Shown in pieces: positions 1 through 48,817 of a stretch of 48,817 nt of DNA. Under the pieces are notes generated by a model, which was given only the letters and a program-made list of their open reading frames with translations, ran no database searches and was not told the origin of the DNA. The DNA is from Chloroflexota bacterium. Lineage in GTDB: Bacteria > Chloroflexota > Limnocylindria > Limnocylindrales > CSP1-4. Numbering within the stretch: the stretch's first letter is position 1; every line of letters starts with the position of its first letter. A program made the translations under genes and the position numbers. The stretch spans positions 1 through 48,817 of the forward strand of contig JAJYNJ010000057.1 of assembly GCA_021786385.1 (NCBI GenBank), read 5' to 3'.

Positions 1-2
1 AG

Positions 3-182
3 CCAGGGGCCCTCATCGTCGGGCGGACGGGAGGGATGCTGGCCGACACCGAGTGGCTCACGCTGCGCGCCCTCGCGCGGGAGGCCGAGCTCTCGCTGCG
101 CAACGCGCAGTTGCACGCGCAGGAGCATGCCCAGGTGGCCCAGCTGCGCCAGTTCGAGGAAGCCCGCCGCTCGTTCTTCTCG
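3..182 (+). pseudogene. C-terminal fragment of a GAF-domain sensor protein, truncated
   Basis: The frame is open from the left edge and reads the end of a GAF domain: a strand ending in a glycine pair, then a helix with the typical ALAREAELSLRNAQLH pattern, followed by a linker helix ending in EEARRSFFS. In sensor histidine kinases this linker normally runs straight into the HExxTPL dimerisation helix. Here the match stops after FFS (about position 182) and the frame continues as unrelated low-complexity sequence to a stop at 357-359, over the end of the converging gene on the minus strand. I infer a truncated kinase or GAF-containing regulator. A deletion or rearrangement at about 182 is likely. 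Most of the gene lies outside the window. Confidence 0.5.
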
Positions 183-202
183 GCCGGCGCCCCACGTGGC
201 GG

Positions 203-1315
203 CTACCGCTGCCACACCTCGCCGCTGGTCAGCGCGCGCAGGGTGCCCACGCTCACCACCAGCCAGAAGGCGAGGAGCAGCACGAACAGACCGACCGACG
301 TCGCCTCCAGGAACCCGAGGTGCCAGCTGCGCGCGAGCGCCAAGGTGCTGGCGGTGTAGGCCCCGAGCGGGAACGTGAAGCCCCACCATCCCAGTCCGTA
401 GGACAGCTCTCCGCGGCGCAGGTACGCCGCCAGCAGCAGGATCGCCGAGGCCAGCCACCAGAGGCCAAAGCCCCACAGCGCGGCCGCGGTCAGCGATGAA
501 AGCTGTGCCACGATCGGTGCCATGGGACCCCACAGCGGTGCGCCCGCCTGGGCAGTGCGCAGCAGGACCAGGCTGCCCACGCCGATCGGACCCAGGCCGA
601 TCCAGAGCGACGGTGCCAGCGGGGCTGCGGGCAGGGGGTGAAAGATCAGCCGGTCGTAGAGGAGCGAGGCGACCAGCACGAACAAGACGAACCCCATCCC
701 CCAGAACGCGTAGGCGCCGAAGAGCAGCGCGGCCGCGTCCTCGCGCCCCACGCGCGGCATCAGCGGGAGCAGGGCGAGAGGAACCACGATGTTGACCACG
801 GGCGGAATGAACCACGCCCCGTTCGCCAGCTCGGGTCCCACCGGGTGCGTGATGAAGAGCAGGTGGGCGAAGAGCACGCTGACCACGAAGGCCAGCACCA
901 GGCCCAGCGCGGCCAGGATTCCCACCGTCCAGGCGACATCCCTCGGGGCACCCACTGATGGCCCGATGGTCGCGATCCCCACGGCCAGGACGAGGATGCC
1001 GCCGGGGAACGTCCCGTAGAGCGCGCCGGCCACCGGGCTGCTCAGGTCCTGGCGGGCCGCGTCTGGGTGCTGGATCCAACGCGCGACGTAGGGGATCCCG
1101 AGCAGGATCCCGAGCACGGCCGAGAGCGCGACCATGGCCACGCCGAAGGCCCTGGCGAGATCGCCGAGGCCCGCGATCTGCCCCGGGTTCTGGTAGGCGA
1201 TGATCCCGACGATGGCGGTGCCCATGACGGCGCCGTACCAGCCGGGGTGGAACTCGCGCAGCTGCAGCGTGTGCGCGGCCTCCATGTCTTCCGCGGAGAA
1301 CAGGGTGATGGACAC
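203..1315 (-). CDS. TDT/SLAC1-family anion transporter (TehA-like)
   Basis: This 370-residue polytopic membrane protein has about ten hydrophobic segments. The N-terminal HPGWYGAVMGTA stretch and the TFPGG motif before the third segment are characteristic of the tellurite-resistance/dicarboxylate transporter (TDT) family, which includes TehA, the plant anion channel SLAC1 and the yeast sulfite exporter Ssu1. Start chosen is GTG at 1315, with GGAGGT seven bases upstream. The next genes in the same direction are a TauE/SafE permease, an FmdE-family protein and a DsrE-like protein. This makes sulfite or another small anion a reasonable substrate, but that is inference from neighbours. Malate and chloride are other options in the family. 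Confidence 0.85.
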   Translation of the reverse strand: MSITLFSAEDMEAAHTLQLREFHPGWYGAVMGTAIVGIIAYQNPGQIAGLGDLARAFGVAMVALSAVLGILLGIPYVARWIQHPDAARQDLSSPVAGALYGTFPGGILVLAVGIATIGPSVGAPRDVAWTVGILAALGLVLAFVVSVLFAHLLFITHPVGPELANGAWFIPPVVNIVVPLALLPLMPRVGREDAAALLFGAYAFWGMGFVLFVLVASLLYDRLIFHPLPAAPLAPSLWIGLGPIGVGSLVLLRTAQAGAPLWGPMAPIVAQLSSLTAAALWGFGLWWLASAILLLAAYLRRGELSYGLGWWGFTFPLGAYTASTLALARSWHLGFLEATSVGLFVLLLAFWLVVSVGTLRALTSGEVWQR

Positions 1316-1444
1316 GAAGAAACCTCCGGAGGGCTGACGAACGAACCGAGGAACCGGGTGGTCGTCAGGGTGGGGACGGGCACCCGGGACGCGCGGCGCA
1401 CCGTCGGGGCGCGGCCCGCACCTGCGGACGCATCGGGCGTCGCA

Positions 1445-2191
1445 TCACAGCAGATCCAGCGCCATCTTGAGCGCGATCACCCAGAGCAGGACCCCGATGA
1501 TCCGCTTGAGCTGGGCTCCCGTCAGCCGCGTCTGCATCACGTGCGACCCCGCCAGCGACCCTGCCCCGGCCAGCAGCGCCATGGTGAGCGTGAAGCGTGG
1601 GTCGATGCCGCCTAGGGCGGCGTGGCCGGCGAAGCCCGAGAGCGACGAGAAGAACACGGCGAGCGCCGTGGTGCCGGCCGCGACCTTGGGCTCCAGGCCG
1701 AGCCAGGTGAGACCGGGCAGGATGATGTTGCCGCCGCCGACGCCCAGCAGGCCCCCGAGGAACCCGGCCACGCCTCCCACCCCCGCGCCAACGCCGACCT
1801 CGGCGGTCCGGGACAGCGCGCGGCGGCTGGATCTGGCACGGTAGGAGAGCATCATCGCGCCGGCGAAGACGAGAAAGCCGACGAAGAGCGCCAGCAGCAC
1901 GCGCCGGTCGACGCTGGCGGTCAGGCGGGCACCGAATGGCGCCAGGGCCACCGCGGCCAGCAGCACCGGCACCCCCGCATGCCAGTCGATGAGCCGCCCC
2001 CGCCAGTAGGCGACCGTGGCCGCCGAGAGGCTGACCGCGTTCAGCAGCAGCGCCGTCGAGGTCGCCTGGCCCAGCGGCACGCCCAGGTAGTAGAAGAGCG
2101 GCACGAAGAGGAACGCGGCGCCCAGGCCGGCCATCGCCATGACGCCCGAGAAGACGAAGACGCTCGCCCCACCGACCGCGTAGAGCAGCAC
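1445..2191 (-). CDS. TauE/SafE (TSUP) family membrane permease
   Basis: The 248-residue protein has about eight hydrophobic helices arranged as two similar halves. The second half carries GGLLGVGGGNIILPGL (about residues 145-160), the hallmark glycine-rich motif of TauE/SafE permeases; the first half has a weaker version near residues 17-30. Family members export sulfite, sulfoacetate or related organosulfonates. Start is GTG at 2191, 20 bases after the end of the FmdE-family gene, so the two are probably co-transcribed. A decayed copy of this FmdE-TauE pair lies at 47745-48048, and a stub of another TSUP protein at 6675-6851. Substrate is not determinable from sequence. Confidence 0.9.
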   Translation of the reverse strand: MLLYAVGGASVFVFSGVMAMAGLGAAFLFVPLFYYLGVPLGQATSTALLLNAVSLSAATVAYWRGRLIDWHAGVPVLLAAVALAPFGARLTASVDRRVLLALFVGFLVFAGAMMLSYRARSSRRALSRTAEVGVGAGVGGVAGFLGGLLGVGGGNIILPGLTWLGLEPKVAAGTTALAVFFSSLSGFAGHAALGGIDPRFTLTMALLAGAGSLAGSHVMQTRLTGAQLKRIIGVLLWVIALKMALDLL

Positions 2192-2210
2192 GGTTCGAAC
2201 AGCCTCGCAC

Positions 2211-2813
2211 TCAGCGCGGATAGCCCGAACAGGCCGCGCACACGAGCCGCCCCTCCGCCACGCGGAGGTACGGCTCGGCGACGAGCTCGCCGCAGGATGG
2301 GCAGACCGCGAAGCGGACCACTTCCTCGGGCTCGCTCCACGTGCGGAGCTCGACCGGGCCGACGGTCATGATCTCGTCTGCCGGCGCGTCCCAGATCAGG
2401 TGCACCACCTCCATCTGTTCCTCGTCGGGGATCTGCGAGGCCGGCACGCCCGCGGCACGCTTCTGCATGAAGGAGGTTGCGCGGATCTTCGGCTGGAGGG
2501 TGGGCCGGTACGCGACCCGGACGGCTCGTCGGGCGCCCTTGTCGACCAGGGTGACCGCAAACTTCCCCTCCCCCGACTTCTCGATGTTGCCCTTGCCGAA
2601 GGTGCACCCAGTGGTGAACTGGATCCCGTCGCCGAAGCACATCCCGCCGTGGTAGTCGCCGGTCTCGATGATCGCGTGCAGCTCCTTGGCGCCGGCGCGC
2701 GTGACGCCCAGCTCCCGCATCGCGGCCAGGCCCAGCCGCACGCCGGCCGTGCTGGCCCAGCACTTGTGGCCGTGGAAGGCCAGGGCCTGGTTCAGGATCT
2801 CTGCATCGTCCAT
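2211..2813 (-). CDS. FmdE-family protein with C-terminal zinc ribbon
   Basis: The 200-residue protein matches the FmdE (formylmethanofuran dehydrogenase subunit E) family: an FHGHKC motif at residues 13-18, a conserved Cys at 59, and TGCTFGKGN at residues 68-76. The C-terminus is a treble-clef or ribbon with Cys171/Cys174 and Cys192/Cys195. In methanogens FmdE accompanies the molybdenum or tungsten formylmethanofuran dehydrogenase, but no other Fmd/Fwd subunit is present here. A role in metal or thiol handling is more likely than methanogenesis. It is followed after 20 bases by the TauE permease and preceded by a DsrE-like gene, suggesting one operon with a sulfur theme (inference). Confidence 0.85.
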   Translation of the reverse strand: MDDAEILNQALAFHGHKCWASTAGVRLGLAAMRELGVTRAGAKELHAIIETGDYHGGMCFGDGIQFTTGCTFGKGNIEKSGEGKFAVTLVDKGARRAVRVAYRPTLQPKIRATSFMQKRAAGVPASQIPDEEQMEVVHLIWDAPADEIMTVGPVELRTWSEPEEVVRFAVCPSCGELVAEPYLRVAEGRLVCAACSGYPR

Positions 2814-2831
2814 GGATCGTTTCCCCGGTGG

Positions 2832-3215
2832 CTAGTAGACGAGGACGTGGGGGGCCGAGCTCAGCTCGAGGAGGAAGCGCCCGGCGGCGACCACCTCGGC
2901 GTTCTCGACGAGCTGCGAGGCGGCGTCGATGCCGCGCTTGTTGACGCCGAGCGGGCAGGCCAGCAGCCGCCCTCCGAGCTCGCGGTAGTCGGCCAGCGGC
3001 TTCGACAGGGGCGGGTAGCCGTCGACGGCGACGCGGGTCGCGTCGCTCAGCAGCGCCAGGGTCCCCGTCAGCAGGCCGCCTCCGGCCCCCAAGACGAGGA
3101 TGCGCAGCGCGAACAGCAGCGCGAACAGCAGCCTCGGCGACGGCTTGCCGTGTGCGACGGCCTGAGCATGCAGCGTAGGGCTCGCGACAGCCGAGGTCGG
3201 GGAGGTGGCGTTCAT
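2832..3215 (-). CDS. DsrE-like small protein, atypical N-terminus
   Basis: The last 70 of 127 residues fit the DsrE/DsrF-like fold: a predicted strand ending in TRVAVDGY, then a LADYRELGGRLLACPLGV segment where family members have an active-site or structural cysteine, then NKRGID and ENAEVVAAGR. DsrE proteins carry or transfer sulfur in the cytoplasm. The first 55 residues are less typical. The conserved family start (a strand plus a Gly/Pro-rich loop) is replaced by an Ala/Leu-rich stretch encoded by a short direct repeat of ctgctgttcgcg, so an internal frameshift or local duplication is possible. Start is ATG at 3215 without a strong ribosome-binding site. It precedes the FmdE-family gene by 18 bases. 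Confidence 0.6.
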   Translation of the reverse strand: MNATSPTSAVASPTLHAQAVAHGKPSPRLLFALLFALRILVLGAGGGLLTGTLALLSDATRVAVDGYPPLSKPLADYRELGGRLLACPLGVNKRGIDAASQLVENAEVVAAGRFLLELSSAPHVLVY

Positions 3216-3239
3216 TGAGGATGCCGCTCTGCATACGGA

Positions 3240-3279
3240 GGCGGGGAGGCGTAGGGCGCGATGCCTTTGCCTCCCCGCC
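3240..3279. other. 11-bp perfect stem-loop upstream of the DsrE-like gene
   Basis: Positions 3240-3250 (GGCGGGGAGGC) and 3269-3279 are perfectly complementary, leaving an 18-base loop. The structure lies in the 341-base gap between the divergent DsrE-like gene (start 3215) and the proton ATPase (start 3557), so it would sit in the 5' leader of the minus-strand operon or act at the DNA level. There is no T-run, so it is not a typical intrinsic terminator. I could not match the loop to a known riboswitch class. Apart from this and promoter-like sequence near 3340-3375 (an ACTGTGACA element), I see nothing else in the gap. Confidence 0.5.
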
Positions 3280-3556
3280 GGTTCGTTCGTCGTGGCGACG
3301 GCCCCGGCCGGCCAGCGGGGCAGGCCCGGCGGTGCTCATGCCGTCAACATCTCAGGCGCAACTGTGACAAGGTCGGCTGAGGCGCGCCTGGGTCGCGCGG
3401 CCCGTTGTCGCAGGGCCGGATGGCCCGCGCCGCCCCGGTTGCCTGCACGTTCTCTCCCCGTTGCACGGCACCGGGGCTCGGCGGGGCGCATCATCCATGC
3501 GCGGCCTCGCTGCTGTGTCGAACGTGTGGAACCTCCGGCTGGACTGAGGGACTTCG

Positions 3557-5929
3557 ATGGGAACGGTTGACTCTGCGTCGGTCAGCACCGCCGTCGTGAC
3601 GCCCGCGACCGCCGCCCTGACCGGCCTCTCGAGCAAGGAGGCCGCGCGTCTCCTTCTCCAGCACGGTCCCAATACGACCCCCGAACAACACGTGTCGACC
3701 GTGCGCCTGCTGATCGGCAAGCTCTGGGCCCCGGTCCCGTGGATGCTCGAGGTGACCATCGCCCTCGAGCTCGGCCTGGGCAAGACGCTCGAGGCGGTCG
3801 TGGTCGCGGCGTTGCTGCTCTTCAATGCGCTCGTCAGCTGGGTGCAGGAGAGCCGCGCCCAGGAAGCACTCTCGCTGCTCCGCAAGCGCCTGAGCGTGGT
3901 GGCGCGTGTCCTGCGGGATGGCGCCTGGCAGCGCCTTCCGGCGCAGGAGCTGGTGCCCGGGGACGTGGTCCACCTGCGGGTGGGGGACGTGGTGCCCGCC
4001 GACGTCGCGCTCGCCGACGGGCTGCTCGAAGTCGACCAGTCGGCCCTGACCGGCGAGTCCCTGCCGGTCGAGGTCGGCGAGGGTCACGCGGTGTACGCGG
4101 GCAGCACGGTGACCCGCGGCGAGGCAACCGGCACGGTCACCGCGACCGGCGGTGGGACGTATTTCGGGCACACCGCCGAACTCGTCCGGACGGCCCGAAC
4201 TGCCAGCCACCTGGAGGCGGTCGTCACGCGGATCGTGCGCGCGCTGGTCGCGCTCGACCTCGCGCTCACGGTCCTGGTGGTGGGGATCGGCCTGGCCAGT
4301 CACGGAACGGTCACTGAGATGCTCTCCTTCGGGGTGGTCCTGCTGCTTGCCTCGGTCCCCGTCGCGCTGCCTGCCACGTTCGCGCTGGCCGGGGCCCTCG
4401 GCGCCCACGAGCTGGCCGAACGCGGGGTCCTCACCACGCGGCTGTCCGCCATCGAGGAGGCAGCCGGCATGGACGTGGCCTGCACCGACAAGACGGGCAC
4501 CATCACGCTCAACCAGCTCGCCCTGTCGGAGACGGTCGCCTACCCACCCGAGACCCAGGCCACGCTGCTCGCCCTCGCCTGCCAGGCGTCGGACGAGGCC
4601 ACCCAGGACCCCATCGACCTGGCCATCCTGGCCGGCGCTGGGGCGGCGGGGATCGACCTGTCCGCCATACGCCGGGTCGCCTTCACGCCGTTCGCGCCCG
4701 AGACCAAGATCTCGGAGGCGCGCGTCGAGATGGCGGGGACCACGCGTCGCGTGGTGAAGGGTGCGCCACCGGTGGTCGCGACGCTCTGCGCCGACCCCCC
4801 GGCGTCCCTCGAGAGGGACCTGGAGTCGATGGCGGAGCGCGGGCTGCGGGTGCTCGCGGTCGCGGCCGGCGAGGCGGAGCGGCTGCAGCTGGTTGGTCTG
4901 GTGGGGCTGCAGGACCCGCCGCGGCCGGAATCTCGCGCGCTGGTCGCCAGTCTGGAGGGGCTCGGACTGCGCGTGATCATGATCACCGGGGACACCCTGC
5001 CCACCGCCCGGGCGATGGCCGCGGAGGTGGGCCTCGAAGGTTCGGCCTGCGAGGCCGCCGAGATCCGGGAACGTGCGCTCCCGCCCACCTGCGCGGTGCT
5101 CGCCGACGTGCTTCCGGAGGACAAGTTCGACCTGGTCCGCCGGTTGCAGGAGCAGGGCCACGTCGTGGGCATGACGGGCGACGGGGTGAACGACGCACCC
5201 GCCCTCAGGCAGGCGGAGGTCGGGATCGCGGTGGCGAACGCGACCGACGTCGCCCGCGCGGCAGCCAGCATCGTGCTGACGCAGCCGGGCCTGGGGGATG
5301 TCGTGGCCGCCATCGAGCTCAGCCGGCGGATCTACCAGCGCATGCTGACTTACGCGCTGAACTCCAGCATCAAGAAGCTCGAGGTGCCGGTCTTCCTGAG
5401 CCTGGTCTTCCTGGCCACCGGCCGCATTGCGCTGAGCCCGCTGCTGATGGTGCTGCTGCTCTTCGCCAACGACTTCGCGACCATGGCCATCACCACCGAC
5501 CGGGCGCCATCGTCGCGCCGGCCCAACCGCTGGGCGGTCCAGCCGTTGCTGCTGGGCGCGCTCGGGGTCGCGCTGCCATCGCTCGCGTTGACGCTTGCCG
5601 TCTTCTGGGCGGGCGGTGCTGTGCTCGGCCTGGATGCGGTTCGCCTCCAAACGCTCGCCTTCGTGACGCTGGCCGTTGGCAGCCAGGCGACCGTCTACCT
5701 GGTGCGCGAGCCACGTCGGCTCTGGAGTTCGCGGCCGGGCCCCTGGCTCACGGCGGCCTCAGCGGGGGCGATCCTGGCCGTGGCCGCGCTGGCCGGTGCC
5801 GGCTGGCTGATGGCGCCGCTCAGCCCGGTGGTCGTGGCGGCGGTGCTTGCGGCCGTGGGACTCTGGGCGGTGCTGATCGACTGGTTCAAGGTGCGGCTCT
5901 TCGGACGGCTGGGCCTGCACGTGGTATAG
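3557..5929 (+). CDS. P3A-type plasma-membrane proton-efflux ATPase
   Basis: This 790-residue P-type ATPase has the full set of motifs: TGES in the actuator domain (residues 165-168), the phosphorylation motif DKTGT with Asp311, MTGDGVNDAPAL in the hinge, and then ATDVARAAASIVLTQPGL. That last signature, together with the compact length and lack of N-terminal metal-binding domains, places it with H+-exporting P3A pumps rather than Ca2+ or heavy-metal pumps. About ten membrane helices are predicted. The LLFANDFATMAITTD stretch in the late helices resembles the proton-pathway helix of this class. Start is ATG at 3557 after a GAGGG site. It converges on the universal stress protein gene. Mg2+ transport is a less likely alternative. 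Confidence 0.9.
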   Translation: MGTVDSASVSTAVVTPATAALTGLSSKEAARLLLQHGPNTTPEQHVSTVRLLIGKLWAPVPWMLEVTIALELGLGKTLEAVVVAALLLFNALVSWVQESRAQEALSLLRKRLSVVARVLRDGAWQRLPAQELVPGDVVHLRVGDVVPADVALADGLLEVDQSALTGESLPVEVGEGHAVYAGSTVTRGEATGTVTATGGGTYFGHTAELVRTARTASHLEAVVTRIVRALVALDLALTVLVVGIGLASHGTVTEMLSFGVVLLLASVPVALPATFALAGALGAHELAERGVLTTRLSAIEEAAGMDVACTDKTGTITLNQLALSETVAYPPETQATLLALACQASDEATQDPIDLAILAGAGAAGIDLSAIRRVAFTPFAPETKISEARVEMAGTTRRVVKGAPPVVATLCADPPASLERDLESMAERGLRVLAVAAGEAERLQLVGLVGLQDPPRPESRALVASLEGLGLRVIMITGDTLPTARAMAAEVGLEGSACEAAEIRERALPPTCAVLADVLPEDKFDLVRRLQEQGHVVGMTGDGVNDAPALRQAEVGIAVANATDVARAAASIVLTQPGLGDVVAAIELSRRIYQRMLTYALNSSIKKLEVPVFLSLVFLATGRIALSPLLMVLLLFANDFATMAITTDRAPSSRRPNRWAVQPLLLGALGVALPSLALTLAVFWAGGAVLGLDAVRLQTLAFVTLAVGSQATVYLVREPRRLWSSRPGPWLTAASAGAILAVAALAGAGWLMAPLSPVVVAAVLAAVGLWAVLIDWFKVRLFGRLGLHVV

Positions 5930-5930
5930 C

Positions 5931-5977
5931 CGGCTCCGGCGGCCAGAGCACCGGGCAGGGTCAGGCAGCCGGAGCCG
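5931..5977. terminator. Hairpin between convergent ATPase and stress-protein genes
   Basis: Positions 5931-5940 (CGGCTCCGGC) pair perfectly with 5968-5977 across a 27-base loop. The structure begins two bases after the proton ATPase stop and overlaps the last codons of the converging stress-protein gene. It has no T-run, so termination is inferred from position rather than from a canonical signal. Confidence 0.4.
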
Positions 5978-6431
5978 CGTCGTCCGACGCGCGCAGCAGC
6001 AGTACCGGCACCGTCGCGCGGCGGATCACGCCTTCGGCCACGCTGCCCAGGATGAGGTGCGCCAGGCCGTGGCGCCCGTGGGTGCCCATCACGATCAGGC
6101 CGGCGCCCCAGCGGTCCGCTTCCGCGAGAATCTCGGCGGCCGGGTCGTCCACGTCGGTCTCGAGCATGACCGACTCGGCGGCGATACCTGCGGTGCGCGC
6201 CTCTGCCAGGGCGGCATCGAGGATGCGGGCCCCCGACTCACGGAGCGCGGCATCCATGGTGTCGTAGTTGATGAACGCCATCTCGGCCCACGGCGCCAGC
6301 GCCACGCCGAGGTCGATCACGTGGGCGACCTTGAGGGCCGCGTGCTGGTCCGAGGCCAGTCGGAGGGCCTCCCGGTATGCCCGGGTCGAAGGCCCGCTGC
6401 CGTCGACCGCGGCCAGGATTCGATCGTACAT
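5961..6431 (-). CDS. Universal stress protein (UspA family)
   Basis: The 156-residue single-domain Usp begins MYDRILAAVDGS. It ends with the ATP-binding signature G-2x-G-9x-G-S (MGTHGRHGLAHLILGS) followed by VPVLLLR, as in ATP-binding members of the family. Start is ATG at 6431 with GGAGGA seven bases upstream; the frame stays open further but without homology. It is convergent with the proton ATPase. Usp proteins are cytoplasmic and respond to energy or oxidative stress; no specific partner is indicated here. Confidence 0.92.
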   Translation of the reverse strand: MYDRILAAVDGSGPSTRAYREALRLASDQHAALKVAHVIDLGVALAPWAEMAFINYDTMDAALRESGARILDAALAEARTAGIAAESVMLETDVDDPAAEILAEADRWGAGLIVMGTHGRHGLAHLILGSVAEGVIRRATVPVLLLRASDDAAPAA

Positions 6432-6674
6432 GGGGAGTCCTCCTTCTGCCGTCACCTCCGACGGTCTCCACACAAGACGTGGGCCACCATACAGCCGGGA
6501 CACGGGCGCCGGAACCACGCGCGTCCTCGCAGTCGCCCCCGGACGATGCGATCGACCACCGTCCGGCCAGGAGCGACAGTGCCACGAGCCATTGGCGGCC
6601 ATGTCTCGAGCGTGGGGCATCCGCCCTCGATCGCCGGTGCGAGCCCGAGGCTCGACCACGCAAGACGCGCCCGT

Positions 6675-6851
6675 TCACCCGGTGCCGCCGAGCGCAAGAT
6701 CGATGGCCCACGCGGCCAGCCCGGCCCTGAACACAACCAAAAGGTTCCAGCGGGCCATCCGCACGGCGACGAACGCCACCCCGAGCCCCAGCATCCCCGA
6801 CAGGAACGAGAGGCCGAACAGCAGCGCGGTGAGGATCGACAGCAGCACCAT
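6675..6851 (-). pseudogene. Truncated N-terminus of a second TauE/SafE permease
   Basis: A 58-codon frame starts at 6851. Its first 30 residues (LLFGLSFLSGMLGLGVAFVAV) look like the first TSUP helix with its glycine motif. The sequence then loses similarity and stops at 6675, so only about a fifth of a permease remains. No good ribosome-binding site precedes it. I read it as a deletion remnant; an authentic small membrane protein is the alternative. It sits in a 633-base gap between the stress-protein start (6431) and the end of argH (7065), in which I see no other coding signal. Confidence 0.4.
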
Positions 6852-7064
6852 CTCAGCACAAAGTGTGTCACGCGATGGTGAGATGTCAGAGGCGCAGACG
6901 GCATCGTGCCCACGGGCCGTCTGGCAGGGGCCGGGTCCGCGGTCGGAGACGCCACGTCGTCCCCAGGGACATTGGGCACCCCCGGGTCGTCGCTGCGTTC
7001 CCGGGGACCGCGTCGCCGACCGGGGCCACCAGCGGGGTGCTTGACGCCCCAGCTGGCAGAGCCG

Positions 7065-8495
7065 CTAGGTTGCGGTATCGCCGAGCCGCTCCCGGGCGGC
7101 AGCGATCGCCTCGCGCACGCGCTCCGGCGCGGTGCCGCCCACGACACGGGGGCGTGCGACCGCGGCCTCCAGCGTCGCGGCCTGCCGCAGCTCGGCAGTC
7201 AGCCCGGATCCCACCTCACCGGCCAGGCGGCGCGGCTCGGTCCCCTCCTCGCTCGCCAGCGCCTCCCGGAACGCGCCGTCATCGAGCTGGTCGAGCCGGC
7301 AGCCGCGTCGCTCCGCCTCTGCCACCAGGCGCCCGGCCACGTGGTGGGCCGCGCGGAACGGAACGCCGCGCTCCACCAGCGCGTCGGCGAGAGCGGTGGC
7401 CGTCACGTGGCCCCTCAGCGCCGCCTCGCGCATGCGATCCGGGTGAAACGACAGCCCACCCACGACCGCGGCCATCACCCGCAGCGAGGAACCGAGCACC
7501 GCCGCACCGTCGAACAGGGGGACCTTGTCCTCCTGCAGGTCGCGCTGGTAGGCGAGCGGCAGCCCTTTCAGGACCCCGAGCATCGTCACCAGGTGGCCGG
7601 CGACGCGTGCCGCGCGCGCCCGCACCAGCTCGCAGGGGTCGGGGTTCTTCTTGTTCGGCATCATCGAGGAACCGGTGGCGTGCGCGTCGGCGAGCGTGAC
7701 CCACCCGAAGGCCGGGTTGGACCACCAGACGAGTTCCTCGGCGAGGCGCGAGAGGTGCACCATGGCGAGCGCTGCAGCGGCCAGGAACTCGACCACGAAG
7801 TCCCGGTCGCTCACCGCGTCGAGCGAGTTGGCCGTGACGCCCGAGAAGCCAAGGTCGGCCGCCGTCGCCTCGCGGTCGAGCGCGAACCCGGCTCCAGCCA
7901 GCGCCCCCGCCCCCAGCGGCGAGCGATCCGCCCGCCCGGCACAATCGGCCAGCCGCCCCCGGTCCCGCTCCAGCATCTCGACGTAGGCAAGCAGGTGGTG
8001 CGCGAGCAGGACCGGCTGCGCGGGCTGCACGTGCGTCATGCCGGGCATGATCGCGTCGCCGTCCCGTGCGGCCCGTTCGACAAGCGCCCGCTCGAGTGCG
8101 AGCACCTCGCCGTCGAGGTCGCGGACCGTCCGGCGGAGCCAGAGCCGCAGGTCGAGCGCGACCTGATCGTTGCGCGAGCGGCCGGTGTGCAGCTTCCCCG
8201 CCAGCGGCCCGAGCCGCGCGGCCAACGCGGCCTCCAGGTTCAGGTGGACGTCTTCCAGCGCCGGGTCCCAGACCAAGGTGCCGGCCTCGACCTCGCCGCG
8301 GAGGACCCGGAGACCATCGACGAGCCGGGTCGCCTCGTCCGCGGTCAGCAGGCCAGCCCGCGCGAGCCCGTGCACGTGAGCGATCGAACCGTCGATGTCA
8401 TCGAGCGCGAGCGCCCGGTCGACATCGACCGACCGGGTGGCGTCCGCGACGAGGGGATCCGTCTCGCCGCTGAACCGCCCGCCCCACATCCGCAT
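7065..8495 (-). CDS. argH: Argininosuccinate lyase
   Basis: The 476-residue protein starts MRMWGGRF, as ArgH proteins do, and carries HLNLEAAL and TGRSRNDQVA. It also has the fumarase/aspartase superfamily signature GSSMMPNKKNPD, which includes the flexible catalytic serine loop. It splits argininosuccinate into arginine and fumarate in the last step of arginine synthesis. Start is ATG at 8495 with GGAGGG upstream; the open frame extends further, but only into repeat-containing intergenic DNA. No other arg genes are adjacent, although a class III aminotransferase of possible acetylornithine type ends at the right edge of the window. Confidence 0.96.
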   Translation of the reverse strand: MRMWGGRFSGETDPLVADATRSVDVDRALALDDIDGSIAHVHGLARAGLLTADEATRLVDGLRVLRGEVEAGTLVWDPALEDVHLNLEAALAARLGPLAGKLHTGRSRNDQVALDLRLWLRRTVRDLDGEVLALERALVERAARDGDAIMPGMTHVQPAQPVLLAHHLLAYVEMLERDRGRLADCAGRADRSPLGAGALAGAGFALDREATAADLGFSGVTANSLDAVSDRDFVVEFLAAAALAMVHLSRLAEELVWWSNPAFGWVTLADAHATGSSMMPNKKNPDPCELVRARAARVAGHLVTMLGVLKGLPLAYQRDLQEDKVPLFDGAAVLGSSLRVMAAVVGGLSFHPDRMREAALRGHVTATALADALVERGVPFRAAHHVAGRLVAEAERRGCRLDQLDDGAFREALASEEGTEPRRLAGEVGSGLTAELRQAATLEAAVARPRVVGGTAPERVREAIAAARERLGDTAT

Positions 8496-8576
8496 CGCGA
8501 CCCTCCTACTGCCTGCAGTGTACGGGAGCGGGCACCGAGACGGCGCGAGAGGCAGAGGCGCACCCCTGACCGCGCC

Positions 8577-8616
8577 GAAGCAGCGGCTCGGGGCGCGGAA
8601 GCAGCGGCTCGGGGCG
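8577..8616. repeat. 19-bp direct repeat in the argH upstream gap
   Basis: The 19-bp unit beginning GAAGCAGCGGCTCGG occurs at 8577-8595 and again at 8598-8616 with no mismatch, a period of 21 bases. It lies between the argH start and the end of the MFS gene. No function is evident; a small tandem duplication is the simplest reading. Confidence 0.7.
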
Positions 8617-8640
8617 GTGGTCGCCAGCCGCGGCCGCGGA

Positions 8641-9867
8641 TTACGCACGCCGCGGCCCGACGCGGACCTGGCCGCGAGCCGGCACGAAGCGCCAGGCGAC
8701 GAGCGCGGCCGCGAGGGCGCTGACGACCCCCGCTGCGAAGACCGGGCCGTGCCCGAAGGCGCCAAAGACGATCCCGCCGCCGAGGTTCCCGATCACCGAG
8801 GCGACGCCCAGGGCGCTCATGCCGTAGAGCGCCTGGCCGCTCGCCTGCAGGCGGTCGGGGAGCAGCGCTCCCACAGTCAGGACGATTGTCACCGTCAACG
8901 AGCCGTAGGCGAGCCCGGTCAGCGCCCGGCTCGCCACGATGAGGAGTGGATCGTTGAGGAAGACCCAAGCAATGAATGCCACCGCGTAGAAGCCGCAGCC
9001 CACGACAAAGAGCCCGCGCAGTCCGATCCGCCGCACCAACCGCGCCGCCACCAGCATCGCCGGGATCTCGAAGAGCGCGGAGACCGTGGCGGAGAGCGCG
9101 ATCACCGAGGGCGCGCCGCCGAGCTCGACAAGCCGCAACGGCAGGAACGTGAAGCTCGCCAGCACGCCGAGATGCACCAGCACGACTGCCGCCAGCACAC
9201 CCGGCAGACGCGGCGCAACGGCCAGGGCCACGCCGATCGACCCGAGGGCCTCGCCCCAACGCCTGGCTCCGAGGGTGGGCACCGCAGGGGGTGTCGCAAC
9301 GGTGTCGCGCGCCGCGCGGTAGTCGGCCAGGCGCGCGCGTGGGGCGTCGGGTGCGCCGATGACCACGATCGCCACCAAGATGCCCGCGGCGATCGCCAAC
9401 AGGTACGCGGCGCCGTAGCCAACCGCGTCATACAGCACGCCGGCGGCCAGCGTCGCCACGGCGAACGACCCGCTCTCGAGGAGCCGATACCGCCCATAGC
9501 GATCGGGCGTCGCGGCGAGCGCGTTGACGGCGATGGCGTCCGTCAGCATGGCGGCGCCAGACTGGACGACGTAGTACGCGACCACCGCGGCGGCCACAAT
9601 GACGGGCGACAGCGGCGCGCCGAAGAGGAGCGCGCCGGCCCCCGAGCCGAGGGCCGCGATCTGCAGCGCTCGGCGACGCCCCAGCACCACGTCGCCGAGG
9701 TGGCCCCACGTCGGGAGCGCCACCACGTACCCGAGTGCGGTGCCGGCCATCACGAGGCCGATCGCCGGGGCCGAGAAGCCGCGCACGGCGAGGATGACCG
9801 GGATGAAGGGCTGGAGGACGCCGATCAAGACGCCCACGATCAGGTAGAGGCCGCGGAGGGCACGCAC
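8641..9867 (-). CDS. Major facilitator superfamily transporter
   Basis: A 408-residue protein with twelve predicted helices in two six-helix halves separated by a hydrophilic loop near residues 180-205. Motif-A-like sequence (GHLGDVVLGRRRAL) lies between helices 2 and 3, and there is a similar but weaker site in the second half. The overall pattern resembles the HcaT/nucleoside-symporter-like branch, but the substrate cannot be read from sequence. The first available start is GTG at 9867; the frame continues a few codons upstream as PWFL, so the true start could differ slightly. It is transcribed toward argH and divergently from the Rrf2 regulator. Confidence 0.85.
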   Translation of the reverse strand: MRALRGLYLIVGVLIGVLQPFIPVILAVRGFSAPAIGLVMAGTALGYVVALPTWGHLGDVVLGRRRALQIAALGSGAGALLFGAPLSPVIVAAAVVAYYVVQSGAAMLTDAIAVNALAATPDRYGRYRLLESGSFAVATLAAGVLYDAVGYGAAYLLAIAAGILVAIVVIGAPDAPRARLADYRAARDTVATPPAVPTLGARRWGEALGSIGVALAVAPRLPGVLAAVVLVHLGVLASFTFLPLRLVELGGAPSVIALSATVSALFEIPAMLVAARLVRRIGLRGLFVVGCGFYAVAFIAWVFLNDPLLIVASRALTGLAYGSLTVTIVLTVGALLPDRLQASGQALYGMSALGVASVIGNLGGGIVFGAFGHGPVFAAGVVSALAAALVAWRFVPARGQVRVGPRRA

Positions 9868-9962
9868 GAGGAACCATGGTAGAGGCCGCGGCCGCTTCCG
9901 AACGGCCCGCGGACCAGAGCGCCGCGGGTGACCCCGCCCAGGGCGCGGGCGCGAGCGTGGCG

Positions 9963-9990
9963 CATGCCCGTGCCCCTCGCGGTGGGCATG
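9963..9990. promoter_or_regulatory. Inverted repeat before the Rrf2 regulator, possible self-operator
   Basis: CATGCCC at 9963-9969 pairs with GGGCATG at 9984-9990 across a 14-base spacer. It ends 16 bases before the Rrf2 start codon. Rrf2-family regulators commonly bind such dyads near their own promoters. The assignment rests on position and symmetry only. Confidence 0.3.
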
Positions 9991-10006
9991 GCATACTCAG
10001 CCGGCC

Positions 10007-10540
10007 ATGCGACTCGAACTGACGCGACGGGGGGACTACGCCGTTCGGGCGGCCGTCGCGCTGGCGGCCGCCGACGGCAACGGGCTCCTGAGCGCGCGGC
10101 GGATCGCGGCCGAGATGCAGATCCCACCCCGCTTCCTCCCGCAGGTGATGGCCGACCTGGTGCGCGCCGAGCTCGTGGTGGCCCAGACCGGTCGTTCGGG
10201 CGGCTATCGCCTCGCGCGTTCCGCCGCCGAGATCTCGCTCCTCGACGTCATCCGCGCCGCCGAACACGAGCACGGCATGCGCACCTGTATCCTGCGGGGC
10301 GGGCCGTGCAACCCCGATGGCCGCTGCGACGTGCACGACGTCTTTTCCGGGGCACGCGACGCGCTGCTGCACTCGCTCATGCAGGCGACGTTGGCGCAGG
10401 TCGCGCAGTCCCGGCGGCAGCGCCTGGAGGCCGGGGCCTCGGGCGCGCTGACAACCCTGGCGGCGAGAGTGGGCGGGTCGGGCGCGCGCAGCGACGACGT
10501 AGACCACGTCCTCGCGGAGCGGAGAGGCGCCGGCCGGTAG
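10007..10540 (+). CDS. Rrf2-family transcriptional regulator with cysteine cluster (NsrR/IscR-like)
   Basis: The 177-residue protein opens with the Rrf2 winged helix (LTRRGDYAVRAAVAL, then PPRFLPQVMADL and GRSGGYRLAR). Cys94, Cys101 and Cys107 lie in the position where IscR, NsrR and RsrR hold an iron-sulfur cluster, here spaced C-x6-C-x5-C. The C-terminal 40 residues are an Arg/Ala-rich extension. Nearby genes encode a haem-copper-oxidase-like membrane protein and NirK, so I infer an NO- or redox-sensing repressor of the nitrite reductase module. Start is ATG at 10007. An inverted repeat just upstream may be its own operator. Confidence 0.9.
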   Translation: MRLELTRRGDYAVRAAVALAAADGNGLLSARRIAAEMQIPPRFLPQVMADLVRAELVVAQTGRSGGYRLARSAAEISLLDVIRAAEHEHGMRTCILRGGPCNPDGRCDVHDVFSGARDALLHSLMQATLAQVAQSRRQRLEAGASGALTTLAARVGGSGARSDDVDHVLAERRGAGR

Positions 10541-10588
10541 GCACGCATCTGGCTGCCGGCCCGCACATGCTTGTCGGCCGGCCAGCAC

Positions 10589-11941
10589 CTACGCCGCGGG
10601 CTCGGACGCGACCGTCGCCCCGAGCAGCAGCACGAGGTCCAGGATCAGCGACCCCGCGACGACGACCGCACCGGCCGCCGTCGCCGGCGAGCTCGACCCG
10701 GCTAGCCCGATGGTCAGGATCGCCACGCCCGCGTTGAGGGCGACGATCCTGGGTGCCCCAGCGAGGCCGAGGATGCGGCGCTGCCGCGCGTGGCGTCGCG
10801 GCGAGCCACCCAGGACCGCCGGCAGCAGATGGGTCCAGGCCCCCACGATCGATTGCGCCATCCATCCCGCCGCAAGCGGCGCGCCCACGACCTCGAACGA
10901 CCAGGCTTCGGGCGTCGCGCCCTCGAGCAGCACCCGGCCCGCGGCGACCCCAGCCGCGAAGGCGAACCACGCGACACCCGCTCCGAGGCTGCCAATCGCC
11001 ACCCGGCGCCAGGCGAGGTCGCCGGTCCAGCGGCCCCGCACGCGCCAGGCACCGCCGACGTAAGCGACAAGCGCGATCGTCCCCACGAGCTCGGTCGCTG
11101 CCCCGGCCCGGCCGATCGGGTCGGCGCGCAGCACGTACGCCAGCCCCACCAGTGACGCCCCGAGCGCGAGCCCGCTAACCATCGCGCGCATCCGCAATCC
11201 GCGCGCGATGCGCGAACCGACCACGGTCGGATAGAGGTGGAGCAACGTTCCCGCGATCACCAGCGAGACGAAGCCGAGGAGGTTGAGCCACGCGTGTGCG
11301 GGCATCAGCCACGCCCAACCGGTGGCGACGGGCCCGAAGCCCGCCACCTCCAGGGTTGCGATCGACGCCCCGCAGGCGACGTCGGCGAAGGCGGCCGCGT
11401 ATGCGGCAAGCACCCAGGAGTGCCGGCTGCCGAGCGCGTGCCGCAGGGGCAGAAACGCCACGCACGCCAAGAGCCCGATCCCGCTCACGAAGGCCACGCC
11501 GCCGGCAGCGGCCACCGGCGGCAGATGAGCGGCCATCCCTGCGCTGACCGCGAAGGCCCCGGTTCCGAGGAGGACCTGGACGGCGGCGCGCACCTCCCAG
11601 CGCGCGGGTCGCCCCGCGAGCAACGACGCTGTGAAGAACGGCAGCGCCGCTCCGATCGCCTGCGCGGCCGCCCCCGCCAGCGCGAGGTGAAGAGGCAGCC
11701 ACGTGCCGAGGCGGTCATTCGGGGGCAGGGCGGCGGATGCGATCACCAACAGCAGGAAGCCGCCAGCCGCCCAGAGCCCAGCGGCCGTGACGCGTCGATC
11801 GGCCGTCCGTTCGCCCGCCCGCATCAGCGCCGCACGCGGTGCCGCGCCCGACGCTGGAACGGCGCGTTCGGCCGGCAGCCGGCCACGGTCACCTGGGGCG
11901 TGCAGGCCCGGGTCGTCCGACAGGAGGATGCCGTTTGGCAC
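10589..11941 (-). CDS. Polytopic membrane protein, haem-copper oxidase subunit I-like / NnrS-like
   Basis: A protein of up to 450 residues with about twelve hydrophobic helices. The segment MPAHAWLNLLGFVSLVIAGTLLHLYPTVV has a histidine in the place typical of cytochrome oxidase subunit I-like proteins that accompany copper nitrite reductases in Gram-positive and Chloroflexota genomes. A second His-bearing helix reads SIVGAWTHLLPA. The gene is divergent from nirK and shares its AT-rich upstream region. A role in NO handling or electron transfer to NirK is an inference. The GTG start at 11941 lacks a ribosome-binding site; ATG at 11824 (411 residues) would remove a 39-residue hydrophilic leader and is a good alternative. 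Confidence 0.65.
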   Translation of the reverse strand: MPNGILLSDDPGLHAPGDRGRLPAERAVPASGAAPRAALMRAGERTADRRVTAAGLWAAGGFLLLVIASAALPPNDRLGTWLPLHLALAGAAAQAIGAALPFFTASLLAGRPARWEVRAAVQVLLGTGAFAVSAGMAAHLPPVAAAGGVAFVSGIGLLACVAFLPLRHALGSRHSWVLAAYAAAFADVACGASIATLEVAGFGPVATGWAWLMPAHAWLNLLGFVSLVIAGTLLHLYPTVVGSRIARGLRMRAMVSGLALGASLVGLAYVLRADPIGRAGAATELVGTIALVAYVGGAWRVRGRWTGDLAWRRVAIGSLGAGVAWFAFAAGVAAGRVLLEGATPEAWSFEVVGAPLAAGWMAQSIVGAWTHLLPAVLGGSPRRHARQRRILGLAGAPRIVALNAGVAILTIGLAGSSSPATAAGAVVVAGSLILDLVLLLGATVASEPAA

Positions 11942-11960
11942 TTGTGGTGGGCCACATCGG

Positions 11961-12008
11961 AAAGTCTACTTCCAGACTAATAATCACTAAGTAAGTCAGT
12001 TATGATTA
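11961..12008. promoter_or_regulatory. AT-rich divergent promoter/operator region with two dyads, upstream of nirK
   Basis: This is one of the few AT-rich spots in the window and lies between two divergent genes. One dyad pairs AGTCT (11963-11967) with AGACT (11974-11978) over a 6-base spacer. A second pairs TAATCA (11981-11986) with TGATTA (12003-12008) over 16 bases. The position suits binding by the Rrf2 regulator encoded 1.4 kb away or by a CRP/FNR-type activator. Neither half-site exactly matches a consensus I know. Confidence 0.45.
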
Positions 12009-12113
12009 GCACCGCTCACGGGGCCATGGTCCACTCGCGGCAACCGCCTCGTGGCGCCCCCGCCTCGTGGCGCCTCGCTCCGCAACGAGAACGATCGAAA
12101 GAGAGGGAAGTCG

Positions 12114-13232
12114 ATGCTTCGACGGCTCGCGCGGCCGGCAGCCGCCATGGCGGTCGGGCTCCTCGCCGGGGCCTGTGTCGCGGCCGGCCAACCAGTCTGG
12201 ACGGAGGCACCGGCGGCGGCACTGCCCGGCCCGGTGACAAGCGCGTCCGCGGCACTGCCCGGCCCGGTGACAAGCCCACCGGCGGCCGCCACAGCCGCCT
12301 CGGCCACAGGCGCCGCCGTTCTGCCCACGCCCGACCCCAACGCCCCGCCGTATCAGCTCTACGACGCGACCGCACCGGCCGCCCTGCCCGGGACCGACCA
12401 CACCCTCACGCTGACTGTCGAGGAGAAGGACGTCACGATCGCCACCGGCTACGTGGTGCATGCCTGGACCTTCAACGGGCAAGTCCCCGGCCCGGTGATC
12501 CGCGTCCACTACGGCGACACCGTGCGGGTCCATCTGATCAATCCTGCCACCAGTACGATGCCGCACTCCCTCGATTTCCACGCCAGCCAGGTCGCTTGGA
12601 ACGGACCGATGCAATCGGTCAACCCGGGACACGACGGCTGGTACATCTGGCATGCCGACTACGCCGGCGTCTGGATGTACCACTGCGGCACCGCTCCCGC
12701 CATCGATCACATCGCCAACGGCATGTACGGCATGGTGATCGTGGAACCCAGGGGCGGTCTGCCCAAGGTGGACAAGGAGTTCACGATCGTCCAGAGCGAG
12801 TGGTATTTCGGCGGCCAGGGGAAACCGTCTGACTTCAACCGGGTGGTTGTCACGAATCCGGCGCCAGACTTCGTGGTCTTCAACGGCGTCGCGAATCAAT
12901 ACAAGGACCACCCGCTGCTGGTCGACACCGGCAAGACGGTGCGCATCTTCGTGCTCGACGCCGGGCCGAACATCGGCACCTCGTTCCATGTCGTCGGCAC
13001 GATCTTCAACACGGTCATCAAGGAGGGCGTGGCGCTGCTGCCCGGCAACGCCGGCGGTTGGGGGTCGCAGTCCGTGGACCTCGCGCCCGCGCAAGGAGCG
13101 ATCGTGCAGTTCGTGCCGGCCGAGGACGGGCAGTACGTGATGGTGGACCACGCGTTCACGTACGCGACCCACGGAGCGCTCGGGATCGTGCAGGCGGGCG
13201 ACGGCGTCTACAAGGGCAGCTCGCAGAAATAG
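12114..13232 (+). CDS. nirK: Copper-containing nitrite reductase (NirK), lipoprotein form
   Basis: This 372-residue two-cupredoxin protein should reduce nitrite to nitric oxide outside the membrane. Ligands are in place: type 1 copper His151, Cys191, His199, Met204; type 2 copper His156, His190, His346. Asp154 and His292 are candidates for the catalytic Asp/His pair. The ATG at 12114 has GAGAGGGAAG upstream and begins a signal peptide ending LLAGAC, so Cys21 is probably lipid-anchored. A low-complexity Ala/Pro linker (residues 30-75) containing a perfect 27-bp duplication follows. The gene is divergent from the haem-copper-like membrane protein. A laccase-type multicopper oxidase is unlikely because the length and the HC...H...M spacing fit NirK. 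Confidence 0.88.
   Translation: MLRRLARPAAAMAVGLLAGACVAAGQPVWTEAPAAALPGPVTSASAALPGPVTSPPAAATAASATGAAVLPTPDPNAPPYQLYDATAPAALPGTDHTLTLTVEEKDVTIATGYVVHAWTFNGQVPGPVIRVHYGDTVRVHLINPATSTMPHSLDFHASQVAWNGPMQSVNPGHDGWYIWHADYAGVWMYHCGTAPAIDHIANGMYGMVIVEPRGGLPKVDKEFTIVQSEWYFGGQGKPSDFNRVVVTNPAPDFVVFNGVANQYKDHPLLVDTGKTVRIFVLDAGPNIGTSFHVVGTIFNTVIKEGVALLPGNAGGWGSQSVDLAPAQGAIVQFVPAEDGQYVMVDHAFTYATHGALGIVQAGDGVYKGSSQK
12216..12275. repeat. 27-bp direct repeat within the nirK linker
   Basis: A 27-bp sequence encoding (A)ALPGPVTS occurs at 12216-12242 and again at 12249-12275 without mismatch. The period is 33 bases, which keeps the reading frame. It lengthens the Ala/Pro tether between the lipidated cysteine and the first cupredoxin domain. 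Confidence 0.8.
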
Positions 13233-13318
13233 GTCGACATCGGTTGAGCGCCGGGCGGTGTCGGCGGCGCCGCCGGCAGGCCTGCACGCGGCCCGCGCGG
13301 GCGATCCGCTCGGCAAGG

Positions 13319-13349
13319 GCTGATCCACGCTCCCAGGGCGTGGATCAGC
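13319..13349. terminator. Strong 12-bp hairpin between convergent nirK and VKOR genes
   Basis: GCTGATCCACGC (13319-13330) pairs perfectly with 13338-13349 around a 7-base loop. It begins 87 bases after the nirK stop and includes the stop codon of the converging VKOR gene. Position and strength suggest a bidirectional terminator, although there is no clear T-run on either side. Confidence 0.6.
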
Positions 13350-13797
13350 TCGCCGTGCCGAACCTCCGCACCGCCAGCACACTCACGAGCCAACCCAGGA
13401 TCAGGCTCGCGCCGGCGATCGTGCACCAGATGCAGATCGCGTGGATCACGAACAGCTCGAGGTAGACGAGCCCCGCGATGACCAACAAGCTGATCAAGCC
13501 CAGCGTGTACGGCACGTACAGGAGCCGCCGGTCTCCGGTGCGCCACCACCCAAGGACCGTGAGGAACGACAGCACCGCCGCGGCGAGGCCGTAGAGCGCC
13601 ACCGGAATCCCGAGGAACGTGCTGTACTGACTCGCCTGGACCGTGTCGCAGCCCTGGACGATGAAGCAGACCGGATGCGAGTTGGTGAGCTTCTCGACGG
13701 CCAGGTAGCCGAGCGCGACCATCGCGAGCAGCGCGAACCCCGCCATCGCGGCCGCCAGGCCCGTGCGCTCGTTGGCCAGCCAGCGCCGCGCGCTCAT
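13345..13797 (-). CDS. Vitamin K epoxide reductase (VKOR) family thiol oxidase
   Basis: This 150-residue membrane protein has four to five helices and the bacterial VKOR cysteine pattern. Cys44 and Cys50 sit in the extracellular loop, Ser60 in the STFLGIPVALYG motif, and Cys122 and Cys125 form the CIWC quinone-proximal pair. It would reoxidise a DsbA-like partner using quinone, doing the job of DsbB. The adjacent upstream gene in the same direction encodes such a partner with a CPYC site, so together they form a complete extracytoplasmic disulfide-forming pair. Start is ATG at 13797. Confidence 0.93.
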   Translation of the reverse strand: MSARRWLANERTGLAAAMAGFALLAMVALGYLAVEKLTNSHPVCFIVQGCDTVQASQYSTFLGIPVALYGLAAAVLSFLTVLGWWRTGDRRLLYVPYTLGLISLLVIAGLVYLELFVIHAICIWCTIAGASLILGWLVSVLAVRRFGTAS

Positions 13798-13905
13798 GAC
13801 ATGCCCCTCCTCTTCACGGCTGGCGCTCCTCGCTCACGACGCTGCCGGGACCGGAGTCGGGGCCAATCGGCGGGCGGCACGTCGACGCTGCTCGGCATCC
13901 AACGC

Positions 13906-14832
13906 TCACGACGCCGCAGGGGTCACGCTCGGCGCCACGGCCGGCGCCCCGGACGCTGCACCCGGCGTGGCGCTCGCACCCGGCGTGGCGCTCGCACCCG
14001 GCGTGGCGCTCGCACCCGGCGCAGCCGCCGGCGAGGGGGCTGCTCGCAGGGCCGCGTCGATGGCGGCCGAGATGTTCGGCAGGTCCAGCGCACCCGTGTA
14101 CTGCTTGCCGTTGATGAAGAGCGTGGGAGTCCCCTGGATCCCGAGCTGCTGGCCCTGCTTGGTCTCTGCCTGCACCGCGCTCGCCACCGCTGGGTCGGTG
14201 AGGCACTGGTTGAACGTGCTCAGGTTGAGGTTGAGCCGAGTCGCGATCTTGTCGAAGAGCGCCTGGTTGAAGGTGCCACCGTTCTCGGGGCCCTGGTTCG
14301 CGAAGAGGTATTCCATGTACGCCCAGAACTGCCCCTGGTTCCCCGCGCACCGGGCGGCGACGGCCGCGTTCAACGACTCGCTGCCGATGAACGAGAAATC
14401 GTGGTAGGTGATCGCGAGCTGTCCCGCCGTTACGTACTGGCTGATCAGGTGCGGCTCGATGTTGGTGGTGTATTCATCGCAGTACGGGCACTGGAAGTCT
14501 TCCCATTCGTCGAGCTTGACCGGCGCGTTCGGCTTGCCGATCGACCGATCGTGCGCGAGGCCGGCCGGCACGGGCTGAGGCGGTGCGGTAAGCGCGGCCG
14601 TCGTCGAACCCCCGACGACGTTCTGGGCGAGGACCAAGACAAGCCCGATGGCGGCCACGACGAGCACGCCGATCGTGATCAGCGCGATCGGCGAGCGCAG
14701 CGCCGGCGGCAGCGCGACGGCGCCCCTCCGCTCGCGCGCAACGGGACCTCCGGGGGCGCCGCGTTGGGCGCGCTGGGCGGCACGCCGCTCGCGGCGGGCC
14801 GCCGAGTTCGACGTGGGACGGTTCGTGCTCAG
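13906..14832 (-). CDS. Membrane-anchored DsbA-like thioredoxin-fold protein
   Basis: The protein has a basic N-terminus, one transmembrane helix (IALITIGVLVVAAIGLVLVLA) and a DsbA-type thioredoxin domain with active site CPYC in DFQCPYCDEY. It also has the cis-proline loop GIQGTPTLFING. The C-terminal tail is Ala/Pro/Gly-rich and encoded by an 18-bp tandem repeat. It should oxidise thiols of exported proteins and be recycled by the VKOR encoded next to it. Start choice is odd: the only good ribosome-binding site (AAAGGAG) sits seven bases before a CTG at 14832. ATG at 14889 and the frame start at 14940 lack such a site. The SBP, NirK and other exported cysteine proteins here are possible clients. 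Confidence 0.85.
   Translation of the reverse strand: MSTNRPTSNSAARRERRAAQRAQRGAPGGPVARERRGAVALPPALRSPIALITIGVLVVAAIGLVLVLAQNVVGGSTTAALTAPPQPVPAGLAHDRSIGKPNAPVKLDEWEDFQCPYCDEYTTNIEPHLISQYVTAGQLAITYHDFSFIGSESLNAAVAARCAGNQGQFWAYMEYLFANQGPENGGTFNQALFDKIATRLNLNLSTFNQCLTDPAVASAVQAETKQGQQLGIQGTPTLFINGKQYTGALDLPNISAAIDAALRAAPSPAAAPGASATPGASATPGASATPGAASGAPAVAPSVTPAAS
13958..14021. repeat. 18-bp tandem repeat in the DsbA-like tail
   Basis: The unit gcacccggcgtggcgctc occurs three times in perfect register (13958-13975, 13976-13993, 13994-14011), followed by a 10-base partial copy to 14021. On the minus strand it encodes repeated SATPGA hexapeptides. An in-frame period of six codons suggests a length-variable tail. 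Confidence 0.85.
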
Positions 14833-14985
14833 CGGAGATCTCCTTTCAACGGCTGTGCCAGCGCCCCTTCCCGTCTCGGCGAGGCGCATCGGTCTATCCG
14901 TCTCAAGGCACCCAAAGGTGCCGCGTGCAGGGTACCGCACCGGGCGGCGCGGGGGCCGAATCGGCGAGCGCGTACGGGGGCTTGC

Positions 14986-15003
14986 TGAGACTGAGTATCA
15001 TCA
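14986..15003. promoter_or_regulatory. Possible Fur/Zur-type operator
   Basis: The 18 bases reading TGAGACTGAGTATCATCA lie immediately upstream of the Fur-family start codon and contain nested TGA...TCA half-sites (TGA at 14992-14994 and TCA at 14998-15000). Symmetry is only partial, so this is a positional guess at an autoregulatory site for the regulator-transporter operon. Confidence 0.25.
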
Positions 15004-15007
15004 TCGC

Positions 15008-15439
15008 ATGACCAACGCAACGAGTTTCATCGAGCGCCTGGAGGGTGCAGGCCTGCGGGTGACCGACCAGCGCCGTGCCGTGGCGGCCCTCATCGCTGGC
15101 CACCCCGGCCACTTCACGGAAGCCGAACTCGAACGCGAGGTGCAGCGGTCCGGCAGCCGGATCGGTCGGGCGACGCTCTTCCGCGCCCTCGAACTCTTCG
15201 CGCAGCTCGGCGTCGTCGAGCGGCTCGACTTGCCCTCCGGCGAACATGCCTACGTCCGCTGCGAGCCGTCGCACCACCACCACGTGATCTGCCTGCGCTG
15301 CGGACGCACGGTCGAGGTCGAGGGGTGCGGCATGCCCGAACTGATCCGCGAGGTGGCCGCGCGCACGGGATTCCAGGTGGAGCGACACCGGCTCGAGTTG
15401 TACGGGATCTGCCCCACGTGCCGGGAGGAGATCGCATGA
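15008..15439 (+). CDS. Fur-family metal-responsive repressor (Zur-like)
   Basis: The 143-residue protein has the Fur winged helix (GLRVTDQRRAVAALI, RIGRATLFRALELF) and a C-terminal dimerisation domain. The domain holds a four-histidine run at residues 89-92 and structural zinc cysteines at 95, 98, 135 and 138. Its stop codon overlaps the start of the metal-binding lipoprotein gene (ATGA at 15436), so it heads a four-gene operon with a cluster A-I ABC importer. Zinc is the likeliest effector, given the histidine-rich ATPase downstream. Manganese or iron cannot be excluded. Confidence 0.92.
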   Translation: MTNATSFIERLEGAGLRVTDQRRAVAALIAGHPGHFTEAELEREVQRSGSRIGRATLFRALELFAQLGVVERLDLPSGEHAYVRCEPSHHHHVICLRCGRTVEVEGCGMPELIREVAARTGFQVERHRLELYGICPTCREEIA

Positions 15440-16383
15440 AACCGGATCGTCGGCGACGCGGGGCTCGCGTCGCGCTCATCGGCGCCATCGTGCTCGCCCT
15501 GGCGGCTGCCGGATGCTCGGCGGCGCCCGGCGGGGGATCGACCGGATCGACCGCTGCACCGGGCACCCAGGGCAACCGCGTCCTGGTCGTGACCACCAAC
15601 ACCGTCTTCGCCGACCTGGTGGCGCAGGTCGGCGGTGAGCGGGTCGAGTCGGTCAGCCTGGTGCCCAACGGCGGCGACGTGCACACGTACGACCCCCGGC
15701 CTTCGGACGCCGCCCGGCTATCGAAGGCCCGGCTCATCGTGATGAACGGGCTCGGCCTGGACGACTGGCTCACCAACCTCGTCTCCACCGCCGGCGCGGC
15801 CGCGCTGGTCGTCCGGCTCGGCGAGGGGCTACCGGACGTGCGCTATCTGAGCGGCGAGAACGGCGCCGCGAACCCGCACCTCTGGCTCAACGTGGCGAAC
15901 GCCGAGCGCTACGTGGCCCGCCTCGCCGACGCGCTCGCGCGGGTCGATGCGGCGGGCGCCCCCGGCTATCGGACCCGCGCAGCGGCCTACACCCGGCGAC
16001 TACAGGATCTGGACGCGTGGGTGCGCGCACAGATCGAGACGATCCCCGTGGATCAGCGGCGCCTGGTCTCGTTCCACGATGCCTTCCCGTACTTCGCCGA
16101 CGCGTACGGGCTACAGATCGTCGGCTCGGTGGTAGCAGCGCCGGGTCAGGACCCCGGAGCGGCGGATGTCGCCCATCTCGTCGACGCGATCCGCGCCGCC
16201 CATGTGCGCGCCGTCTTCGCCGAGCCGCAGTTCAACCCGGCGGTCGTCCAGGCCGTTGCCCGCGAAGCGGGGGTGCGCGTGGTGACCGACCTGTACGACG
16301 ACACCCTGGGGCCGCCGCCGGTGGACACGTACGAGGGGATGATCCGCTGGGACGTCGAGCGGGTCGTGGGGGCGTTGCGATGA
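15436..16383 (+). CDS. Zinc/manganese ABC transporter substrate-binding lipoprotein (ZnuA-like)
   Basis: The 315-residue protein begins with a signal peptide ending LAAAGC (Cys27 is the probable lipid anchor). The metal site of the cluster A-I family is recognisable: His83 in DVHTYDP, His148 in NPHLWL, His214 in SFHDAF and an Asp in the DLYDD segment near residue 290. The His-rich loop that many ZnuA proteins carry between strands is absent; instead the partner ATPase has histidine-rich tails. Start overlaps the regulator stop by four bases and its own stop overlaps the ATPase start. Confidence 0.92.
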   Translation: MKPDRRRRGARVALIGAIVLALAAAGCSAAPGGGSTGSTAAPGTQGNRVLVVTTNTVFADLVAQVGGERVESVSLVPNGGDVHTYDPRPSDAARLSKARLIVMNGLGLDDWLTNLVSTAGAAALVVRLGEGLPDVRYLSGENGAANPHLWLNVANAERYVARLADALARVDAAGAPGYRTRAAAYTRRLQDLDAWVRAQIETIPVDQRRLVSFHDAFPYFADAYGLQIVGSVVAAPGQDPGAADVAHLVDAIRAAHVRAVFAEPQFNPAVVQAVAREAGVRVVTDLYDDTLGPPPVDTYEGMIRWDVERVVGALR

Positions 16384-17291
16384 GCAGCCCGGACGGGAGC
16401 CGCGCGCCCGTCCACCGGCACGGCGACCACCCGCTGCATGAGAGCGGAGGCGCGCTCGATGCCACGCACGCGCACGCCCACGCCGACATCTGGCTGGCGG
16501 ACGTGTCGGCCGGATACGGCGAGCGGCCCGCGATCGAGCACGTCACCCTGGTCGTCGAGCCCGGCACGCTGCTCGCTGTGGTAGGACCGAACGGCGCGGG
16601 CAAAAGCACGCTGCTCAAGGTGATGGCCGGACTGATCGCACCCTGGTCGGGGCGGGTGGAGGTATTGGGGTCGCCGCCGGGCCGCGAGGCGCATCGCGTC
16701 GCCTACGTCCCGCAGGCCGAGCTCGTCGACTGGGAGTTCCCAGTCACCGTCGGCGACGTCGTGATGATGGGGCGCTACCCGCGACTCGGACTCGCGCGAC
16801 GGCCGGGCCCAGACGACCGGCGGGCCGTGGCCGCGGCGCTCGAGCGAGTCGGGATGGCGGAACACGCGAGGAGACAGATCGGGTCGCTGTCGGGCGGCCA
16901 GCGGCGACGTGTCTTCCTGGCCCGCGCGCTTGCCGCCGACCCGACTCTCTTCTTGCTCGACGAACCCGTGACGGGGATCGACGCCAGAACGCAGGAGGAT
17001 CTGATGGACATCCTCGAGGCGCTCGCGCACAGCGGGCGGAGCGTGGTCGCGACCACCCACGACCTCGCCGCGGCGGCGCAGCGCTTCCACCGAGTGGCGG
17101 CCATCAACCGCACGATGATCGCGGACGGTCCGGCGGCGCTGGTGCTCGACCCCGAGGTGCTGGCCCGGACCTACGGCGGGCACCTGCTGGTGCTGGGCGG
17201 CCAGACGGTCCTCCTCGACGACGCGCACCACCACGACCAGGCGGAGCCGGGCGAACAACACCACCACGTCGAGACGGAGCGCACGCGGTGA
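16380..17291 (+). CDS. Metal ABC transporter ATPase with histidine-rich tails (ZnuC-like)
   Basis: The 303-residue protein has Walker A GPNGAGKST (residues 69-77), a Q-loop in VPQAE, the LSGGQRRR signature and Walker B LFLLDEP. This is the standard layout of ZnuC/MntB ATPases. Unusual are seven histidines within the first 34 residues (HRHGDHPLH and THAHAHAD) and six in the last 25 (HHH twice), both outside the ATPase fold. These could bind zinc and sense or buffer cytoplasmic metal; this is inference. The start overlaps the previous stop (ATGA) and the end overlaps the permease start (GTGA). Confidence 0.93.
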   Translation: MSSPDGSRAPVHRHGDHPLHESGGALDATHAHAHADIWLADVSAGYGERPAIEHVTLVVEPGTLLAVVGPNGAGKSTLLKVMAGLIAPWSGRVEVLGSPPGREAHRVAYVPQAELVDWEFPVTVGDVVMMGRYPRLGLARRPGPDDRRAVAAALERVGMAEHARRQIGSLSGGQRRRVFLARALAADPTLFLLDEPVTGIDARTQEDLMDILEALAHSGRSVVATTHDLAAAAQRFHRVAAINRTMIADGPAALVLDPEVLARTYGGHLLVLGGQTVLLDDAHHHDQAEPGEQHHHVETERTR

Positions 17292-18154
17292 CACTGGAAC
17301 TCCCCTGGACGGACGTGGTCTTCGCGCCACTTGCGTACCCCTTCTTCGTGCGGGCACTCCTGGCCTCCGTGCTCGTCGGCACCGTCTGTGCCGTGGTCGG
17401 CACCTATGTGGTGCTGAAGGGGCTCGCGTTCATCGGCGACGCCATCAGTCACGCCGCGTTCCCTGGCGTCGTGGCCGCGTTCCTGCTCCACGGCCCGTTC
17501 TATCTCGGAGCCGGGATCGCGGCCGTCGCGACCGCGCTCGCGATCGGCTTCGTGAGCCGCCGCGCACGGATCCGCATGGACACGGTGGTCGGCGTGCTGT
17601 TCGCCGGGACGTTCGCGCTCGGCATCTTCCTGTTCAGCACGATCCACGGCTACGTGGCCGACCTGTTCGGGTTCCTCTTCGGCAACGTGCTGGCGATCTC
17701 CCTGGCCGACCTGGTTGGCCTCTCGCTCCTCGGCGGGTTCGTCCTGGGGTGCATCGCGCTGCTCTGGAAGGAGCTGCTCTACAGCACGTTCGATCCGCTC
17801 GGGGCGGGCGCCTCCGGCCTGCCCGTGGCGCCCCTCGAGTACCTCTTCCTGGCCTTCGTAGCGCTGACGATCGTGGTCAGTCTGCAGGCCGTGGGGATCA
17901 TCCTGGTGGTGGCGATGCTGGTCACCCCCGCGGCCACGGCGCAGCTGCTCACCGTCCGGTTCGCGGTCATGATGCGGTTCGCGGTCCTGGTGGGGATCGG
18001 GGCCGCCGTGGTCGGCCTCTACCTCAGCTACTGGCTCGACGTGGCCAGTGGTGCCACAATCGTGCTGGTCGAGACGGCGGCGTTCCTGCTGGCGCTCGTC
18101 CTGGGGCCGCGCTCGGGTCTGCGCCGCCGGCGGGGTGTCGCGGTGGCCGGCTGA
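17288..18154 (+). CDS. Metal ABC transporter permease (ZnuB/MntC family)
   Basis: The 288-residue membrane protein has about eight helices and the family features VGTYVVLKGLAFIGDAISHAAFPG near residues 36-60 and ISLADL in the middle. It is the channel for the lipoprotein and ATPase encoded just upstream. Start is GTG at 17288, overlapping the ATPase stop. It ends at a hairpin shared with the converging microcompartment operon. Confidence 0.93.
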   Translation: MTLELPWTDVVFAPLAYPFFVRALLASVLVGTVCAVVGTYVVLKGLAFIGDAISHAAFPGVVAAFLLHGPFYLGAGIAAVATALAIGFVSRRARIRMDTVVGVLFAGTFALGIFLFSTIHGYVADLFGFLFGNVLAISLADLVGLSLLGGFVLGCIALLWKELLYSTFDPLGAGASGLPVAPLEYLFLAFVALTIVVSLQAVGIILVVAMLVTPAATAQLLTVRFAVMMRFAVLVGIGAAVVGLYLSYWLDVASGATIVLVETAAFLLALVLGPRSGLRRRRGVAVAG

Positions 18155-18205
18155 CGCGAACGGGCACGGGTCGTTCGGCGAGCGCAGCGCCGGTGCGCGT
18201 CAGCC
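18149..18205. terminator. Hairpin between the metal importer operon and the microcompartment operon
   Basis: GGCTGACGCG (18149-18158) pairs perfectly with CGCGTCAGCC (18196-18205) across 37 bases. Both flanking stop codons (permease at 18152-18154, BMC-P at 18200-18202) fall inside the stem, so it may terminate both convergent operons. No T-run is seen. Confidence 0.4.
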
Positions 18206-18472
18206 CGGCCGCGTGATCGCGTCGATGATCCCGACGACCAGCGTGCGGATCGGGGCCGGGGTGACGCCCACGATCTGGCGGGCCGAGTTCCCTTCGTCGA
18301 GCAACAGGACCGTCTCGCCCGCCCCAGCGCCGACCGTGTCGACCGCGATCAGGTAGCCGCCCGCGGGTGCGCCGTCGGGTTCCAGCAGGTCGCAGAGGAG
18401 GAGCCGCCGGCCGTCGAAGACCGGCGCGTTGATCGTGGAGACGACGGTGCCGACGACCCGGCCGATCTTCAC
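18200..18472 (-). CDS. BMC-P shell pentamer (EutN/CcmL family), last gene of the operon
   Basis: The 90-residue protein begins MKIGRVVGTVVSTINAP. It contains the EutN/CcmL beta-barrel pattern: LLLCDLLEPDG, then YLIAVDTVGAGAGETVLLLDEGNSAR, then a hydrophobic C-terminal strand VVGIIDAI. Pentamers of this family cap the vertices of microcompartment shells. Its start overlaps the end of the preceding BMC-P gene by four bases. It is one of three different BMC-P genes in the locus. Confidence 0.95.
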   Translation of the reverse strand: MKIGRVVGTVVSTINAPVFDGRRLLLCDLLEPDGAPAGGYLIAVDTVGAGAGETVLLLDEGNSARQIVGVTPAPIRTLVVGIIDAITRPG

Positions 18473-18756
18473 GCCGCGCCTCCGTGCCCGAGCGGTTCCA
18501 CGGTATCGACGATGCCCACGATCGCATGATCGACCGGCACGAACGGCTCGGGCAGCGCCTGGGCCGCCTCGCGCGCCGCGACGAAGTAGACGAGCTCGCC
18601 CGGCCCCGCCATGTGCACCGCGTCGGCCGCCACCAGCGGTTGGCCGCTCGGCTGCTGCGCGCGATCGAGCGGCTGGATGATCAGGAGCTTGATCCCCTCG
18701 AGGCCGGGCGACTTGACGGTCGCCACGACGGTGCCGATCACGCGCGCGAGCTGCAT
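18469..18756 (-). CDS. BMC-P shell pentamer (EutN/CcmL family)
   Basis: The 95-residue EutN/CcmL protein starts MQLARVIGTVVATVK and ends with DHAIVGIVDTVE. The middle loop is longer and more divergent than in its two siblings (AAREAAQALPEPFVP replaces the usual GxSAR turn), so it is not a simple duplicate. It lies between BMC-T and another BMC-P gene with a 6-base gap and a 4-base overlap. Confidence 0.93.
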   Translation of the reverse strand: MQLARVIGTVVATVKSPGLEGIKLLIIQPLDRAQQPSGQPLVAADAVHMAGPGELVYFVAAREAAQALPEPFVPVDHAIVGIVDTVEPLGHGGAA

Positions 18757-18762
18757 GCCGGC

Positions 18763-19455
18763 TCAGGCCCCCTTCCCCGGCTCGCGCGAGCTTGCCGGCC
18801 CCGCGGCGCCCGCACCGCCGCTCGGCGCCGCCTCCGACCCGGCCAGCCGGCGCACGCGCTCGCGGAAGCGCCCGTCCGCCTCGAGGTTCTCGCGCATCTC
18901 GCCGTGCAGCTGGGCGATCACCCGCTGCACCGTGCCGCTCGTCGTCGCGATCCGCGCCGTGCCGATCTCCAGCGCGGCCTCCACCTCCGCCACCGGGCCG
19001 TCGAAGAGCAGGTACCCCTTGCCGCCCAGGCCGTCGGCGAGGCGCAGCTCGAGCAGGCGCACGCGCGCGCCCTTCACCCCGGCGTCGGCGGCATCGATGA
19101 TCGACGCCACCGTGGGCGTCTCGATGACGCCGAGCGCCTCCCCCGTCCCGGTGCGGCGCCGCCCGCCGATCGCGGCGGTCACGTCGGGATGGACGTTGGG
19201 CAGGAAGACCTCGTCGAGCAGCGCGCCCGCGCCGGCCGCGCGGCCGGCGGCCATCGCCTCCTCGACGTCGGCCACCGCGCCGCCGACGAGCACGAGGTAC
19301 TTGCCGGGGTGCACCGTCCCGGCGCGGAGCACCTCGATCGGAGCGCGCTTCGCCATCGCGTCGCCGGCCGCGATGCCGACCGCGATCGAGTCGAACTCGA
19401 GGAGCCCAAGCGCGGGCTGCACGGCGGCCGCCGGATCCGGATCGGGGCGAGCCAT
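18763..19455 (-). CDS. BMC-T tandem-domain shell trimer
   Basis: The 230-residue protein contains two fused BMC folds. The first starts ALGLLEFDSIAVGIAAGDAMAKRAP and the second ALGVIETPTVASIIDAADAGVKGA. Each has the following strand with a glycine-rich pore turn (HPGKYLVLVGG and GGKGYLLFDG). The C-terminus is an Ala/Gly/Glu-rich tail. It resembles single-layer BMC-T1-type proteins such as those of the Haliangium shell. It follows the aldehyde dehydrogenase gene by one base and is surely co-translated with it. Confidence 0.95.
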   Translation of the reverse strand: MARPDPDPAAAVQPALGLLEFDSIAVGIAAGDAMAKRAPIEVLRAGTVHPGKYLVLVGGAVADVEEAMAAGRAAGAGALLDEVFLPNVHPDVTAAIGGRRRTGTGEALGVIETPTVASIIDAADAGVKGARVRLLELRLADGLGGKGYLLFDGPVAEVEAALEIGTARIATTSGTVQRVIAQLHGEMRENLEADGRFRERVRRLAGSEAAPSGGAGAAGPASSREPGKGA

Positions 19456-19456
19456 C

Positions 19457-20923
19457 TCAGACGATCCGCAGCGAGCCGACGACGGTGATGCGGCGCTCGC
19501 GCGAGAAGGTGCGCGGTCGCGTCAACCCATCGCCCGTCGGCGTCGCGATCGAGAACGAGCTGAAGCCCTCGCCGCCCTCGCCGAGCCCCGCGAAGTTCGG
19601 GCCGTTGGCGACGAAGATGCTGCAGTTGAGCGCCCGCGCCATGCGCGTGATCGTCTCGACGTTCGTGGAATGGATCGAGGCAGTGTGGCGGAAGCCGTGC
19701 TCGGCGCGCACCGCGAGCTCGATCGCCTGGTCGACCGTGCCGACCCGCACGATCGGCAGGACCGGCAGCATCTGCTCGGTCCAGACCAGGCTGTGGTCGC
19801 GGGAGACCTCGGCGATCGCCAGGCGCACGTCGCGATCCACGGAGACGCCGATCTCGGCGAGGATCTTCGCCGCGTCCTGTCCGATCCAGCGCGGGTTGAT
19901 GACGCCGTGCTTGCCGGGCGCGCCAAGCTCCGTGAAGATAACCCGTTCGAGCCGGCGCAGCTCGTGCTCCTTGAGCAGGTAGGCGCCGTGCTGCGTCATG
20001 GCCCGCACGAGCCGATCGGCGACCGAGTCGACGACGATCACCTCTTTCTCGTCGGTGCAGACGAGGTTGTTGTCGAAGGAGGCGCCGCGCACGATGTCGC
20101 GTGCGGCCCGTTCGACGTCCGCGGTCTGGTCGACGACCACCGGCGGGTTGCCGGGGCCGGCGGCGACCGCGCGCTTGTCGGTCTTCAACGCCTCGCGCAC
20201 CACGCCCGGGCCGCCCGTGACGAGCAGCAGCCGCACCTCGGGGTGGTTCATCAGGGCCCGCGCGCTCTCGATGGTCGGCTCGGCGACCGCGGTGACGAGA
20301 TCGGCCGGTCCGCCCGCGGCGACGATCGCGCGGTTGATGAGCCGGACCGCCTCGGCCGAGCAGCGCTTCGCGTTGGGGTGCACGTTGAAGACGACCGCGT
20401 TGCCCGCCGAGACGATGCTGATCGTGTTGTTGATGACGGTGGAGGTCGGGTTGGTGACCGGTGTGATCGCCGCGACCACGCCGAACGGGGCGAACTCGGT
20501 CACCATCATCCCCTGGTCGCCCGTGACCGCCTCGACCTCGAGGTCCTCGGGGCCCGGCGCCTTGGTCGTGACGACGCGGTTCTTGACGATCTTGTCCTCG
20601 ACGCGGCCGATCTTCGTCTCCTGGTGGGCGAGCAGCGCCAGCCGCTCCCCGGCGTCGAGCATGGCGCGCCGCACCGACTCGATGATCGCGTAGCGGCGAT
20701 CGAGCCCCATCGTGCGGTACGTGCGGAACGCCCGGCCGGCCGCCGCCACCGCGTCGTCCACGGAGGCGTGGATCCCATCGCCGAGAGCGGTCGCCGCGGC
20801 CACCTCGGCCGCGGCGCGCATCGCGGCCGCCGGCCGAGCGTCGCCCGCCTCGGCCATACGGCGTCGCACGCGCTCGATGATCGCCTGGATCTCCGCTTCG
20901 CTCAGTCCGCCCGGTTCGCTCAT
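19457..20923 (-). CDS. CoA-acylating aldehyde dehydrogenase, microcompartment cargo (EutE/PduP-like)
   Basis: The 488-residue enzyme should convert acetaldehyde (or a similar aldehyde), NAD+ and CoA to acyl-CoA. Catalytic Cys289 lies in SFDNNLVCTDEKEV, a motif shared by EutE and PduP and not by hydrolytic aldehyde dehydrogenases. ITPVTNPTSTVINNT is the typical Rossmann-side segment. Residues 7-25 form an extra amphipathic helix (LSEAEIQAIIERVRRRM) followed by an Ala-rich linker, the hallmark of an encapsulation peptide. It lies inside the shell-gene cluster. With the DeoC-type aldolase in the same operon, acetaldehyde is the likely substrate. Confidence 0.95.
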   Translation of the reverse strand: MSEPGGLSEAEIQAIIERVRRRMAEAGDARPAAAMRAAAEVAAATALGDGIHASVDDAVAAAGRAFRTYRTMGLDRRYAIIESVRRAMLDAGERLALLAHQETKIGRVEDKIVKNRVVTTKAPGPEDLEVEAVTGDQGMMVTEFAPFGVVAAITPVTNPTSTVINNTISIVSAGNAVVFNVHPNAKRCSAEAVRLINRAIVAAGGPADLVTAVAEPTIESARALMNHPEVRLLLVTGGPGVVREALKTDKRAVAAGPGNPPVVVDQTADVERAARDIVRGASFDNNLVCTDEKEVIVVDSVADRLVRAMTQHGAYLLKEHELRRLERVIFTELGAPGKHGVINPRWIGQDAAKILAEIGVSVDRDVRLAIAEVSRDHSLVWTEQMLPVLPIVRVGTVDQAIELAVRAEHGFRHTASIHSTNVETITRMARALNCSIFVANGPNFAGLGEGGEGFSSFSIATPTGDGLTRPRTFSRERRITVVGSLRIV

Positions 20924-20987
20924 CGCTCCGCACTCACTCGGGCGCGTACCTGCCCGCGGCCTGGGGCGCGGCGGGCAGGCAGGCGCC

Positions 20988-21275
20988 TCACTTGTGGTAG
21001 ACCTCGCGCCCGCCGACCTCCCAGGTGTCCACGATGGCCATGATCACCGCGTCGCAGGGCCGATCGCGCGTCACCTCGGTCTGCCGGGCGGAGCTGCCCG
21101 TGGCATAGAGGACGACCTCGCCCACCCCGGCCCCCACCGCGTCGACGGCGACGACATAGCCGCCGCCAGGGTGGTTCTCGGTGTCGAGCTGGCGCACGAC
21201 CAGGAGCTTCCAGCCCTCCATCAGCGGCTCTTTGCGGCTGGCGACCACCGTCCCGGCCACACGACCCAACAGCAT
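20988..21275 (-). CDS. BMC-P shell pentamer (EutN/CcmL family)
   Basis: The 95-residue protein starts [17 protein letters not shown]. It carries [31 protein letters not shown], a close match to the EutN/CcmL core, and ends with [11 protein letters not shown] strong GGAGGAG site precedes the ATG at 21275. It lies between the BMC-H and aldehyde dehydrogenase genes and is the most canonical of the three pentamer genes. Confidence 0.95.
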
Positions 21276-21361
21276 CCGCGCTCCTCCGTCCAGCGGCCTC
21301 TCCGGCCGCCGGCGCCCGGGGACCCGGCACGCCGGGGCCTGGGCGCCGGTCGCTCAGGGCC

Positions 21362-21670
21362 CTAGCCTTCGCCGATCTCGGCCTTGGCCTGCTCGGTGCG
21401 CCCCAGCGGCAGCACGAGGTCGACGTTGACGTGCGGCCGCGCGATCACGTGGCTGGCCACCACTTCGCCCACGTTCTGGGCATTGCGCACGCCGGCTTCG
21501 ACCGCCGCTTTCACCGCGGCGACGTCGCCACGCACGATCGCCGTCACGTAGCCGCCACCGGTCTTCTCGTAGCTCACGAGCTCGACCTTGGCGGCCTTCA
21601 CCATCGCGTCGGCTGCCTCGACCATCGCCGCGAACCCGCGGGCCTCGATCATCCCAAGTGCTTCAGCCAT
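21362..21670 (-). CDS. BMC-H shell hexamer
   Basis: The 102-residue protein begins [23 protein letters not shown]. It has the standard single-BMC fold, with the pore loop KTGGG at residues 36-40, the edge motif [15 protein letters not shown] and a short acidic C-terminus. Start is ATG at 21670 with GGAGAGG upstream; the longer open frame before it has no homology. Hexamers of this type tile the facets of the shell. It is the only BMC-H gene in the window. Confidence 0.96.
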
Positions 21671-21708
21671 CGATCCTCTCCTGTCCGCTCCCCGCCGCTC
21701 CGACGGGG

Positions 21709-22338
21709 CTATGCCGTTGCCGCACGTCCGGTGAGCCCCTCGACCGCCGCGAGGGCGGCCCGCCAACCGACGTCGATGTCCCGTTCCTCACCGCCCAGAT
21801 AGACGCGGCCCATCGAGCCGAACGCGCGCACCTCGAGGATGTTGATCCGCGCCGCCTTCTCGGCCTCGTTGGCCGCGAGGGCCGCGTACGCCGCGGGCTC
21901 GAGCTCGAGCACGTAGAGCGTCTGGCCCGCGAGGAGCATCTCCCCGTGGCGCGTGCGGTTGATGAGCTGCGCCTGGTGGTCGTCGATGCGGCGGATGATC
22001 TGGCTCGAGAGGACCCGCGGCTTGATGCGGTCTGCTTCCTGCAGCCCCACGGCCTGCAGGATCGCCGCCCCCGCCGCGCGGACCTCCGCCTGCGAGGGCG
22101 CGTGCACCTCGAGCAGGCCGTAGTAGCGCTCGATGATCTGCATCCCGGGCTTCACCGCGGTCGCCTTGAGCGCGACGTCGGTGAGGCGGTTGATCTCGAT
22201 GCCAGGCGAGACCTCGACGTAGAGGGAGGCGTCGCCTGCGAGCGGCAGGAAGCCCTGCGCGACGGTCCCCAGGAACGCCGCGTACTGCGCCTGGAGGCTG
22301 TCGAGAAAGACGTAGGCGCGAAGGTCAATCGTGCTCAC
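21709..22338 (-). CDS. BMC-T shell trimer of the stacking (CsoS1D/double-layer) type
   Basis: The 209-residue protein is recognised from its closeness to the divergent Haliangium-type tandem BMC proteins that begin with an LRxYxFLDxLQ motif. It has [19 protein letters not shown] in the first domain, an [12 protein letters not shown] pore-side segment, and [19 protein letters not shown] in the second. Members of this group form two stacked trimers with gated pores for larger metabolites. It starts with GTG at 22338, inside the end of deoC (14-base overlap), so translation is coupled to the aldolase. Confidence 0.85.
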
Positions 22339-23197
22339 CGGCCTGGCGCTCCCCTCCTGTCACGATCCTGACACCGGCAGACGCCCCGATGCGGGTCGCG
22401 CCCGCGGCGATCATCTCCCGCACGTCCTCGGCCGTGCGGATCCCTCCGGCGGCCTTGACGCCCATCGTCGGCCCCACCGTCTCGCGCATCAGCGCCACAT
22501 CGAAGACGGTGGCGCCGCCCGAGGCAAACCCGGTGGACGTCTTCACGTAGTCGGCGCGCGCGCGCTGCGCGAGGCGGGACGCGATCACCTTCTCCTCGTC
22601 GGTCAAGAGGGCCGCTTCGATGATCACCTTGTTGATCGCGCCCGCCTCGTGGCAGGCGTCCGAGACCCGCGCGATGTCCTGGCGCACCAGCTCGCGCATG
22701 CCGCTCTTGAGGGCGCCGATGTTGATCACCATGTCGATCTCGCGGGCGCCGTCGCGCAGGGCCCGGCGCGCCTCGGCCGCCTTGATGTCGCTCGTCGTCG
22801 CCCCGAACGGGAAGGCGATCACGGAGGCCACGGCGACCGGGGTGCCGCGCAGCTGCTCGGCCGCGCGGCGCACCCACGTGGGGTTGATGCAGACCGCGGC
22901 GAAGCCGTACTCCTTGGCCTCGCTGCAGAGCCGGTCGATCTCCGCGGCGGTCGCATCCGGCCGCAGCAGGGTATGGTCGATGTAGCGCGCGAGGTCGCGC
23001 GGGACGTCCGCGCCGTTGCCCTGGTAGGTGATGCGGGACGCGCCGCCCGCCACCACGCTGCGCACCTTGTCCGGGCAATGCGCCGCGCACGAGCCCAGGC
23101 AGTCCCGGCAGCCGTCTCCCGAGGTCCCCGCCAGCGCGCCCAGCACCTCCCGGGTGATCGTCTCGATCAGTTCGTTGCGCGCGTCGCCGTCGCTCAT
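22325..23197 (-). CDS. deoC: Deoxyribose-phosphate aldolase, microcompartment cargo with Cys-rich leader
   Basis: The 290-residue protein cleaves 2-deoxyribose-5-phosphate to acetaldehyde and glyceraldehyde-3-phosphate. The class I aldolase site is intact: the Schiff-base lysine in DYVKTSTGF, the proton-relay lysine in [10 protein letters not shown] and the aspartate in [11 protein letters not shown]. Before the barrel (from about residue 65) come two additions. Residues 5-23 are an amphipathic helix ([19 protein letters not shown]) like an encapsulation peptide. Then Cys30, Cys33, Cys37 and Cys41 form a C-x2-C-x3-C-x3-C cluster that could bind metal or an Fe-S centre. Its ATG overlaps the RpiB-like stop (ATGA). 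Confidence 0.95.
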
Positions 23198-23775
23198 GCT
23201 CGCTCTCTCAGATAGCGTCGCTCGATCGCGGTGATCTGCTCGACGCGGGCCGCATGGCGGCCGGGGCCCCACGGCGTGCCCAGCCACGCGGCCACGATCT
23301 CGAGCGCCAAACCCGTCCCGATGAGCCGGCCGCCGAGCGTGAGCACGTTGGCGTGGTTGTGTTCGCGGCTGTTGCGGGCGCTCGTCACGTCGTAACAGAG
23401 GGCGGCGCGCACCCCTGGGACCTTGTTCGCGACCATGCACGAGCCGATCCCGGCCCCGTCGACGATGATCCCCCAGCGGCACGTGCCGTCCGCGACGAGG
23501 CGGGCCACAGCGTGCGCGACGTCCGGATAATCGACGGGGTCCGGGGTCGTGGTGCCACAGTCGTGAACCGTATATCCCTCCTGCTCGAGTCGCTGAGCGA
23601 TCAGCTGCTTCAGCTCGAACCCGCCGTGGTCGGCGCCGACCGCGATCGCGCCCGCGCTCGCGGTCGCAGCGTCCGGCGCGGGACCGCCCGTCGCCGCCGG
23701 TCCCGCCGGGGCATCGTACACCGCCTCGACCACCCGCCGGACCAGGTCTCGAACCTCGCCCTCGGACACCGTCAT
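23194..23775 (-). CDS. RpiB/LacA-family sugar-phosphate isomerase, microcompartment cargo, altered active site
   Basis: The 193-residue protein has a 40-residue N-terminal extension whose first part is an amphipathic helix ([18 protein letters not shown]), a likely encapsulation peptide, and then an RpiB fold. [11 protein letters not shown] supplies the Asp49/His50 pair, [10 protein letters not shown] the phosphate-side His, and ITAIERRY the C-terminus. In classical RpiB the base that moves the proton is Cys in CGTGxG; here the equivalent reads DGAGIGS, with Asp106 replacing Cys and Ala108 replacing Thr. Ribose-5-phosphate isomerisation is therefore uncertain. Start is ATG at 23775 with GGGAGG upstream. 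Confidence 0.9.
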
Positions 23776-23838
23776 CCATCGCCTCCCGCAGGCGCCACGG
23801 TACCCGATGGACCGGGCGGCTGCCGGGCGCCGCGCGAG

Positions 23839-24723
23839 CTACTCACTCCGGATGGCCCCGAACGAGAGGCCCCGGACCAGGTACCGTTGCAGCAGGAACG
23901 CGATGATGACCACGGGCAATGCCCCGACCGCGGCCATCGCAGCGATGTCGCCCCACAGCACGTAGTGCGACTCCATCATGGTCGGCAGAATGAACGGCAG
24001 CGTGGTGACCCGGCCGCGCGACAGCAGCACAGCGATGCTGAACTCGTTCCAGTTGAAGATGAACGCCAGCAGCGCGGTCGCGACCAGTGCCGGACGGACG
24101 TTGGGCAACACGATGTCGACGAACGCGCGCAGGCGGCTGGCCCCGTTCACCAACGCCGACTCCTCCAGGTCGACCGGCAGGTCCTCGAAGAATCCTTTCA
24201 TGACCCACGCGATGAACGGGATCGTGAACGTCAGGTACTGCACGATCAGCGCGATGTAGGTGTCCACCAGTCCGAGCGCTGACCAGAACAAGAACATCGG
24301 AATACCGATCGCCACCGGCGGCATGAAGAGCAAGCTGAGGATGAAGAACGAGAGGTTCGTTCCCCCAATTCGAAACCGCGCCAGACTGTACGCGGCGAAT
24401 GTGCCGAGCACCATGCCGATCGCGGTCGCGCTCACCGCGACGACCCCGCTGTCGACGAGCCCTTTCAGGCCACCCCAGTTGAACAAGGCGTCCGTGTAGT
24501 TCTGGAAATAGAGGCGGTCGGGGATGAAGACGGGAGGGCTGGTCAGCCACTCGCTGGGCGGCTTCACCGACGTCACCAGCATCCAGTAGATCGGGAACAA
24601 GAAGAAGACGGACCCGACCGCGACCCCGACCACCGACGCCAACAGACCACCCCGGCCACCTGTCACTGGCGTGGGCACCGCGCGCCCAGAAGGGAACGGC
24701 GAGTGGGCGGCGGTCGATGTCAT
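23839..24723 (-). CDS. Carbohydrate ABC transporter permease (MalG-like)
   Basis: The 294-residue membrane protein has six helices and the MalG-type EAA loop ([27 protein letters not shown]) that contacts the ATPase. It overlaps the end of the partner permease gene by four bases. The 63-base gap to the RpiB-like gene downstream holds no obvious terminator, so importer and microcompartment genes may share a transcript. The DNA of the importer genes looks less GC-rich than the flanking shell genes. Confidence 0.92.
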
Positions 24724-25655
24724 ACTGCGGCCTCCGCGACCGGCACGTCAGCGGCCGGACGGCCCACCGGACGTTCCATGTACCGCAGGATCACACGGGC
24801 CAACACGATCACGATGATCACGCTGACATAGGACATCGCGGCGCTGTAGCCGACACTGAAGTACCGGAACCCCTGCACGTAGTTGTAGAAGGCGAGACTC
24901 TCTGTGGCCGATCCGGGTCCACCCGCCGTCAACACATAGATGATGTCGAAGACTTTGAACGCGCCGATGAGCCGCAGAATGACCGTGATGGCGATGACTC
25001 GTCGCAGCAGCGGCAATGTCTGGTAGCGAAGGATCTGCCAACTGGACGACCCGTCGACGCGAGCCGCCTCAAAGACGGACGCGGGCAATGCGTGCAGACC
25101 GGCCAGCAGCAGCAACGTGACAAACGGGGTCCACTGCCAGAAGTCCACCAGGAGCAGCGACGGCAGGGCCAGGCGTGGATCGGCCGTCCAGCTCAGGAGC
25201 GGCAAGTGCAAGAGACCCAAGAAGTAGTTCAACGGCCCTGAGCTGTAATCGAAGAGCGATCGCCACTGGAACGACGCGACCGACGATGACAGGATGCTCG
25301 GTATCAGCAGCAAGGTGGCGATGAACTGTTGGTAGCGCGGCAGTCGGTACAAGGCGAGCGCCAGCGCTAGGCCAACCCCGAGCTGAACCGTGACCACCGA
25401 CAGAGCGAACGCGGCGGCCACACCGAGGCTGCTCCAGAACAGGTTGTCTTGCAGCAGCTGCGCGTAGTTGGCTAATCCGACAAACCGCGGCGGAACCAAC
25501 GACAATAACTGCTGGTCTGTGAAGGACAGCCGCAGCGAATAGAGCAACGGAAAGACGCTGAGCACGATCAGGATGATGGTCGCTGGCGCTACGGTCAGGA
25601 GGGCGAAACGCCGCCCTCCTGACCAGCGCGATGGCCGACGTCTGGTCGCCATCAT
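24720..25655 (-). CDS. Carbohydrate ABC transporter permease (MalF/UgpA-like)
   Basis: The 311-residue membrane protein has six helices and the EAA loop EAARVDGSSSWQILRYQTLPLL. It shows the TDQQLL and YNYVQGFRYFSVGYSAAMSYV segments common to sugar permeases of the MalF/UgpA type. It pairs with the MalG-like permease whose start overlaps its stop. It follows the substrate-binding protein gene by 46 bases. Confidence 0.92.
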   Translation of the reverse strand: MMATRRRPSRWSGGRRFALLTVAPATIILIVLSVFPLLYSLRLSFTDQQLLSLVPPRFVGLANYAQLLQDNLFWSSLGVAAAFALSVVTVQLGVGLALALALYRLPRYQQFIATLLLIPSILSSSVASFQWRSLFDYSSGPLNYFLGLLHLPLLSWTADPRLALPSLLLVDFWQWTPFVTLLLLAGLHALPASVFEAARVDGSSSWQILRYQTLPLLRRVIAITVILRLIGAFKVFDIIYVLTAGGPGSATESLAFYNYVQGFRYFSVGYSAAMSYVSVIIVIVLARVILRYMERPVGRPAADVPVAEAAV

Positions 25656-25701
25656 GGCCGTCCTTCCGTGGCTCCCAAACCTGTCTGCCTGATCCGGTTG
25701 C

Positions 25702-27111
25702 TCAGTACGTAACGCCGGCCGCGTGGAACGCGTTGACCCAGTCGGAGTAGGCCTTCACCTGATTGTCCTGGCCCAGTGATGCCGTGATGCTGTCCCACTC
25801 GTTGGCAGCCTGCGTCAGCGCCTGGGAAGGAGTTAGGCTTCCGGCCAGAGCCTCGTTCACGAACAGATCCAGAATGTCCAGGTAACGCGGCGCGCCAGGG
25901 ATCGACAGTTCTGGATATCCCGTCGTGAGACAGGTCTTGATTGCGCCAACGTAACTCTGCGCCTGCGCTGCCGGCATCGACGGGTTGCCCAGATGGTCCT
26001 TGACCTTCGAAGCGTCCAGGTGGGACTGACGGAAAGGATCTTCGCCGCACTTCGGATCGTACACGTACTTGATGCTGACATCAGCACTGTCCATGTACTG
26101 GATGACCTTGTAGGCGTTCTGCTGGTTCTTGGAGAACGCCGAGACGGCCATGACCCGCGAGTACGGCATGTAGTTGCGCACCGGGCAGGGAGCGTAGGCG
26201 TTCTTGCCCACCACCTTGCTCTGGCTGGGGTCCTCGGCCTTCAGCGCCAGGTCGTCCCACTGCACGACCATCGCCGTCGAGCCGTTCAGATATGCCTCGT
26301 TGAGCTCCTGGTATCCGATCTGCAGGATGTTCGGAGGCGCGTACTGCTTCAGATTCACGAGCATTTGCAGCGCCTGCACGCCCTGGTCCGTGTTGATCGC
26401 GGGCTTCATGTCCGCCGTGAACCACTTGCCGCCGAGCGCCGCAAAGATATTCATGAACCAAGCGTAGCAGAAACCACGCTGTGCAAGGAACGCGTTGCCG
26501 TATTGCGTCGGCGGCTTGTGCAGCTCCTTGGCGATGTTCAGGAAGTCGTCCCAAGTCTGGGGTGGCTGCGAGATACCCGCAGCACTGAAGATGTCCGTCC
26601 GATACGCGATCTGCAGGATGTCGCCGTCATACATGGCCGCATACAGCTTCCCGTTCCTTCTCAGGTTGGGATCGCGGTAGGCCGGCAGCACATCGGTCAA
26701 ATTGAAGTCGGACTCGTTGCCCAGTTCCGAGAGTGGGGCGAGGAACCCATTGCTGACGAAGTCGCCGAGCATCTGCGGAGGGAAGACCAACACGTCATAG
26801 ACGCTGCTCCGCGTCACCATCTCGGCGACGATCTTCTCGTACTGCCCGACGAAGGGCAGCCCGATGATGTTCGTGGTCGCCCCGAACTTGGCCTTCATGT
26901 TGGGGTTGAACCACTGGAACGGGTTGGCGTTCTGGCCCTCGTCGATCTCGACGGCGACTGTGCCAGATGCACTGGCCGCGGCGCTGGACGCGTTAGGTGT
27001 CGCCGAGCAGGCCTCAAGGAACGTCGTGACGGCGCCGCCCATGGCTAGGGCGGCCCCTGCCTTGGCGCTCGTGGAAAGAAAGCGACGTCGACTGATCGGA
27101 CCAACTTGCAT
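25702..27111 (-). CDS. Sugar ABC transporter substrate-binding lipoprotein, Tat-exported
   Basis: The 469-residue family 1 extracellular solute-binding protein has a twin-arginine signal (SRRRFLSTSAK) ending in a lipobox-like LEAC, so it is probably folded before export and lipid-anchored at about Cys35. The rest shows the two-lobe pattern of the MalE/UgpB group, including YAAMYDGDILQIAYRTDIF and PPQTWDDFLNIA. Given its location with a deoxyribokinase-like gene and deoC, I infer a pentose or deoxyribose (or deoxynucleoside) ligand, though MalE-type proteins usually bind larger glycosides. Start is at 27111. Confidence 0.9.
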   Translation of the reverse strand: MQVGPISRRRFLSTSAKAGAALAMGGAVTTFLEACSATPNASSAAASASGTVAVEIDEGQNANPFQWFNPNMKAKFGATTNIIGLPFVGQYEKIVAEMVTRSSVYDVLVFPPQMLGDFVSNGFLAPLSELGNESDFNLTDVLPAYRDPNLRRNGKLYAAMYDGDILQIAYRTDIFSAAGISQPPQTWDDFLNIAKELHKPPTQYGNAFLAQRGFCYAWFMNIFAALGGKWFTADMKPAINTDQGVQALQMLVNLKQYAPPNILQIGYQELNEAYLNGSTAMVVQWDDLALKAEDPSQSKVVGKNAYAPCPVRNYMPYSRVMAVSAFSKNQQNAYKVIQYMDSADVSIKYVYDPKCGEDPFRQSHLDASKVKDHLGNPSMPAAQAQSYVGAIKTCLTTGYPELSIPGAPRYLDILDLFVNEALAGSLTPSQALTQAANEWDSITASLGQDNQVKAYSDWVNAFHAAGVTY

Positions 27112-27136
27112 TGTCGTGACCCTCCTCCGGACACGA

Positions 27137-28231
27137 TCAGGCTATGCGGGTCCCGCCGTCCGCACCCGGCGCGAAGAAGTGAAGACTCTCCGGCCTCAAC
27201 TCCAAATGCACCTCCTCTCCTTCGTTCAGGCGGAACTCCGGCTCGGCCTCAACCGTCAGCCGATCTCCACCGATCTGAAACTGATAGATGACGCGCGAGC
27301 CCTCGGGCGCCGCAAGGTAAACGCTGGCCGCGATGCGATCGTCGCCGCCCTCGCGATGGATGCGAATGGCGCGTGGCCGCACCCCCACGACCACATCGGG
27401 TAGCGTGACGGCAGCAAGCGCAGTGCGTGCTGTCTCGGTAACCGGGAGCCAGTGGCCGAGGACGCGGACGCCCAGGCCTCTCTCGCCGCGCGCAAGACTG
27501 GCGGGCAGCAGGTTCATCTGGGGCTCACCGATGAAGCGGGCGACGAATGTGTTGCTGGGGCGGTAGTAGACGTCGTCGGGGGTGCCGAGTTGCTGGATGA
27601 CGCCGTCCTTCATGATCGCAATGAGATCGGCCATGGCCAGCGCGTCCAGCTGGTCGTGGCTGACCACGATCGTCGTCGCCCCCAGCATCTTCTGCAGACG
27701 ACGGATCTCGGCCCGCATCGTGCTCCGCAGCACGGCGTCGAGATTGGAGATTGGCTCGTCGAGCAGGAAGAGCCGAGGCCGCTGAATGATCGCTCTCGCC
27801 AGGGCGACCCGCTGCTGCTGACCGCCCGAGATCTGTTGCACGGCACGATCGAGCAGACTATCGATTTCAAGGAGGCGAGCGACCTCCGTCACGCGGGCCT
27901 CTCGTTCGGTGCGTGGCACGCCCCGCACCTTCAGTGGGTAGCCGATGTTGTCGCGGACCGACATCTGCGGATAGAGGGCGTATCCCTGGAACATCACGCC
28001 CACATGTCGGTCCTTCGGTTCCAGGCGCGAGATCTCGTCGTCGTCGAGCCAGATCTCGCCGCTGTCCGGTCGCTCGAGCCCAGCCACGAGTCGCAACGTC
28101 GTGGTCTTCCCGCTGCCGGAAGGACCGAGCAAGCAGAGCAACGTTCCATCAGGAATCTCGAGCGAAAGGTCCCGCACTGCTGCCACGGGCCCAAACGACC
28201 GCGAGAGATGCTTCAGTGTGACGCGGGCCAC
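27137..28231 (-). CDS. Sugar ABC transporter ATPase (MsmK/UgpC/MalK type)
   Basis: The 364-residue protein has Walker A GPSGSGKT (residues 36-43), Q-loop Gln82, signature ISGGQQQR (134-141), Walker B LFLLDEP (154-160) and the H-loop in SHDQLDA. A C-terminal TOBE regulatory domain includes VGVRPRAIRI. Start is GTG at 28231 with GAGGGG eight bases upstream. The 29-bp palindromic operator ends 25 bases before this start, so this is likely the first gene of the importer-microcompartment transcript. Confidence 0.94.
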   Translation of the reverse strand: MARVTLKHLSRSFGPVAAVRDLSLEIPDGTLLCLLGPSGSGKTTTLRLVAGLERPDSGEIWLDDDEISRLEPKDRHVGVMFQGYALYPQMSVRDNIGYPLKVRGVPRTEREARVTEVARLLEIDSLLDRAVQQISGGQQQRVALARAIIQRPRLFLLDEPISNLDAVLRSTMRAEIRRLQKMLGATTIVVSHDQLDALAMADLIAIMKDGVIQQLGTPDDVYYRPSNTFVARFIGEPQMNLLPASLARGERGLGVRVLGHWLPVTETARTALAAVTLPDVVVGVRPRAIRIHREGGDDRIAASVYLAAPEGSRVIYQFQIGGDRLTVEAEPEFRLNEGEEVHLELRPESLHFFAPGADGGTRIA

Positions 28232-28256
28232 CCGTCAGTCCCCTCACCGCCTCGAT

Positions 28257-28285
28257 GTGAGATCGATATCCAATATCGATTTCAC
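28257..28285. promoter_or_regulatory. 29-bp palindromic operator, probable LacI-family site
   Basis: The left arm GTGAGATCGATAT (28257-28269) and right arm ATATCGATTTCAC (28273-28285) are inverted repeats with one mismatch around a 3-base centre (CCA). It is AT-rich in a GC-rich context and lies 25 bases before the importer ATPase start, between that gene and the kinase gene. A LacI-family regulator is encoded about 1.4 kb upstream. LacI sites are shorter (about 16-20 bp) with a central CG, so this one is longer than usual; the regulator assignment is inferred from linkage. Confidence 0.7.
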
Positions 28286-28326
28286 TTGGCCATCCTATCC
28301 CCGCCGTCAAGCAGCGCCGCGCTACC

Positions 28327-29265
28327 TCATGCGGCCTCCTGACGCGTGGCGAGGAATTCGTCTAGCTCCGCACGCGTAGGGAACGAGACCTGGGTGCCGA
28401 TCCGCGTGACCGATAGCGCCGCGGCGGCGGAGGCATCGCGCACGGCGTCCGCGAGCGGACGCCCCTCCCCCAGGAGGACGGCGAGCGCGCCGATGAACTC
28501 GTCGCCGGCGCCGGTGGGATCGACCGCCTCCACCGGGAACGACGGTACGTGCACGCCCGTCTCGGCATCGACGAGTACCGCACCACGGCTACCGAGCGTG
28601 ACGATGACGCTCCGCGGCCCCTTCACCAGCAGGGCGCGGGCGGCTTCCATGGCGTCGCTGACACTCTGGGCGGAGCGGCCGGTGATCATCTGCACCTCGA
28701 CCTCGTTCGGCACACAGATGTCGGTGAGCGCCAGCAGCTCGTCGGGCAACGGCGCGGCCGGTGCCGGGTTCAGGATCGTCACGACCCGGGCGGATCGGGC
28801 GATGCGGAACGCCTCCAGAGTGGTTGCGACGGGCACCTCGAGCTGGCAGCAGAGGATGTCCGCCTGCTGGATCTGGGCCTCGGCCGCCCGCACGTCGTCC
28901 GGGCTGAGGCCGTAATTGGCACCCGGCACGATCACGATGACGTTCTCCGCCCGGTCGTCCACCAGGATCGGCGCGACACCGGAGAAGCGCTCCGGGTCGG
29001 TCAGCACGAACCGCGTGTCGATGCCGTTGGCGCGGAAGTTCTCCAGCGTGCCATCGCCGAAGACGTCCCGGCCCACCTTCGCCACCATCGAGACCTGCGC
29101 GCCGAGCCTGGCCGCTGCGGTCGCCTGGTTCGCACCTTTCCCACCGTATCCCATATGAAACGAATGGCCGACGAGGGTCTCGCCCAGCGTCGGCAGACGC
29201 GGGACCCTGGAGATCAGATCGATCATGCAGCTGCCGACGACGCAGATGCGCGGCTGACTCGCCAT
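28327..29265 (-). CDS. deoK: PfkB-family kinase, deoxyribokinase/ribokinase type
   Basis: The 312-residue kinase has GGKGANQA (41-48), VPNEVEVQ, and the anion-hole/catalytic motif DPTGAGDEF with Asp255. It ends with SVTRIGTQVSFPT. In ribokinase the N-terminal motif is GSxNAD, whose Asn contacts the ribose 2-hydroxyl; here it reads GSCMID, as in deoxyribokinase, where Met occupies that position. The SGVAPI and LQLEV-like (CQLEV) segments also recall DeoK. I infer phosphorylation of 2-deoxyribose, feeding the linked aldolase. Start ATG 29265 has GAGGTGA upstream; a GTG at 29277 is possible. Glu in GAGDEF replaces a usual small residue or Thr. Confidence 0.85.
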   Translation of the reverse strand: MASQPRICVVGSCMIDLISRVPRLPTLGETLVGHSFHMGYGGKGANQATAAARLGAQVSMVAKVGRDVFGDGTLENFRANGIDTRFVLTDPERFSGVAPILVDDRAENVIVIVPGANYGLSPDDVRAAEAQIQQADILCCQLEVPVATTLEAFRIARSARVVTILNPAPAAPLPDELLALTDICVPNEVEVQMITGRSAQSVSDAMEAARALLVKGPRSVIVTLGSRGAVLVDAETGVHVPSFPVEAVDPTGAGDEFIGALAVLLGEGRPLADAVRDASAAAALSVTRIGTQVSFPTRAELDEFLATRQEAA

Positions 29266-29315
29266 GAGACGCGTCACCTCATGTGGAGACCGATGGGCCC
29301 GCCGGGCGAAACCCT

Positions 29316-29660
29316 TCAGGCGCTGGCTGTGGGACCCGGAACGACGACGTGCTCATCGGTGTACAGGTGGATCCGGACCTCTGCGAACTGGTCGGCATCC
29401 GCACCCGCGGCCGCCCCCACCTCGCTCGCGAAGGCGGCCTCCATGGCGTCGATGCTCTCCCACCACATCTCCGCGGTGCCGTCGTAGAGCGGTTCCTCGC
29501 CGCTGCCGACCGGTTGGCGGGACGTGGCGATGTTGATACGGTATCCGAGCAGGCCGGGCAGCTGCGCCGAGATCCGGGTGTGATCCTCCAACCAGCGCCG
29601 GGCGAATTCCTCCCGTGTCAGATGCGGCTTCCGCTTCAGCAACGCGACCAGCTTGACCAT
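29316..29660 (-). CDS. EthD-domain small protein (dimeric alpha-beta barrel)
   Basis: The 114-residue protein starts MVKLVALLKRKPHLTREEFARRWLEDHTR, the usual opening of EthD-like dimeric alpha-beta barrels. It continues with LPGLLGYRIN and an acidic helix before a final strand RIHLYTDEH. EthD proteins lack an agreed biochemical role. Sugar mutarotases of the RhaM type share the fold, and the location between a sugar kinase and its LacI regulator makes a sugar-anomer role conceivable. Start is ATG at 29660 with GGAGG seven bases upstream. Confidence 0.8.
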   Translation of the reverse strand: MVKLVALLKRKPHLTREEFARRWLEDHTRISAQLPGLLGYRINIATSRQPVGSGEEPLYDGTAEMWWESIDAMEAAFASEVGAAAGADADQFAEVRIHLYTDEHVVVPGPTASA

Positions 29661-29689
29661 CCTGTTCCTCCACAGATGTGCATCGAGGA

Positions 29690-30844
29690 TCAAAGACCCG
29701 ACTGCCCATCGGCGGCGGGCGTCGGCGCCCCCGCCGGATATGCTGGACCCGTGCCCTGGCGCGCACTCACACCCCCGGACGGCGACGCCGCGCCCGCGGA
29801 GGCCGGCTCCTGCGCCGGCGCCGCGCAGGAGCCACGCACCGTCAGGCGAGTCTCCAGCACGATCTTCCGGGGGGCGGCCTCGCCTGTGTTCTCCATGCGG
29901 AACTTGAGCAGCCGCATCGCCAGCACGCCCTGCTCGGTGCTCGCGCGCGAGACAACCGTGAGCGGCGGGTGCGTCAGTTCGGCGAGCGCGAGGTCGTCGA
30001 AGCCCACGAACGACATCTCGTGCGGGATACGGATGCCCAGGTTGTGCATCGCACGCAAGGCGCCGATCGACATGAGGTTGTTGGAGACGAAGAGCGCCGT
30101 GGGGGCGGGCCGCACCGCGAGCAGGCGCAGGGCGGCCTGGTAACCGCCATCCTCCCGGAAATCCGCCACCTGGAGGTACCGTTCGTCCAGCTCGAGGCCG
30201 CGGGCGCGCAGCCCCTCGCCGAAGCCCTCGTACCGCTCACGGCCGGGTGTGGTGTCCAGGGGGCCGGAGATCATGGCGATCCGCGTGTGGCCCAGCGAGA
30301 CCAGATACTCCGCCGCCTGGGCGGCCCCATTGACGTTGTCCACCAGGACCACGTCGAACTCCTCGGCCTCGATGCGCCGATCGATCAGGACGACGGGCAC
30401 CCGGCGGGCGCGCAGCATCAGCGGCGCGTCCGACCATTCGGCCGCCGGCGCCATGAGGATCCCGTCGACCTGCTTCTGCAGGAGGATGTTGACGACCGCA
30501 CGCTCGCGGTCCACGTTCTCGTCCGTGTTACAGAGCAGGAGGCTGTACTCGCCTGCCCGCATCACCGACTCGACGCCCTTGACGACGTCGGCAAAGAACG
30601 GGTTCGAGATATCGGGGACAAGGACACCGATGGTGCGCGTCGAGCCGGACTTGAGGCTGCGCGCCAGCTGGTTCGGGCGAAACGCCAGCGCCTCGATCGC
30701 TTCGTCGATGCGGCGCGCTTCCCGGACGCGGCTGCCGTTGAGGTAGCGCGAGACGGTGGCCGTCGCGACGCCGGCCCGGGCGGCGACATCCTTGATCGTC
30801 GCCGGTTTCTGCGGGGCTGGCGGGCTGACTGGTACCGATTTCAC
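29690..30844 (-). CDS. LacI-family transcriptional regulator
   Basis: The 384-residue protein has the LacI HTH (ATIKDVAARAGVATATVSRYLNG) and hinge helix (RPNQLARSL). The periplasmic-binding-like domain follows, with TIGVLVPDISNPFFADVVKGVE and a typical C-terminal VGFDDLALAEL. The extra 30-residue Ala/Gly/Pro tail is unusual. GTG at 30844 is the plausible start, about 15 residues before the HTH; the frame is open to 30946. It is positioned as the first gene of the sugar cluster and is the obvious candidate to bind the 29-bp palindrome at 28257-28285. Confidence 0.92.
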   Translation of the reverse strand: MKSVPVSPPAPQKPATIKDVAARAGVATATVSRYLNGSRVREARRIDEAIEALAFRPNQLARSLKSGSTRTIGVLVPDISNPFFADVVKGVESVMRAGEYSLLLCNTDENVDRERAVVNILLQKQVDGILMAPAAEWSDAPLMLRARRVPVVLIDRRIEAEEFDVVLVDNVNGAAQAAEYLVSLGHTRIAMISGPLDTTPGRERYEGFGEGLRARGLELDERYLQVADFREDGGYQAALRLLAVRPAPTALFVSNNLMSIGALRAMHNLGIRIPHEMSFVGFDDLALAELTHPPLTVVSRASTEQGVLAMRLLKFRMENTGEAAPRKIVLETRLTVRGSCAAPAQEPASAGAASPSGGVSARQGTGPAYPAGAPTPAADGQSGL

Positions 30845-30866
30845 TCGCTTGATCGTAGCGGAGCGG

Positions 30867-31094
30867 TCAAGGTCCTGCAGGGCGATTCGGCGCGCCTTTT
30901 CCGACGCGCGGCGCGCCGGTCCGCACGACGAACGTGACCCGCGCATGGGGCGCGATCGGCGTCACGCTGAACGTTCCGCCCACGGCGGAGGCGGCGTGGG
31001 CGACGGCATGGAACACGGCCGCTTGGCCCGCGACGAGCGCCACGATGAGAAGCCCGCCGCGCGCTGCCGATGGTCCCCCGCGACCCGCCGTCAC
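30867..31094 (-). CDS. Doubtful small ORF with one hydrophobic segment
   Basis: A 75-codon frame in the 297-base gap between the LacI start and the end of the S9 peptidase gene. It has one hydrophobic stretch (LLIVALVAGQAAVFHAVAHAA) after a basic N-terminus, then a strand-like TFSVTPIAPHARVTFVVR. No family is recognised and no ribosome-binding site is evident. It may be a real exported peptide or simply an open frame in GC-rich DNA. Confidence 0.2.
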   Translation of the reverse strand: MTAGRGGPSAARGGLLIVALVAGQAAVFHAVAHAASAVGGTFSVTPIAPHARVTFVVRTGAPRVGKGAPNRPAGP

Positions 31095-31141
31095 GGGTTG
31101 CCGCGCCGCCTACCCGGGCGAGCGGCCAGGGGCAGGGCAGC

Positions 31142-33295
31142 CTACGGCCGGATCCGCTTCTCGCGCGGCAGCGGCGGCATCCCGCGCCGCCCCTGCACCA
31201 AGAAGTGCCGGAACCAGGCCACCACCTGCACGATGTTCTCGACGCGCCGGAACGGGGTGCCGCTGCGCGTCAGTTCGTGTGTCTCCTCGGGGACCCGCAT
31301 CAGCCGCACCGGACGCTTGAACGCGCGCAGCACCGCGAACAGCTCCTCGGCCTGCGTGATCGGCACGCGCAGGTCCTGCTCGGCGTGTTGGATCAGGAGC
31401 GGCGTCCGCACCCGCTCGGCATGGGCGATCGGGCTGTGCTGCCAGTAGACCTCGTGGTCCTCCCAGGGGTTCACGCCGTACTCTTCCGTCCCGAACATCG
31501 GACCGCCGATGTCGCCCGAGAGCATCTGCGACGTCATGTCGTTCACCGACCGCGCCGTCAGCGCCGCCCGGAACCGATCGGTGTGCCCAACGATCCAGCT
31601 CGTCAGGTACCCGCCGTACGAGCCGCCCGTCACGCCTAGCCGAGCGGGGTCCGCCAGGCCGTCGGCCAGCAGGGCATCGAGCCCCGCCATGACGTCCGCC
31701 ATCGGTCCGTTGCCCCAGTCGCGGTAGTTCGCCCGCACGAAGTCCTGGCCGTAGCCCTCGGATCCACGCGGATTGCACGCGTACACGCTGATCCCGGCGG
31801 CCACCAGGCACTGCCACTCCCAAAACGGCGCGTACCCGTAGAGCGTGGCCGGCCCGCCGTGGATCTCGACGACCAGCGGCACCGGACGCCCGTCCTGCGC
31901 CGCCCGTTCGTCGTTGGGCCGCGCCGCGGGGTAGAACCACCCCTGGATCCGGCGCCCCTCCACCTCGTGCCAGCGGGTCTCCGGCGCGACCAGGGCGATC
32001 TCCCCCCAGCGCGTCGCCATCAAGTCACTGACGCGCCGCAGGCGATCGGCCGACAGTGGGTCCCGCTGGCCGGCCGCCACCTCCAGGACGACCACCTCCG
32101 GGGCGTGCGTGGCATCCGCCACGGTCGCCGCGATGCGCACGTCCCCGTGGGCGAGCGGTACCTGTTGGATGCGCGAGAGGTACTGGCGGCCGAGTGTCAG
32201 CCGCTCCACGCGGGCCGTCTCGGCCTCCACCCGCCAGAGTTCGTAGCTGCCCTCGATCGGCGCGGCGAAGGTGATCCAGCGGCCGTCACCGCTCCAGTGC
32301 AGCGTGGTCGCGCCGCCCCCGATCAAGTCGCTGCCCATGCTGGCGCCGACCATCAGGTCGGTCGCGCCGGTGAGGTCCTGGCCCTCCTGCTCCGGTGCCG
32401 CCGGGAAGCGCCAGACGTCGCGGCGGGCCGGTCCGCGCCCCTGATAGCGGTGCCCGACCGCAGCGATCCAGCGCCCGTCGGGGCTCCACGCCGGCGCCGA
32501 GAACTCGCGCCGCCCACGCCCGCCCGTCAGCCGCTCGACCCGCCCGGACTCCAGGTCGAGCAGGAAGAGGTCCATCTGCCAGTCCAGGTCGTGGTCGCGG
32601 TGACGCCGTGACTCGAAGACGATGCGCCGGCCGTCCGGGCTCCAGTCGAAGGCCCCGTCGTTGTGTCGGCCCCCGGTCAAGCGGCGCGCGGCGCCCGAGT
32701 CGGCGTCCACGAGCCAGAGGTGCGTGAAGCGGTCGTGCACGAACCCGACGCCGTTGTACTGGTACTGCAGGCGATCGATGAACCGGTAATCGGACTCCGG
32801 CGGTTCGCCCGGCTCGCGCCGCGCTCGCGTCGCCCGGGTGGCCGTCTCGGACGTGCTGAGCACGCACAAGTGGGTGCCGTCCGGGCTCCACCCCAGGTCC
32901 CGCACGTCGTGTGGCAGGTGCGTGAGTTCGCGGGCCTCGCCGCCCGCCAACGGCAGCACCCAGACCTGCGTCGCCCCGTCTACGAGCTTCTCGTCGCGGT
33001 CGGGGAGCGAGCCGCCGCCTCCAGTCTGCAACACCGCCGCCCGGTCGGACAGGAAGGCGAGCTGCGTGCCATCAGGGCTCCAGCGCGGGTGCGTGTCGTG
33101 GCGCGCGCCGAGCGTGACCTGGCGCGCGGGAACCGAGCCATCGGTCGGCGCGATCCAGACTGCCTCCCGGTAGTCGTCCTTGGCCGGGCCCACGGCCTTG
33201 ACCGTGAAGGCGACCAGGCGACCGTCCGGTGACAGCCGTACCTCGGTCGGCACGCGAAGGTCATACAGATCGGCAGGCAGCGGCGGTCTCGACAT
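31142..33295 (-). CDS. S9-family serine peptidase (acylaminoacyl/prolyl oligopeptidase type)
   Basis: The 717-residue enzyme has an N-terminal beta-propeller with repeated WSPDG blades (at least five copies) and a C-terminal alpha/beta hydrolase domain. The catalytic serine lies in TGGSYGGYL, with the aspartate in AEQDLRVP and the histidine in EETHEL. EIHGGPATLYG is the oxyanion-side segment. It should cleave short peptides in the cytoplasm; no signal peptide is visible at the chosen start, ATG 33295 with AGAAGGA upstream. The open frame extends far beyond this but without homology. Confidence 0.93.
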   Translation of the reverse strand: MSRPPLPADLYDLRVPTEVRLSPDGRLVAFTVKAVGPAKDDYREAVWIAPTDGSVPARQVTLGARHDTHPRWSPDGTQLAFLSDRAAVLQTGGGGSLPDRDEKLVDGATQVWVLPLAGGEARELTHLPHDVRDLGWSPDGTHLCVLSTSETATRATRARREPGEPPESDYRFIDRLQYQYNGVGFVHDRFTHLWLVDADSGAARRLTGGRHNDGAFDWSPDGRRIVFESRRHRDHDLDWQMDLFLLDLESGRVERLTGGRGRREFSAPAWSPDGRWIAAVGHRYQGRGPARRDVWRFPAAPEQEGQDLTGATDLMVGASMGSDLIGGGATTLHWSGDGRWITFAAPIEGSYELWRVEAETARVERLTLGRQYLSRIQQVPLAHGDVRIAATVADATHAPEVVVLEVAAGQRDPLSADRLRRVSDLMATRWGEIALVAPETRWHEVEGRRIQGWFYPAARPNDERAAQDGRPVPLVVEIHGGPATLYGYAPFWEWQCLVAAGISVYACNPRGSEGYGQDFVRANYRDWGNGPMADVMAGLDALLADGLADPARLGVTGGSYGGYLTSWIVGHTDRFRAALTARSVNDMTSQMLSGDIGGPMFGTEEYGVNPWEDHEVYWQHSPIAHAERVRTPLLIQHAEQDLRVPITQAEELFAVLRAFKRPVRLMRVPEETHELTRSGTPFRRVENIVQVVAWFRHFLVQGRRGMPPLPREKRIRP

Positions 33296-33418
33296 CGGTC
33301 CTTCTCGGTGCGGTGCTGGCCCGGTCGGCGACCGGCGGCGCGGGGAGCTTCCCCGCGAGTCTATCGCCGGCGCGCGCCGTGGGCGGGATTCCGGTGCGGG
33401 CACGGCTACAATCGCAGC

Positions 33419-33796
33419 ATGCCCTCCACGTATACGGCCGGCGGCGAGTACCTCACACCCACGCGCATCCATGCCGACCGCGCCGCGGGCCGGCTCGAGA
33501 TCGACTGGGCGGACGGCCATCGAACCGTGTACGAGACGGTCACCCTGCGCTGGCTCTGCCCCTGCGCCTACTGCCGCGGCGAGGCGGGAGAGCCGGGTTG
33601 GCTCGATACGGCCCCGACCCTCACCCCCGACCAGACTCGCCTCGTCGATGTCCAGCTGGTGGGCACCTACGCGATCGCGCCGACGTGGGGCGACGGCCAC
33701 CACACCGGGTACTACACCTTCGAGCAGCTGCGCGAGAACTGCCCCTGCCCGGAGTGCGAGGCGCGCCGCGTGGCGCGCGCGGCCATGGAGCGCTGA
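33419..33796 (+). CDS. DUF971 domain protein
   Basis: The 125-residue protein matches the DUF971 (gamma-butyrobetaine hydroxylase N-terminal-like) fold: RLEIDWADGHRTVY, LRWLCPCAYCRG and a late TWGDGHHTGYYTFEQLR. It has Cys pairs CPCAYC and CPCPEC. Stand-alone members are linked to Fe-S protein biogenesis in some bacteria; no such genes are nearby. Start is ATG at 33419, divergent from the S9 peptidase, and the YbjQ-family gene follows after 12 bases. Confidence 0.9.
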   Translation: MPSTYTAGGEYLTPTRIHADRAAGRLEIDWADGHRTVYETVTLRWLCPCAYCRGEAGEPGWLDTAPTLTPDQTRLVDVQLVGTYAIAPTWGDGHHTGYYTFEQLRENCPCPECEARRVARAAMER

Positions 33797-33808
33797 AGGA
33801 GAGCAGCC

Positions 33809-34153
33809 GTGATCATCAGCACGACCAATTTCGTCGCCGGCTACCGCATCGCCGAGACCAAGGGCCAGTGCTTCGGCGTGGTGGTCCGCAGCCGCGGTCT
33901 CGCCGGCAACGTCGCCGCCGGGCTCCGCTCGCTCGTCGGAGGCGAGATCAAGGAATACACCGAGCTGCTCGAGGATGCACGGCGGCACGCGATCGACCGG
34001 ATGGTGGCCAACGCGACCGCGATGGGCGCCAACGCGATCCTCTCGATGCGGTTCGATAGCTCGGAGATGGGCCAGACGATGACCGAGATCGTGGCCTACG
34101 GCACGGCCGTGATCATCGAGCCGGGGCAGTCCGGGTACGAGCAACCGCGCTGA
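33809..34153 (+). CDS. YbjQ/UPF0145-family protein
   Basis: The 114-residue protein shows the family pattern TTNFVAGYRIAETKGQCFG, GLRSLVGGEIKEYTELLEDARRHAIDRM and ANAILSMRFDSSEM. Members form pentameric rings and are annotated as putative heavy-metal-binding proteins, with no settled role. Start is GTG at 33809 with GGAGAG upstream. It is probably co-transcribed with the DUF971 gene and the next small membrane protein. Confidence 0.93.
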   Translation: MIISTTNFVAGYRIAETKGQCFGVVVRSRGLAGNVAAGLRSLVGGEIKEYTELLEDARRHAIDRMVANATAMGANAILSMRFDSSEMGQTMTEIVAYGTAVIIEPGQSGYEQPR

Positions 34154-34181
34154 GCGCGAGTGGAGGCCGGCAGGAGGAGGC

Positions 34182-34565
34182 ATGGGCAGCACGGGCCTCT
34201 CGCTGCTGCTGCGGGGCGCGCTCGGCGGCGCGGGTGCGCTCGTCTTCCTGCTGGGGCTAGCAGCCATCGGCACGGGCGACCCCGTGGCGGGAGCGTGGCT
34301 GCTGATCGCAGGCGCGATCCTGATCCTGATCGCGCTCTACGAGCAGACCCGCTACCGCGCCGGCGATCCTCGCACGCCGCCCGGGGCCACCGCACCGCCG
34401 GGTCCGCCCTGGGCTCCGCGGCCACCGGCCGCAGCGGCGGCCGGTCCCGCCCCGAGCCGCTATCAGCGCACGGACGAGGTGTTCGACGATCCCACCACCG
34501 GACAGCGCCTCCGCGTCTGGTTCGATCCGGTGACCGGCGACCGGCGCTACGTGCCGGAACCCTGA
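34182..34565 (+). CDS. Hypothetical small membrane protein
   Basis: A 127-residue protein with two hydrophobic helices in the first 50 residues (ALGGAGALVFLLGLAAI and GAWLLIAGAILILIALY). A Pro/Ala/Gly-rich linker follows, then a soluble tail containing DEVFDDPTTGQRLRVWFDPVTGDRRYVPEP. The last part looks like a small beta-hairpin motif (TGQRxRVWFDPxTGxRRY), suggesting a tail that binds something. I do not recognise the family. GGAGGAGG precedes the start. It ends six bases before ppk1. Confidence 0.75.
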   Translation: MGSTGLSLLLRGALGGAGALVFLLGLAAIGTGDPVAGAWLLIAGAILILIALYEQTRYRAGDPRTPPGATAPPGPPWAPRPPAAAAAGPAPSRYQRTDEVFDDPTTGQRLRVWFDPVTGDRRYVPEP

Positions 34566-34571
34566 GACGCG

Positions 34572-36698
34572 ATGACCGCGGTCCGTCCCACCGGCGGTCA
34601 GGCCACCGGCACGCCGCGCGCAGGCCGGCGCGATCGCCATGCGTCCGCGATGCCGTATACCAACCGCGAGCTCAGCTGGCTCGATTTCAACGCACGGGTC
34701 CTCCACGAGGCGATCGACGAGCGCAATCCGCTGCTGGAGCGGGCGCGGTTCCTCGCGATCTTCGCCAGCAACCTCGACGAGTTCTTCCAGGTGCGCGTCG
34801 CGGGCGTCAAGCAGCAGATGGCCGCCGGTGGCGCTCAGCGCACGCCCGACGGGCTGAGCCCAGCTGAGACGCTGCGCGCGATCCGGGCGAAGGTGCTGCC
34901 GCTCGTCGCGCGCCATTCGGAGGCCTGGGCACACGTACGCCGCGAGCTGGCCGGGCACGGCATCCGCATCGTGACCTGGGCCGAACGGCCGGAACGGCAC
35001 CTGGAGCTGCGCCAGCGCTTCATCGACGAGATCTTCCCGGTGCTCACCCCGCTGGCCGTCGATCCGGGCCATCCGTTCCCCTACATCAGCAACCTGTCGC
35101 TCTCGCTGGCGGTCACGGTGCGGGATCCGGAGACCGGCGAACGCCGGTTCGCACGGATCAAGGTCCCACCCGTGCTGCCCCGCCTCGTCGAGGTCGGCGT
35201 GCGGACCTACATGCTGCTGGAACAGATCATCGCCGCGAACCTCGACGTGCTCTTCCCGGGCATGGAGATCCTGGAGCACCACCTGTTCCGCGTGACGCGC
35301 AACGCCGACCTCTCGATCGAGGAGGACGAGGCGGACGACCTGCTGCTGGCGATCCAGGAAGAGCTGCGCCGGCGACGCTTCGGTGAAGTCGTGCGCCTGG
35401 AGGTAGAACGCTCCATGCCCGCGGAGACCCGCGGGCTCCTCGAACGCGGCCTGCAGTGCTCACCCGAGGACGTCTACGAGGTGGCGGGGACGCTGGACCT
35501 GACCGCGCTCTTCGAGATCGCGGAGCTGGACGTGCCCACCCTCCAGCTGCCGCCCTGGACCCCCGTCACGCCGCCGCGCCTCGCCCCGACCGACCCGGAC
35601 GAGCCGGTGGACGTCTTCGCCGCCATCCGCGAGGGCGACATCCTGGTCCATCACCCGTACGAGTCGTTTGCGCGCACCGTGCAGCGCTTCGTGGAGCAGG
35701 CCGCCGACGACCCCGATGTGCTCGCCATCAAGCAGACGCTTTACCGCACGAGCGGGGACTCGCCAATCGTCCAGGCGCTCATCCGGGCCGCGGAGCGCGG
35801 CAAGCAGGTCGTGGTGCTCGTCGAGCTCAAGGCGCGCTTCGACGAGGAGGCCAACATCGGGTGGGCGCGGGCGCTGGAGCGCGCCGGCGCCCACGTCGTC
35901 TATGGACTGGTGGGGCTCAAGACGCACTCGAAGACGATGCTGGTCGTGCGCCGCGAGGGCCGCGGCCTGCGGCGCTACGTCCATATCGGAACCGGCAACT
36001 ACAACACGAAGACGGCCCGCATCTACGTCGACCTGGGGCTGCTGAGCTGTCGCTCGGAGCTCGGTGCCGACGTGACCGATCTGTTCAACTTCCTCACCGG
36101 GCTCTCGCGGCAGCGCTCGTTCCGTCGCCTGCTCGTGGCGCCCTTCGGCCTGCGCGAGGCGATGATCGCGCGGATCGACCGCGAGATCGAGCGCCAGGCG
36201 GCCGCCGGTGACGGGCGCATCGTGCTCAAGCTCAACGCGATCGTGGACCCCGCGATCGTTCGCGCGCTCTACCGGGCCAGCCAAGCGGGGGTCCAGATCG
36301 ACCTAGTCGTACGCGGCATCTGTTCGCTGCGGCCGGGGCTCCCCGGCGTCAGCGAGACCATCCGCGTCCGCTCGATCATCGGGCGGTTCTTGGAGCACTC
36401 GCGGATCTTCTATTTCCGCAACGGCGGCGACGAGGAATTCTCGATCGGATCGGCCGACATGATGGAGCGCAACCTCGACCGCCGCGTCGAAGCTGTCACA
36501 CCGGTCGACGACCCTGTGCTCCGCGAACGACTGCGCGAGATTCTCGACGTGATGCTGCGCGACGATCGGCGGGCGTGGGAGCTGGGGGCGGATGGCGTTT
36601 GGCGGCGGGTCGAGACGCTGCTGCCCGAAGCGGCCGGCGTCGACACATTCGAGGTGATGATGGCGCAGGCACTCGAAACGGCGCAGGGCGCGGAATGA
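34572..36698 (+). CDS. ppk1: Polyphosphate kinase 1
   Basis: The 708-residue enzyme makes long-chain polyphosphate from ATP. Family landmarks are NRELSWLDFNARVLHEA at the start of the N-domain, PFPYISNLSLSLAV, ALIRAAERGKQVVVLVELKARFDEE and KTHSKTMLVVRRE. The autophosphorylated histidine is His471 in YVHIGTGNYN, and a second conserved histidine lies in LEHSRIFYF. The first 26 residues before MPYTNRELSW are extra; ATG at 34650 would remove them. The following genes encode other polyphosphate/phosphate functions. Confidence 0.96.
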   Translation: MTAVRPTGGQATGTPRAGRRDRHASAMPYTNRELSWLDFNARVLHEAIDERNPLLERARFLAIFASNLDEFFQVRVAGVKQQMAAGGAQRTPDGLSPAETLRAIRAKVLPLVARHSEAWAHVRRELAGHGIRIVTWAERPERHLELRQRFIDEIFPVLTPLAVDPGHPFPYISNLSLSLAVTVRDPETGERRFARIKVPPVLPRLVEVGVRTYMLLEQIIAANLDVLFPGMEILEHHLFRVTRNADLSIEEDEADDLLLAIQEELRRRRFGEVVRLEVERSMPAETRGLLERGLQCSPEDVYEVAGTLDLTALFEIAELDVPTLQLPPWTPVTPPRLAPTDPDEPVDVFAAIREGDILVHHPYESFARTVQRFVEQAADDPDVLAIKQTLYRTSGDSPIVQALIRAAERGKQVVVLVELKARFDEEANIGWARALERAGAHVVYGLVGLKTHSKTMLVVRREGRGLRRYVHIGTGNYNTKTARIYVDLGLLSCRSELGADVTDLFNFLTGLSRQRSFRRLLVAPFGLREAMIARIDREIERQAAAGDGRIVLKLNAIVDPAIVRALYRASQAGVQIDLVVRGICSLRPGLPGVSETIRVRSIIGRFLEHSRIFYFRNGGDEEFSIGSADMMERNLDRRVEAVTPVDDPVLRERLREILDVMLRDDRRAWELGADGVWRRVETLLPEAAGVDTFEVMMAQALETAQGAE

Positions 36699-36738
36699 AC
36701 CGCGGCGCTCCCGGCAGGTGCGGCGGCGGGGACGTGCG

Positions 36739-38481
36739 GTGAGCGCCGGCGGCGGTTCCGGTGGGTCGCCGGGCAGCGCGCCCGTAGGGCATGGCCCGCT
36801 CGAGGTCGAGCTCAAGTACGACGTGCTCGACCGCGCCGCCTTGCAGCCGCTTCTGGATGCGCCGGCGCTGGCGGGGCTCGCCGCGGGTCCATGGCGCGAG
36901 ACGGATGTCGAGGACCGCTACGTCGACACGCCGGGACGCGCCCTGGAGCGGCTCGGGTACGCGGCACGCATCCGGCGCCGTGGCCGCCGCACGACGCTCG
37001 ACCTCAAGTCGCTGACGCCGGCCGACGGCGCGCTCCACCGCCGCGAGGAGCTGGAGGGGCCGGCAGGCGACGGGCTCGACCCGCACGCGTGGCCGTCGAG
37101 CGACGCCCGCGAGCTGCTGCTGCGCGCGCTCGGGTCCGAGCCGCTCGAGGAGCGCTTCCGCATCCGGCAACGGCGCATGGTCCGTGACCTGCGCGGCGCA
37201 GACGGCGCGGCCGAGCTGAGCCTCGACGAGGTGGAGGTGCTGCACGGCGACGAGCGGCTGGGGAGACTGACGGTGCTGGAGGTGGAGCTGCGGGGCGGAG
37301 ACGAGGCGCTCCTCAGCGGTGTCGCGACCGCCCTCGAGGCGAGCGGCGTAGTGCGGGCGTCAGCTCGCTCGAAGTTCGAAGTGGCGGGCGAGCTGCTGGT
37401 CCGCGAGCACGCGGCACCGGCGGACGCGACCGCGCTCGAGACCGTCGCCCCGGCGCCTGCCCCGGCCGGCGACGTCACCCCTGTCGAGGCGGCCGCCCGC
37501 GCGACTCCGGCATCTCCACCCACCGCCGCTGAGCGCCTGATCCGGGCCGTCGGCAAGACGCCCGGCGTCGTCGCGGACGACCTCTTCGCGGAGGCCGGAC
37601 GCAAGGTGATCCGCTTCCATCTCGCGCGCATGCTGGCCGCCGAGGCCGGCACCCGCTCGTCCCGCGATCCCGAGGATCTGCACAAGATGCGGGTCGCGAC
37701 GCGCCGTATGCGGGCCGCATGGCGCGTCTTCGGCGCCGGGTTCCGCCGCGGCCGCGTACGGCGCTCCGTCGGCGCGCTGCGGACGCTGGCCGGACACCTC
37801 GGCACCGTACGCGACCTGGACGTCCTCCTGGACGGCCTGGCGGTCCACGCGGCAACGCTCGATGAGGCCGCGCGGCCGGCGCTCGAACCGCTCGCCGACG
37901 CCTGGCGCGTGCAACGCCACCGGGCCCAGGTGGCGCTCGTCCACTACCTCGACTCGGGCGCGTACCGGCGCTTCGTCGACGATCAGCTGGCGTTCGTCGA
38001 GGCCCCCGGCCAGGATGCGATCCCGGCCGGTCCCACCGACCCGCGACGGGTGCGCGACACCGCGCCCAGTCGTCTGTGGACCGCCTACGAAGGGGTGCGC
38101 GCATACGACGGGGTGCTGCCCTGGGCCGATCTCGCGACGCTGCACCAGCTGCGCATCGTCGGCAAGCGCCTCCGCTATGCGCTCGAGTTCTTCCGCGAGC
38201 CGCTCGGCCCCGACGCGGCGATGCTGATCGAGCGGATCACGGGGCTTCAGGACCACCTGGGCCTGCTGCACGACGCCGATGTCGCCGCCGGGCTGGCGCG
38301 CTCGTTCCTCGTCGAGCACGCCACGACGCTCACGCCCGGGGCGGTGGAGGCGGTGGGCCGCTACCTGGCGGACCGCGAACGCGAGACCGCGCGCCTGCGG
38401 CGGACGATCGGGCCGGTCTGGCGCCGCATCACGTCGGTCGAGTTCAGGCGCGCACTCGGGCGCGCCGTCGCGCAGCTCTGA
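36739..38481 (+). CDS. CYTH-CHAD two-domain protein
   Basis: The 580-residue protein has an N-terminal CYTH (triphosphate tunnel) domain with the ExExK motif in LEVELKY. Conserved basic strands RIRRRGRRTTLDLKS and FRIRQRRMVRDL and acidic ELSLDEVEV and LTVLEVELRG follow. After an Ala/Pro linker (residues 230-260) comes a CHAD domain with DLHKMRVATRRMRAAWRVF and LHQLRIVGKRLRYALEFF. CYTH domains hydrolyse tripolyphosphate; CHAD binds polyphosphate. Adjacent ppk1 supports a polyphosphate role. GTG 36739 is chosen because GGGG precedes it; GTG 36718 is an alternative. Confidence 0.93.
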   Translation: MSAGGGSGGSPGSAPVGHGPLEVELKYDVLDRAALQPLLDAPALAGLAAGPWRETDVEDRYVDTPGRALERLGYAARIRRRGRRTTLDLKSLTPADGALHRREELEGPAGDGLDPHAWPSSDARELLLRALGSEPLEERFRIRQRRMVRDLRGADGAAELSLDEVEVLHGDERLGRLTVLEVELRGGDEALLSGVATALEASGVVRASARSKFEVAGELLVREHAAPADATALETVAPAPAPAGDVTPVEAAARATPASPPTAAERLIRAVGKTPGVVADDLFAEAGRKVIRFHLARMLAAEAGTRSSRDPEDLHKMRVATRRMRAAWRVFGAGFRRGRVRRSVGALRTLAGHLGTVRDLDVLLDGLAVHAATLDEAARPALEPLADAWRVQRHRAQVALVHYLDSGAYRRFVDDQLAFVEAPGQDAIPAGPTDPRRVRDTAPSRLWTAYEGVRAYDGVLPWADLATLHQLRIVGKRLRYALEFFREPLGPDAAMLIERITGLQDHLGLLHDADVAAGLARSFLVEHATTLTPGAVEAVGRYLADRERETARLRRTIGPVWRRITSVEFRRALGRAVAQL

Positions 38482-38503
38482 CCCGCGGCGCGGCCCAGGG
38501 CGA

Positions 38504-38923
38504 TCAGTCGGCGCTCGCCGTCGCTCCGAGCGCACCTGCTGTCGAGGCCGACGCGACCTCGGGCGCTTCGCCCAGCGGCTCCTCCAGTGCACCCTCGTAG
38601 TCCGTCGGCGACGAGGGCGGCAGCGTGGTGCGCAGGCGTTCGGAGAGGGCCCGCACGCGCTCCGCGAGCGCGTCGGCTCGGCTGGCCGCGTCGGCGAAGA
38701 TCGCTTGTGCCTCGACGAGGCGGCGTTCGATGCGCTGCAGCTCCCTGGTCGCGCTGCGGGCCTCGCGCTCGGCCTCGCGGGCTGCCCGGCGCGCGGTCTT
38801 CTTGCCTCCGGCCGCATCAGCCTTCGGCGCCTCGACGCGCGCCGCACCGGCTCCCGCATCGCGCGCCTTCGCCCGCGCTTTCCGGCCGCCTCCTCGATCG
38901 TCCCGAGAATCGCGCTTCGCCAT
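38504..38923 (-). CDS. Basic coiled-coil hypothetical protein
   Basis: The 139-residue protein has a Lys/Arg/Ala-rich N-terminus like a histone tail or AAKPAA protein (residues 1-50) and a long amphipathic helix ARREAEREARSATRELQRIERRLVEAQ continuing to about residue 105. The C-terminus is acidic and Ala-rich. It is convergent with the CYTH-CHAD gene. Such basic coiled-coil proteins often coat polymers such as polyphosphate or PHA granules or DNA; its place in a polyphosphate cluster fits but proves nothing. ATG at 38923 has GGAGG upstream. Confidence 0.7.
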   Translation of the reverse strand: MAKRDSRDDRGGGRKARAKARDAGAGAARVEAPKADAAGGKKTARRAAREAEREARSATRELQRIERRLVEAQAIFADAASRADALAERVRALSERLRTTLPPSSPTDYEGALEEPLGEAPEVASASTAGALGATASAD

Positions 38924-39083
38924 CGCCGTCCTCCTGTGCGTCGCCTCGCGCCTATCCTCGCAGGTCGGCGCGCCGTGCGCATCCTCCATGCGCATCCACC
39001 GTCTGCATGCCTCTGGCCGCTCGCCCGCCACCTCGCGTCCGCGTACCATGCACGGCGCGAGGTTCGATAGGAGCGACGGCGGG

Positions 39084-39602
39084 ATGAGCGACGGCGAACG
39101 ACGACACGGGGGGCACGGCGGTATCGAGCTCTACGTCGTGCGGCACGCACATGCGGGCGATCCGGAGGCATGGCGCGGCCCCGACGACGAGCGCCCACTC
39201 TCGCCCAAGGGCGAGAACCAGGCCGCCCGGCTGGCCGCGTTCCTGACCCGGATCGGCGCCCGGCCTCAGGTGATCCTCACCAGCCCCAGGTTGCGCGCGT
39301 CGCAGACCGCGGCCCCCATCGGCGCGGCCCTCGAGGTCCCGGTACGCCCCGAACCGCTGCTGGCGACCGCGGTCGACCTGGTCGACCTGGAACGGCTGCT
39401 GGCCGCGGCCGGCGATCCGGAACGTGCCATGATCGTGGGCCACGACCCGGACTTCAGCGAGCTCGCGAGCGAGCTCACGGGCGCGGAGGCGTTGCCGCTC
39501 GCCAAGGGATCCGTCGCCCGCATCGACGCCAATCGACCGCTCGTCCCCGGCGCCGGGGTGCTGCGCTGGCTGGTCACCCCCGACCTGCTCAAGGCGCTGT
39601 AG
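39084..39602 (+). CDS. sixA: SixA-type phosphohistidine phosphatase
   Basis: The 172-residue histidine phosphatase has the RHA/RHG motif in YVVRHAHAGD, a conserved arginine in LTSPRLRASQTA and the second histidine in IVGHDPDFSEL. Proteins of this size and pattern are SixA-like and remove phosphate from histidine in phosphotransfer proteins. Placement beside ppk1 (whose mechanism uses phosphohistidine) and a phosphate importer is suggestive only. Start is ATG at 39084. Confidence 0.9.
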   Translation: MSDGERRHGGHGGIELYVVRHAHAGDPEAWRGPDDERPLSPKGENQAARLAAFLTRIGARPQVILTSPRLRASQTAAPIGAALEVPVRPEPLLATAVDLVDLERLLAAAGDPERAMIVGHDPDFSELASELTGAEALPLAKGSVARIDANRPLVPGAGVLRWLVTPDLLKAL

Positions 39603-39724
39603 CGCGACACCGGCCCACCGGGCCGACAGAGGCCGCCACGGCGCGTTACTCTTGTCGCGAACCGAAACCGCGGTCCGACGCCCCGGTATTTCACCATGCG
39701 TCCCACCCCAGGCCCGGAGGTTCC

Positions 39725-40342
39725 ATGCGCATCCGGCTGATCCCGCGCGAGGAGCGGTTCTTCGACCTGTTCGTCGAGGACGCCGCCAATGTCCTGTCGG
39801 CCGCTCGCCATCTCGAGGAGATGCTGCGCAGTTACGACAACATCGAGCAGCGGGCGAAGGAACTCTTCGCGATGGAGCACCATGGCGACGAGATCAGCCA
39901 CAGCATCGGCCGTCGCGTCAATACGACGTTCGTGACCCCGTTCGACCGCGAGGACATCGTAGCGCTGATCTCGGGCCTCGACGACATCCTCGATCTGATC
40001 GAGGAAGTCGCCGACACCTTCATCCTCTACCAGGTCGACGCGCCCACGCCCGCGGCCGTGCAGCAGGCCAAGATCATCGTCAAGCAGTGCGAGGCGATTT
40101 ACGAGGCCCTGCAGCGATTGCGCACGTTCAACGGTCTACAGAAGTACTGGACCGAGATCAACCGGCTCGAGAACGAGGGCGACCGGATCACCCGGGCGGC
40201 GGTCGCAGGCCTCTTCTCAGAGAAGACCAAGGCGACCGACATCATCAAGTGGAAGGACATCTACGGCCTGCTGGAAGCCACGATCGACAAGTGCGAGGAC
40301 GTCGCCGACATCATCGAAAAGATCGTCGTGAAGCACGCCTGA
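39725..40342 (+). CDS. DUF47 family protein, Pit accessory regulator (PhoU-like)
   Basis: This 205-residue all-helical protein is in the DUF47/PhoU-like group: EERFFDLFVEDAANVLSAARHL at the start, EHHGDEISHSI with the metal-binding acidic/histidine helix, LISGLDDILDLIEEVADTF, and a C-terminal KWKDIYGLLEATIDKCEDVADIIE. Such proteins usually sit directly before low-affinity phosphate transporters and control them. Here the pit gene follows after one small intervening gene. GGAGG precedes the ATG at 39725. Confidence 0.93.
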   Translation: MRIRLIPREERFFDLFVEDAANVLSAARHLEEMLRSYDNIEQRAKELFAMEHHGDEISHSIGRRVNTTFVTPFDREDIVALISGLDDILDLIEEVADTFILYQVDAPTPAAVQQAKIIVKQCEAIYEALQRLRTFNGLQKYWTEINRLENEGDRITRAAVAGLFSEKTKATDIIKWKDIYGLLEATIDKCEDVADIIEKIVVKHA

Positions 40343-40462
40343 GACGAACACGACGACCCTGCCGATGGCTCGGCACGCACGGCACATGCCGCCGCGCAGG
40401 CGGCGCATATCCGACGCGGAGGCGCCCCCGGCCGTGATCGCTCGGCCGGGTGTCGCGGACCC

Positions 40463-40804
40463 TCAGAGACCAGCCGCCACCGCAGACTTTGGTCGCCGAC
40501 CGCGGCGCGGCCGCCGCTCCGGTGTCATCAGGCCGACGAGCAGCACATCGCCGCGGACCTGGACAGCGATCTCTTTGCCGGCATCGGCGGCCACCTTCAG
40601 CAGCCGCTGCCGAACCGTGGCCGCCTTTTCCCCGGCTTCGAGCGCCACGCGGAAGACATCGTCGGGGCCTTCCAGCCGATCGATCACCGACTTGCGCAGG
40701 AGTTCGTATTGGGCGAGCCGGGCCTGGGCTGCCGGACTCAGCGCGCGGGCGGAACGGGACGGTTCCGGCGTCATCGCCGACGGATCGGTCTTGCGAATCT
40801 TCAC
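40463..40804 (-). CDS. Hypothetical protein between DUF47 and pit genes
   Basis: A 113-residue protein with a basic N-terminus, two predicted helices (SPAAQARLAQYELLRKSVIDRLE and AGEKAATVRQRLLKVAADAG), a strand EIAVQVRGDVLLVGLM and a basic tail RRPRRGRRPKS. I do not recognise the family. GTG 40804 is chosen because AAGGGA precedes it; ATG 40828 has no such site. It is opposite in direction to its neighbours, splitting the usual DUF47-pit pair. Confidence 0.6.
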   Translation of the reverse strand: MKIRKTDPSAMTPEPSRSARALSPAAQARLAQYELLRKSVIDRLEGPDDVFRVALEAGEKAATVRQRLLKVAADAGKEIAVQVRGDVLLVGLMTPERRPRRGRRPKSAVAAGL

Positions 40805-40885
40805 GTCAGGTTCCCTTTCAAAGGCCATGTTGCCAAACGCGCGTCAGGATAATCCAAATCGCCGTCGTATGACAGGCCCCGGCAG

Positions 40886-41896
40886 ATGAGCACCGGGGTG
40901 ACGTATTCGCTGCTCGCGCTGTTTGGCCTCGCCGTCTTGTTCGACTATATCAACGGATTCCACGACACGGCAAACGCGATCGCCACGTCCGTCTCCACCC
41001 GCGCGTTGCGCCCAGAATTCGCCATCCTGCTCTCCGCGATCGCGAATTTCTTGGGCGCGCTGACCGGCACGGAGGTGGCGGCTACCATCGGCAGCGGCAT
41101 CGTCACGACGCCGACCGGAGGTCACGGCCAAGTCATCATCGCCGCCGCCCTCATCGGCGGCATCACCTGGAATCTGTTGACCTGGCGGCTCGGGCTGCCG
41201 AGCTCCAGCAGCCACGCCCTGATCGGCGGCCTACTCGGCGCGACTGTGGCCGCGCTGGGAGCATCGGCGGTTCGCATCGACGCGCTCGTCACGAAGATTG
41301 TCGTGCCGCTCGTCGGCTCGCCGATCATCGGGTTGCTCGGCGCCTTCGGGCTGATGGTGCTGCTGCTCAACGTCTTTCGCCACGCCGATCCACATCGCAT
41401 CAACGATCGATTCCGCCGCCTCCAGCTCGTCTCAGCCGCGTACATGGCGTTCAGCCACGGTTCCAACGACGCCCAGAAAACGATGGGGATCATGACCGCC
41501 GCGCTGGTCGCCGCGGGGATCCTGCCCGCGTTCAAGGTGCCGATCTGGGTCATGGTGCTGGCGGCCGGCGCGATCTCGCTCGGCACCGCGGCCGGCGGCT
41601 GGCGGATCATCAAGACGATGGGCCAGCGCGTGGTGAAGCTCGACCCGGTGCACGGGTTCGCGGCCGAAACGGCGGCCGCGACCGTGATCCTGGGGGCCAG
41701 CCACCTGGGCATGCCGGTGTCGACCACGCACGTGGTCTCAGGCGCGATCATGGGGTCGGGCGCCAGCGACCGGTTCAGCGCTGTGCGCTGGGGGATCGCC
41801 GGATCGATCGTGTGGGCGTGGATCCTCACGCTGCCCGCCGCCGGGGCGGTCGCCGCCGTGGCCTGGGCCATCCTGCACACGCTGACCGGCGCATAG
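40886..41896 (+). CDS. pit: Pit-family inorganic phosphate transporter
   Basis: The 336-residue membrane protein has about ten helices and the duplicated Pit signature. The first copy is DYINGFHDTANAIATSVSTRAL with GLPSSSSHALIGGL; the second is MAFSHGSNDAQKTMGI with GMPVSTTHVVSGAIMG. It imports phosphate (as metal-phosphate) driven by protons or sodium. It belongs with DUF47, Ppk1 and the CYTH-CHAD protein in a phosphate storage cluster. It converges on gltX with a 16-base gap. Confidence 0.96.
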   Translation: MSTGVTYSLLALFGLAVLFDYINGFHDTANAIATSVSTRALRPEFAILLSAIANFLGALTGTEVAATIGSGIVTTPTGGHGQVIIAAALIGGITWNLLTWRLGLPSSSSHALIGGLLGATVAALGASAVRIDALVTKIVVPLVGSPIIGLLGAFGLMVLLLNVFRHADPHRINDRFRRLQLVSAAYMAFSHGSNDAQKTMGIMTAALVAAGILPAFKVPIWVMVLAAGAISLGTAAGGWRIIKTMGQRVVKLDPVHGFAAETAAATVILGASHLGMPVSTTHVVSGAIMGSGASDRFSAVRWGIAGSIVWAWILTLPAAGAVAAVAWAILHTLTGA

Positions 41897-41912
41897 CCGC
41901 GCCCAGCGACGA

Positions 41913-43427
41913 TCAGCTCGCCGGCAGCCGCTCCCGGAGCGCCGCCACCGCCGCGTCGAGGCGTTCGAGCGTGTGCGCGCGCCCCAGCGCGACCATCGTG
42001 TCGAAGAGCGGCGGCGTGGCCGTGCGGCCGGTGATGGCGACGCGGATCGCCATGAAGAGGTCGCCGGCCTTCCAGCCGCGACGCGCCGCGAGGTCGCGCA
42101 GCGGGCCCTCCAGCTCGTCCGCCTCGAAGCTCACCCGGCCCTGCCCCTCGATCACCTCCCGTGCCGCCTCCAGGGCCGCGAGCGTCGTCCCCGCGTCCCA
42201 GCGCCGTGGCACCAGCAGCGCCGGGTCGACCGAGATCGGATCGATGAAGAGGAAGTCGACGAGGTCGCCGATCGCGCCGAGGACCGGCAGCCGCTCCTGC
42301 ACGAGCGGAACGAGCGGGCGGATCTCCTCGGCGGTGGGCTCCCGGACCAGCCGCGCGCCTGTCGCCTGGCGAACGGCCAGCTCGGCGGCCAGGAACGGGA
42401 CCAGCCGCTCGGCCAGCTCCTCGGCGGAGAGCCGCCGGATCCACTGGCCATTCAGCCATTCCAGCCGCTCGCGATCGAAGACGGCACCACCCGCGTGCAC
42501 CCGCGCCAGGTCGAACCGTTCGACCAGCTCGTCGAGCGAGAAGATCTCCTCCTCGGTCCCACTGGCCCAGCCGAGCAGCGCCAGGAAGTTCACCAGCGCC
42601 TCTCGCACGAACCCCTGGGCGCGGTAGTCGGCGATCGCCGTCTGCGACTTCCGCTTGCTCATCTTGGTGCGGTCGGGGTTCAAGATCAGCGGCACGTGCG
42701 CGAACGCCGGCACGGAGGCGCCCAGGGCGCGGAAGAGGAGGATATGTTTGGGCGTGTTCGACAGGTGATCCTCGCCCCGGATCACGTGCGTGATCGCCAT
42801 CTCGGCGTCGTCCACGACCACGGTGAAGTGGTAGAGGGGCGTGCCGTCCGAACGTACGATGACGAGATCGCCGCCCAGCGCGCTGGCGTCGATCTCGACG
42901 TGACCGCGCACGATGTCGTCGAAGGCGACGGTTCCGGCCGGGATCCGGAAGCGGATCGCCGGTCGGCGGCCCTCGGCCTCTAGTGCGCGTCGCCGTTCCG
43001 GCGTGAGATGGGCGCACCGGCCGACGTAGTGTGGCGCCTGGTGGGCCGCCTCCTGGGCCGCCCGGTCGGCGTCGAGCTCCTCCCGGGTGCAGTAGCACCG
43101 ATAGGCGAGGTCCTCAGCCAGCAGCCGTTCCGCCGCCGCACGGTAGAGCGGCAGGCGCTCCATCTGGCGGTAGGGCGCGTAGGGTCCGCGGGCGGGCTGC
43201 CCCGCCACCTCCGGGCCCTCGTCCCAGTCGAGCCCGAGCCAGTGGAGTCCTTCGAGGATGTCCCGCTCCCAGGCGACAGTCGAGCGCGCGACATCGGTGT
43301 CCTCCAGGCGCAGCACGAAGACGCCGCCCTCGTGTCGGGCGAACAGGAAGTTGTAGAGCGCGGTCCGCGCGGTCCCGATGTGGAGTGGCCCCGTCGGGCT
43401 CGGAGCGATACGACAGCGTACAGTCAC
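41913..43427 (-). CDS. gltX: Glutamyl-tRNA synthetase
   Basis: The 504-residue class I synthetase has the HIGH-type motif in PSPTGPLHIGTARTALYNFL, the Glu/tRNA recognition segment GEDHLSNTPKHILLF and the KMSKR loop (RTKMSKRKS). A helical C-terminal anticodon-binding region follows. It charges tRNA-Glu. The GTG at 43427 is chosen since homology begins immediately after it; longer open frame upstream is not conserved. Confidence 0.95.
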   Translation of the reverse strand: MTVRCRIAPSPTGPLHIGTARTALYNFLFARHEGGVFVLRLEDTDVARSTVAWERDILEGLHWLGLDWDEGPEVAGQPARGPYAPYRQMERLPLYRAAAERLLAEDLAYRCYCTREELDADRAAQEAAHQAPHYVGRCAHLTPERRRALEAEGRRPAIRFRIPAGTVAFDDIVRGHVEIDASALGGDLVIVRSDGTPLYHFTVVVDDAEMAITHVIRGEDHLSNTPKHILLFRALGASVPAFAHVPLILNPDRTKMSKRKSQTAIADYRAQGFVREALVNFLALLGWASGTEEEIFSLDELVERFDLARVHAGGAVFDRERLEWLNGQWIRRLSAEELAERLVPFLAAELAVRQATGARLVREPTAEEIRPLVPLVQERLPVLGAIGDLVDFLFIDPISVDPALLVPRRWDAGTTLAALEAAREVIEGQGRVSFEADELEGPLRDLAARRGWKAGDLFMAIRVAITGRTATPPLFDTMVALGRAHTLERLDAAVAALRERLPAS

Positions 43428-43846
43428 GCGATCGATGGTACTGCCCCCAGCAGAGCGGCGGGCACGGCACGCGCGTGGCGGTCGGCCGTTTGCCTGACAC
43501 GCTGCGCCGGCGCGCGGCTCTGCACCGTCGGCGCCACCCGGGTCCGGCACGAGTGTCTCCCGGTCGACCGCTTGGAGCCGCCGCACCGCGGGGCCCGCGA
43601 CGGCGGGCCGGGGCGCGCACCTAGTCGGAACTCCACTCCGACAGACGCGCCGCCGAGCAGCACCGCGTCCGGCCCAACGGCTGGTCATCGATCGTCGAAT
43701 GCTGCGTCTGGGCGAGCGAGGCGGACCCGACCGACGCGCGAACCCGGACGCCCCGGCCGAGCGCCGGACGCCGCGGCCGGGCGCCGGACGCCGCGGCCGA
43801 GCGCCGGACACCGCGGCGCGTTTGGCTGTCGGCGATCGGAGGCGCT
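43428..43846. other. 419-base gap with a 20-bp tandem repeat, no gene seen
   Basis: No coding frame here has recognisable homology. From 43761 there are two perfect copies of a 20-bp unit and a third near-copy (43761-43780, 43781-43800, 43801-43820), with a degenerate unit before them at 43742-43760. The unit contains GCGCCGGACGCCGCGG. The period is not a multiple of three. Promoters for gltX are probably at the left side of the gap. Confidence 0.6.
43761..43820. repeat. 20-bp tandem repeat, three copies
   Basis: The units at 43761-43780 and 43781-43800 differ at one base (position 20 of each is A, position 20 of the previous context is G/A) and the third at 43801-43820 has decayed at a few positions. 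GC content is about 85 percent. It lies just beyond the end of the FTR1 iron permease gene. No role is evident. Confidence 0.7.
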
Positions 43847-44695
43847 CTACGCGACCCGCGAGCGGGCTGCCCCTGCCGGGCGCGGGGGCAGCATGTACAG
43901 CGTCAGGATGCCGACCAAGTAGACGAAGTAGACCACGAGCGTCACGACCTCGGGCTGCGCGGTGTAACCGAAGATCGCGCGCAGCAGGGATCCGGCGCCC
44001 TGATCCTGGGAGAGGACGCGGCTGATGTCGAACGCGGTCTGGGTGCCTACCCGGACGGCCCCCACCTCGACGAATTCATGCACGGCGCGCGAGACGAGCC
44101 CGGCGGCGATGAAGACCAGGCCGATCCCGGTCCAGCTGAAGAACGTGCGCAGATCGATGCGGCGACTGCCCCGATAGACGGCGTATCCGATGCCGACGGC
44201 GACGATGAGTCCGATGATTGCACCGCCGACCACACCCCCGGCACCGCTCGCCCCGCCAACGCCCCGGGCGGCCGTGATCTGGCCGAAGAGGAAGAGCGCC
44301 GTCTCGATCCCCTCGCGGATCACGGCGCTGAACGCCAGCGCGGCTAGGCCCCAGGCGCCCCCGCTGCCCAGGGCGCGTGCCATCTGCGTCTCGAGATGCC
44401 CCCGCAGCGCCCGGGAATGCCCGCGCATCCAGAAGAGCATCCAGGTCACGACGGCGGTGGCCAGGAGCATCGTGCTCCCCTCGAAGATCTGCTCGTAGGG
44501 GCTGCCGAGCTCGCCGATCGTCACGTACAGCGCGAGCCCTAGGAAGACCGACGCGGCCACGGCGCCCAGCGTCCCTGCCCACACCTTGGGCAGGTGCTGG
44601 CGATTACCGGTCCGCACGAGGTACGCGACCACGATGCCGACGACGAGCGAGGCCTCGACGCCCTCGCGCAGCCCGATGAGCAGCCCGTTGATCAC
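43847..44695 (-). CDS. FTR1-family high-affinity iron permease (EfeU-like)
   Basis: The 282-residue membrane protein has seven helices and two REGxE iron-binding motifs, REGVE at residues 10-14 and REGIE at 127-131, the defining feature of FTR1/EfeU permeases. It imports ferric iron. No EfeO or EfeB partner is next to it. Start is GTG at 44695 with a GCAGGAGG site upstream. The region before it is AT-rich (44744-44773) and contains a TAGGTAAG sequence on the minus strand, resembling half of a DtxR/IdeR iron box. Confidence 0.93.
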   Translation of the reverse strand: MINGLLIGLREGVEASLVVGIVVAYLVRTGNRQHLPKVWAGTLGAVAASVFLGLALYVTIGELGSPYEQIFEGSTMLLATAVVTWMLFWMRGHSRALRGHLETQMARALGSGGAWGLAALAFSAVIREGIETALFLFGQITAARGVGGASGAGGVVGGAIIGLIVAVGIGYAVYRGSRRIDLRTFFSWTGIGLVFIAAGLVSRAVHEFVEVGAVRVGTQTAFDISRVLSQDQGAGSLLRAIFGYTAQPEVVTLVVYFVYLVGILTLYMLPPRPAGAARSRVA

Positions 44696-44743
44696 TCGGT
44701 GTGCCTCCTGCTCGGTCCGCGGGCGTCTCCCCGGCGGATACGC

Positions 44744-44773
44744 GCGAAATCTTACCTAGCTACTCAGAATTCG
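44744..44773. promoter_or_regulatory. AT-rich promoter-like segment before the iron permease
   Basis: Within the 184-base gap upstream of the FTR1 gene, these 30 bases are the only AT-rich part and lie about 50-80 bases before the start codon. TAGGTAAG (minus strand) resembles a DtxR/IdeR half-site, but the other half is not evident. A 15-bp direct repeat (GGCGGCGGACCGGCT at 44820-44834 and 44836-44850) lies further upstream with no known role. Confidence 0.3.
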
Positions 44774-44879
44774 GCAACGGCGGGACCGCGCCGGCCCCGC
44801 GCCGGGTGGGCGCCGCGCCGGCGGCGGACCGGCTCGGCGGCGGACCGGCTGGCCGAGCGACTCCGTCCGCCGGCCCCCG

Positions 44880-45500
44880 TCAACGGAGCAGCGCGCGGGT
44901 GAGCCGCTCAACGAAGCGCCGCACGGACGATCCCGCGGCGGTCGCGGGGCTGCCGCGGGATCCGGGCGCACCGCTCGACCCTGCGGCTCGGGTCGCCCGA
45001 GCAGGAGCCGGGGAAGCCGCGGCTCCTGCGACCTCCTCGGGTGAGGGGACCCAGTCGACTCGCCCGGTCCACGAGCTCTGGCCCAGCCTGGCGCCGCGCG
45101 GGATGTCGGCGGCGACCCGGCGGAAGTACGCGCGAGAGGCTGCGGACCAGGCCGCGCCGCTCGAGCGGACGAAGACGTCCATGGTGGGCTCGCCGTGCGG
45201 CGCAGAGCGGGGCGATCCGGACTCGTCGGCGGTCCGGTCTGCCGTGGTGCCCGCCGCACGGGCACGACGTCGACCACCAGCCGCGAGCGGGCCCGGCGCA
45301 TGGGCCGCGTCCCAGCGGCGCCGCTGCAGCGGATCGGCGAGCAGCTGGTACGCCGCCTGGATCGCCAAGAAGCGGGCCGCGTCACCGCCTGCGTCGGGGT
45401 GGTGCGCCTTCGCGAGCCGTCGATGTGCCGCCTTGATCTCGATGAGCGTCGCATCGCGGCGCACGCCGAGGACGCGGTATGGATCCGGCACGGGCGACAT
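44880..45500 (-). CDS. J-domain (DnaJ-like) protein
   Basis: The 206-residue protein starts with a J domain (residues 5-65): DPYRVLGVRRDATLIEIKAAHRRLA, the HPD motif at 34-36 and FLAIQAAYQLLADP. The remainder lacks the Gly/Phe region and zinc-finger domain of true DnaJ. It has a conserved-looking block DVFVRSSGAAWSAASRAYFRRV and a low-complexity Ala/Gly/Pro tail. It is a type III J protein that would recruit DnaK for a specialised task. It starts 10 bases after the asparaginase gene. Confidence 0.88.
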   Translation of the reverse strand: MSPVPDPYRVLGVRRDATLIEIKAAHRRLAKAHHPDAGGDAARFLAIQAAYQLLADPLQRRRWDAAHAPGPLAAGGRRRARAAGTTADRTADESGSPRSAPHGEPTMDVFVRSSGAAWSAASRAYFRRVAADIPRGARLGQSSWTGRVDWVPSPEEVAGAAASPAPARATRAAGSSGAPGSRGSPATAAGSSVRRFVERLTRALLR

Positions 45501-45510
45501 GGGTGGCCCG

Positions 45511-46704
45511 TCAGCGCAGCTCGGCGAGAGGGACCAGCTCGAAGGACGGCACCACCTCGCCCACGACGGCGCCGCGCGGGTCGTACAGGGCTGGCCGGTG
45601 ATACACGGCGAGACGCTGGAGTTCACGCTCGCCGAGCACGCCGATCTGCCGCAGCGCCTCGACGGTCACAGCCGGTCGGGCCCGGCCCCGCCCGTCCCCA
45701 TCGTCGATCTTGACCGCCAGGCCGGCGGACAGTCCCCGGCCCTGCCGAGCCCCGGGGAGGAGCGAGACCCCCTCCAGCGCCTCCGCCCCGCCCTTCGCGA
45801 CGAGCCGCCCTGGGAGCTCCCGCATGAGGTCGGTATCGAAGCGCTCCCGCGTCCCCGCCACCAGCTCCGGGGCGGCCAGCATCGCGTCACGGATCCGTGT
45901 CAGCGCCGGCACCAGCGCGCGCTGCGCGGGTGTGCCGGCGACGCCGGCGGGATCGGCCAGCAGCGCGTACGCCCGCGCCACCTCGACGAGCGGCACGTGG
46001 TAGGTGGGGATCCCGCACGCGTCGACCGAGATCGCAAGTTCGCCCGCCGGTCGGCCGAGGATGCGCGTCAGAGCGTCGCGGAAGGCGATCTGCGTGGGAT
46101 GGTCGGGCTGCCAGTACTCCTCGAGCGGCCAACCCGCGTGCTTCGCGAAGAGGAGGAACGACGCGTGCTGCCCCGAACACTGGTGACGGATGGGGCCGGG
46201 CCGCTCGCCGTCGCGGGCAAGGCGCTGCGCGGTCGCCCGATCGAGCGGGGCATTCTCGGTCCCGCACCCGAGCAGCGACTGGCTGATGCCGGCGCGGCGG
46301 AGGACGGCCTGGATCGTCCGCACGTGCAGGTCCTCGCCGGAGTGCGACGCTGTCATGATCGCGAGCTCGGGCACCGACAGCTCGAACGCGTCGGCGATCC
46401 CCGCCTCGACGAACGCGGCCAGGCCGAGCGGCTTGGCCGCTGAACGGAGCGAAACCAGGATCTCGGGGTCCCCGATCGCCCGCTCCACCAAGCCGTCCGG
46501 GCCGACCTGCACGACATGCCCGCGGTGGCGACTTTCGCTGACCCCGCCACGCCGAACTTGCACGAGGACGGGCGGAGGGGCCGCATGCGGCGAGCGGCCG
46601 ACACGCGCGCCGCTGGGCGTGCGGCGCGGACGGGCCGCGGCTGGGAGCGAGGGACTTGCGGCCGGGCGCGGATGGGTCGCGGCGGTGGGACGCCGGTCGG
46701 GCAT
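45511..46704 (-). CDS. Asparaginase II family protein
   Basis: The 397-residue protein matches the asparaginase II (PF06089-type) family: LVQVRRGGVSESRHRGHVV, RSAAKPLGLAAFVE, IMTASHSGEDLHV, HQCSGQHASFL and a C-terminal AVKIDDGDGRGRARPAV. These are presumed to hydrolyse asparagine, though few have been studied. The first 45 residues before LVQVRRGG are Pro/Ala/Arg-rich and probably not conserved, so the start at ATG 46704 could be too far upstream. It is divergent from upp. Confidence 0.88.
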   Translation of the reverse strand: MPDRRPTAATHPRPAASPSLPAAARPRRTPSGARVGRSPHAAPPPVLVQVRRGGVSESRHRGHVVQVGPDGLVERAIGDPEILVSLRSAAKPLGLAAFVEAGIADAFELSVPELAIMTASHSGEDLHVRTIQAVLRRAGISQSLLGCGTENAPLDRATAQRLARDGERPGPIRHQCSGQHASFLLFAKHAGWPLEEYWQPDHPTQIAFRDALTRILGRPAGELAISVDACGIPTYHVPLVEVARAYALLADPAGVAGTPAQRALVPALTRIRDAMLAAPELVAGTRERFDTDLMRELPGRLVAKGGAEALEGVSLLPGARQGRGLSAGLAVKIDDGDGRGRARPAVTVEALRQIGVLGERELQRLAVYHRPALYDPRGAVVGEVVPSFELVPLAELR

Positions 46705-46864
46705 CGTCTGATGGTAGCGCGTCGGCGCCGAGATGCCGGACCGTTTCGCGCGACCGGCCCAGAACGAGGGCAGCCCGCGCGGACTCGCCGCGCCGGTGCA
46801 CGGGCGCGGCGCACGGATGCTACGATCCGGCGCGACTCCCCGCGACACCGACAGGAGCATGCGC

Positions 46865-47548
46865 GTGGCAGATCCAGCCCACTCTCCCGGCGCGCGCGAC
46901 CTTGGGTGGCTCCCGCCGACGGTCCATATCTCGCGGCATCCCGCCGTTCTGCACAAGCTCGCGCTGCTGCGCGACGAGCGGACCGAGCCGAAGAAGTTCC
47001 GCGAGCTCGTGCGCGAGATCAGCTGGCTCGTGGGGTACGAGGCGCTCGCCGACGCCCGCCTCCGTGCGGTCGCGGTACGTACCCCGATGGAGGAGACGGT
47101 GGGGGCCGAGTTGGCCGACCGGATCGGGCTGGTGCCGATCCTGCGCGCAGGGCTCGGCATGCTCGACGCCATGCTCGAGCTGATGCCGACCGCCCAGGTC
47201 TGGCACCTCGGGCTCTTCCGCGACGAGCGGACGCTGCGGCCAGTCGAGTACTACAACAAGCTGCCGGACTCGGCCACGGTCGACCTCTGCCTGATCCTCG
47301 ACCCGATGCTCGCCACCGGCGGCTCGGCGACGGCCGCCATCGAGGTCCTCAAACGCTGGGGCGCCGTGCACATCAAGCTGGTCAACCTGATCGCGGCGCC
47401 CGAGGGCGTGCGCGCCGTCACGGCCGCACACCCCGACGTCGAGATCCACTGCGCCGCGCTCGACCGCCAACTCAACGAGCGGGGGTACATCCTGCCGGGG
47501 TTAGGCGACGCCGGCGATCGACAGTTCGGGACGGGCCAGGGCGACTGA
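46865..47548 (+). CDS. upp: Uracil phosphoribosyltransferase
   Basis: The 227-residue enzyme converts uracil and PRPP to UMP. It has [45 protein letters not shown], the PRPP loop [13 protein letters not shown] and the uracil-binding end [22 protein letters not shown] at 46854-46857 is seven bases before GTG 46865 and only one base before ATG 46859, so GTG is preferred. It salvages pyrimidine; nearby nucleoside genes are absent, although the microcompartment locus would handle the deoxyribose half of deoxynucleosides. Confidence 0.95.
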
Positions 47549-47744
47549 CAGGCGTTGGAGAGCCCCCTCGAGCAGGGGTCTCGAGCACGCCCCTCACGCT
47601 GCAGCACGTGGACCTTCAGCACGTCCGTTCGGATCCGCCGGCTCCCCGATCGTCATGCCCGTAACGCTGCGCCGAGCTGCCCTCCGCGCTGGCCGCAGGC
47701 CGACCGCCCTCGTCCGTCGCGGACGCCGCACGCCCGCTGGTGCG

Positions 47745-47861
47745 CAGCAGCAGGACCGGCAGCACGACGTGCACGTCGATCTGCTGCGCCCGGGCGTAGG
47801 CGATGGTGGCGAACGAGAGGCTGACCGTGTTCGGCAACAGCGCGGTGGACGACGCCGTCAC
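47745..47861 (-). pseudogene. Internal fragment of a TauE/SafE permease
   Basis: This frame reads STALLPNTVSLSFATIAYARAQQID then VLPVLLL. It aligns almost residue by residue with positions 44-79 of the intact permease at 1445-2191 (STALLLNAVSLSAATVAYWRG...). Nothing of the other helices is present on either side, and the match stops at about 47745. The left boundary abuts the FmdE-like fragment in another frame, so a deletion removed the FmdE end and the permease start. Confidence 0.65.
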
Positions 47862-48048
47862 GGATCACGACCTCGTCCGCGGGCGCGTTCCAGATCAGGT
47901 CCACCACGTCGCGCTGCTCCGCCTCGGGGATCTCGCTCGCGGGGACCCCAGCGGCGTGCTTCCGCATGAAGGCGGTCGCCGCGACCGTCGCCGCGACTTG
48001 CCGCTGACGGGCCGCCCGGTACGCGATGCGGCAGCGACGGGCCCGCAA
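47857..48048 (-). pseudogene. Internal fragment of an FmdE-family gene
   Basis: The reading frame gives IAYR, then ATAFMRKHAAGVPASEIPEAEQ, then VVDLIWNAPADEV, which match residues about 93-150 of the intact FmdE protein at 2211-2813. The essential N-terminal HxHxC and CTFGKGN parts and the zinc ribbon are missing. It begins four bases after the ArsR stop codon. The order on the minus strand (FmdE then TauE) is the same as at the left end of the window, so this is the eroded remnant of a second such pair. Confidence 0.7.
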
Positions 48049-48051
48049 CGG

Positions 48052-48381
48052 TCACCCGAGGAGCCGGGTGATGGCCGCCGCGGCGGCGCGGCAGGCTCCC
48101 TCGTCGCGTTCATAGTAGATCCAGCGGGCGTCGGCCACGTGGCGCGTCGCCCGCACCAGGCCCGCATCCCGCAGGCGCGCCAGATGATTGGAGACGTTGT
48201 TCTGCCGTTCGCCGAGCGCCGCCGCCATCTCACAGACACAGACCGGGCCGTTCGCGAGCAGGGCAAGGATGCCCGCGCGGGTCGGGTCGGCAAGGAGGGC
48301 GGCCATGCGCACTGGCTCGGAAACGTCGGGCCGCGGCAGGTCGATCCGACACCCGGGCTGCACCGGCAACTCAATCGACAT
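48052..48381 (-). CDS. ArsR/SmtB-family metal-responsive regulator
   Basis: The 109-residue winged-helix protein has VRMAALLADPTRAGILALLANG, the CVCEM motif in the DNA-recognition helix (where ArsR proteins bind arsenite or Cd through paired cysteines) and ERQNNVSNHLARLRDAGLV. Start ATG 48381 has GAGGAGG upstream. The gene it once regulated may be the decayed FmdE-TauE pair that begins immediately after it. Confidence 0.92.
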   Translation of the reverse strand: MSIELPVQPGCRIDLPRPDVSEPVRMAALLADPTRAGILALLANGPVCVCEMAAALGERQNNVSNHLARLRDAGLVRATRHVADARWIYYERDEGACRAAAAAITRLLG

Positions 48382-48731
48382 CGCAGACCTCCTCGGCGGG
48401 CGGATGCGCCAGAGCCCACCGGTCACGAGGACAGGATCCGGGCCTGTTGCAGGGCCAGCGTCGCGAGCCGGATCAGGAGCAACATGTCATCAGTCACTGT
48501 GACATAACGCCATGTGGCTTCGCGCGGGCCAGAGGGCCCGAGCTGCTGATCCGCATGGCCCGCCGGCTCGGTCGGGATCGACCTCCTCCGCGCGGGCAAC
48601 CACGATCTGCCCCCCCAAGGGCACAGGCCCGCGCGAGGCTGTTGGTGATCGTGCCGAAGGTCAGGTTGCCGCGGTTCCGCAGCTCCCCCGGCCACACCCG
48701 CCATCGGTCCGTGCCCCGTGCCCCGTGCCCG
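48382..48731. other. 350-base gap, no supported gene; small palindromes
   Basis: Between the ArsR start and the aminotransferase end I see no recognised coding sequence, although short frames are open. A 22-bp element at 48484-48505 has outer arms ATGTCA and TGACAT around CAGTCACTG and is AT-richer than the surroundings; it lies about 100 bases upstream of the ArsR start and could be a regulatory site. Its ACTGTGACA core is shared with the promoter region near 3366-3374, upstream of the intact DsrE-FmdE-TauE operon. Confidence 0.4.
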
Positions 48732-48817
48732 CTAGCCGGCCAGCATCTGATCGACGAGCGTGAGGGCCCGATCGATGATCGCGAAGCCCTCGGCGAGCTC
48801 GTCCTCGCTGATGGTCA
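48732..48817 (-). CDS. C-terminus of a class III aminotransferase, partial at window edge
   Basis: The minus-strand frame entering from the right edge ends with TISEDELAEGFAIIDRALTL and a stop at 48732-48734. This matches the common end of class III (PLP fold type I) aminotransferases such as acetylornithine, ornithine or 4-aminobutyrate transaminases, where LTIsxeEldeGlxil is typical. Only 28 codons are visible, so substrate cannot be told. Confidence 0.65.
   Translation of the reverse strand, partial: TISEDELAEGFAIIDRALTLVDQMLAG

What the first reader, a model, noticed from the sequence alone, without database searches (positions are those of the whole stretch)
28257..28285. 29-bp near-perfect palindrome in front of the importer-microcompartment operon
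Arms of 13 bp (GTGAGATCGATAT and its complement) around a 3-base centre, one mismatch, in an otherwise GC-rich region and 25 bases from the start codon of the first importer gene. The LacI-type regulator upstream is the natural ligand, but the site is longer than a normal LacI operator and might hold two overlapping sites.
Basis: seen in the sequence. Interest (0 to 1): 0.6.

Follow-up and report, generated by a model that had tools for sequence, protein, structure and literature searches.

The report
Double LacI operator before sugar importer
The palindrome is very probably the docking site of the neighbouring sugar-sensing repressor: two overlapping LacI-type operators set 13 bases apart at the start of a sugar-importer operon, a known but poorly understood arrangement that matters mainly as a clean, conserved example.

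Summary
The palindrome exists as described: 28257-28285, 13-bp arms, one mismatch, unique in its genome even at 3 mismatches. It ends 25 bases before the GTG start of a MalK-type ATPase gene, on the minus strand. It recurs in two relatives at the same place between a ribokinase-type gene and that ATPase gene. In other genomes with an orthologue of the upstream LacI-type regulator it keeps company with the regulator even when the importer is a different one. A scan of 84,980 species genomes also found it beside LacI genes in Bacillus, Peptococcaceae and Lachnospiraceae. Aligned, all copies show two CG-centred LacI operators (TGAAATC|GATTTCA) whose centres lie exactly 13 bp apart. This 13-bp overlap is a published peak in LacI-family intersite distances (PMC4052901), known from E. 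coli gntKU. A half-operator lies on the regulator's own start codon. So this is a new member of a known kind. Side observation: a TTGAC-N8-TANNNT element, with an abnormally short spacer, precedes these operators.

The parts
28257..28285 (.). Palindrome = pair of overlapping LacI-type operators (double operator)
28271..28284 (-). Operator A, TGAAATCGATATTG, CG centre at 28277-28278; perfect outer half-site TGnAAnCG
28258..28271 (-). Operator B, GGATATCGATCTCA, CG centre at 28264-28265, 13 bp from that of A
28292..28310 (-). Promoter-like element TTGAC-N8-TAGGAT, conserved at the same distance from the operator in relatives; predicted start of transcription at the first bases of the palindrome
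   Evidence: no transcription start mapped
29690..30844 (-). LacI-family regulator gene (start GTG at 30844; the longer ORF to 30946 is less likely)
   Evidence: Pfam LacI + Peripla_BP_3; orthologues aligned from this start
30830..30843 (-). Probable autoregulatory site TGAAATCGGTACCA on the regulator's own start codon, behind TTGAC-N8-TACGAT (30852-30870)
29316..29693 (-). EthD-family small protein, member of the conserved cassette
28327..29277 (-). Ribokinase-family (PfkB) sugar kinase
   Evidence: PF00294; TIGR02152 366.9 bits against a cut-off of 299.65
27137..28231 (-). MalK-type ABC importer ATPase, first gene behind the palindrome
25702..27111 (-). Extracellular solute-binding protein of the importer
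   Evidence: PF01547
23839..25655 (-). Two inner-membrane permeases (24720-25655 and 23839-24723)
   Evidence: PF00528 twice

Best explanation
The palindrome is a double operator for the LacI-family repressor encoded just upstream (29690-30844, minus strand). It holds two 14-bp LacI sites of the form TGAAATC|GATTTCA with CG centres 13 bp apart. The outer half-sites are near-perfect; the inner half-sites overlap and are weak in this genome. It sits directly behind a -10-like box, so that transcription of malK-sbp-permease-permease should begin at or next to it. Without its sugar ligand the repressor binds and blocks RNA polymerase; with the ligand (probably a pentose such as ribose or deoxyribose, or its phosphate) it lets go and the importer is made. 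A weaker single site on the repressor's own start codon gives autoregulation. Shown by computation: the site, its conservation, its linkage to the repressor and the 13-bp architecture. Inferred: binding, direction of control (repression), ligand, and whether one or two dimers sit on it at once.
For: (1) Same palindrome at the same place in G065 and G007. (2) The LacI orthologue is found in 8 of 107 family genomes. Seven of them carry a recognisable 13-bp double site at the importer or regulator promoter: G000, G007, G065, G064, G068, G072 and G073; G010 has the same regulator-promoter sequence as G073. (3) In G068 the regulator and kinase (74% and 68% identical) sit next to a different importer, and the palindrome is there. 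An orthologous importer promoter in G065 and G069, without this regulator beside it, has TGTAACCGAT arms instead, changed symmetrically in both arms. (4) Exact hits elsewhere adjoin LacI genes in L060 (Bacillus taeanensis), L069 (Peptococcaceae) and L070 (Lachnospiraceae). (5) Spacers of the LacI-linked hits resemble inner half-sites TTCNGAA (29 of 42 positions against 16 of 60 in unlinked hits; Mann-Whitney p 0.006, or 0.012 without orthologues). (6) Both CG centres and flanks are invariant in 12 aligned copies. (7) 13 bp is a published peak of LacI intersite distances (PMC4052901).
Against: No binding or transcription data. Inner half-sites of this copy match only 3 of 6 consensus positions. 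In the regulator promoters of G000, G065 and G007 only one site is recognisable. Ten of the 16 collection hits have no demonstrated LacI neighbour and look like chance or other elements. Structural data quoted in PMC4052901 make simultaneous binding of two dimers 13 bp apart hard to picture.
Confidence: 0.87

Rival explanations
1. One LacI-family dimer with widely spaced half-sites (as CytR can do) reads the palindrome as a single 29-bp operator.
For: Outer half-sites are far better than inner ones in G000, G007 and G068. CytR binds inverted octamers 10-13 bp apart (PMC3454398).
Against: The GAT/ATC on the inner side of each CG is kept in nearly all copies, which a half-site reading does not need. 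LacI-linked copies in Firmicutes and in G072/G073 have good inner half-sites. The exact 13-bp offset matches the known overlapping-site class.
Confidence: 0.12
2. The palindrome acts in RNA, as a hairpin in the 5' leader of the importer mRNA (attenuator, stability element or translational switch).
For: It folds at -10.7 kcal/mol, z -3.3, and lies just before the ribosome-binding site.
Against: No run of U follows. The arm mismatch is kept rather than repaired in three genomes, and the G064 copy folds poorly (-5.6 kcal/mol, z -1.5) while keeping both CG centres. The same motif overlaps start codons of the regulator gene.
Confidence: 0.04
3. The palindrome binds another regulator, not the linked LacI protein.
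For: No binding data exist; local linkage is not proof.
Against: Half-site TGnAAnCG is typical of LacI-family sites, LacI genes are neighbours in several phyla, and the site travels with the LacI orthologue between different importers.
Confidence: 0.05

Closest known systems
Overlapping LacI-family sites about 13 bp apart (Ravcheev et al. 2014, PMC4052901; 110 operons; E. coli gntKU/GntR as tested example)
   Same: Two even, CG-centred palindromes, centres 13 bp apart, upstream of a sugar-uptake operon, near the regulator gene
   Different: Here in a Chloroflexota genome with its own recognition sequence; inner half-sites degenerate so that the pair looks like one long palindrome; not tested by experiment
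RbsR-type ribose repressors (NCBIfam NF007743, NF047341)
   Same: Best-scoring named LacI models; linked ribokinase-family kinase and sugar importer
   Different: Scores far below the curated cut-offs (264.6 against 531; 233.7 against 382); importer has a MalK-type ATPase and an SBP_bac_1 binding protein, not RbsABC
CytR of E. coli (LacI family, spaced half-sites, nucleoside and deo genes)
   Same: LacI-family protein reading half-sites up to 10-13 bp apart
   Different: CytR needs CRP partners and weak octamers; here the inner GAT/ATC of each CG-centred site is conserved
lac operator O1
   Same: Operator at the start of transcription, repressor gene nearby, half-site TGTGAG-like
   Different: Single odd palindrome in lac; here two even sites overlapping by 1 bp

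Membership tests
LacI-family operator | Even palindrome with a CG pair at its centre | tested here: met
   Two CG centres, both invariant in 12 copies; definition from PMC4052901
LacI-family operator | Linked LacI-family regulator gene | tested here: met
   29690-30844 here; also G007, G064, G065, G068, G072, G073, L060, L069, L070
LacI-family operator | Position about 30-140 bp before the start codon | tested here: met
   Centre of the palindrome 40 bp before GTG 28231
LacI-family operator | Specific binding by the regulator, relieved by a ligand | not testable with these tools
   Needs purified protein
13-bp overlapping double LacI site | Two sites with centres 13 bp apart, conserved in orthologues | tested here: met
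13-bp overlapping double LacI site | Each site complete on its own (both half-sites good) | tested here: inconclusive
   Inner halves weak in G000 (3 of 6 positions), good in G065, L060, L069 and L070
CytR-type spaced operator | Two half-sites with variable spacing | tested here: not met
   The offset is 13 bp in all 12 aligned double sites. Caveat: 7 of them were found with a fixed spacing; the G064, G072 and G073 sites and the regulator sites were found by regulator homology instead
Intrinsic terminator / RNA hairpin | GC-rich stem followed by a run of T, stem pairing kept by covariation | tested here: not met
   No terminator call there; pairing not kept in G064
SPU-type microcompartment locus (neighbour) | DeoC-type aldolase, RpiB, aldehyde dehydrogenase and shell proteins | tested here: met
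   definition from PMC4207490; RpiB recognised by eye in the translation, not by a profile

The most novel reading that the evidence does not exclude
The LacI-controlled promoters of this bacterial family form a distinct promoter class, TTGAC-N8-TANNNT, with the -35-like box one helical turn closer to the -10 box than the ordinary TTGAC-N17/18-TANNNT promoters of the same genomes. Such promoters would need an unknown activator, a remodelled sigma factor or another reading of the TTGAC box, and would come paired with operators at +1.
Probability: 0.25. Interest if true: 0.55.

Novelty: new member of a known kind. Interest (0 to 1): 0.33.

Why it matters
The 13-bp overlap of LacI operators has been listed as a structural puzzle since 2014, because two dimers so close should clash. 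This locus gives a compact, conserved natural set (strong palindromes at importers, weaker versions on regulator start codons, both in several genomes) with which one-dimer and two-dimer models can be told apart. It also shows that the importer cassette and the deoxyribose-phosphate microcompartment are separate modules that happen to be neighbours here. Otherwise the finding is ordinary sugar-operon control.

Tried and rejected
The general inverted-repeat finder missed the palindrome, because its longest exact seed is 8. A sigma-70 consensus scan found no promoter in the region. Genome-wide search for single 14-bp sites with 2 mismatches: 11 places, not evidently a regulon. Search for a degenerate double-site pattern at 2 mismatches: 61 places, mostly coding-like GC-rich strings; only the palindrome stands out, so the predicted regulon is local. 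A half-site inside malK (27862-27869) is not conserved in G065 or G007 and was dropped as an auxiliary operator. Unlinked collection hits (L058, L059, L061-L064, L066, L067, L073) have no LacI gene among the neighbours tested and poor inner half-sites; taken as chance or unrelated. L065 (Burkholderiaceae) has a perfect TTCAGAA spacer but no LacI gene recognised on its short contig; left open. L072 was first counted as unlinked; it is G068 contig C123 and is linked. The protein first labelled PduL (21709-22338) is a CcmP-type shell protein. The claim that G065 lacks the microcompartment was withdrawn: its contig ends inside the rpiB-deoC region.

Full report
OBSERVATION. The stretch 28257-28285 reads GTGAGATCGATATCCAATATCGATTTCAC: 13-bp arms, one mismatch, 3-base centre. 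It lies in the 95-bp gap between a PfkB/ribokinase-family gene (28327-29277, minus) and a MalK-type ATPase gene (27137-28231, minus, GTG start), 25 bases before the latter's start. A search of the whole genome (2.68 Mb, 100 contigs) at up to 3 mismatches finds only this copy, and none for the reversed control. Bare inverted repeats of this size are not rare in this GC-rich window (5 with loop 3 and at most 1 mismatch), but dinucleotide shuffles give 0-1 and never an AT-rich one.

SURROUNDINGS. On the minus strand the order is: LacI-family regulator (29690-30946 as ORF), EthD-family protein, ribokinase-family kinase, palindrome, MalK-type ATPase, solute-binding protein, two permeases, then rpiB, deoC, a CcmP-type shell protein, BMC-H and EutN-type shell proteins, an aldehyde dehydrogenase, a BMC-T shell protein and two further EutN proteins. 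The kinase passes the ribokinase model TIGR02152 (366.9 bits, cut-off 299.65). The regulator is closest to RbsR models but far below their cut-offs. The microcompartment genes match the sugar-phosphate-utilizing (SPU) type described in PMC4207490.

CONSERVATION. In 177 genomes of the class, the palindrome at up to 3 mismatches occurs in the own genome, in G065 (same genus) and in G007 (another genus). In both relatives it is again between kinase and ATPase genes, with the whole LacI-EthD-kinase-importer cassette conserved at 74-92% protein identity. The mismatch between the arms (A in one, G in the other) and the CG centres are kept in all three.

THE PALINDROME FOLLOWS THE REGULATOR. Orthologues of the regulator (E at most 1e-100) occur in 8 of 107 family genomes. 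In G068 the regulator and kinase stand before a different importer, and the gap holds CTGAAATCGATATTGCTAATCGATTTCAG. The orthologous importer promoter in G065 and G069, where no such regulator adjoins, has TGTAACCGAT...ATCGATTACA, changed symmetrically in both arms. In G064 the copy is more diverged but keeps both CG centres 13 bp apart. In G072, G073 and G010 the cassette order is LacI-importer-EthD-kinase, and the double site sits on the regulator promoter. So the site tracks the regulator, not the importer. Microcompartment genes are a separate module: G066 and G070 have rpiB-deoC next to the S9 peptidase gene without the cassette, and G007 has the cassette on another contig, without microcompartment genes beside it. 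All four genomes compared keep a TACCGT box upstream of rpiB, which suggests that the microcompartment genes have their own promoter; read-through from the importer is possible.

OTHER PHYLA. An exact scan of 84,980 species genomes for TGARATCGATN7ATCGATYTCA gave 16 stretches, against about one expected from base counts (my estimate, not a tool result). LacI genes adjoin the site in Bacillus taeanensis (L060, between lacI and a ThuA-family gene), Peptococcaceae (L069, between a PfkB kinase gene and lacI) and Lachnospiraceae (L070, before lacI), besides three Chloroflexi contigs. In linked hits the 7-base spacer resembles the inner halves of two LacI sites (TTCNGAA; 29 of 42 positions) and in unlinked hits it does not (16 of 60; p 0.006, or 0.012 when orthologues are dropped).

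ARCHITECTURE. Twelve aligned copies give TGAAATCGATATCnGAAATCGATnTCA with both CG steps invariant. This is two 14-bp LacI-type sites with centres 13 bp apart, sharing one base. Ravcheev et al. 2014 (PMC4052901) report peaks of LacI intersite distance at 13, 22 and 32 bp, 110 operons with overlapping sites about 13 bp apart, and E. coli gntKU as the tested case; they note that simultaneous binding is hard to reconcile with known structures. The present palindrome belongs to that class. What makes it look like one long palindrome is that its inner half-sites are degenerate while the outer ones are strong.

HOW IT PROBABLY WORKS. A -10-like TAGGAT ends 6 bases before the palindrome, so transcription should begin at its first bases; a bound repressor would block it. 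A site TGAAATCGGTACCA covers the regulator's own start codon (GTG 30844), the same distance behind a TACGAT box, and this is kept in G065 and G007: autoregulation of a probably leaderless mRNA. Binding, repression and ligand are inferred. A pentose or pentose phosphate is the likeliest ligand given the ribokinase-family gene; deoxyribose is possible but nothing here singles it out.

ALTERNATIVES. A hairpin role in RNA is unlikely: no T run, poor folding of the G064 copy, conserved mismatch. A single dimer on widely spaced half-sites, as with CytR (PMC3454398), is not excluded but explains neither the conserved inner GAT/ATC nor the good inner half-sites in other copies.

SIDE OBSERVATION. TTGAC-N8-TANNNT (N9 in one case) precedes every double or single site of this set found by operator or regulator search in the family: importer promoters of G000, G065, G007, G064 and G068, regulator promoters of G000, G065, G007, G064, G068, G072 and G073/G010, and the related palindromes of G065, G069 and G030. 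In 424 kb of DNA the ordinary spacing is 17-19. The own genome has only six N8 places: two LacI genes, this importer, two genes whose translations look like GntR-family regulators, and one zinc-ribbon-like gene. Orthologue-like zinc-ribbon genes in several genomes share the N8 spacing. Over 31 genomes N8 is only mildly commoner than N12 (129 against 90 places; p 0.01), and the reversed control of N8 is as frequent as N8 itself, so genome-wide support is weak while local association is strong. I offer this as a lead, not as part of the verdict.

VERDICT. Real, conserved, and explained: a double LacI operator of a known overlapping kind. New member of a known kind, interest moderate to low.

Noticed in passing
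28292-28310 and 30852-30870 (minus); L038 7503 and 10068; L039 5289 and 7830; L150-L153; L169-L171: TTGAC-N8-TANNNT promoter-like element with a spacer about 10 bp shorter than the ordinary 17-18, in front of all LacI-type operators of this set.
   Followed up: partly
G000 contig C33 63885-63903 (L088, L158): A second LacI gene with the same TTGAC-N8-TANNNT element and two operator-like sites (TGAAACCGCTTTCA, TGGAAGCGGTTTCG) about 21 bp apart, next to a second PfkB kinase gene and an ABC ATPase gene: another spacing class of LacI sites in the same genome.
   Followed up: no
18200-23775 (minus): SPU-type microcompartment locus (rpiB-deoC-CcmP-like-BMC-H-EutN-aldehyde dehydrogenase-BMC-T-EutN-EutN). 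The CcmP-like shell gene is found in 26 of 177 genomes of the class, mostly with the same gene order and without the importer cassette.
   Followed up: partly
about 23800-23805 (minus): Conserved CATCGSGTACCGT box upstream of rpiB in G000, G065, G066 and G070: probable own promoter of the microcompartment genes.
   Followed up: partly
L087, L092, L106, L108, L109: Small zinc-ribbon-like genes (VYQDRTLTCRDCG...) in several genomes of the family share a TTGAC-N8-TATNNT element far upstream of the start codon.
   Followed up: no
L065 282-308 (Burkholderiaceae contig): Perfect double LacI-type site TGAAATCGATTTCAGAAATCGATTTCA before a lipoprotein-like gene, with no LacI gene recognised on the short contig.
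   Followed up: no
29316-29693 (minus): EthD-family small protein kept together with the regulator and kinase in most of the related cassettes (G007, G064, G065, G072, G073, G010) although importers are swapped; absent between regulator and kinase in G068. Possibly a mutarotase-like or ligand-processing protein.
   Followed up: no
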